A stretch of DNA of 38,795 bases from Bacillota bacterium (GTDB lineage: Bacteria > Bacillota > Clostridia > Christensenellales > QALW01). The position numbers were made by a program, and so were the translations under genes. Where the stretch lies: the NCBI GenBank assembly GCA_029007865.1, contig JAQXIQ010000022.1, positions 1 through 38,795 on the forward strand, written 5' to 3'. This document shows positions 1 to 38,795 of the stretch, one piece after another. Positions within the stretch are counted from its first letter, which is position 1. Every line of letters starts with the position of its first letter. Below the pieces are notes generated by a model. That model had not been told where the DNA came from and made no database searches. It saw only the letters and a list, made by a program, of their open reading frames with translations.

Positions 1-328
1 TGCCTATCGCCGTGCTTATCTGCACCGCCTCGCTCATGGGCATGCCCATTTTAATCAGCATGGGCATTACCAGTGCCGCTCCGGTTATGCCGTGATTTAT
101 TCGGTTAACCAGATTGCCAACGTCGTGCAGATATCCGGTTATTTCTGTAAGCTCAACAGTGCGCCTGTCATACCCTAACGCCGATAGTATATCCGCCGCT
201 GTACGGCTGACATATCCGACATGCCTCAGTCCGTGCTCCGTATATCCCAGCACCTCTAACGCTCTGTTGGCGGCATTTATCATCTCTGCGGCATCAACAT
301 TTTCTTTGACATCCTTAAGTGTAATCAA
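1..328 (-). CDS. HD-domain phosphohydrolase-like protein, C-terminus beyond the window edge (partial)
   Basis: Reverse-strand reading frame open to the window edge: LITLKDVKENVDAAEMINAANRALEVLGYTEHGLRHVGYVSRTAADILSALGYDRRTVELTEITGYLHDVGNLVNRINHG...; HD motif in YLHDVGN; AGAAAGG SD before a TTG start at 328 (in-frame GTG at 337 possible). Not in the supplied ORF list. Confidence 0.7.
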   Translation of the reverse strand, partial: MITLKDVKENVDAAEMINAANRALEVLGYTEHGLRHVGYVSRTAADILSALGYDRRTVELTEITGYLHDVGNLVNRINHGITGAALVMPMLIKMGMPMSEAVQISTAIG

Positions 329-362
329 GCTGTTCACCTTTCTTTGCGGCGCCGGCATCCGG

Positions 363-1169
363 TCAGCCCTCGACGCCCTGCTTCATCATTTCATAATACA
401 CATCGCCTTCGAACTCCCGCTCACGGCTCACCTCGCCGCCCAGCATTTCAATGGCATTGCATATTTCGGTATAATCCACATAATTTATATCTTTGGATTG
501 CGCCGCCTCCCGCAGCAGCGGCAGACAGCGTTCGTCCCCCGTTTCTCCCATCATGGCCGCAACAAAGGCCTTGTTTTGCGACTCCCTATACAGCTCTATT
601 GCAAAATCTGCAAGCCTTGCGTCCTTATATCTGCTGATAAGGGCGTTGAGCAGCAATTCCTTTGCACCGACCGAAGCGGCTTTTGCATATTCCTCAACAC
701 CGTACTCCAGGAACTCCGCGCCGGTGTTGCACAGCGCCTCGGCGCAGGCATTCACCACCTCATCCTCCTGCCTTGAGCAGCCTACGGTGTGCACAAAAGA
801 CTCTATGGGCAAAACCGAATCCATTTGCGACAGCATATTTATAATAAGCACCTTGACATCCTGCGCAAACATATTATTGCGGTAAAGCTCATAAAGGCCG
901 GCCTCGGTGTCGTTTTTACGCCTTACAATGAATTCGCAGACAATATCCGGAACATTCATTCCGGCAGATGCATATTGTCCTATCATGCCCACCAGCTCGC
1001 TGCCGCTTATATTCATAAGCGGCGCGCACTCCTTTTCCATCCACCGCTCATAGATCTGAGGCAGCACCTGTTCTACCTCCTCGGGCTTTTCGTATTTATC
1101 CTTGTTTGCAGCATACCATTTTTCAAAATATTCCCTGAATTCCGCATCATAATCGATCAGTCTGTTCAT
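363..1169 (-). CDS. Hypothetical protein, helical/HEAT-like repeats
   Basis: ORF 363..1193; internal ATG at 1169 (MNRLIDYDAEF) preceded by a G-rich SD; abuts the upstream TPR gene. Confidence 0.7.
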   Translation of the reverse strand: MNRLIDYDAEFREYFEKWYAANKDKYEKPEEVEQVLPQIYERWMEKECAPLMNISGSELVGMIGQYASAGMNVPDIVCEFIVRRKNDTEAGLYELYRNNMFAQDVKVLIINMLSQMDSVLPIESFVHTVGCSRQEDEVVNACAEALCNTGAEFLEYGVEEYAKAASVGAKELLLNALISRYKDARLADFAIELYRESQNKAFVAAMMGETGDERCLPLLREAAQSKDINYVDYTEICNAIEMLGGEVSREREFEGDVYYEMMKQGVEG

Positions 1170-1170
1170 A

Positions 1171-2724
1171 TTATACGATCCCCTTTTCCGCAAGTTTATC
1201 CATTATTTCTTTGCCCCGCTCATAAGCAAGGCCGTAAGCGTCACACAAGGCAGGAGTATCTATCGGCTCACCCACCGCGCTCAGCAGCACTGCATTGGCC
1301 GCAAAGGCGTATTCCTTATCGGGAGAGTCAATATCCAGCACATCGATGCCTGGCAGCTGCATATAAACATCGCCCACGGCCCGCCTGCCGAATTTTTCCT
1401 CAAGATGGGACGGTACGGTAAAGTTTCTCATACGAAACCTGTCCGTAAGATCACTCACTTTTATGATATCGCCGGCAATATTCACTCCGTCGTCGCAATC
1501 GGGTTCGGCATCCCTGAGCAGTGCGGCAAGCAGAAGCTTTTTGGCAGTGTCCGGATAATAGTCTAAAAGCAGCCGTCTGACGATATCTCTGATTTGCTCA
1601 TTCTCCATGTTCAGAGCGCCGACAACATCGCCCAGATCCGATGCTTCGGCATATCTCATAACCAGCACCAGGTCATGCTCCAGCAGGATATAATAATCGT
1701 CCGAGCTTCCGGGACTGTCCAGCAGAGAAAACAGCTCGGTACAAAGCATATCCATCTGCTCCGCCGTAGGCGCATAGCAATAGCTCATTCGCCCGGGAGG
1801 ATTATCCATTCTCAGATTCTTCAGGCAAAGCTCCGCCACTCCCCCTCCGTCCAGCATTTTAAGCCGTTCCAGCGCGGTAAAGGCTGCGCTTGTCTCGCCG
1901 GTATTATAAAATGCCGCAGCCAGGGCAAAGCCCGCTTCCTTCCAGAAGGTGTTTTCCTGATATATAGAAGCAAACACGTCCTTGGCCAGCTTATCTTCAC
2001 CACGGCTGTCGAAATACCTGCACAGCGTCTGCAGCTCCATTTCGGAACAGTCGCGTATTCCGGAAAGCAGCTTGGAATATCTTTTTTTACCGAAAGTGTT
2101 ATCCGTTTTTACGGCGGACATATATCCGAAAAGCATGGCCATAACATTTCCGGCGTCGGAGCTGAGCAGCTCATCCGCAGCCTTATATGCCTGCTCATAA
2201 TTCCCCATGGAAATATGCAGAGCAACGGAAAGCTCTTTTTCCTGTATGCCGGCATCGGCGCCTTGGCGGAATTGTGCTTTCCCGCCCCCGGACTGCCCTT
2301 CCTCCGCCTCATCGTCAGCTTCCATCGAGCTTATGATATCCAGCTCGGTTTTATACAGCCCGGCATCCGAAGCATAAACGCCTTCCGGATCCGTTTGCAG
2401 GCAAAGCTCTATATACCTTTTAGAGGCCTCATTCAAGCCCAGACAATAGCACGCCTCCCCCATATGAAAAAGCACCGTGGCTTTGTCCGCACTCTCCGGC
2501 TCCAGCGCAAGTGCCTCCGCACCGTAGGATATAGTCTCCTCATAAAAGCCTGCCTGGTTGAGCACCGATATAAGATCTATAATATATCTCTTATTGCGGC
2601 GATCCTCCGAGACCGCCTTGCGCAGATAGTATACCGCCTCCGGCAAACGCCCCGCATACGACGCATTGCTGCCCCGGTTATAGTAGCGCTCCGCCCTGCC
2701 TTTCAAGGCTATGATGTCACTCAT
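1171..2724 (-). CDS. TPR-repeat protein
   Basis: 517 aa; N-terminal TPR-like repeats (ALKGRAERYYNRGSNASYAGRLPEAVYYLRKAVSEDRRN...). Overlaps the Hsp33 stop by 8 nt. Confidence 0.75.
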   Translation of the reverse strand: MSDIIALKGRAERYYNRGSNASYAGRLPEAVYYLRKAVSEDRRNKRYIIDLISVLNQAGFYEETISYGAEALALEPESADKATVLFHMGEACYCLGLNEASKRYIELCLQTDPEGVYASDAGLYKTELDIISSMEADDEAEEGQSGGGKAQFRQGADAGIQEKELSVALHISMGNYEQAYKAADELLSSDAGNVMAMLFGYMSAVKTDNTFGKKRYSKLLSGIRDCSEMELQTLCRYFDSRGEDKLAKDVFASIYQENTFWKEAGFALAAAFYNTGETSAAFTALERLKMLDGGGVAELCLKNLRMDNPPGRMSYCYAPTAEQMDMLCTELFSLLDSPGSSDDYYILLEHDLVLVMRYAEASDLGDVVGALNMENEQIRDIVRRLLLDYYPDTAKKLLLAALLRDAEPDCDDGVNIAGDIIKVSDLTDRFRMRNFTVPSHLEEKFGRRAVGDVYMQLPGIDVLDIDSPDKEYAFAANAVLLSAVGEPIDTPALCDAYGLAYERGKEIMDKLAEKGIV

Positions 2725-3586
2725 TGCACTCTCCGGATAAGCCCAGGAGCTCCTGAGCGGAAAACGTATACGCCGAATTGCAGAAGCGGCATTTCATCTG
2801 GGTAGTTTCCTGCTGTGCCAGCTCTGCCAGTTCGCCTTTCCCCAGGGACATCAGGGCCTGCTCCATCCTTTCGCGCGAGCAATCGCAATGATAGGCTATT
2901 GCGTCGGTCTGCAGCGGCATTACACCGATATCCCAGAAATTATCAAGCAGCAGCTCCTCCATGGATTCGTACTTTTCCACAAGCTCTCCGATGCCGCCCA
3001 AGCTGCGCAGCTTGTTTTCCAGCACCGTCAGCGTGTCGGCGTCACAGCCCGGCATAGGAGTAATCAGTATTCCTCCCGCCGCGGCATTATTGCCCATACG
3101 CTCTCCCAGCAGCACAGCCGACGGCGTCTGCTGGCTTATCTTATAATACGAAGCGATATCCTGAGCTATTTCTCCGGAAACAAGCTCGGAAACGCCGACA
3201 TAGGGTTCGGGCTGGCCCTCGTCACGGGTGACGGTAAGCTGACCTCTGCCCACTACGCCTCCGATATCCAGCTTGCCGTCATATCGCAGCGGAAGATCGG
3301 CCTGCGGATTGCGTATATATCCCTTTATCACTCCGTCCGTTGTAACCGTACAGATTATTTTGCCTGCGGGGCCGTTGCCGTCCACAATCAGAGACAGCTT
3401 ATCGTGCTTTCCCTTAAGACCGGCTCCCATCAGCACGGAAGCCGTAAGGCACCTGCCCAGCGCCGCGGCCGCGCACGGCGCACAGCCGTGTATCATGGCG
3501 GCAGTTTTATAAATCGCGGTGGAGCACACCGCTATCGCCGAAACCTTACCGTCACAAAGCAAGGCTCTTGAAAGTACATCCTTCAT
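2717..3586 (-). CDS. hslO: Hsp33 redox-regulated chaperone
   Basis: Hsp33-like sequence with C-terminal redox zinc site CDCSRER...CRFC; start MKDVLSRALL at 3586 with SD GGAGAG. Confidence 0.93.
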   Translation of the reverse strand: MKDVLSRALLCDGKVSAIAVCSTAIYKTAAMIHGCAPCAAAALGRCLTASVLMGAGLKGKHDKLSLIVDGNGPAGKIICTVTTDGVIKGYIRNPQADLPLRYDGKLDIGGVVGRGQLTVTRDEGQPEPYVGVSELVSGEIAQDIASYYKISQQTPSAVLLGERMGNNAAAGGILITPMPGCDADTLTVLENKLRSLGGIGELVEKYESMEELLLDNFWDIGVMPLQTDAIAYHCDCSRERMEQALMSLGKGELAELAQQETTQMKCRFCNSAYTFSAQELLGLSGECNE

Positions 3587-3682
3587 ATCAGTTCTCTCCA
3601 AAATAATAATCCTCCGCACGGCTAAGCGCTTCTCGCATAGTCCGCGCATAAATCTCCGACAGACAGTCAGAGCGGTACGGCT

Positions 3683-4420
3683 CTATTTGACACATACAAA
3701 GGTTATACGCTCGGTATTTTCGCGCACAGGTTCTTCCGTGTAACAATCAAAGCACCGTATATCTGAAAAGCCCACCTTGCGCAAAACGGACACAATTTCG
3801 TCCTGTCGGTAAATAAACTGCGTATGCCTCTCGTCAAAACGCTCATAGCGTCCGTCTTTATCCCGGACAAAAAAGCACAGTTCCATATTCACGCTGTTCT
3901 TCTGCGCATCGTATGAGTTCTGCCAGAAATATGTCAGTTCATCGTAATCCTCAAAAAACAGGTTGCTGCCGATAATTTCTTTTAGCTTATAGCTGCTGCT
4001 TATATCAAAGCAGAAGCTTCCGCCCTTTTTAAGGATATCGAACACTCCCTGAAAAAAGCTTTTCACCTTTTTTATTCCGTCCAGATAGTTTACCCCGTCG
4101 CAAACACAGCAAACCGCATCGGCGGCGCCGTATGTCCCGATATTGACCATGTTCTCGCAGGCAAACATAATTCTGCGACCGTTTTTGCGCGCCTTATCCG
4201 CAGCAACCTCCAGCATTTCCTCCGACTGGTCCATGCCGATGACCGCAGCTCCGGCGGCCGCCAGACGCACGGAAATACTGCCCGTTCCGCAGGCCGCGTC
4301 TATTATCCTGCGCCCGGGACGCACGCCGCAGTGCTTTATTATAAAAGAGCTCCAGGAGTCATACTCCACATTCGACATAAGCATGTCGTATACTCTTGCC
4401 AGTCCGCAGTATTCCATCAT
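3683..4420 (-). CDS. Class I SAM-dependent methyltransferase
   Basis: IIDAACGTGSISVRLAAAGAAVIGMDQSEEML motif I; overlaps the upstream gene by ATGA. Confidence 0.88.
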   Translation of the reverse strand: MMEYCGLARVYDMLMSNVEYDSWSSFIIKHCGVRPGRRIIDAACGTGSISVRLAAAGAAVIGMDQSEEMLEVAADKARKNGRRIMFACENMVNIGTYGAADAVCCVCDGVNYLDGIKKVKSFFQGVFDILKKGGSFCFDISSSYKLKEIIGSNLFFEDYDELTYFWQNSYDAQKNSVNMELCFFVRDKDGRYERFDERHTQFIYRQDEIVSVLRKVGFSDIRCFDCYTEEPVRENTERITFVCVK

Positions 4421-5322
4421 TCCTTGATTACTCTCCCCAATTTATCGCGCTTGGGCGCAAGACCGCGCCGCACCGGAGCCGTGCCGCCGGTAAGCTGATT
4501 ATTGAACTTGTCAAAAGCATGGTTTGCCAGCAGCATTTGGGCAAGCGCCACAAGAGCAAAGCCGATAACCAGAACCACCACCAGAGAAATTTGCCACAGC
4601 AAAGCGGCAAGAACTATACATATTGCGACGGACAGCACGAACAGGACAGCCTGTGGTATCTGCGCAAGAGCAATAAGCAAAGCGTTCTTCAGCAGCTGCC
4701 TGAAGTTCAGTTTATATGTTACCATAAGCGGGAAAACATAAACATCGGTCAGAAGAAAAACAACTGCCACGATGGTCACTACGCTCATTATCACATATTT
4801 AAGGGGCTCCGGCATTCCGTCTCCCGGCGCATACATTGCATTAAAGGTCCAGAAAAAGCAGGCATATACCAGTGCCGCCGACAGGCAGTTGTACAGCGCA
4901 GATGTCTTCCAGCTGCGTTTGAACTCCGTCCAGAAATCCCTGCCCGCCTGGGCGTGTTCTCCCCAGGACCAGTTCCTTATTACATAGAACATACCGGCCT
5001 TTGCGGGTCCCGTAACGGTATAAAGCGGTATACATATCAGCAAAAATGTATTCAGCCATGAAATAAACTGCTGAAATTTGTCCTCATCGCTCCACTGCAG
5101 TATCTCGGACATTTCCGGCAGACCGATTATAAATACCCAGACCGCAAACAGCAGAATCGGCAGCAGGAACAGCAAATACAGCAGATTAACCGTCAGCAAT
5201 CCGGTAAACCGAATTTTGATCACGTCAAAAAACTGATCGAATCTGTTGTCCGGAAGATCAGCCTTGGAAAAATCTTTTTTATCGGGGTTACCGTTTATCA
5301 GCTTATTAAACCACTTTCCCAT
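4417..5322 (-). CDS. YesL/DUF624-like multi-pass membrane protein
   Basis: Start MGKWFNKLINGNPDKKDF at 5322 with SD AAGGAAGGG; several TM helices; 4-nt overlap with the methyltransferase. Confidence 0.65.
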   Translation of the reverse strand: MGKWFNKLINGNPDKKDFSKADLPDNRFDQFFDVIKIRFTGLLTVNLLYLLFLLPILLFAVWVFIIGLPEMSEILQWSDEDKFQQFISWLNTFLLICIPLYTVTGPAKAGMFYVIRNWSWGEHAQAGRDFWTEFKRSWKTSALYNCLSAALVYACFFWTFNAMYAPGDGMPEPLKYVIMSVVTIVAVVFLLTDVYVFPLMVTYKLNFRQLLKNALLIALAQIPQAVLFVLSVAICIVLAALLWQISLVVVLVIGFALVALAQMLLANHAFDKFNNQLTGGTAPVRRGLAPKRDKLGRVIKE

Positions 5323-5383
5323 ATAATCGCACCCTTCCTTTGTACAAACGGCTTTTCGCGCCGCATGGATTTGTGTTTGTTTG

Positions 5384-6532
5384 CTATCCCTGAAGCTCCA
5401 GTATGCGGGAATATATTTCCAGTCCCACCTCAAGAGCCCGTTCATCAAAGTCAAAACAGTCGCTGTGCAGCTTTTTTTCCTCGGTGCCGTCTCCGCAGCC
5501 CAGGAACATAAAGGCCGCCGGAACACGGCGCTGATAAAAGGAAAAATCCTCTGCGATCATCATGGTCTCCACGCTTACGGCGGCAGGGCCCGCAATATCT
5601 CTGAGCTCATTGCACAGTGCCTCATCGTTGTTCACAAACGGATACAGCACTCTTTCGGTATAAACGGCGCTGCAGCCGAACATTCGCGCCGAAGCCTCGG
5701 CAAAGCCGGTGAGCCGCTCACGCACCGATGAATATATCTCATCGCTGAAGGTGCGCATCGTGCCCTGAAGCTTGCAGTAATCGCAGACGATGTTGCGCAC
5801 TTCTCCGCCGGAAATACTGCCAAAGGTTACAACACATTGCTCTGCCGGATTTACACACCGCGAAATAATTCCCTGGGCTCCCGATACAAACTGGCAGGCC
5901 GCCGCTATGGCGTCCGCCCCGCAATGCGGCATGGCGCCGTGCGCGCTTTTACCGTAAAACTCCACATCAAACTCACTTGCCTGAGCCATAAGCGCGCCGC
6001 TTTTAATGCCAACCGTACCCAAGGGCAGAGAAGGCATAAGATGGTATCCGTACATTCTGTCCACCGCGGGAGCATCCAGACATCCTGCATCAATCATGGA
6101 TTCAGCACCGCCGTACGATTCCTCTGCCGGCTGAAACAGCAGAACGATATTATATCTGATGCTGTCCTTGCAGTCGTTTATAAGCCGCGCCAGTCCAAGC
6201 AGTATTGCCATGTGTCCGTCGTGCCCGCAGGCATGCATAAAGCCGTTGTGGCAGCTGCTGTATTCCGCCTGCGTATTTTCCCGGATGGCCAGGGCATCCA
6301 TATCGGCGCGAAAGGCAACTGTTTCCGCGCTTGCGCCGGACATGAACACGGCCTTTATGCCGGTTTCTCCGCATTGACTTACCTCAAAGCAGGGGTACTG
6401 CTGCAGCTGCTCCAGAATAAAGCGGCTGGTTTTGTATTCCTTGTACCCTATCTCGGGTATTCTGTGCAGTGCGCGGCGCATCTGTGTCATATACGGCGCA
6501 TAGCTATGTATTTTTGATTGAATGTCCGTCAT
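5384..6532 (-). CDS. M20-family amidohydrolase/metallopeptidase
   Basis: MHACGHDGHMAILLG, QPAEESYGGAESMI, DFSFYQRRVPAAFMFLGCG; start MTDIQSK at 6532 with SD AGGAG. Confidence 0.9.
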   Translation of the reverse strand: MTDIQSKIHSYAPYMTQMRRALHRIPEIGYKEYKTSRFILEQLQQYPCFEVSQCGETGIKAVFMSGASAETVAFRADMDALAIRENTQAEYSSCHNGFMHACGHDGHMAILLGLARLINDCKDSIRYNIVLLFQPAEESYGGAESMIDAGCLDAPAVDRMYGYHLMPSLPLGTVGIKSGALMAQASEFDVEFYGKSAHGAMPHCGADAIAAACQFVSGAQGIISRCVNPAEQCVVTFGSISGGEVRNIVCDYCKLQGTMRTFSDEIYSSVRERLTGFAEASARMFGCSAVYTERVLYPFVNNDEALCNELRDIAGPAAVSVETMMIAEDFSFYQRRVPAAFMFLGCGDGTEEKKLHSDCFDFDERALEVGLEIYSRILELQG

Positions 6533-6603
6533 CGGTGCATATCTCCTGAAGATAATCACTTTATTTTACTTTATATTGATAAAAATATCAAATGAATATT
6601 TCG

Positions 6604-7263
6604 TTAATCCGGTATAAGATTCAACATTTTATCCGTATCATCCACATAAACATAGCTGTTCGGCACAACACCCACCACAATGCACTCCGAAACCACTATC
6701 TGTGTTCTGACTTCCACCCTTTTACTGCCTCCCGGCATAACCACCGCAATGTCGTTTTTTATCTCAAGATAAATACGGTGTCTGGTCTGATTTATGCCGG
6801 CTGAGGCGAATTCACTGATATAGGCGGTCTCGACATTGCCTATCGGCTGCACCTGTATGCCCACGGAAGGCCCCATACCTGAAAACAGATCGCTGCCAAA
6901 AAGCGCAGTCCATTTAATGTATATGCTCTGCTCCGACAGTTCATCCAGCTTTTTCTGCATCTCTTTGGACGTACTGTGCGCAAGAGCGTTCATTTTTACC
7001 GAATTTGCCTTAACATAGCTCACAACTCCCTCAGTATTGGTCTCAACTTTTATCAGGTCCATAAAATCCGCATTCTGCGCCACAACATCCAGCACACACT
7101 CATTGGCAAGTCCGGTGATCTTAGCCTTGATTCTGGCATCGGCGGTTTCTGCAAGAAGTTCGTTTGCCCGCTGCTCCACCGTAACATACACGGTAACCGC
7201 AGCCGCAGCGGTTATGGCCGCAATTATTACACACAATCTCTTTCTGCTTCTACGTTTTTTCAT
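6604..7263 (-). CDS. yunB: Sporulation protein YunB-like
   Basis: 219 aa, N-terminal TM, GPSVGIQVQPIGNVETAYISEFASAGINQTRHRIYLEIKNDIAVVMPG typical of YunB. Confidence 0.88.
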   Translation of the reverse strand: MKKRRSRKRLCVIIAAITAAAAVTVYVTVEQRANELLAETADARIKAKITGLANECVLDVVAQNADFMDLIKVETNTEGVVSYVKANSVKMNALAHSTSKEMQKKLDELSEQSIYIKWTALFGSDLFSGMGPSVGIQVQPIGNVETAYISEFASAGINQTRHRIYLEIKNDIAVVMPGGSKRVEVRTQIVVSECIVVGVVPNSYVYVDDTDKMLNLIPD

Positions 7264-7452
7264 GTCTCACACTCCGTCCCAAGACTTGCCGTATTCAGAA
7301 AACCTCAGTGAAGGTATTTATCGGTTCTCCGTGTTTTCCGACGGGCAATGGCATTTTTCATACCGTACACCCGTTTTTCGCTTTAGCGGTGAAAAACGGG
7401 TGATTATTATGTTAATAAAGAATTAAATCTTTGTCATAAAGCTCAAATATCC

Positions 7453-7482
7453 TTGTTTGTACAGCCCGTGTTATGTTATAAT
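7453..7482 (+). promoter_or_regulatory. SigA-like promoter of the class A PBP gene, extended -10
   Basis: TTGTTT - 18 bp - TATAAT with TGT before the -10 (TGTTATAAT). Confidence 0.6.
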
Positions 7483-7591
7483 ACAATATATTCGTATACC
7501 CATAAAAGAAAACCATTGTTCTGAGTATAAGCGGTCATTAAAGTTTACGGCACTGCGAATAAACCGAAAAGGAGTTTGCAACAGCAGTATT

Positions 7592-10500
7592 ATGACAAAC
7601 AAAGATAAAAACACAAACACCGGCAAGGGTTCCGCGCGGTATGCTCATATCCGCGCACAGGCCGCCGTCAAGGCTCAGCATTCTCAGGAGGATGCAGGTT
7701 TAACCGCGGAAAACACCGGTTTGAGCCCCGAGGATACCGCCCGGTTTACCCAGGAGAACACCGAACATCACGCGGATAATACACGCTCGCATATCAAGAA
7801 CGCCTCGCAGGAGACGGAAGCTGCGCCGCAGCAATACGGCATGACAAGCGCGTCCGGCGTACGCGGCGACGGTTACGAAACCTACAGCGAAAACCTTTTC
7901 ATTGAGAATGTGGAAAGGAGCAGCGAAGAAATAGCTCAGGCAAAGCAACGCAATGAGCAGCGCCGTGCAATGGAGCTGGAGCGCACCCTGGTTTCGGGGG
8001 ACAGCAACGATACTGGCAGCATCTATATCAACGAAAGCGAGGTTGCACAGGAAGTGAGCAATACGGCAGATTCCCGCAGGTCAGGGAAAAAGAAAAAGAA
8101 AAACGCTTTCCTGGACAGCATACCCGAATTGTTCAAAAACCGCACCAAGCCGCGTAATTATTTCCTCAATCTGGCCTTCACCACCGGAAAGTTGTTGCTT
8201 GTTTGCGTGCTGGTTCTGGGCTTCAGCGGTCTGGGCGCCGTACTCGGGCTTGCCAAGGCGTATGTTGATTCCATTCCCACTCTGGACTTTTCCGTCTTTA
8301 CCGAAACGCCTCTGGCATCTGTCATATATGATGTCAACGGCAACGTGCTGACCAACTATTACGGCTCGGAAAACCGAGAATGGGCAAAGCTGGACGAGAT
8401 CCCGCAGTATCTTAAGGATGCCGTCGTTGCGGTTGAGGATGTACGCTTTTACAGGCATATAGGCATTGACTTCAAGCGCCTGATAGGTTCCTTTATTCTT
8501 AATGCCACCAGCGACTCCGTCCAGGGCGGCTCCACCATCACGCAGCAGCTTATCAAAAACCAGCTGCTGTCCACAGAGCAGACCTATAAGCGCAAGATCC
8601 GCGAGGCATATCTTGCTATAAAACTGGAGGAGACCTATACCAAAGATCAGATACTGGAGTTTTATCTCAACACCATTCCGCTGGGCGGCCTGATATACGG
8701 CGTCAAAACCGCCGCAAGAGACTATTTCAACAAGGATCTGTCCGAGCTTACCCTGCTGGAATGCGCTACGATAGCCGGAATAACCAATAACCCTACCAGA
8801 TATAACCCCAGGCTCAATTATTATACCCGCAACAACCCGGAGCAGACCGATGCGCGCACTCGCAAGGTGCTCTATGAAATGTATTCAAACGGCTTTATTT
8901 CCAAGGAGGAATACGATCAGGCACTAAGCGAGGAGCTGGTGGTTTGCGAAAAATCCCCTATTTCCAGCAGCTATGAAATGCTTTCCTTTGTGGAATATGC
9001 CGTCTATGACGCCATAACGCAGCTGCTTAAGGTAAACAATCTGCCTGACACGCCGGAGAACCGTTCCTCCATTGATAAGCTTATACGCGAAAACGGCTAC
9101 AGCATTTATACCACTATTGACCCCGAGCAGCAAAAAGCCGCCGAAAACGCTGTATATTCGTATGATAACTACCCGTCCATGCGCTACGACGATGACCGGT
9201 ACAGCATTTCCGGACGCAATCCGGACGGCTCGTACATTACCCTTGTGCAGCCGCAGGCAGCCAGCGTTGTCATTGATTACAGGACGGGATATATAGCCGC
9301 CATGGTAGGAGGCCGCCAGGCGCCCACAGGACTTAAAACCTACAACAGGGCTTATTCCTCCACCATGCCCGTAGGCTCTTCCATAAAGCCGCTTGCGGTT
9401 TACGGTCCTGCTATCGAATCAGGCCTTGCGCCCGGCACCATAATGTACGATACCCGTTCGCCCATACTGAACTGGGATACCGAATACGGTTACCCCAGAA
9501 ACTATAACGATAAGGGCTACACTGGAGCAATGACTCTTCGCACCGCTCTTACAAAGTCCACCAATACAGTAGCCGCGCAGGTGCTTATGTATTATGTCGG
9601 CGCCGAAAATGCATATAACACCCTGGTGGCGCTGGGTGTTGACCCATCCCATATACACAGAGACGGCCCCGGTCTGGCCCTAGGAACATCCGGCATTACG
9701 CCTTTGGAAATGGCAGGAGCTTACTCCGCCATCGCCAATATGGGACAGTATATCCAGCCCATTTCCTTTACCAAGATTACGGACAAGAACGGCGACACCG
9801 TCCTTGATATGCTGGCACGCCAGGAGCGGCGGCAGGTTTTTAAGCCCTCAACAGCTTATATGCTTATTGATATGCTCAATTCCGCACTTACAACCAATAA
9901 ATCCGCCGCTCTTATAAACGGTCAGACCGTAGGAGGAAAGACCGGAACCACAATTGAATCAAGAGGAGTATTCTTCGCCGGCTTTTCCGGCTATTATGCT
10001 TGTTCGGTATGGATAGGCAGTGACGATTACAAGCCTCTGTCCGCCTCTACTACCGGTTCTTCTCATGCCGCAAAGCTGTGGCACAATATAATGGAGCCTC
10101 TGCATGACGGCCTGTCAAATAGACCGATTGCCGACATGACCGCAGATTCCCTCGGCATTACTCGGGTCAGGTTCTGCAAATACTCCGGAAAGCTCGCCAC
10201 CGATGCCTGCCCCGAAACCGTAAATGATATCGGTCTGTACAGTGATCTTATAACCGACCAGTGCACCTGTCACCAGGTTGTTACGATATGCGCCGAAACC
10301 GGCTGCCTTGCCACCGAAGAATGCACGGATACCCGTCAGATTACTTTGCTGAGCATACCCACAAGCGGTCAGCTTGCATTTATGTACAACAATTATCACG
10401 AAATATATGCCGAATACTGGCCCGAACCCGACCAGCCTCTCATACCGTGCGGAAAGCATAACGGGCAATGGAGCGAAGACTATCTGCAGAAAATCCAGCT

Positions 10501-10708
10501 TCGCAACAATGCTCAGAGCCTGATGGACCGTGCGCAGATATTGCTGGATTCGGGAGCGCTGCCGGAAACACAGTCCGCTCAGCTCGGCGAATTCATGCAA
10601 AAACTAAGCGAGGTATGCAGCGATCTCGACGCTTACTCGGTTTCCGAAATTACAGAGCGGTATAATGACCTGCTGTATTATATGAACCTCTTAACTCAGG
10701 AAGGCTGA
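7592..10708 (+). CDS. Class A penicillin-binding protein (transglycosylase/transpeptidase, PBP1A type) with long N-terminal cytoplasmic extension
   Basis: GT51 motifs (EDVRFYRHIGIDFKRLI, QGGSTITQQLIKNQLL), transpeptidase SxxK (PVGSSIKPL), STN (TKSTNTVA), KTGT (GGKTGTT). Start taken as MTNKDKNTNTG. Confidence 0.95.
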   Translation: MTNKDKNTNTGKGSARYAHIRAQAAVKAQHSQEDAGLTAENTGLSPEDTARFTQENTEHHADNTRSHIKNASQETEAAPQQYGMTSASGVRGDGYETYSENLFIENVERSSEEIAQAKQRNEQRRAMELERTLVSGDSNDTGSIYINESEVAQEVSNTADSRRSGKKKKKNAFLDSIPELFKNRTKPRNYFLNLAFTTGKLLLVCVLVLGFSGLGAVLGLAKAYVDSIPTLDFSVFTETPLASVIYDVNGNVLTNYYGSENREWAKLDEIPQYLKDAVVAVEDVRFYRHIGIDFKRLIGSFILNATSDSVQGGSTITQQLIKNQLLSTEQTYKRKIREAYLAIKLEETYTKDQILEFYLNTIPLGGLIYGVKTAARDYFNKDLSELTLLECATIAGITNNPTRYNPRLNYYTRNNPEQTDARTRKVLYEMYSNGFISKEEYDQALSEELVVCEKSPISSSYEMLSFVEYAVYDAITQLLKVNNLPDTPENRSSIDKLIRENGYSIYTTIDPEQQKAAENAVYSYDNYPSMRYDDDRYSISGRNPDGSYITLVQPQAASVVIDYRTGYIAAMVGGRQAPTGLKTYNRAYSSTMPVGSSIKPLAVYGPAIESGLAPGTIMYDTRSPILNWDTEYGYPRNYNDKGYTGAMTLRTALTKSTNTVAAQVLMYYVGAENAYNTLVALGVDPSHIHRDGPGLALGTSGITPLEMAGAYSAIANMGQYIQPISFTKITDKNGDTVLDMLARQERRQVFKPSTAYMLIDMLNSALTTNKSAALINGQTVGGKTGTTIESRGVFFAGFSGYYACSVWIGSDDYKPLSASTTGSSHAAKLWHNIMEPLHDGLSNRPIADMTADSLGITRVRFCKYSGKLATDACPETVNDIGLYSDLITDQCTCHQVVTICAETGCLATEECTDTRQITLLSIPTSGQLAFMYNNYHEIYAEYWPEPDQPLIPCGKHNGQWSEDYLQKIQLRNNAQSLMDRAQILLDSGALPETQSAQLGEFMQKLSEVCSDLDAYSVSEITERYNDLLYYMNLLTQEG

Positions 10709-10747
10709 CAGCCTGCCGGGCCGCCGACTTATTAAAAGCATGTCTTG

Positions 10748-10773
10748 GGGCGCACTCCGTAAGGAGGGCGCCC
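10748..10773 (+). terminator. Hairpin downstream of the PBP gene, weak terminator
   Basis: GGGCGC A CTCC GTAA GGAG G GCGCCC followed by A-rich then T-rich sequence. Confidence 0.45.
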
Positions 10774-10839
10774 AAAAACTGTTTTGATGCTTTTTGATCA
10801 GCACTCTCCCTCCCTTTTCATTTGATTTCACAATAAAAC

Positions 10840-10882
10840 AGAGCAGGAATTCCGACTATCCAGTCATCATCCCTGCCCTGAT
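10840..10882 (-). terminator. Probable rho-independent terminator of the large surface protein gene
   Basis: Minus strand CAGGGCAGG ... CCTGCTCTG then TTTTATTG. Confidence 0.45.
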
Positions 10883-10920
10883 TTTAATGTTTTACAGCAC
10901 CTTAAAGGTATTGCATTATA

Positions 10921-13900
10921 TTATTTATCCAGCTTTCCTTTCTTCTTTTTGTCTACAATAATCGCAGTTCCGCCGGCAACTACTGCCGCTGCAGCAACGG
11001 CGCAAACAGCAACAACTACCGTCGTATTCCCGTTATTATTGTCGCCCTCTCCCGTCGAATCACTGCTGACCGTGATTGCTTTAATAAGGGCTTTCATTTG
11101 CGAATTTGTAAGCAACGGATTGCTCAATCCTTCGGAAGCTTTTACATATACCTCGTCTTTATCCGAGGTTCCGTCAGCCTTAAGATAAGCCTGCATAGCA
11201 GTCTCAAGTAAAGACTTATCGCAGAAAGGTTTTCCGTAAGCTTCTATCTCAGCCAACTGGAGCATATATCCATCCGCCGATGCGGCATCTCCACCAAGTT
11301 TTGTAGCAATCAGTTTTACGAATCTCGCTTTTACCGGAGCGTCCAGATTGACTGTGTAATTCTCGTCCGGAGCCTTACTGTCCGTCTCATTTGCTATATC
11401 AATCCAGGCAATACCGTTTTCCGACAGTTGAATCCTGAAGTCCACCGGCCAGCACTTTGCGCCTTTGGGGTAAACAACCACTTTATCCACATTAAATATA
11501 TCGCAAAAGTCGATTATTACATATTCGGTTGCGTCGGGATTTCTATGCAATTTAACATCAGATGTCCAGCCTGTGTCAAGATCTCCGTCATTGATATACA
11601 AAGCACCCCAGTTCCACTGACGGTATACTTCACTTGTGTCCGAAGAAACCTCATAAGGCTTATTAAGTGCTAAGTTCATGCCTTCGGTATATTCAACAGG
11701 TTCTTCGTCTTCGGCGAAAGCCAAGGGAGCAGGAATCTTGCCGTCGGGATCATCATATACTTCAATTTCGGCAAGCGCAAGATATTCTTCGTAATAGCCG
11801 GAAAATTCAAGCATTATATACTGCGCCTTAACGGCAGCGAACGTCAATGAAGGAACAGACATGCTTTCGATTTTGTATCCGGAAATACCGGCAACCTGCC
11901 GCCAATGAACCTTGTCGTCCGAAACCGATACCTTAATATCCGAAGCAAAATTCCGTCCCAGCGTCACCCTTGAGCCCGCAGGATAAATGTCAACCCTTGT
12001 AAACTCGCGAACGCCCGGGAACGCAACAACAATTTTACTTGCGCTGTTGCCATCGGAAGCCCAACCCTGCGTACCGTCGGCAGCCGCCGCTTTGATGCCG
12101 TCATTGAGGTTGTTCATATACTTATCGTTGGTACCGCATGAGCTATCGCAAATGATTTGAGCGTCAAGAGCAATATTATCCTTGGAAACCGTGTTAATCT
12201 TGTCATGCATTGTGAAATCAACATTTTCGGGCAAAGCAAACAGCTCGCCGTCACCCGCCGCAAGAGTAAGCGTGATTTGGTTGTCGTTAATCGCAAAGTT
12301 CTCAAGTGAACCGTTAACCTTGCTGACCTTCTGTATGGAAGTGATAGACGAGTCAAGCTTCAAGGAAAACGTTTTTTCTTTCAAAAAGTCGTTGTTTACC
12401 ACCATTATGTAGTTTCTGCCCGTGTTTTTATCGCGCAAAAGAGAAACGGTAAAACCGGTGTTATCCGTAGCTTGAACAGGAAAATCGCCGGGGATTTTTT
12501 TCTGTCCCCATGTATTGCCGTTCAGATATACCTCTACCGCATCGCAATTGATAAGAGTCTTACCAAGCGCAAGAACTTCAGCGTCAACCATCTTAACTGT
12601 TTCGTAATGAGCATTCGGAACTCCGTGGGGAGAAATTATACCGTCATTGAAGGGCTCGCTTCTGTTTACGGGAGTAAACCATGTAAAGTATGATATCTGC
12701 TTATATCCGTAAGCAAGATACATATATACTTCATATCTGATGGCACTGTCCTCGGGTCTGCGGAAACCGTTTATAAGCTCGACAGTCTGAATATATGCGC
12801 CGGTTTTTACATTATTGTCAAGACCGACCTGTCTTACAACCTGCATATTGGAAAGGAACCCTTCCCTGTCCATTGAACCGGCAGCTACGCCGAACGGGTA
12901 CCTGTCGTACATCAGATAGTCGAGGGTATACCCTGAAGCCTCACAAAGCTTACACCAGTCGTCAAGCTGACTCTTATATGTCTCCATTGAAGGATAAGCT
13001 GCCGAAGGCAGGAAATTCAAATGCATATATCTGTCGGGATCGGCATCCTTCAGATTTTTATAGCCGCCGATATACAGATTTGGGTTATACGGCTCATCGA
13101 GGATATAGTATCCACCTACCGACGGTATGTTCTTGTATTCGTCCACTATGCTCTTTATTGTATCAGCCGATGCATTAAGCACATTGTTCCCAAGCCTGCT
13201 GTCTCCGACCGTCATCTGCAAACCGTATTTATTGCAAAGACGAAGCATTTCCATTTGCGTCTCTTTGTCATCCAGCAGATCGTTTGCGCCCATAACATAA
13301 GTGATATTAGCATCCGCAATGAGCTTATATTGCTCATCATTTATATAATCCTTTGTGGGCGGCCAGAAAATAGAAATCATAATATTGTCATCAAAAGGGG
13401 TAGGTCTCTCTTTCACTACAACCACCTCACATTTATCACTGAGATTATTCGCGCTGTCTGTAGCGGTTATTGTTGCTTTTCCAACGGCTTTGGCAGTTAC
13501 GACCCCATCGGAATCCACCGTCGCAACCGCGGGATTATCCGACCCCCATGTTACCAACGCTGCTTTTTCTGCATTTATCGCAGTTGCGGTAAGTGTATCG
13601 GAAGTGCCCCGAAGCAGTTCCAAAGCACACTTTGAGATCCTGAGAGTGGGTACCTTTTCAACAGGCGGCTCGTCGGATACTGCGTAAACGGCGATCTCAC
13701 CAAGCTGCACCAGGAGCCCGTCAGACGCCTGCCCCGCGCCTGCGGATTCAACCGCATATCTTTCATAAACATGGATCTGAACATATTGAACCGTTACCGC
13801 AGCAAATCTATGAATGTTCGGTGCAGTGGGTGACTTTACATTTTTCTTTGAATCGGCAACCTCGGTATACCGCTTACCGTCGGCGGATACTTTGACCTTA

Positions 13901-14301
13901 TATGATGTCGGGAATACCGCCGAGGTACCTTTGGGGAACACGCCTACTGCTGATACTTCGGCAGGGTTCTTGAGCTTAATGGTTATTGTAACAGGCGCTG
14001 TTTTATCGGTTTCCTGATCATAAGGGTTTGTTGACCAGCCAAAATCCGTATTGCCGTCAATCAAAAATCTTTTATCCCATAATTCGCCGGGCATCTGGTA
14101 GCTGTTCTCTTCACCTTTCTTATTTGCAGTGCAATCAGATATGGTAACCTCGGCACCTCCGGCGACATTCCGAGTGGAGGGCGGCGCATTGCCCGCAATC
14201 GAGTCATCCGTTCCTTCAAAAGCGAGCGCCGGTACTTGTGCAAGCAGCACCATAACCGTCATAAGCAAAGCAATAATACTGCACAGGTTTTTCTTTTTCA
14301 T
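10921..14301 (-). CDS. Large secreted surface protein: F5/8C (discoidin) domains, Big2-like domain, central glycoside-hydrolase/TIM-barrel-like region, C-terminal TM anchor
   Basis: Start MKKKNLCSIIALLMTVMVLL (SD GGAGGATC); repeated F5/8C-like segments (FGWSTNPYDQ..., TGWTSDVKLHRNPD...FVKLIATKLGG); Big2 segment (ATAINAEKAALVTWGSDNPAVATVDSDGVVTAKAVGKATITAT); GGYYILDEP in the central domain; TM + KKKKGKLDK tail. Confidence 0.85.
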   Translation of the reverse strand: MKKKNLCSIIALLMTVMVLLAQVPALAFEGTDDSIAGNAPPSTRNVAGGAEVTISDCTANKKGEENSYQMPGELWDKRFLIDGNTDFGWSTNPYDQETDKTAPVTITIKLKNPAEVSAVGVFPKGTSAVFPTSYKVKVSADGKRYTEVADSKKNVKSPTAPNIHRFAAVTVQYVQIHVYERYAVESAGAGQASDGLLVQLGEIAVYAVSDEPPVEKVPTLRISKCALELLRGTSDTLTATAINAEKAALVTWGSDNPAVATVDSDGVVTAKAVGKATITATDSANNLSDKCEVVVVKERPTPFDDNIMISIFWPPTKDYINDEQYKLIADANITYVMGANDLLDDKETQMEMLRLCNKYGLQMTVGDSRLGNNVLNASADTIKSIVDEYKNIPSVGGYYILDEPYNPNLYIGGYKNLKDADPDRYMHLNFLPSAAYPSMETYKSQLDDWCKLCEASGYTLDYLMYDRYPFGVAAGSMDREGFLSNMQVVRQVGLDNNVKTGAYIQTVELINGFRRPEDSAIRYEVYMYLAYGYKQISYFTWFTPVNRSEPFNDGIISPHGVPNAHYETVKMVDAEVLALGKTLINCDAVEVYLNGNTWGQKKIPGDFPVQATDNTGFTVSLLRDKNTGRNYIMVVNNDFLKEKTFSLKLDSSITSIQKVSKVNGSLENFAINDNQITLTLAAGDGELFALPENVDFTMHDKINTVSKDNIALDAQIICDSSCGTNDKYMNNLNDGIKAAAADGTQGWASDGNSASKIVVAFPGVREFTRVDIYPAGSRVTLGRNFASDIKVSVSDDKVHWRQVAGISGYKIESMSVPSLTFAAVKAQYIMLEFSGYYEEYLALAEIEVYDDPDGKIPAPLAFAEDEEPVEYTEGMNLALNKPYEVSSDTSEVYRQWNWGALYINDGDLDTGWTSDVKLHRNPDATEYVIIDFCDIFNVDKVVVYPKGAKCWPVDFRIQLSENGIAWIDIANETDSKAPDENYTVNLDAPVKARFVKLIATKLGGDAASADGYMLQLAEIEAYGKPFCDKSLLETAMQAYLKADGTSDKDEVYVKASEGLSNPLLTNSQMKALIKAITVSSDSTGEGDNNNGNTTVVVAVCAVAAAAVVAGGTAIIVDKKKKGKLDK

Positions 14302-14430
14302 ACTGATCCTCCGTACCATAATAACCGCAAAACATCCAAAGGTATTACCGGTTAAACACAGGTTAACATATATAATCACGATTGTCAATACGCAAAATAC
14401 ATTTATACTTCCCGTCCATATAATAACAAA

Positions 14431-14458
14431 GGGAGAAACCGTCGAAACGGTTTCTCCC
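14431..14458 (-). terminator. Rho-independent terminator of the MerR-FGGY gene
   Basis: Perfect 11-bp stem GGGAGAAACCG / CGGTTTCTCCC, T-rich on the minus strand (TTTGTTATT). Confidence 0.7.
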
Positions 14459-14499
14459 CGAGTTATGCTGTCGGTTTGCGGATATAATATTTGCGGTCA

Positions 14500-16215
14500 C
14501 TATTCAGAAATCGCGTTAGAAGCAAAAAGCGCTGCGCCGACCGCAGATTCTTCGGTCAGATCGGAAACAGAAGGTTTGCTGCCGAAATACTCCTCTATCA
14601 CCGTACACAGCAGCGGATTTTTTCTGACGGCATTTCCGGATGCAATTATGCAGCCGCTATTGCTTTTATCCATTTTTACATAAGCATCATACAATTCCTT
14701 TATCATGCCGTGCATTACCCCGTTAACAAGATAGCCCGGGAGAAAATTGTCCGCCGTTATACCCGTAATACTGCCTGTTTTATCCGGCTCAAGACGCGTT
14801 CCGCAGAAAGCGGTACACACCTCCGGAACTCTGACTTCGGGGCCGCATTGCTTTGCGAGCTTTTCCAACAGTCCGTACTGCTCGTGCTCCTCTCCGGTGG
14901 CGGTCTGTATTACGGCGCGCATAAACCGTTCCGTAAGAGCATAAGCATAGCCCCCGCACAGCGCCGAGTAGCACTTAAGGAATTTTCCGTTAAAATACGG
15001 CCGTATCTCAATGCCTTCATCGGTACTGCAGCAATTGTCGCACACCACCGATATCTGACTTCCGGTGCCGATATTGATTAACACCGCATCCTCGCTGCTT
15101 CCGGCCGTGGCTCCCAAAAAACTTGCCTGATGATCACCTATAGCCGTGTAAACCGGGATTCTGCCATCATGTAGCCCAACCTGCTGCGCCGAATTAACCA
15201 CCTCCGGCAAAACCGAAATATCCACGCCCAGCCTGCAAAGCGCTTCGCGGTCAAAGTCCATCGTCCGCAGATCAAAGTACCCCAGCGACGCAGCGTTTAT
15301 TGCGTGCATCAGCGGCTTCTTTCTGCCGGTGAGCCGCATACAGGCATAATCCATCACGGTACATATCGTCGCGCCGTCGCCCGGTATTTCCCCGCTTTGC
15401 GTCAGACAGAAATGTGTAAGCAGTCCGTACCCCGTCGGAACCCTTATCCCGGTACGCCGGTATGCCTCGTCACAGTATGTTCCCTCACCGTTGAAGATTC
15501 TGTCGCCGCTCTTATCCTGCCAGGTGTACAGCGGAGAAACGCTGTGCCCCTCGCAGTCCAGATACAGTATACCGTGCATTTGCCCCGTAACGCCTATCGC
15601 GCTGATATTTGGATAGGTACGCTTAACCATATCAAGAAGCGCCGTAACCTCGGAAATTATCTTTTCCGGATCCTGAGTTTTATATCCCGCGCCGCCCGGT
15701 ACAGCGCTGTTATTCGGTATATTATACGACTCCTCCGAGGCATTCTCTCTGTTTACAACAACAAGGCTTATTGTGCTGGTTCCGATATCTATACCCACCG
15801 TCACCGGAGCCTCCCTGCGGAAGCCCGAGTCGGTATCCTCTGTTTTTTTGCCGGAAGCAAGCTCGCTGTCCCGCAGAGCCTGCAGCATGACATTCCAGTC
15901 AGAACAGTTTTCCAGCATGGTACGGCACATTTCCAACTGCTGCGAGTTATTCAGCCTGTCCTCCCTCAGCGTTTTTAACCGTGTTTTTATCAGCGATTCC
16001 AGAGAGATCATTCCGTTCTGCCAAAGCAGTATATCGGAAATACTGACATCCACGGCTCTCAAAGCCTTTATCCTGAGTATCTTGCCTATGAGTTCCTCAC
16101 TGTACTCACGGTAAGCATTGTCCTTTCTTTCCGTGCTGAACAAGCCCTTATCCTCATAGAACCTCAGGGTTTTCTTGCTCAGACCGGTTCTGTCCGAAGC
16201 TTCGTTGATATTCAT
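14500..16215 (-). CDS. MerR-type HTH regulator fused to an FGGY-family carbohydrate kinase (sedoheptulokinase-like)
   Basis: N-terminus MNINEASDRTGLSKKTLRFYEDKGLFSTERKDNAYREYSEELIGKILRIKALR = MerR HTH; from about residue 140 GIDIGTSTISLVVV, IGVTGQMHGILYLD, LYTWQDKSGD, INIGTGSQISVV = FGGY kinase. Start at 16215 by SD spacing. Confidence 0.9.
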   Translation of the reverse strand: MNINEASDRTGLSKKTLRFYEDKGLFSTERKDNAYREYSEELIGKILRIKALRAVDVSISDILLWQNGMISLESLIKTRLKTLREDRLNNSQQLEMCRTMLENCSDWNVMLQALRDSELASGKKTEDTDSGFRREAPVTVGIDIGTSTISLVVVNRENASEESYNIPNNSAVPGGAGYKTQDPEKIISEVTALLDMVKRTYPNISAIGVTGQMHGILYLDCEGHSVSPLYTWQDKSGDRIFNGEGTYCDEAYRRTGIRVPTGYGLLTHFCLTQSGEIPGDGATICTVMDYACMRLTGRKKPLMHAINAASLGYFDLRTMDFDREALCRLGVDISVLPEVVNSAQQVGLHDGRIPVYTAIGDHQASFLGATAGSSEDAVLINIGTGSQISVVCDNCCSTDEGIEIRPYFNGKFLKCYSALCGGYAYALTERFMRAVIQTATGEEHEQYGLLEKLAKQCGPEVRVPEVCTAFCGTRLEPDKTGSITGITADNFLPGYLVNGVMHGMIKELYDAYVKMDKSNSGCIIASGNAVRKNPLLCTVIEEYFGSKPSVSDLTEESAVGAALFASNAISE

Positions 16216-16247
16216 CCGCATCATTCCTTTTATATTGGCTGATACTG

Positions 16248-16278
16248 ATTTTATACTTTACAGCAGGTGGAATGTCAA
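16248..16278 (-). promoter_or_regulatory. Promoter of the MerR-FGGY gene with MerR-like 19-bp spacer option and imperfect dyad
   Basis: TTGACA - 19 bp - TAAAAT (or 17 bp to TATAAA); spacer region holds imperfect dyad ACATTCCA-cctgc-TGTAAAGT. Confidence 0.55.
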
Positions 16279-16522
16279 GAAAAACATACAAAATAAACTG
16301 CAAATAATTGCAAACACAAAGCTTATGGCAATGTATGCTCTGATCTTGCGGGCGAGCTTGTGACACGGTTATTTTAATCAGACTGTTTTCAATATGTACT
16401 CCAACTTTTTCGTGTTTTATGTTATAATACTTCAGCGATGCACTCTTTATAAATTTACCAGTGCTTCACAAAAGCATACCGGCATCGCCGGGCACGGCCA
16501 TGCTTGCAGAAAGGACAGTATT

Positions 16523-17188
16523 ATGGATCTTATCACGGCAATACACGAACGGCACAGTGTTCGCCGCTACACGGACAGCAAAATCCCCGACGATATAATC
16601 TGCGCTCTGCAGGAGGAGATCAATGCCTGCAACAGCGCTTCGGGTCTGCACATTCAGCTCGTGCTCAATGAGCCGAAAGCGTTCGACTGCTTTATGGCTC
16701 ATTACGGCAAATTCAGCGGCGTAAAAAACTATATTGCCTTGGTTGGCCCCAAAAGCTCGGAGCTGGACGGCCTTTGCGGGTATTACGGAGAACGGCTGGT
16801 GCTTAAAGCTCAGCAACTGGGGCTGAACACCTGCTGGGTAGCTATGTCATACAAAAAGATCCCCGGCGCGTTCCGGGCGTGCAAAGGCGAAAAGCTCACC
16901 GTGGTGATTGCCTTTGGCTACGGCGCTTCACAGGGCTGCGCGCACACTTCCAAATCCGCTCAGTCCGTCAGCAACATAAACGACGCCTCTCCGGACTGGT
17001 TCCGGGCAGGCGTGGAAGCCGCGCTTCTGGCTCCCACCGCCATGAATCAGCAAAAGTTCACTCTTACCTATTCGGGCGGTAAGGTGTCTGCCAAGGCAGG
17101 CCCGGGTTTTTATACGGCACTGGATCTTGGCATTGTCAAATATCACTTTGAAATCGGTGCCGGCCGCGAAAACTTTGAGTGGGTATGA
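16523..17188 (+). CDS. Nitroreductase-family protein
   Basis: MDLITAIHERHSVRRYTDSKIPDDII; GLNTCWVAMSYKKIPGAFRACKGEKLTVVIAFGYG; ALLAPTAMNQQKFT. Start by the AAAGGA SD. Confidence 0.85.
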   Translation: MDLITAIHERHSVRRYTDSKIPDDIICALQEEINACNSASGLHIQLVLNEPKAFDCFMAHYGKFSGVKNYIALVGPKSSELDGLCGYYGERLVLKAQQLGLNTCWVAMSYKKIPGAFRACKGEKLTVVIAFGYGASQGCAHTSKSAQSVSNINDASPDWFRAGVEAALLAPTAMNQQKFTLTYSGGKVSAKAGPGFYTALDLGIVKYHFEIGAGRENFEWV

Positions 17189-17235
17189 AGCCCGGCGCAT
17201 AAGCACGGACTAACAGAATCACGGAGGATAAAAAA

Positions 17236-18030
17236 GTGAGATATATTCTTGTAACCGGCGCGTACGGGGGCATGGGCTCCAAAGCAGTATCTGCGCTCAG
17301 ACAGCAGGGCTTCTTCGTCTTTGCGATGGACAAAAAAGTGGGAGCCCCGGAGGACAACCTGCTGCCGCTGCAGGCTGACATTACCGACGCACACAGCATA
17401 CAAAGCGCTTTTGAAAAAGTCCGCGAGGTAACCGACGAACTTTTTGCCGTAATACATTTTGCCGGTGTTTATATGCTGGATTCCCTTGCGGAGATCCCAG
17501 AGGAAAGCCTTATGCTGGCATTCCGGGTCAATTTCTTCGGCGCATTCCTGATAAACAAAACCTTTCTGCCCCTGCTTAAAAGCGGCAGCAGGATTATTAT
17601 TATGACCAGCGAGCTTGCTCCGCTTGACCCCCTGCCCTTTACCGGCATCTATGCCGTTACAAAGGGTACTCTGGACAAATACGCATACTCGCTGCGCATG
17701 GAGCTGCAGCTTTTGGGGATCTCGGTCTCGGTAATGCGTGCGGGCGCGGTGGATACCGGGATGCTCGGCGTCTCAACCGAGGCTCTGAACAGGTTCTGCG
17801 GCAATACCCGGCTTTACTCGTGTAACGCCGCACGCTTCAGAAACATTGTCAATAATGTCGAGGCCAGACGCATCCCGCCGGAAAAGGTCGCGCGTAAAAT
17901 GCTGCATATTCTTTCTGCCAAAAGCCCCGCCTTCGCATACTCCGTAAACCGCAATCCGCTGCTGCTGTTGCTCAATATGCTGCCCAAGAGACTTCAGCTC
18001 TTTATCATCCGGCTTATTCTCAAGCCCTGA
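17236..18030 (+). CDS. Short-chain dehydrogenase/reductase (SDR)
   Basis: ILVTGAYGGMGSKAV, IYAVTKGTLDKYAYSLRMEL (YxxxK); GTG start with GGAGGA SD. Confidence 0.9.
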   Translation: MRYILVTGAYGGMGSKAVSALRQQGFFVFAMDKKVGAPEDNLLPLQADITDAHSIQSAFEKVREVTDELFAVIHFAGVYMLDSLAEIPEESLMLAFRVNFFGAFLINKTFLPLLKSGSRIIIMTSELAPLDPLPFTGIYAVTKGTLDKYAYSLRMELQLLGISVSVMRAGAVDTGMLGVSTEALNRFCGNTRLYSCNAARFRNIVNNVEARRIPPEKVARKMLHILSAKSPAFAYSVNRNPLLLLLNMLPKRLQLFIIRLILKP

Positions 18031-18097
18031 GCGCAGCGCCTGCCGCAGCGACGGCTGCTTACCCCGTTTTTAAAATCAATTCTGTCGGAATATCAAT

Positions 18098-18132
18098 AGC
18101 GCCGGAGCCAAAACTTAGCTCCGGCGCTTTAC
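18098..18132. terminator. Bidirectional terminator between convergent SDR and GGDEF-EAL genes
   Basis: 11-bp stem AGCGCCGGAGC / GCTCCGGCGCT followed by TTTA. Confidence 0.65.
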
Positions 18133-18143
18133 TGCCTCCGGTG

Positions 18144-20432
18144 TCAATTCCGGTTCTGGCCGGAAGGACGCAAACGTTTTATGTTGTTAAGCGAGGTGTC
18201 CTCTTTTAAGAAATCAACAAAATCGATCACGTGCATAGGCTTTGCGTAATAATACCCCTGAATAATATCGCAGCCCAGCGCTTTCATCCTGTTCAGATCC
18301 TCTACCGTTTCCACTCCCTCCTGGGTAACGGTCATTCCCAGATCCTTGCTCACACTTATAAGCATTTTGAGCAGAGCGTCATCCTTCGCGGGATCTTTGC
18401 CATGTTTTATCAGGGCGCGGTCCAGTTTAAGCTCGTCTACAGAGAGCTCTTTTACCGCTATCAGCGAAGAGCTGCCCATGCCGAAATCGTCAATGGAGCA
18501 TCTGAATCCGTTGCTCCTGAGCGTAGTTATCAGGGTTTCAAACAGCTCGTAGCAGTCGGCGGCAAAGCTCTCCGTAAACTCCAGTGTTATAAAGCCGTCC
18601 GCAACTCCGTATTCCTTCTTTTTTTCAATATAGAATTTCAGGAAATCCGGCCGGATTGCCGTCGCACGCGACACATTTACGGACAGCGGAACCATCCTGT
18701 CGCCCTCGGCAATAGAGTTGTTCATAAAGCTGCAGGTTTCTTCGAAAACATAATGGTCAAGCTCGGAAATAAATCCGTTTGCCTCAAACAAACGAATGAA
18801 GGAATCCGGCGCAACATAGGACTGGCGCTGAAGGTCATACCATCTAACCAGAACCTCGGCGGAATCCATGCGATCGTTCCTGATACTGTACTTGGGCTGA
18901 AAGAACAGCTTGAATTCCCTGTTCCTGAGCGCAGCTTTCATTTTGCTCTCGTACTCCGCCTCCATCAGATAAGCGGAAGCTATTGCGGAATCATAAACGG
19001 TATAGGGCGAATTAGGATGGCTTCGGTTTGCGCGCATAGCTATTTTTGCACAGTCCAGCATATTGTCTATATCTCTTCTGCTGTTATCCCTGACCGGGAA
19101 AATACCCACCGAAATCTTAATATCCACGCCGGTATTACCGGAAGCTGTGTAATTTGATACGATGGTACCCATGAGCTTTATTCTTTCTCCCAGCTCGGTT
19201 ATATCGGTATAATGCAAAATCATTACAAAGGAATCGTCCACCGCATGACCGAAACTCTCGTTATCGTCTGTCATCTGCTGGCAGATATTGGAAACAAACT
19301 CCAGTATTGCACCGGCCTCCTGATCGCCCAGGTGCTCCTTGATGTAATGAAACTTGTATATGTCAAAATACACTACGGCATATCTGGCAAACCGGTTTTC
19401 CTCCAGGATCGTTTTTGCCTCCAGCATAAACTTCTGGTATGTATTGCATCCGAGCTTCGGATCCCGATCTATGACCCGTAAAAGCTTCTTTTTGTCCGAA
19501 TGTATCTGAATACTGCTAATAACCAGTGCCGCAACGGCAAAAATCGCAAGAAATACCGAAACTCCCAGGACTCTGTCGTACAGCAGATATTCGCTGCGCA
19601 GTATCTCATCGGCAGAAAATAGCTGCAGGATAAAGCATTCGTCCCTCATTCCGTCAACATTCGTGCATACCGCGACATATTTATCGCCGTCTATAATGAT
19701 TGAGGAAACGCCTCCGTTTGCCTGGACGGCATTCTGTCTGACCGTATCAACGGCGGCCTTGCTTTGGGAAATATTATACAGATAATCAAAGGCATTATGG
19801 CTCACATCGGTTTTCATTCCGTCGGAAACCTGCGTTTCCACAATACCTCCGTCCTGCGAACAGAAAAAATAATACCTTGTGTACTGATGCAGATTATCAG
19901 TACCGTTAAACAGCCTGGAAACGGCAAAATAAGCCAGCACGCCGTCGGTAAGAGCGCTGCCCTGAACCGGGCTGTACACGGCTACGCACGGGATCCCCAG
20001 CGAAGGATCAATATATATTTTGCTGCAGGATAATCTGCCGGAAGCAATGATCTGCTGCACCTGCGGCTCCGAAGCGGAACCGACGCTCTCCCCGTATCGG
20101 TACTCCGGAACACCGTCCTGAAGAAACTGCAGACAGATAAACCCGTATTGCGCCACCTTCTCGTTGCCGAACTCGTCCATTTTTTCAAAGTCGCTGACGG
20201 CTCCCGCTTGCGAAGCTATGCGTTCCACCTCGGATAACGAGGTCTCTATTTCATTCCGGACGGATTCAGTGGCCTGCATTGAGTAGCGCTGGGCAATAAT
20301 TGCTGATTCGTTATCAAAATATGAAGCGCTTTGTGACAGAAGATAAAAGCTGTATGCCAGTGACGAGATAATAACTATACCGATAAAAGCCGGAAGGACG
20401 CTTTTTATCATGCTTCGTAATTTAGTTTTCAC
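18144..20432 (-). CDS. Membrane-anchored GGDEF (degenerate) - EAL protein, probable c-di-GMP phosphodiesterase
   Basis: N-terminal TM, extracytoplasmic region, second TM; GGDEF site reads AVDDS; EAL domain retains EVLVRW, SVNVS, EFTES, DDFGMGSSSL, ELKLDR, QEGVET, QGYYYAKPM. Confidence 0.9.
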   Translation of the reverse strand: MKTKLRSMIKSVLPAFIGIVIISSLAYSFYLLSQSASYFDNESAIIAQRYSMQATESVRNEIETSLSEVERIASQAGAVSDFEKMDEFGNEKVAQYGFICLQFLQDGVPEYRYGESVGSASEPQVQQIIASGRLSCSKIYIDPSLGIPCVAVYSPVQGSALTDGVLAYFAVSRLFNGTDNLHQYTRYYFFCSQDGGIVETQVSDGMKTDVSHNAFDYLYNISQSKAAVDTVRQNAVQANGGVSSIIIDGDKYVAVCTNVDGMRDECFILQLFSADEILRSEYLLYDRVLGVSVFLAIFAVAALVISSIQIHSDKKKLLRVIDRDPKLGCNTYQKFMLEAKTILEENRFARYAVVYFDIYKFHYIKEHLGDQEAGAILEFVSNICQQMTDDNESFGHAVDDSFVMILHYTDITELGERIKLMGTIVSNYTASGNTGVDIKISVGIFPVRDNSRRDIDNMLDCAKIAMRANRSHPNSPYTVYDSAIASAYLMEAEYESKMKAALRNREFKLFFQPKYSIRNDRMDSAEVLVRWYDLQRQSYVAPDSFIRLFEANGFISELDHYVFEETCSFMNNSIAEGDRMVPLSVNVSRATAIRPDFLKFYIEKKKEYGVADGFITLEFTESFAADCYELFETLITTLRSNGFRCSIDDFGMGSSSLIAVKELSVDELKLDRALIKHGKDPAKDDALLKMLISVSKDLGMTVTQEGVETVEDLNRMKALGCDIIQGYYYAKPMHVIDFVDFLKEDTSLNNIKRLRPSGQNRN

Positions 20433-20465
20433 ATCCTTCGCCTCCTTTTATCAAAAATACCGCAT

Positions 20466-20690
20466 TTATTTATTTCTCAGGCTTATCTCCAGTTCCTGCA
20501 TTTTGCTTCTAAGTTCTTCTATTTCCGCAGTATAGCGGTTAAAATAATCAACATCGGTATCATCCGGAGTCGTATTTGATAAAATTGCGTTAATCAACGC
20601 CGCCTGTGAGCGAATGCGCTTTTTTTCTATCTCTTCTATCTTCTTTTTATACTTTTTTATGCCGCGTTTTAAAGTGAGTTTTTCAAACAT
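20466..20690 (-). CDS. Small coiled-coil hypothetical protein
   Basis: MFEKLTLKRGIKKYKKKIEEIEKKRIRSQAALINAILSN...ELRSKMQELEISLRNK; start overlaps the stop of the upstream signal peptidase. Confidence 0.65.
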   Translation of the reverse strand: MFEKLTLKRGIKKYKKKIEEIEKKRIRSQAALINAILSNTTPDDTDVDYFNRYTAEIEELRSKMQELEISLRNK

Positions 20691-21333
20691 TGTCGTCATT
20701 CTCCTCCGTTTTGATATCACTTTCATTTTCGCTTTGTTCCAGGCGTCTGACCTCTTCCTCAACCAGTCTTTCCATCCTGGTTTCCTTTGCTCTTTTTACA
20801 ACGTCAGCCATGCTTACGATAACCAGCACGGCCGCAGGCACAATAACAAAGACAAAAAATACTGCCGGCCTGGAAAAGAAACCCACAAAACCGGTAAGCG
20901 CATCGGCATTCCTTACATATTTGCCCACCAGATCGCTTTCAAAAACCGGAAAGGCGTCGTCAACGCTATTGTTGTCGCCCCGCGTAGTAAAAGAATATTC
21001 TCCGCTTGAACAGGACACATCCACGACGCGGTGTGTGTTGATCTTGCCGTATATCTGAGGGTCCCTGGAGCGGAACAATATTACATCCCCGACCCCGATC
21101 TGATCCGGGGCAACCTTTTGAGCCAGGATATAAGTACCCACCGGTATTTGGGGCTCCATGCTGGGCGAGATTATCTTTACCGTCGCATAGCTGCCGATAA
21201 AAGCCACATTGCCGTTAATATTGCAGAATGTCAGATATCCCACTATTGCGGCCATGATCACGACCAGCACGGATAACACTGCCGTGATGACCTTTTTTAT
21301 GATTTTTTTGCTTTTTTTATTCTCGGGCTTCAT
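20683..21333 (-). CDS. Signal peptidase I, SipW/ER type (Ser-His)
   Basis: ISPSMEPQIPVGTYIL, GDVILFRSRD, KINTHRVV (His in place of the general-base Lys), TTRGDNNSVDD. Confidence 0.88.
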   Translation of the reverse strand: MKPENKKSKKIIKKVITAVLSVLVVIMAAIVGYLTFCNINGNVAFIGSYATVKIISPSMEPQIPVGTYILAQKVAPDQIGVGDVILFRSRDPQIYGKINTHRVVDVSCSSGEYSFTTRGDNNSVDDAFPVFESDLVGKYVRNADALTGFVGFFSRPAVFFVFVIVPAAVLVIVSMADVVKRAKETRMERLVEEEVRRLEQSENESDIKTEENDDNV

Positions 21334-21362
21334 AATCCGAATTCCCTATTGCTCCGTTTTTG

Positions 21363-22556
21363 TTATTGTTTTTTCCTTTTACGCTGCTCCCTGCTGCGCA
21401 TATTATCGATCTTTCTCTGGGCGGTCAGAGCAGTTTCCACGGCATTGCGCACCTGAAGCTCGCCCTCCGACAGACGGCGCTGACCGGAAAGCTGCGAAAC
21501 GTTTACCACGCGGCGGTATTCCGTATCGTAAACGTTATACTCATCGGTCTGCACCTTTTTTAACTTTGTAACAATGTTTGGAGTTAACGGCTCATCGGTA
21601 TCCCTTGCGGCAACCACATCGGGAAAACCGTTGAAGCCCCTGCGTACATTATAGTCAAAAATCATATACTGCAGCGACAGCAGCGAATAAAGCTCTTTGA
21701 TATACTCGTCGCCGGGCTTTTCTGCTTTTTCCTCAACGTCAAGCACATAACCGACTTTTTCGTACGATTCGATATAGTCCCAAAGATCCATGCATTGCCT
21801 GAGATACTTGTTTTTCATTATGGCGTTTGTGCGCATTACAGGAGGCCGGACAAACCCGCCCTGCATATTCTTTACAAAAGAAGACTGCAGCAGATTAGCC
21901 AGCACCTTCCGGATACGCACCAGGCGTGCAAAGGAGCCGTCACTTTCCGCGTTTGCCTCCGGGTCGGTAACGCCGATGCTGAAGCTTATTCTGCCCTCAG
22001 AAGAACCTATAAGGAATTTGCTTTCAAAGTCAAGCTGCACTCCGGTTTCTTCCGTCCCTCTGCCCGCAATGGCGGAGTATCTTCGCTCCACAAAATCAAA
22101 AAGGCGCTGTATAAGCGTGTTTACAAACTTATTCTCATAAGTCTGCATGGTTTCTTCATTTATTACATTGAGAATTTTTGACGGAGTAATGTTTTCCCCG
22201 TCAAAACTGGTAATATAATCGGTATGCTGTGACAGGTGGCGAATGGATCTGTTGTTTATATTGCGCGAGAACTCTATGGGCATCACCTCTTCGCGTTCCT
22301 CAATGCCCACGGTATAATTACGGGTGACTATGTCCAGCACCGGCAGGCACGACTCAATGGCGCTCAGCCATTGCTCCTCGATCCTTTTGTGAACAGTCCT
22401 GCGGTTGAGCTTAAGAGAGGCATTGCCTGTCTGCATGGACCGGATAAAATCCCCGTAAAAGCCATAGCCCTCCGTAATACCGTCTATAAAATAACTGGTA
22501 TCGTTATATATACGCTCCATTTCCCTGGCATATTCTTCGCTGATATGCTCCGGCAC
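21363..22556 (-). CDS. DUF2357/McrC-N-like partner of the McrB-like ATPase, no recognisable nuclease domain
   Basis: ETMQTYENKFVNTLIQRLFDFVERRY resembles the DUF2357 motif; gene sits 15 nt downstream of the McrB-like ATPase; no PD-(D/E)xK signature seen. Confidence 0.5.
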   Translation of the reverse strand: MPEHISEEYAREMERIYNDTSYFIDGITEGYGFYGDFIRSMQTGNASLKLNRRTVHKRIEEQWLSAIESCLPVLDIVTRNYTVGIEEREEVMPIEFSRNINNRSIRHLSQHTDYITSFDGENITPSKILNVINEETMQTYENKFVNTLIQRLFDFVERRYSAIAGRGTEETGVQLDFESKFLIGSSEGRISFSIGVTDPEANAESDGSFARLVRIRKVLANLLQSSFVKNMQGGFVRPPVMRTNAIMKNKYLRQCMDLWDYIESYEKVGYVLDVEEKAEKPGDEYIKELYSLLSLQYMIFDYNVRRGFNGFPDVVAARDTDEPLTPNIVTKLKKVQTDEYNVYDTEYRRVVNVSQLSGQRRLSEGELQVRNAVETALTAQRKIDNMRSREQRKRKKQ

Positions 22557-22571
22557 ACCTCATACCCCCCG

Positions 22572-24188
22572 TCAGTACATTCTCTTGAGCCGGCCCAGAT
22601 AAGCGATACACTCGGTCATAGTGTCATCGCCGAAAACCGTATTGAGATAATCAATAAGTCCGTCGATCTCGTCGCGTATCAGCGAAAGATTGAGCGATTC
22701 AAACTTGCGGAAAACCTTCGTGGCAAGAATATAATCTATGCCCTCCAGCACCTGTCCTCCCGCAGCCACATAAACAGGCACAAAGGATTGCAGTTGCTTT
22801 ACGATACGGTTACCGAAAGCTACGCGGAATTTCTGTATGACATACATATCCACCTTTGAGATGTCGGACAGCAGCTTTTCGCTGACCGGATTGTTTTCGA
22901 TTGCCTCCCGGTACAGGTTTTCTACATAGGAATAGCGTACTCTGCACGGCCCGGTGAGGGGTGCGTCAAAAGGTACGCCCTTGCTGTCCAAATTTATCAC
23001 AAGCGCGCGGTCGTAAACCTTATCCGAGACGGAGAATGTGGAATCGTCGTTGTTTGCGGTGCCTATATACCAGACATTCGGAGGTATGATGAGCTTGCCG
23101 TCCTTGAGATGTCTGGGGTCGCTGTCCCAGGATGAGGGCACAAGCTCCAGCTTCCATTCGCTGACATCGGGCATTTCCAGTATGGAGAGCATTTCGGCAA
23201 AATAGTATTCCACTCTTGCTATGTTCATCTCGTCCAGTACGATTATGTTGATATCGTCATTGTATGAGGATTCGTAAATACGTCTCAAAACCTCGGTTTC
23301 GTTGTACTTCTTTGTAAACTCGTTGAAGTAGCCGAACAGCTCGGTGCGGTCTCTCCATGACGGCTGTACCGAAGCTATGGTGGCGTTGTTTTCAAAGAAC
23401 TTGCCCATGGCATACGGCAGCGAGGTTTTACCCGTACCCGAAATACCCTGAAGCAGAATGAGCTTTGTGGAAGCAAGGCCCGCGAACATCAAACGGATGG
23501 TTTTGATGTCGTAATACAGGTTCATGGATGTGCAGGCATAATTGCGGAATTCCTGGCAGAGCTGGGCAAGATCCATATCGTTCCGGTATTCCGGCTCCAG
23601 ATAATACTCGTATTTATCATCAACTGCGGACAGCCTGAAAAACCTGCGCGGCTCCTTGACCGCTTCCGCTTCTGCCTTGCGGTCCCCGATAACCGGGGCT
23701 GTCTGCGGAATATAGTCAGCCGGCAGGCTGCTGTTGTCGGTGCGCGACGCTTCCGCCTCGGCCTCTTCCCTGCTTTGGCGGAATATCTCGTTTATCGCCT
23801 CTACGGGGATGCTGGTCTGCCCTATTTTGAGCGCCATTATCCTCTCTTTTTCTTTGGTCAGGCGCATAACATCCCGGTGCATATCGGCAAGCTCCTGCAG
23901 GATGTCCTCGTTGCCCACCACCGAACGGCGGAAGCGCAGATACTTGCGTATGCCCAGAACAATAAGAAAAATAACGATAAACCAGATGCCGAACACCAGA
24001 ATGAATGCAAGTATTGACAATATCCAGTCCAGCACATTGAAAGACTTGCTGTATGAGGAGAACTGTTCAAGATAAAACGGTATGCCGAAGACTTTGACCA
24101 GCCCGCCGAATATACCCGAAACGATCTGCCACAAGCCGTCCAGCATAGTAGTAATAAAAGCATAAAACCAACTCAGAAAGCCGTCCAA
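22572..24188 (-). CDS. Membrane-anchored McrB-family AAA+ ATPase
   Basis: N-terminal hydrophobic segments; Walker A GISGTGKTSLP; QPSWRDRTELFGYFNEFTKKY; Walker B IIVLDEMNIARVEYYFAEMLSILE; sensor WYIGTANNDDSTFSVSDKVYDRA. TTG start with GAGGAG SD. Confidence 0.85.
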   Translation of the reverse strand: MDGFLSWFYAFITTMLDGLWQIVSGIFGGLVKVFGIPFYLEQFSSYSKSFNVLDWILSILAFILVFGIWFIVIFLIVLGIRKYLRFRRSVVGNEDILQELADMHRDVMRLTKEKERIMALKIGQTSIPVEAINEIFRQSREEAEAEASRTDNSSLPADYIPQTAPVIGDRKAEAEAVKEPRRFFRLSAVDDKYEYYLEPEYRNDMDLAQLCQEFRNYACTSMNLYYDIKTIRLMFAGLASTKLILLQGISGTGKTSLPYAMGKFFENNATIASVQPSWRDRTELFGYFNEFTKKYNETEVLRRIYESSYNDDINIIVLDEMNIARVEYYFAEMLSILEMPDVSEWKLELVPSSWDSDPRHLKDGKLIIPPNVWYIGTANNDDSTFSVSDKVYDRALVINLDSKGVPFDAPLTGPCRVRYSYVENLYREAIENNPVSEKLLSDISKVDMYVIQKFRVAFGNRIVKQLQSFVPVYVAAGGQVLEGIDYILATKVFRKFESLNLSLIRDEIDGLIDYLNTVFGDDTMTECIAYLGRLKRMY

Positions 24189-24229
24189 CCGCCATCATCT
24201 CCTCTGACATAAAATACCGGGGCGTTATT

Positions 24230-24913
24230 CTACTGCCCGTCGTCCTGCCCAGCCTCTCCGGCCTCCTGCTGTTTGCGAAGGTATTCCTCCACCGCCCGTT
24301 TTTTGATCTCCTCTTCTTCTTCCTTGCTTATCTTATTGCCGCCCTTCATGCGGATTATCAGGGCAATAAAATTATAAAGCTCAAAGAGGAAAAACACCAC
24401 AAGCGGCAGCACTATAACGCACAAAAAGCCCGTGGAAGTCTGCAGAAAATCGATCACATAGCCAACCCCGGCAAGCCTTGTGCCGGTATATTTTGCAAGC
24501 ACGTATGTGTGCATTATCGGTGCATCGTTTACGGGGTTGGTCTCGTTGTTGTCTCCCTTGGTGATATAGTAGGTATAGCCGCCTTCTTCATACCTTTCCA
24601 CTATACGGTGAGTGTTAAGCTCGCTTATACCGTCACCGTTCAGGTCGACATAATATGTAATAACATCTCCGGGCTGCAGCGTTGTCTTGTCTGCATTGGT
24701 CAGCACCTGATCTATGATCAGATCTCCGGTCTGAAAAGTTGGCTTCATGGAGTCCGACTGAATGGTTATCAGGCTTTTACCGAAGATATTGGATATTCCG
24801 TCTTTATTACTCTGCGAAGAAAATACCAGAACGGTAACAAACACCGCAAAGATGACAAACAGCCAGAGAATGACATTCCCGATTACAGAAAGCGTTTTTT
24901 TAACTGATTTCAT
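24230..24913 (-). CDS. Signal peptidase I, SipW/ER type (Ser-His)
   Basis: IQSDSMKPTFQTGDLIID, GDVITYY, LNTHRIV, ITKGDNNETND-like; start MKSVKKTLSV with GGAGGG SD. Confidence 0.9.
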   Translation of the reverse strand: MKSVKKTLSVIGNVILWLFVIFAVFVTVLVFSSQSNKDGISNIFGKSLITIQSDSMKPTFQTGDLIIDQVLTNADKTTLQPGDVITYYVDLNGDGISELNTHRIVERYEEGGYTYYITKGDNNETNPVNDAPIMHTYVLAKYTGTRLAGVGYVIDFLQTSTGFLCVIVLPLVVFFLFELYNFIALIIRMKGGNKISKEEEEEIKKRAVEEYLRKQQEAGEAGQDDGQ

Positions 24914-24929
24914 TTTTCCCTCCTGAGTA

Positions 24930-25799
24930 TCATCCGTGATTTGTATCATCCATGATACAGAAACCGAGAGACAGCGAAAATGTCTGTCCTCCTATTTTGG
25001 CAACACAGTCAAGAGACTGGCCCTCGACCCATATACGCACTACGATGCGTGTTATACCGTCTCGCCCAGGCTTCAAGGTAAAAAGCTTTGCCGACGTTCC
25101 GTTTTCAAAGCTCATGTACCGGGGCGCGATTTTATTCTGGGCATCCTTGATAACAACTCCGTCAAAAACGCCGTGGTTGCCCTGTGCGGCAAAAACAAGC
25201 GGGTCATTCGCGCCTGCGGAATTATTATCGCAATCGCTGTCCAGGAACGCCGCCCTTACGGTGTTTTGAATATTGCTGTCGTCGCCGGCAACCGATGTTG
25301 CGGTTGCAAGCAGCGCTATGTCGACCGTGCTTTCAGAATCGGTCTTGAAATACAGCGGCACATCTATCCAGTGCCCCTCAAAGGCCCCTCTTTCGACGTT
25401 CCATTTTATTCTGTTGCCTTGTTGGAACACAGCGTTTGCGGCGGCGCTGCCGTCGTTGCGTGCGCTCTCGGTCTGCCATATTGTACCGTCAAAGCCGGCA
25501 TAGGAAGACGCGGGCAGCAAATAAAACCTGTCCGTCTCAGGGTTATAGGGCTTATCCGGATCGTTCTGCGTCAGGCTCTTTACGATATCCTTAAGCTCCA
25601 CGTTGAGACTGTCCGTCCACGGCCCGTCCGCGGAAAGCGATATCTGCAGGTTTTCCGGTACGGTCACCTGTACATTCTGCCCTATTGCACGCACCCTTCT
25701 GGTCATGGTCATCCAACCGTATGACGAATAGCCCAACAGCATCACTGCCACGGCAAGGCAAAGAGCTGAGAGCATAATGGATTTTTTAGAATTGCTCAT
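24930..25799 (-). CDS. SipW-dependent TasA/camelysin-like exported protein (second copy)
   Basis: Signal MSNSKKSIMLSALCLAVAVMLLGYSSYGWMTMTRRVRAIGQNVQVTVP; C-terminal IVVRIWVEGQSLDC shared with neighbours; directly upstream of a SipW-type peptidase. Confidence 0.75.
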   Translation of the reverse strand: MSNSKKSIMLSALCLAVAVMLLGYSSYGWMTMTRRVRAIGQNVQVTVPENLQISLSADGPWTDSLNVELKDIVKSLTQNDPDKPYNPETDRFYLLPASSYAGFDGTIWQTESARNDGSAAANAVFQQGNRIKWNVERGAFEGHWIDVPLYFKTDSESTVDIALLATATSVAGDDSNIQNTVRAAFLDSDCDNNSAGANDPLVFAAQGNHGVFDGVVIKDAQNKIAPRYMSFENGTSAKLFTLKPGRDGITRIVVRIWVEGQSLDCVAKIGGQTFSLSLGFCIMDDTNHG

Positions 25800-25841
25800 A
25801 GGACACCCGTTCTATTATATAAATGCTTAAAGCCGCACCCG

Positions 25842-25877
25842 GCGCGGAGCCTCCCGAACACCGGGAGGCCGCCGCGC
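25842..25877 (-). promoter_or_regulatory. Strong intra-operon hairpin between the two TasA-like genes
   Basis: GCGCGGAGCCTCCCG-AACAC-CGGGAGGCCGCCGCGC imperfect long stem without a good U-tract on the minus strand. Confidence 0.6.
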
Positions 25878-25949
25878 TGAGCACAAAGCCTGTTATCCCT
25901 TGCCCATAACCGGGCGCAGGAATATAATTCAAGGAATTATCACGGAGCA

Positions 25950-26810
25950 TCAAGCATTAGGCAGCGAAGCTACATCGGCAAGCACAACCTCGATGTCGAA
26001 GTTGACATTTGCTCCCTTTGATACTACGCAGTCAGTATCCTGACCTTCATACCAAACACGAATGATGATATCCTGTGTGCCGCCAGCGCTCAGTTGCGCA
26101 ACATAATTTGCATCGTTATTTTTAGTTGCAACAGCGGTATATATACCAGTATCAGCAACTAAAGTTGGAACTCCAACGCTAATGGAATCCACCACTTTAT
26201 TATCGTGGTTTACAGCAGTACTATCAGGCTTATAAACCTTAACCATTGATTCATCTTCACCGCTTACGCTCATAACGGCTATACGAACAGGTTTTACGGA
26301 AAGTTTTCCCTGCGGATCATTGTTTTTCTTTGTTACCGTGATCTGGCTGACAACAACATTAACAGCGGAGTTACCTTCTGTCTTAATCGTGTATTTGAAA
26401 TCATAGTATCCGCCCGCCTTCGCATCTGCACTGCTAGCAGCGCCTACAGCCAGCTTCGCTTCCTCGAGAAGTGTCTGCTTACCATTAGGATCCGTCATAA
26501 AGAGAGAACCATTGGTTGCATTCAGCGGCTGTCCGTCTTTAACAACATAGATATCATTTTTCTTACCTGTATTCGAAGATGCAGGCATAAGAATGATATT
26601 TTGTCCGTTAATAGTAGAAATCTCAGCAAAAGCATCACTTGTTCCTGTTGCCATTATCAGAAGGTTGTTCGGAGCGGTAACGGTAACATTCATGCCCTGG
26701 GCAGTGACCTGTCTGCTCATGGTGAACCATGCGTACGATGCCGATGACATAACAACTGCAGCCACCAGAAGCATTGCAAGAGCAGGTATAAGTTTTCTTG
26801 TTGCTTTCAT
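25950..26810 (-). CDS. SipW-dependent TasA/camelysin-like exported protein (first copy, probable major subunit)
   Basis: Signal MKATRKLIPALAMLLVAAVVMSSASYAWFTMSRQVTAQGMNVTV; C-terminal IIIRVWYEGQDTDC; start at 26810 by AAAGAAAGG SD spacing. Confidence 0.75.
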   Translation of the reverse strand: MKATRKLIPALAMLLVAAVVMSSASYAWFTMSRQVTAQGMNVTVTAPNNLLIMATGTSDAFAEISTINGQNIILMPASSNTGKKNDIYVVKDGQPLNATNGSLFMTDPNGKQTLLEEAKLAVGAASSADAKAGGYYDFKYTIKTEGNSAVNVVVSQITVTKKNNDPQGKLSVKPVRIAVMSVSGEDESMVKVYKPDSTAVNHDNKVVDSISVGVPTLVADTGIYTAVATKNNDANYVAQLSAGGTQDIIIRVWYEGQDTDCVVSKGANVNFDIEVVLADVASLPNA

Positions 26811-26834
26811 ATTGTTCATCCTTTCTTTTATTAA

Positions 26835-26852
26835 GGCAGGTGCTGCCCTGCC
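26835..26852 (-). promoter_or_regulatory. Hairpin in the leader just upstream of the first TasA-like gene
   Basis: GGCAGG-GCAGCA-CCTGCC on the minus strand, ending about 11 nt before the SD. Confidence 0.45.
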
Positions 26853-26919
26853 GCAGTATTTATATCACCCGCGTCTGCGCCGTATGCCGTTTTGGCGCGC
26901 CGCGGAGAGTGACCGTATC

Positions 26920-27648
26920 CTATTCCGCCTCGTTCAAGGAGGCTTCTATGACCGAAATGTTCATGTCGGTCTTGAGGGAGCCGCCTATCAGGTCGTCTAT
27001 GCAGTCCGGGTCGTCCCCCTCCAGCCAGATGACCACCGTAAACTTTGTTACATCGCCCGGCTTAAAGTCCTCCACCTGTCTGCGCACGATAGTGCGCTCC
27101 GTCAGGAAATCCACACAGTCCTTTTCCGGTCCGGTGCCGTCGGAACGGGTCCTTGCGTAGGTGGTGTACTCGCCGTCCCGGTAAATCCTGATGCGGATGG
27201 CCTTGTCCACATCGTTCTTGACATTTGTAATAAACATATTGTATTCAAAGGTGACGGTATCCCGGCCTACATTTTTAAGATAGAAGGTATACGCCAGATA
27301 ATCGTCGCCGTTGTGCTGGCCGTTGATGCTGTCGATATCGTCGGGGAGATCGTTCTGGCTGATATTTGTGATATCCTCGGCGGTCTTTGCGTTAAGCCTG
27401 GAGATCTGGTAATCAAACTGCGGCGTTTCAGACAGGCTGAGGCTGTACTGAGTGGCGTCGTATTTGTTGACCGTGACCGTAAAGCTGCCAAACTTGGTGT
27501 ACAGCGCCGAAGCAATGTAAATTATTACGGTCAGTATTACCAGTATCACCAGAACCGAAAGGAGTATCTTGCGTATCAGGCTGTAATTCTTGGCCTCTTT
27601 GGCATTGCGTGCAAGAAAGCGCTCTTTACCCGGACGCGAAACCGACAT
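26920..27648 (-). CDS. Membrane-anchored TasA-like protein (third member, uncleaved N-terminal anchor predicted)
   Basis: Cytoplasmic basic N-terminus, TM KILLSVLVILVILTVIIYIASALY, then DYLAYTFYLKNVGRDTVTFEYNMFITNV and FKPGDVTKFTVVIWLEGDDPDC. Confidence 0.7.
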   Translation of the reverse strand: MSVSRPGKERFLARNAKEAKNYSLIRKILLSVLVILVILTVIIYIASALYTKFGSFTVTVNKYDATQYSLSLSETPQFDYQISRLNAKTAEDITNISQNDLPDDIDSINGQHNGDDYLAYTFYLKNVGRDTVTFEYNMFITNVKNDVDKAIRIRIYRDGEYTTYARTRSDGTGPEKDCVDFLTERTIVRRQVEDFKPGDVTKFTVVIWLEGDDPDCIDDLIGGSLKTDMNISVIEASLNEAE

Positions 27649-28349
27649 TACAGCACCTCCTGCTCCTCACCGGACTTGTCCTGAATATAGTAATCCGCGG
27701 CGGTATTGCTCCCCGCCCCCGCTGCTTTGGACTGCCTGCGCTCTATCACCTTGATGCCGCGCCCGTGAGCTATGTTGGCGCAGACCCCGGCCACCTGAGA
27801 GCTGTCAGCCGATGGGTCCAGAAGTACGAAATCCACGGGATAGGACGAAAGCCGCAGAACGGGACAGAACTCGTCGCCGAACTCGCTGAGAAGAAAGCGC
27901 ACCCCGTACTCCGTGCGGAGCCGGTGCATTTTTTCCGACGCTTCGGCGGCGTCCTCATAAAGAAGCTCGGAGGAAACCTCGGCAACCAGTGAGGAAAAAT
28001 CACAGCTCCCCTTTTTGCTCCGGCTTTCCAGCAGCTTCCTTAAATAATCCCGCATCAGTGCTTTTGCCGGAATATAGAAACTTGTCCAGCCCTCGGTTGC
28101 CTCGCGGTTCTGAGAAATTTCCGCAACGCGCTGAAACGCCCACGAGGACAGCCTCAGGCTTTGATTGTTCCGGTTTGTGATCACACGGTACTGCGCGGGA
28201 CAGAGTGTGCCGAGCTCCAGGCTGTTGATGCGCAGTTCCGTAAAGGTACCTGCGCGGCGCCCGTCCCTGCATGATAACACCTTATTGCACACAAGCTGCA
28301 AAGGCGAAACCCCGGATTTTATCATTGCTTCCGCAGCAGAATCCTTCAT
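27648..28349 (-). CDS. Degenerate EAL-like domain protein (hypothetical)
   Basis: AEVSSELLYEDAAEASEKMHRLRTEYGVRFLLSEFGDEFCPVLRLSSYPVDFVLLDPS...ANIAHGRGIKVIE follows the EAL C-half layout (ITES..L...G..i.LDDFG.g.ssl..L...PvD.lKiD...A..lg..viAE) with catalytic residues replaced. Stop overlaps the next start (TAATG). Confidence 0.5.
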   Translation of the reverse strand: MKDSAAEAMIKSGVSPLQLVCNKVLSCRDGRRAGTFTELRINSLELGTLCPAQYRVITNRNNQSLRLSSWAFQRVAEISQNREATEGWTSFYIPAKALMRDYLRKLLESRSKKGSCDFSSLVAEVSSELLYEDAAEASEKMHRLRTEYGVRFLLSEFGDEFCPVLRLSSYPVDFVLLDPSADSSQVAGVCANIAHGRGIKVIERRQSKAAGAGSNTAADYYIQDKSGEEQEVL

Positions 28350-28381
28350 GCGGTAAATTCTCCCCATTTTTTATCAAAGTA

Positions 28382-28410
28382 ATTATAACATTATTCTAGA
28401 ATTGTCGCAA
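28382..28410 (-). promoter_or_regulatory. SigA-type promoter heading the TasA-like/McrB-like operon
   Basis: TTGCGA - 17 bp - TATAAT with extended -10 TGT; TTCTAGAA palindrome inside the spacer. Confidence 0.7.
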
Positions 28411-28639
28411 TACTTTTTCACAAAAAACCATAAATAGTCCATTTTCCCCCGTATTTTGCGCCCAAATGCGCCCTTGTTTTTCGCTATTTCGTATTTTTTC
28501 GAACAAATTGCGTCAAAATACTGTTTTTGAGTTTGCTATTTTTTGTAAATTTAAATTGCCGCAGACCGACGCCGCCCGTCGTCTCCGTGCGCGCTTTAGG
28601 CAAACCCTGCTCCACAAACGGTGCGACACTGATCCGTAA

Positions 28640-28678
28640 GGGTCTAAAAATCAAAAAGCACTTGCCGGAACAAGTGCT
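28640..28678 (-). terminator. Rho-independent terminator of an unidentified minus-strand transcript
   Basis: AGCACTTG TTCCGG CAAGTGCT then TTTTTGATTTTT on the minus strand. Confidence 0.7.
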
Positions 28679-28831
28679 GTATGTCAGTTATACCGATCCT
28701 TAAAGCGCAACAGCGTACCCTGCTGAAAGCAAAAATGAAACCTTGCAAAACGCTTCGCTTTTCGCTATTACTTTTGCTTCCCAGTCCCAAAGACGGATCA
28801 AGCGAAGAGTGATCAGCGAAGAAAAATTAGT

Positions 28832-28863
28832 AAAGCCTCAAAGGCATAAGCCTTTGAGGCTTT
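28832..28863 (-). terminator. Long perfect hairpin downstream of the DMP19-like gene, probable terminator
   Basis: AAAGCCTCAAAGGC ATAA GCCTTTGAGGCTTT, 14-bp perfect stem; ACTAATTTTTC follows on the minus strand. Confidence 0.6.
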
Positions 28864-28918
28864 GTCATTCATGTCCGAAAAAGAACTGGGCGAAAACCGC
28901 TGATTTTACGTAAAATAA

Positions 28919-29323
28919 TTAAATTTCTAATTCATTGGCATATTGTTCTAACAAGTGATTAATTTGTTCTTCGTTTTCATAAAAAATATCATCACACTGT
29001 TCTAAAATCTCTTCTGCTTTATCATCCTCTTCATTTTCTTCTAATATTAAATATGCCTTATATGCTTTTTTAAGATTATCTCTTAAAATTGGTGGGAGAA
29101 TAATTTGTAATTCAGACATTTCTTCTTGCAAATCACTCACATTTTCTACATTGCAAAAATACTGGATGTGCCCGCCATTATTGATTTCGCTTTGATAAGT
29201 CATTAGTTCGGCGTATGGCGATTTTACTCTTTCTTCAGTCCACAACTCCCACATTTTATTCCATTTTAGTTGTTCTTCCGTTAGTTCAACTTTCTTTTTC
29301 TTAAATATATCTAATAAACCCAT
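28919..29323 (-). CDS. DMP19/DUF4375-like acidic small protein
   Basis: 134 aa, acidic, YQSEINNGGHIQYFCNVEN resembles the DMP19 (DUF4375) NGG motif; AT-rich gene. Confidence 0.5.
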   Translation of the reverse strand: MGLLDIFKKKKVELTEEQLKWNKMWELWTEERVKSPYAELMTYQSEINNGGHIQYFCNVENVSDLQEEMSELQIILPPILRDNLKKAYKAYLILEENEEDDKAEEILEQCDDIFYENEEQINHLLEQYANELEI

Positions 29324-29392
29324 AAAACCTCTTCTTTTAAAAAAGATTATACTAAAAACTCACGATGAAATCAACAGGTTGCCGTTGTATCG

Positions 29393-29752
29393 CTATTCTT
29401 TAGTAATTTTCTTTTCAATAGTAATGCAAGATGCTGTCAACATTCTTTGTATTCTTCCACAAAGATTTCTATGCTTTCTGAAAGTTAGCTCATCAATGGA
29501 ATTATTTGAGAATAAAAGTTTTAACCAACTTTCTGTTTCAACACATTCTTTGCGGGCAATTTTGAATTTCGATAACATATCAGGCAAGCTTTGCGGATAT
29601 TGAGCTTCGGTAATATTTGCAAAAACACTTGACGAGGATTTGCGAATTTGAAAAATAATATTTGAGTTATCTTTGTGTTCTAAAGACTTACAGAGAAACT
29701 CGATATCAACCGCCAACTGTTCGGCATATTTAAGCAAAGGATTATTTTTCAT
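29393..29752 (-). CDS. Four-helix-bundle protein (23S rRNA intervening-sequence/S23 family)
   Basis: MKNNPLLKYAEQLAVDIEFLCKSLEHKDNSNIIFQIRKSSSSVFANITEAQYPQSLPDMLSKFKIARKECVETESWLKLL matches the family pattern. Confidence 0.85.
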   Translation of the reverse strand: MKNNPLLKYAEQLAVDIEFLCKSLEHKDNSNIIFQIRKSSSSVFANITEAQYPQSLPDMLSKFKIARKECVETESWLKLLFSNNSIDELTFRKHRNLCGRIQRMLTASCITIEKKITKE

Positions 29753-29797
29753 ACACCCACCTCTTACAAACAGTATAGCAAAAAATCGCATCTAAAT

Positions 29798-29983
29798 CAA
29801 GGCGAAGCCTTGTATGTTATCCGTCAAAGACGGAATGTAATCATTTTCGCAAGAAAATGTATGTAATCCTTTCGAAGAAAGGTATGTAATCAATCCGAAG
29901 GAAATGCACCTACGGTGATGCCATACACGCTCCGCGTGATTACATACGCCTAACGACGATTACATACCAATCCTTCGGATTGG
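29798..29983. repeat. Array of short hairpins separated by TATGTAATC-type linkers
   Basis: CAAGGC-GAA-GCCTTG; CCGTC-AAA-GACGG; CATTTTC-GCAA-GAAAATG; CCTTTC-GAA-GAAAGG; CACC-TAC-GGTG; CACGC-TCC-GCGTG; CCAATCC-TTC-GGATTGG, spaced by TATGTTAT/AATGTAAT/TATGTAAT then GATTACATAC. Confidence 0.85.
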
Positions 29984-29991
29984 ATAAAAAT

Positions 29992-30023
29992 AAAGGAACT
30001 GTCGAAACAGTTCCTTTATTTTT
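29992..30023. terminator. Rho-independent terminator of the tRNA-Thr/tRNA-Pro transcript (minus), possibly bidirectional
   Basis: AAAGGAACTGT CGAA ACAGTTCCTTT, 11-bp stem with T-tracts on both sides. Confidence 0.8.
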
Positions 30024-30100
30024 TGGTCGAGGTGACAGGATTTGAACCTGCGACCTCTGCGTCCCGAACGCAGCGCTCTACCAAACTGAGCCACACCTCG
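30024..30100 (-). tRNA. tRNA-Pro(CGG), CCA encoded
   Basis: CGAGGTGTGGCTCAGTTTGGTAGAGCGCTGCGTTCGGGACGCAGAGGTCGCAGGTTCAAATCCTGTCACCTCGACCA; anticodon loop TTCGGGA. Confidence 0.95.
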
Positions 30101-30103
30101 ATA

Positions 30104-30179
30104 TGGAGCCAATAAAGGGGCTCGAACCCTTGACCTGCAGTTTACGAAACTGCTGCTCTACCAGCTGAGCTATATTGGC
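30104..30179 (-). tRNA. tRNA-Thr(CGT), CCA encoded
   Basis: GCCAATATAGCTCAGCTGGTAGAGCAGCAGTTTCGTAAACTGCAGGTCAAGGGTTCGAGCCCCTTTATTGGCTCCA; anticodon loop TTCGTAA. Confidence 0.95.
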
Positions 30180-30209
30180 GTTGTACGGCAAACCCTCATT
30201 GACTTTGAT

Positions 30210-30238
30210 ATTATACTCATTAGCGGCGCTTTTGTCTA
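30210..30238 (-). promoter_or_regulatory. SigA promoter of the tRNA operon
   Basis: TAGACA - 17 bp - TATAAT upstream of tRNA-Thr. Confidence 0.7.
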
Positions 30239-30308
30239 TCGTTTTTTATTTTTTTATAACAATTTATTTTCATTCTCATATTATGTTACCAAAAAGGAGT
30301 GATCTGCA

Positions 30309-31280
30309 TTGAAAAAAACAATAATCCTCATCACGGCGGTATTTGTCTTTACCCTGTGCCTTTCAGGCTGCACCGATACAGGAAAGCTGTACCTTACGGT
30401 AAACGAGGTAACGCACTCGGTCTTTTATGCGCCGTTTTACGCCGCTGTCAACCTTGGCTACTTTGAGCAGGAGAACATCGAAATAGAGCTTATTAACGGC
30501 GGCGGCAGCGACAAAAGCATGACGGCCTTGCTGGCGGGTCAGGCCGATATTGCGCTGTTGGGGCCGGAAACCGCAGTATATGTACTTAACGAGGGCAAAT
30601 CCGACTATGCGGTTATTATAGCGCAGCTTACCAAAAAGGACGGCTCGTTTCTGCTTGGCAAAACTCCGGATGATAATTTTTCCTGGGATAAGCTCAAGGG
30701 CAAATCCATTATCGGAGGTCGCAAAGGCGGAATGCCGCAAATGATGCTGGAATACGCCATGAGGCAAAACGGGGTTATCCCCGGCGTTGACGCAGCTGTA
30801 CGCACCGATGTTTCCTTTGACCTGATGGGAGGCGCCTTTATTGGCGGTCAGGATGATTATGTGGCGCTGTTTGAGCCCGTCGCCTCCACCATGGAGCTTG
30901 CCGGGCAGGGATATATCGTAGCAAGCATAGGAGAAGCCGGCGGAGATATTCCCTACACCTGTTTTATGTGTCTTGACAGCTATCTTGATAATCACCCGGA
31001 AAACGCCAAGGCATTTCTGCGTGCGTTAAAAAAAGGTCAGGACTTTGTTGCAAGCGCCTCCACCCCGGAGATAGTAGACGCCATAGCTCCATCCTTCGCC
31101 GACAGTGACCTAGGGCTGCTTACCGCGGTAGTAAACAGATATAAAGATATAAATGTCTGGAACGAAGGCGCCGCCATGAAAAAAGAGGATTACGGGCATC
31201 TTATAGAAATAATCACGCAGGCCGGAATAATAGACCGCGCTCCGGATTTTGAAACCATTACCGCCGGGGAGCTTTGGTAA
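30309..31280 (+). CDS. ABC transporter substrate-binding lipoprotein (NMT1/SsuA/ThiY-like)
   Basis: Lipobox LCLSGC; FYAPFYAAVNLGYFEQENIEIELINGGGSDKSMTALLAGQADIALLGPE; TTG start with AAGGAG SD. Confidence 0.9.
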   Translation: MKKTIILITAVFVFTLCLSGCTDTGKLYLTVNEVTHSVFYAPFYAAVNLGYFEQENIEIELINGGGSDKSMTALLAGQADIALLGPETAVYVLNEGKSDYAVIIAQLTKKDGSFLLGKTPDDNFSWDKLKGKSIIGGRKGGMPQMMLEYAMRQNGVIPGVDAAVRTDVSFDLMGGAFIGGQDDYVALFEPVASTMELAGQGYIVASIGEAGGDIPYTCFMCLDSYLDNHPENAKAFLRALKKGQDFVASASTPEIVDAIAPSFADSDLGLLTAVVNRYKDINVWNEGAAMKKEDYGHLIEIITQAGIIDRAPDFETITAGELW

Positions 31281-31297
31281 GGCAAATATCAAATTAT

Positions 31298-31325
31298 GCG
31301 GAATGCCATGGCGTTCCGCTTTTTT
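31298..31325 (+). terminator. Intra-operon rho-independent terminator/attenuator between SBP and ATPase genes
   Basis: GCGGAATGCC AT GGCGTTCCGC TTTTTT; 10-bp stem with one wobble. Confidence 0.75.
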
Positions 31326-31403
31326 GATGCATATAGTGTATTATGCGAAAAAGGGCGAAAGCACGGTAAATACCGTATTTGGCCCGGAAAGGAACGTGAT
31401 AAT

Positions 31404-32273
31404 GTGAAAGGTACTTTTTTACGCATGCTGTCCGGCCGCTGCACCCGGAAATCCGGAGCATCACGGGACGGATTTGCGCCGCACGACCCCTGCAACAGCG
31501 GCACACCCGACAGCGCGGATTTAATAAAACTAGATAATGTATCCATGATCTATAATACACCTGCCGGTGAAGTGTCCGCATTGAGCGATATTTCCTTTAA
31601 TGTCGGAAAAAATGAATTCATAAGCATAGTGGGCAGCTCAGGCTGCGGAAAATCCACCGTGCTGTCCATCATATCGGGCTTACTCAAGCCTACCGGAGGC
31701 AGTGTACTGTATAAAGGCAGACCCGTAACCGGAGTATCCGGCGAAATCGGCTATATGTTGCAGCACGACCACCTTTTCCCCTGGAGTACGGTTTACGAAA
31801 ATGTGCGTCTGGGGCTGAAGATACACAAAAAGGATACGCAGGAAAACCGGGAAAGAGTGATGCGCCTGCTGCGCGATTACAATCTTGCCGAATTCAAAGA
31901 CAGCTACCCAAGAGAGCTGTCCGGGGGTATGCGGCAGCGGGCAGCGCTTATACGCACTCTTGCTCTGGACCCGGAGGTGCTGCTGCTGGACGAACCCTTT
32001 TCGGCACTTGACTATCAGACCAGAATACGGGTTTCCGACGACATTTCGGGAATCATTCGCAGCCGCGGCAAAACCGCAGTGCTGGTAACTCACGATATCT
32101 CCGAGGCCATAAGCCTCTCGGACAGAGTGGTTATCCTGTCCAGAAGGCCGGCAACGGTAAAACGCATAATCGATATTGATCTGGGCGACAATGCCGATGT
32201 TCCCGCCAAAAGAAAATCGCCGCATTTTTCCGGATACTTTGATACGATTTGGGAGGAATTGAACAATGAATAA
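31404..32273 (+). CDS. ABC transporter ATP-binding protein (SsuB/TauB/ThiZ-like)
   Basis: Walker A VGSSGCGKSTVL, signature LSGGMRQRAAL, Walker B VLLLDEPFSALD. Start inferred as GTG 31404 (SD AAAGGA); the ORF-track start lies in a terminator. Confidence 0.88.
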   Translation: MKGTFLRMLSGRCTRKSGASRDGFAPHDPCNSGTPDSADLIKLDNVSMIYNTPAGEVSALSDISFNVGKNEFISIVGSSGCGKSTVLSIISGLLKPTGGSVLYKGRPVTGVSGEIGYMLQHDHLFPWSTVYENVRLGLKIHKKDTQENRERVMRLLRDYNLAEFKDSYPRELSGGMRQRAALIRTLALDPEVLLLDEPFSALDYQTRIRVSDDISGIIRSRGKTAVLVTHDISEAISLSDRVVILSRRPATVKRIIDIDLGDNADVPAKRKSPHFSGYFDTIWEELNNE

Positions 32274-33084
32274 AAACACGATACACACGGCTTCTCCTCA
32301 AAGAGAGGAATATCTCAGAAAAAGACGCTGTAAGAAAATCAAAATTGCGGTGCTGCGCATCTCGGTACTGGTTATCTTCATTGCACTGTGGGAGGGGCTT
32401 ACGGCAGCCGGAATCCTGGATGCGTTTATTGTTTCCTCCCCCTCAAGATGTATAAAGACAATTGTTAATCTGTTTAACGAAGGGACGCTGTTTACCCACA
32501 TAGGCATAACCCTGCTTGAAACGGTACTGGGTTTTATTTCCGGCACAGTCCTTGGAGTGCTGATGGCAATATGGCTCTGGTGCAGCGAAACCGCAAGACG
32601 CGTATGCGAACCTTATCTTGTAGTGCTTAACGCATTGCCCAAAATCGCGCTGGGGCCTATAATAATTGTGTGGATAGGTTCGGGAATGGGAGCCATCATA
32701 ACAATAACACTGCTGATCTCACTGGTAGTTACGATAATAGGTGTACTGAACGGTTTTCTTGAGACGGACAAAGAAAAAATCTTTCTTCTGCGCTCATTCG
32801 GCGCTTCAAAGAAGCAGATATTTACCACGGTAGTCTTCCCTGCCAGTATTCCCACAACCATAGCGACGCTTAAAATAAATGTCGGTATGGCCTGGGTAGG
32901 CGTTATCGTGGGCGAATTTCTGTCCTCCAAAAGCGGACTGGGCTATCTTTTGGTATACGGAGGGCAGGTTTTTAAGCTAGACCTTGTAATGGCCGGCATA
33001 TTAATACTGTGCATACTGGCTGCGGCAATGTACTACATTGTAAGTTTACTGGAAAAACAAATAGTAAAAATGTTATCCGAATGA
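32266..33084 (+). CDS. ABC transporter permease (SsuC/TauC-like)
   Basis: LIVVLNALPKIALGPIIIVWIG-type permease sequence, GASKKQIFTTVVFPASIPTTIATLKINVGMAWVGVIVGEF; 8-nt overlap with the ATPase gene. Confidence 0.92.
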   Translation: MNKNTIHTASPQREEYLRKRRCKKIKIAVLRISVLVIFIALWEGLTAAGILDAFIVSSPSRCIKTIVNLFNEGTLFTHIGITLLETVLGFISGTVLGVLMAIWLWCSETARRVCEPYLVVLNALPKIALGPIIIVWIGSGMGAIITITLLISLVVTIIGVLNGFLETDKEKIFLLRSFGASKKQIFTTVVFPASIPTTIATLKINVGMAWVGVIVGEFLSSKSGLGYLLVYGGQVFKLDLVMAGILILCILAAAMYYIVSLLEKQIVKMLSE

Positions 33085-33087
33085 GCC

Positions 33088-33113
33088 AAACCTGCATTAA
33101 AGTGCAGGTTTTT
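33088..33113 (+). terminator. Rho-independent terminator of the ABC operon
   Basis: AAACCTGCA TTAAAG TGCAGGTTT TT. Confidence 0.75.
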
Positions 33114-33215
33114 CTCTGTTTAGTGTATTTATTTTTTATCTGAGCTATGTTATAATATAGCAAAATAAAATCCGCAGCGCCCAAGCGGCGCAGAAAGCGA
33201 AAGGAATATTGCAAC

Positions 33216-34688
33216 ATGAAACATCTCGCATTTGACTTCGGAGCCTCAAGCGGCCGCGCAATGCTGGGCACCTACAGCAACGGCAAGCTGGAGCTGACCG
33301 AAATCCACCGTTTCCTCAACGAGCCTGTTGAAATCAACGGCACTCTTCACTGGGATGTGCTCCGGCTCTTCCATGAGCTTAAGCAGGGTCTGCTCAAGGC
33401 TCAGCAGCAGGGGCACACCGATATCGTATCCGTCGGAATCGATACCTGGGGTGTCGACTTCGGCCTGATTGACAAAAACGGCGACCTGCTGGGCAATCCC
33501 GTGCATTACCGCGACTCCCGCACCGACGGCATGATACAGAAAAGCTTTGATATCATGTCACAGGAAGAGCAGTACAGCCGCTGCGGCCTTCAGTTTATGC
33601 AGTTTAATACTCTTTACCAGCTTATGGCCCTTAAAGAGCGCTCTCCGCAGCTGCTTCAAGCCGCCGATAAGGCACTTTTTATCCCGGATTTGCTCAATTA
33701 TTTCCTGACCGGCAGCAAGGTTTGCGAACAGACCATTGCCAGCACCTCACAGCTTTGCAATCCGGCAACTCACGGCTTTGACAGCGTTATGTTTGACCGC
33801 TTCGGCATCCGTGAAGGCCTCTTCCCCGACATGGTTAAGCCGGGAACCAAAACCGGAGTGCTGAAGCAGTCCGTCGTGGATGAGCTGGGGCTTAAGTATA
33901 ATCCTTGCGTAATATCCGTTTCTCAGCACGATACCGCAAGCGCGGTTATGGCAGTTCCCGCCGGTTCGGAGCGCTTTGCCTATATTTCCAGCGGCACATG
34001 GTCCCTGCTGGGCAGCGAGACCGCGGAGCCTCATACGGGCAAGGCTGCACAGGAGCTTAACTTTACCAATGAAGGCGGATATAACGGCACCACCAGGCTG
34101 CTTAAAAACATAATGGTGCTGTGGATCATTCAGGAATGCAAGCGCCAGTGGGACAGAAAGGGCGAGGTTTTCTCCTTTGGAGAAATAGCGGATATGGCGG
34201 CTGCCGAGCAGCCCCTCAGATGCTTTATAGACCCGGACGACAGCCTGTTTATGCCTCCTAACGGTATGGTGGACCGCATACAGAAATACTGCCGCGAAAC
34301 CGGACAGTATGTTCCGCAAACTCACGGAGAAGTGGCGCGCTGCGTATATGAAAGCCTTGCAATGAAATACAGGTATGCCCTCAGCGGACTGGAGGACATT
34401 CTGGGCTACAGCCTGCCGGTACTGCATGTAGTGGGCGGCGGATGCCAGAACCGGGCTTTGTGCCAGTATACCGCCAACGCAATAAACAGACCCGTGGCCG
34501 CGGGCCCTGTGGAGGCTACCGCAATAGGCAACATAGTCTGCCAGATGATAGCCACCGGCGAGCTTCCCGACCTCAGAACCGCCCGTTCCGTCATTGCCGA
34601 GTCCTTCCCATGCGTTACCTATACTCCGCAGGATACCGAACTTTGGGACAGGAAGTATGAAGAATTCCTGCGTATTACGGGCAAATAA
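33216..34688 (+). CDS. rhaB: Rhamnulokinase (FGGY family)
   Basis: FDFGASSGRAMLGTY, GIDTWGVDFGLID, YRDSRTDG, ISSGTWSLLGSE, HVVGGGCQN typical of RhaB. Confidence 0.93.
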   Translation: MKHLAFDFGASSGRAMLGTYSNGKLELTEIHRFLNEPVEINGTLHWDVLRLFHELKQGLLKAQQQGHTDIVSVGIDTWGVDFGLIDKNGDLLGNPVHYRDSRTDGMIQKSFDIMSQEEQYSRCGLQFMQFNTLYQLMALKERSPQLLQAADKALFIPDLLNYFLTGSKVCEQTIASTSQLCNPATHGFDSVMFDRFGIREGLFPDMVKPGTKTGVLKQSVVDELGLKYNPCVISVSQHDTASAVMAVPAGSERFAYISSGTWSLLGSETAEPHTGKAAQELNFTNEGGYNGTTRLLKNIMVLWIIQECKRQWDRKGEVFSFGEIADMAAAEQPLRCFIDPDDSLFMPPNGMVDRIQKYCRETGQYVPQTHGEVARCVYESLAMKYRYALSGLEDILGYSLPVLHVVGGGCQNRALCQYTANAINRPVAAGPVEATAIGNIVCQMIATGELPDLRTARSVIAESFPCVTYTPQDTELWDRKYEEFLRITGK

Positions 34689-34745
34689 CTGCTCAGGCGT
34701 CACGCCTTGGCTTTATTCCCTACTGCGCAAAGCACCCACATACAA

Positions 34746-34850
34746 ATTGTAATTAATAAACGGACTCTGTCCGTAGCATTATAATTTGTTATACCTCTCT
34801 CAAGTATAAATTTCAAATACAAGAATTTTGTATTTATATATGTTTTTTTG
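34746..34850 (-). repeat. Second copy of the SGNH-gene upstream region (direct repeat with 37118-37215), containing a promoter-like -35/-10
   Basis: Shares TAATTAATAAACGGA and TTCAAATACAAnAATTTT; minus strand TTGAAA - 17 bp - TATAAC at 34788-34816. Confidence 0.65.
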
Positions 34851-34914
34851 ATATACAAGCAAGTTGTATTCCACTGTTGCAAGCTCTGCACATTGTCACG
34901 GCAGACCATCCCGC

Positions 34915-34955
34915 AAAAAACAGATCACTCGGGAGTGCTCCCCGAGTGATCCTGT
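34915..34955 (-). terminator. Rho-independent terminator of the SGNH gene
   Basis: GATCACTCGGG / CCCGAGTGATC, then TGTTTTTT on the minus strand. Confidence 0.85.
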
Positions 34956-34984
34956 TTCTTATTATAGCTTAGCGCTAAGGCGAC

Positions 34985-37105
34985 TTACTTTTTACCGTTC
35001 CTTTTAAGAAATACTGCAAGCACGGCAATTGCGGCTATGATCACTCCACCCGAAATTCCTACCACTGCCCAGGGGAGATCCTCGCCGCCCTCGGGCTTGT
35101 TAGCGCTCGGCCCATCGGTAGCGCTCGGCCCGTCGGTCGCACCGGGCTCTGCAGTTGGTCCGTCGGTGGTCTCCACCTGCTCCGACTCACCGCTGTAGCC
35201 CTCAACAAAGCAGGAAAGTATCTCCATGGCGGTCACGCGAATGAAGAAGTCGTTGGGGTGGTTGATGTTGTTTCCGCTTAAGGATATGTACTCCTTGCGC
35301 GCCATCATGTCCTTGTATACCTGAACAAGATCAGCGTATCCCATGCAGTGGTCAAACTCGTCGGCAAGCTGCTTGGTCTTTTCGCGGTATGCATCCGACT
35401 GAGCCACCGTGATATTGTTATTTATGGAGCCCGAAAGAATTACGAACTCGCAGTCGGGATTGTTGGAGCGCACCAGCTCCACGGTCTCCTTAAGAAGCTT
35501 GTAGTAATTATCGGCAGTAACTCCCGAGCCTACGTTGTTGCCCGCGAAGTAGCCGATGACAAACAGGTCCACTCCCGACTCGATGGCCCTCTTGTGGCTC
35601 TGGCCTACAGAGGCTCCGTTGCCCTTCTTGAGGGGCTTGGTAACACCGTTTAAGGTGTAATCCTTCTGTCCCTTGAGGGCGGCAAGACCCTGCGCAGTGT
35701 TCCATCCGCCAACGCCGATGTTCTTTACCTTTGCGGGGATACCGTTATCGTTAAGATAATTCTCCACAAGCTTGTGAAGCACGGGCATATTGGGAGCGCG
35801 GTTGTACATTCCCGACGCGTCACAGCCCTCGAAGTTGGAGGCGCCGAAGAACACGATGTTGAGCTCCTCTCCGTCCTTTATCTTCCTTGCTACGTTTTTA
35901 AAGCTCTGAGGCTGATACTTGGCGTGCTCAACATCCTTGGCCTGCTCGGTGTCGTACTCATAGGTGATGGAAAGCTGCTTTTCAAAGAGGAACTTGCCCA
36001 CGCAGTAGAGCCATCCGCCCATGCGGCATCTGCCCGTCTCATCAAAGGAGCCGTCCCAGTTTTTAACGTACTCGGTGCCGCCCTCCTCCTTAAGGCCCTT
36101 GAGCGCGCCGTCAAAGAAGTAGGGGATTGCCGAGCCGTTGAGCCATTTTATCTCGTTGGTGCCCTCGGTCCACTCGAAATCCACTCCCGCCTCAAACTCA
36201 ATTTTATGAGAGTTGTCAATGATGGAGATTATCCTCTTGGGAACAAAGAGGGTGTGTGCGGTGATGTTTCCATCCTTATCCTGAACGAAGGTGATGCACT
36301 CGTTGTGCATGATCTTATCTGTCCAGTAAGCCTGAATGCGCTCGTCATCGGTATAGGAATACTCGGGATTGCTGATGCTGTTGTCGGGCTTCTGGGGATA
36401 ATCCTTGATGGTAACGCTTGGAAGCTCATCGGTAATAATAAACATGGTGCCAACCTTTACGGTTCCCTTGTCGGAACCCTCTCCTTTATCAAAAATATAG
36501 AAGCCAAGGCTCTCAAAGGGAAGATTTCCCCCCTTATCCCAGTCAGGGTCGTTTGCGGTAGCGTCCGAAACGCAGCTCGTGGGGATGACCAGAGTGCCCT
36601 TGAAGCCTGCGGGAAGCTTTACCGCAAGGCGGGCGTTGCTGGACTCCATTGCCGCCCTGTATACCTTGCCGTCGGTGGTGACAAGCAGAAGGTTCAGCTC
36701 GTCATCCTCCGCAACAATATGGGAGGTGCGGAACTTTCTGCCCCCCTGACGGGTGCCCTGGAAGTTAAAGAGGATGTCGCCCTTTGAGGGGTTTTCGATC
36801 TCAAAGCAAATATATTTGGCGTTCTTTACGTTTGCAGAGCCGATGTTGCCACCCTTGTAGTAGGTGTAGCTCTCAACGTATGAGGCAGATCCGGTCTCCA
36901 TGGTGAGCACCCCTCCGTCAATGCTCATGCTGCCGCCACCCGACGAGCTTGCACTGCCGATGATCTGTCCGTCGGTAAAGTCGGTAAGTATCTCACCGTT
37001 TACGCTGTGCGAGCCGTAGGTAAGCTGCTTGTCTGCTGCGCTTGCCGATATTGCAAATATCGGAAGAAGTGCCAGGCAGAGCATCAAGCAAAGCATCTTT
37101 TTCAT
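34985..37105 (-). CDS. Secreted, C-terminally membrane-anchored SGNH-hydrolase-like surface protein
   Basis: Signal peptide; IVFFGASNFEGCDASGMYNRAP, VGGWNTAQGL, VIGYFAGNNVG, NNINHPNDFF (SGNH-type blocks); linker TTDGPTAEPGATDGPSATDGPSANKPEGG; TM + KRNGKK tail. Confidence 0.8.
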   Translation of the reverse strand: MKKMLCLMLCLALLPIFAISASAADKQLTYGSHSVNGEILTDFTDGQIIGSASSSGGGSMSIDGGVLTMETGSASYVESYTYYKGGNIGSANVKNAKYICFEIENPSKGDILFNFQGTRQGGRKFRTSHIVAEDDELNLLLVTTDGKVYRAAMESSNARLAVKLPAGFKGTLVIPTSCVSDATANDPDWDKGGNLPFESLGFYIFDKGEGSDKGTVKVGTMFIITDELPSVTIKDYPQKPDNSISNPEYSYTDDERIQAYWTDKIMHNECITFVQDKDGNITAHTLFVPKRIISIIDNSHKIEFEAGVDFEWTEGTNEIKWLNGSAIPYFFDGALKGLKEEGGTEYVKNWDGSFDETGRCRMGGWLYCVGKFLFEKQLSITYEYDTEQAKDVEHAKYQPQSFKNVARKIKDGEELNIVFFGASNFEGCDASGMYNRAPNMPVLHKLVENYLNDNGIPAKVKNIGVGGWNTAQGLAALKGQKDYTLNGVTKPLKKGNGASVGQSHKRAIESGVDLFVIGYFAGNNVGSGVTADNYYKLLKETVELVRSNNPDCEFVILSGSINNNITVAQSDAYREKTKQLADEFDHCMGYADLVQVYKDMMARKEYISLSGNNINHPNDFFIRVTAMEILSCFVEGYSGESEQVETTDGPTAEPGATDGPSATDGPSANKPEGGEDLPWAVVGISGGVIIAAIAVLAVFLKRNGKK

Positions 37106-37117
37106 AATATCACTCCA

Positions 37118-37215
37118 GTTATAATTAATAAACGGATCCTCATATAACTATTATACATCACCTCAAGACAAAATTCAAATACAAAAATTTTATGTTAGTA
37201 TATATTTTCAGATAT
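37118..37215 (-). repeat. Upstream region of the SGNH gene, direct-repeat partner of 34746-34850
   Basis: See 34746-34850; minus-strand promoter TTGAAT - 17 bp - TATAAT at 37150-37178. Confidence 0.65.
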
Positions 37216-37237
37216 GGATATAACCCATATAAATATG

Positions 37238-37266
37238 TTGAAAAGTTATGGATTGTCTGCTATAAT
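37238..37266 (+). promoter_or_regulatory. SigA promoter of the class II aldolase gene
   Basis: TTGAAA - 17 bp - TATAAT. Confidence 0.7.
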
Positions 37267-37345
37267 GGTCATGTAGGGCTTTTACTCCTTGCAAAGCACC
37301 GTTTAAATACATTATATACAATAATATGAAAGGAATAATCAACCA

Positions 37346-38377
37346 ATGAAAATCAGCGATATGCAACCAAGCGACAGACGGCTTCTGGACAGCTTCATCG
37401 CCATGAGCAGGGCCGTAGGCACCCGCCCCGACTGCATACAGGCAGGAGGCGGAAACACATCTGTTAAATTCGGTGATATAATGGCGGTCAAATGCTCCGG
37501 CTGCCAGTTAAAGGACATGAAAGAGGACTTCGGCTATGTTTGCCTGCCGTACGAGCGCATACGGGATATCTTTGCCCGTTCCGACCGCGGGCCGGGCAGC
37601 GAATCCGACACCTCCAGGCAGGTAAACGACTCCATCATACAGTTTGAGGATCTCGCTGCAAAGCGGCCCTCTGTGGAGGCAGGGTTCCACGCCATGCTGG
37701 GCAATGCTGTGATACACTCGCATGCCGTTTATGCCAATATTCTCAACTGCATAGAGGGCGGTGAAAGCATCATCAACGATATAATGAGCCGCAATTCCGT
37801 ACCCTGCCTTGTGCTCCCCTTTATAAATCCCGGAGCCGAGCTGACTTTTGCCATTATGGACGCAAAGAACAGTATGGGCGATAAATTCCCGCAGGTGATA
37901 TTCCTTAAAAATCACGGACTGGTGGTATGGGCAGATACCGTGGAGGAAGCCATTGCTCTTAACAGCCGCGTACTGGATATACTCGGCCGCGAGCTTACTC
38001 TTCCGGATTATCCCTCAGTATCACTTAAAGAACTTCCGGACGGAAAATTCGCCTCCGGCAGCGAGCTTATTGCCTCTATGCTGGCGGACGGCACGCTTTC
38101 CGTAAAACGCATAAACGAAACTCCCCTGTACCCCGACCAGCTGGTTTACCTTAATCCCAATCTTGCAGACGGCACCAAGCTTTCCTTTGACAAAACCGCC
38201 GTATATGACTGCGCTTATGACGCAGCATATTCTCTGGAGGAAACTCTGCTTGCCTATGCCTATTTGCTGCATGTCGTGGATAAAAACGGTTATCAGCTAA
38301 GCCTCATGCCGCAAAGCGGTATACAGTTTATTCTTGGCTGGGACGCCGAAAAATACCGCCGTCAGATGATCAGATAA
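37346..38377 (+). CDS. Class II aldolase/adducin family protein
   Basis: QAGGGNTSVKFGDIMAVKCSG, NAVIHSHAVYANIL, VIFLKNHGLVVW typical class II aldolase motifs. Confidence 0.88.
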   Translation: MKISDMQPSDRRLLDSFIAMSRAVGTRPDCIQAGGGNTSVKFGDIMAVKCSGCQLKDMKEDFGYVCLPYERIRDIFARSDRGPGSESDTSRQVNDSIIQFEDLAAKRPSVEAGFHAMLGNAVIHSHAVYANILNCIEGGESIINDIMSRNSVPCLVLPFINPGAELTFAIMDAKNSMGDKFPQVIFLKNHGLVVWADTVEEAIALNSRVLDILGRELTLPDYPSVSLKELPDGKFASGSELIASMLADGTLSVKRINETPLYPDQLVYLNPNLADGTKLSFDKTAVYDCAYDAAYSLEETLLAYAYLLHVVDKNGYQLSLMPQSGIQFILGWDAEKYRRQMIR

Positions 38378-38410
38378 CAGCTTACGGTTTTATCGGCCGA
38401 ATAAGCACAC

Positions 38411-38441
38411 AATGCGGAACCCCCGTCGGTTCCGCATTTTT
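38411..38441 (+). terminator. Rho-independent terminator of the aldolase gene
   Basis: AATGCGGAACC CCCGTC GGTTCCGCATT TTTA. Confidence 0.85.
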
Positions 38442-38481
38442 ATCCGTCTCGGAATGCCGTTATTCCGTCATTTTCAATCGG

Positions 38482-38509
38482 AAAAAGCCGGCGGTCACCC
38501 GCCGGCTTT
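38482..38509. terminator. Second strong hairpin, terminator for minus-strand transcription entering from the right
   Basis: AAAGCCGGCGG TCAC CCGCCGGCTTT, TTTTT on the minus strand. Confidence 0.65.
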
Positions 38510-38795
38510 GTTCAGTTTTGGCCGCATTTTTCAGTTAATTCTGTATTGCTTTATAGTTTATAATTCTATTTTCAATTATAAAAAGGCAAAGCTAGTACCG
38601 GTATGCAAAAATCTTTGTAATTATTCTTCTTTGTTGGATATAAAACAAGCTGTAGGTATTTCCGTTTGAAAAAAATAAACCGCCTTCAAAAATGATTTTC
38701 GTCAGCAAGCAATTATTCTGTTTGTTCATTTGTCAATGATGTGAGACCGAAAAAGCGAAAGAGTTACGGGTTAGAAGATCGGTTTTGCTGACGGA

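Follow-up and report, generated by a model that had tools for sequence, protein, structure and literature searches.

In the CoCoNuT paper (eLife 2024, PMC11090510), an NxD variant of the sensor motif defines the NxD branch of the McrB family, and DUF2357 is described as the portion of McrC that stimulates McrB. One paragraph of that paper names a type called CoCoPALM, giving no mechanism there and deferring the detail to a later paper. Its N-terminal transmembrane (TM) segment and coiled coil are described as FtsB-like, the DUF2357 partner usually carries a coiled coil, and the neighboring signal peptidase was inferred to act in pilus assembly (PMC11090510). In the open-access literature the eLife paper and its preprint were the only places where the term was found in this sense, and the later paper was not found. 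A literature search for a link between SipW and McrB gave nothing beyond chance.

The locus analyzed here lies in a window of 38,795 nucleotides, the whole stretch of DNA under study, from a genome of the order Christensenellales. Judged by the published description, the locus fits CoCoPALM, with an NxD McrB-type core fused to a TM segment and a coiled coil, a DUF2357 partner and a signal peptidase as neighbor (PMC11090510). To that brief published account it would add fibre subunits resembling TasA and bundling pili, an EAL protein that has lost its catalytic residues, nuclease loss, a DUF2357-peptidase fusion and a separate clade, some of which may be known to its authors.

Several better characterized systems resemble parts of the locus. 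McrBC of E. coli (PDB 6hz4, 6ut6, 7vsr) has a homologous AAA+ core (E 3e-8) and a DUF2357-bearing partner, whereas the window has NxD in place of NxxD, a membrane anchor in place of a DNA-binding domain, no nuclease and other neighbors. The tapA-sipW-tasA and camelysin operons of the B. subtilis type likewise combine a SipW-type peptidase with beta-sandwich subunits bearing SipW-type signals, and the model of one window subunit matches TasA best. However, AAA+ and DUF2357 genes are absent from those operons, and the window has two peptidases and several subunits. In B. subtilis, TapA and SipW assist TasA assembly by donor-strand exchange, and two papers on TasA mention neither ATP nor an ATPase (PMC9674648, PMC10151520), indicating that such fibres do not in general require a motor. 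Archaeal bundling pili (P. calidifontis, 7ueg) gave the second-best structural match, and both window peptidases match the sigpep_I_arch family, but the window system is bacterial and includes AAA, DUF2357 and EAL genes. A precedent for the move of an McrB-family AAA+ protein out of restriction and into the cell envelope is PcdA of S. aureus (PMC10602043), which differs in its EVE domains, its degenerate Walker motifs, the lack of a DUF2357 partner and its role in division-plane choice.

The AAA+ protein and its relatives

The AAA+ gene occupies positions 22572..24188 on the minus strand (read from 24188 to 22572) and encodes a protein of 538 residues. An earlier note on this DNA had given the same ends and left the strand unstated. 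The TTG start that it reported was seen; a Shine-Dalgarno-like GAGGAG lies some 10 nt before the start, which is also preceded by a TGA stop in the same frame. The protein consists of a TM helix (residues 54-80), a coiled-coil-like segment (about 95-125, heptad-like as judged by eye), the AAA core (about 225-400) and a C-terminal helical part. The two motifs and the hydrophobic stretch quoted in the note are present, and the NTPase core is intact, with the motifs GISGTGKT, LDEMN and TANNDD. The description of these as classical McrB signatures did not hold, in that the sensor carries NxD and then a further D instead of NxxD, and GTxNxDD is found across the SipW-linked members. The protein thus falls in the NxD branch.

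The note had also proposed several hydrophobic helices. Hydropathy, the sole measure of TM status here and applied without a trained TM predictor, reached a maximum of 3.3 (19-residue mean) at residues 54-80, one clear TM helix. The remainder amounts to a single weak hydrophobic or amphipathic helix at residues 16-40. A segment with hydropathy above 1.8 precedes Walker A in 80 of 81 CoCoPALM-type homologues, the lone exception (L129) being cut by a contig end, and in all 17 tandem or distant homologues. By the same measure, a comparable helix was present in none of the 13 McrBs that adjoin McrC nucleases, so the anchor is not a chance feature. The TM helix is followed by RKYLRFRR, which by the positive-inside rule would place the AAA core in the cytoplasm. 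With a TM signal this strong and conserved, the note's view of an McrB-family AAA+ protein at the membrane rather than on DNA is supported, the location being predicted.

Pfam gave only a weak AAA_5 match to the protein (19.3 bits; cut-off 22) and no modified-DNA reader domain, the region before the core being taken up by the TM helix and the coiled coil. When a profile of 16 orthologues was compared with the PDB, the sole relative at E<=0.01 was E. coli McrB (E 3e-8 to 7e-8). The motifs GISGTGKTS, LDEMNxAR and GTANxDDSTF are invariant in the 16 aligned members, and mean column identity in the alignment of orthologues is 58% across many genera. An origin as a phage gene was also considered and rejected, since viral contigs yielded only 8 distant AAA relatives with 23-36% identity.

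A tree of AAA cores separated the nuclease-linked McrB proteins from the rest with support of 100/100. When soluble NxD relatives from other Bacillota were included, the TM-anchored proteins formed one clade (100/99; 200/200 bootstrap trees), in a tree that had long branches and whose bootstrap had not quite settled. Two soluble relatives were examined; one has an MrcB_N reader, and both have a DUF2357 partner with a PDDEXK_7 nuclease. All 16 scanned members of the AAA+ family matched the PADLOC candidate defence family PDC-M26A, the window protein with 118 bits (E 9.2e-35, AAA region only); the two soluble relatives matched it with 208-214 bits. The DUF2357 protein gave no PADLOC match to the partner family PDC-M26B up to E = 1. 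The tree position, together with the domains and scores of the soluble relatives, indicates that the window protein is related to the restriction-type McrB proteins and does not lie inside them. The placement among nuclease-partnered restriction McrBs that would have told against the note was therefore not found, the anchored clade lying outside them. The protein appears to be a restriction-related motor that has no DNA-reading and DNA-cutting partners and has gained a membrane anchor.

A sister clade of anchored proteins occurs in tandem AAA-DUF2357-AAA loci beside MBG/AgI-II and transglutaminase surface proteins and not beside SipW, in support of the view that all of the anchored clade acts at the envelope. 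The tandem genes that flank DUF2357 (L060, L063, L064, L066) have identical or nearly identical AAA cores and differing N-termini, suggesting gene conversion or mixed rings. The tandem sister loci also contain a GH3-family glycosidase with a C-terminal AAA domain of the same family that has lost its Walker motifs (L060:12389-15724, L063:12656-16168, L066:4648-7806 and L065:4342-7737); Glyco_hydro_3_C and Fn3-like domains were found in the two that were scanned.

The DUF2357 partner and the signal peptidases

The earlier note placed the AAA+ gene between the fibre-like genes and the second peptidase, which is right except that a DUF2357 gene (22556..21363) also intervenes. That McrC-like partner, the two flanking genes of the c-di-GMP family and the published CoCoPALM name were all absent from the note. 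The partner gene (21363..22556, minus strand) begins 15 bp downstream of the AAA+ gene and encodes 397 residues of the McrC N-terminal type (Pfam DUF2357, 6.3e-7), the protein ending soon past the DUF2357 domain. A DUF2357 match was obtained in 26 of the 28 partner orthologues scanned. No nuclease domain was detected in the window partner or in any of 28 aligned orthologues, and 8 others of up to 1320 residues gave none either; by comparison, the PD-(D/E)xK nuclease was readily detected in the soluble NxD relatives. The C-terminal tails of the orthologues are coiled-coil, disordered or absent, and the window partner has only a short C-terminal helix. Its AlphaFold2 (AF2) model (pLDDT 77.6, pTM 0.52) contained no extra C-terminal fold, and a Foldseek search with it returned nothing significant and no McrC structure, so that the assignment of the partner rests on the Pfam profile.

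The AAA-DUF2357 pair is enclosed by two signal peptidases of the SipW type, both on the minus strand. Peptidase 1 (24230..24949) is of the Ser-His type with SMKP...THRI (NCBIfam SipW 4.9e-33, sigpep_I_arch 9.5e-26), and peptidase 2 (20683..21333) has SMEP...THRV (sigpep_I_arch 6.9e-25, SipW 8.2e-22). In 14 loci, all of the Ruminococcus type, the DUF2357 protein runs on into a full SipW-type peptidase domain (Pfam Peptidase_S26). Where 9.5 kb or more of downstream sequence was available, in 8 of the fused loci, the separate second peptidase is always absent; it is present in 34 of 36 unfused loci. The fusion was found in the isolates R. flavefaciens YRD2003, Y1 and MC2020 and is therefore no assembly artefact. 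It is the best evidence for a partnership between the McrBC-derived pair and the fibre peptidase.

The probable fibre operon and its conservation

The cluster extends from 28367 to 18144 on a single strand in the order EAL, three fibre-like genes, SipW, AAA, DUF2357, SipW and GGDEF-EAL. A promoter-like site with a TG (TTGCGA-17-TATAAT; 28382..28410, minus strand) lies 15 bp before the EAL gene, although such matches occurred at chance frequency and were no commoner than in shuffled sequence. A terminator-like stem of 14 pairs, 9 of them G-C (18098..18128, minus strand), lies 16 bp past the GGDEF-EAL gene and is the probable end of the transcription unit. Similar stems are found upstream of the cluster at 28657..28678 (minus strand) and 28863..28832. 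An ORF of 98 residues (20466..20762, minus strand) overlaps the end of peptidase 2; a search for relatives matched only the window, and it may be no gene. The window genes beyond the cluster have ordinary metabolic, transport and surface functions. Among the minus-strand ORFs outside it, 14500-16224 seems by eye to join a MerR-type HTH to a sugar kinase of the FGGY type, and 10921-14301 encodes a large secreted protein carrying a Big_2 domain in addition to three F5/8 type C domains.

The three fibre-like genes are all on the minus strand. Subunits A (24930..25799) and B (25950..26819) have SipW-type signals with SYGWMT and SYAWFT, respectively, and the YAWF-type signal was seen in many subunits of the B and A types. 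Subunit C (26920..27648) has a basic cytosolic N-terminus, a TM helix and a beta-sandwich, is the best conserved of the three, and is homologous to subunit B (profile comparison probability 98.9%). There was no Pfam camelysin match among these subunits, and comparison of the fibre profiles with PDB sequences gave nothing useful. The AF2 model of subunit C (pLDDT 86.7) consisted of an N-terminal TM helix and a beta-sandwich. A Foldseek search of 350,542 PDB chains with this model placed the TasA fibre 8aur at the top (2.7e-4) and the P. calidifontis bundling pilus 7ueg second (5.1e-4). These were the only matches below 0.001, and the TM-scores of 0.27-0.30 and rmsd of 10-11 Å indicate that the superposition is partial. 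No report of TasA-like fibres from rumen Clostridia came up in a literature search. In subunit C (27648-26920) and its orthologues a basic, LRRTAKEVKRH-like cytosolic N-terminus is conserved before the TM helix, and this is a possible contact site for the AAA ring. Huge proteins with SipW-type signals were observed near the cluster in several relatives (for example L133:14020-17763 and L086:4592-8914), one of them with BspA-type leucine-rich repeats.

At the two ends of the cluster lie minus-strand genes of the c-di-GMP family. The upstream gene (27648..28367) encodes an EAL-fold protein (Pfam EAL 3.8e-12) in which the EAL, DDFG and KxD motifs are replaced. The EAL, DDFG and lysine motifs are also lost in nearly all of 40 upstream orthologues, suggesting that this protein is non-catalytic and possibly ligand-binding. 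The downstream GGDEF-EAL protein (18144..20432) keeps the EAL catalytic motifs EVLVR, DDFG, KLDR and EGVET, as the downstream EAL domains do in nearly all cases when 40 loci were compared. The combination of a dead EAL with an intact GGDEF-EAL protein suggests control by c-di-GMP or a related signal.

An AAA homologue was found in 66 of the 248 genomes of the order and an McrC nuclease in 15 of the 248. Most of the 40 neighborhoods in the order share the sequence EAL, fibre gene or genes, SipW, AAA, DUF2357 and SipW on one strand. A wider set of 80 named loci was drawn from Clostridia MAGs and from cultured Ruminococcus flavefaciens, Eubacterium ruminantium and Ruminococcus sp. FC2018. Every one of the 80 has a SipW gene within 8 kb; these loci were the best-scoring hits and share ancestry, so that the count does not represent 80 independent events. 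SipW-like genes number only 2-6 per genome, and about 0.04 would therefore be expected in a random 20 kb. DUF2357 directly follows the AAA gene in 72 of 76 loci, a fibre homologue is nearby in 61 of 67, and an EAL protein is upstream in 34 of 47. As controls, neither SipW nor fibre genes were found near 14 McrC-nuclease loci or 16 soluble NxD loci. An unbiased search of the neighbors in the 80 loci revealed no further universal component; the other recurrent neighbors were one small TM protein (19 loci) and assorted large proteins with SipW-type signals. Three loci of the Erysipelotrichaceae type (L142, L143, L146) keep SipW, AAA and DUF2357 and have small secreted-looking proteins at the fibre position; no fibre homologue was detected in them within the sequence covered. 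The genome of the window also has a SipW-camelysin locus on another contig (L191, contig C35) with no AAA homologue in the roughly 20 kb examined, indicating that SipW processing does not as a rule depend on the ring.

Possible function of the AAA+ ring

We consider it likely that the AAA+ protein has a role in the biogenesis or control of surface fibres. The best reading is that a restriction motor has been co-opted for the biogenesis of TasA/bundling-pilus-type fibres in an operon of the CoCoPALM type. The AAA+ protein would form a ring at the membrane, on its cytoplasmic side, and DUF2357 would stimulate nucleotide hydrolysis by the ring in the way that McrC stimulates McrB. This assembly would work at the exit site where the SipW peptidases release the subunits, and NTP would be used to deliver, unfold or gate them, leading to controlled growth of donor-strand fibres. 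The dead EAL and intact GGDEF-EAL proteins would put the system under c-di-GMP or a related signal. Active powering of fibre assembly by the ring is proposed tentatively.

The possibility was considered that the locus serves in phage defence, the anchored AAA ring and DUF2357 protein sensing infection at the envelope. The genes for fibres and peptidases would then supply effectors or a surface shield. The PDC-M26A match (9e-35), shared by all 16 scanned members, would agree with this, as would the resemblance of the soluble NxD relatives to restriction systems through MrcB_N and PDDEXK_7. However, the classical-type defence relatives outscore the window protein for that family (208-214 vs 118 bits), the partner has no nuclease and the AAA+ protein no reader domain. 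Moreover, SipW is linked in 80/80 loci, DUF2357 can be fused to the peptidase, and the neighbors outside the cluster have ordinary roles in metabolism, transport and the cell surface. Defence appears improbable, and the AAA+ protein probably helps to build fibres rather than fight phages. The kinship to nuclease-bearing NxD systems might also be the mark of a decayed restriction system, in which the AAA/DUF2357 pair was trapped beside fibre genes and has no function there. Simple decay was rejected as scarcely credible because the catalytic motifs are invariant, with 58% mean column identity across many genera, and the gene order and the fusion are conserved.

The ring could instead be a regulator or a quality-control device, the AAA-DUF2357 pair controlling the peptidase or clearing stalled subunits; the dead EAL protein could, for instance, relay a c-di-GMP signal to the pair. 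This reading is somewhat doubtful but would account for a DUF2357-SipW fusion that points at the peptidase, for the dead EAL and intact GGDEF-EAL proteins as recurrent neighbors, and for TasA-type fibres that can grow without a motor. The NTPase motifs, however, are invariant in the 16 aligned members, as expected for real turnover and not for a nucleotide switch. Active powering and regulation or quality control are not separable by sequence.

If fibre biogenesis is indeed the function, gut Clostridia might possess a distinct pathway in which an McrB-derived, membrane-anchored NTPase ring and its DUF2357 activator, physically coupled to the SipW peptidase, actively drive the export or polymerization of donor-strand (TasA/bundling-type) fibres under a c-di-GMP-family signal read by the dead EAL protein; this fuller proposal is offered with reserve. 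The fusion of DUF2357 to the peptidase gives a precise prediction as to which parts touch, and the cultured carriers Ruminococcus flavefaciens and Eubacterium ruminantium make the operon testable. Defence-gene catalogues may be counting these AAA/DUF2357 genes as phage defence. To our knowledge, TasA-type and bundling-pilus fibres form outside the cell and are not known to depend on a dedicated motor. Coupling of such subunits to an NTPase ring from a restriction system would amount to a fibre machine of a new type, and the operon, which is widespread in rumen and gut Clostridia, would clearly exemplify the re-use of parts of immune systems in surface structures.
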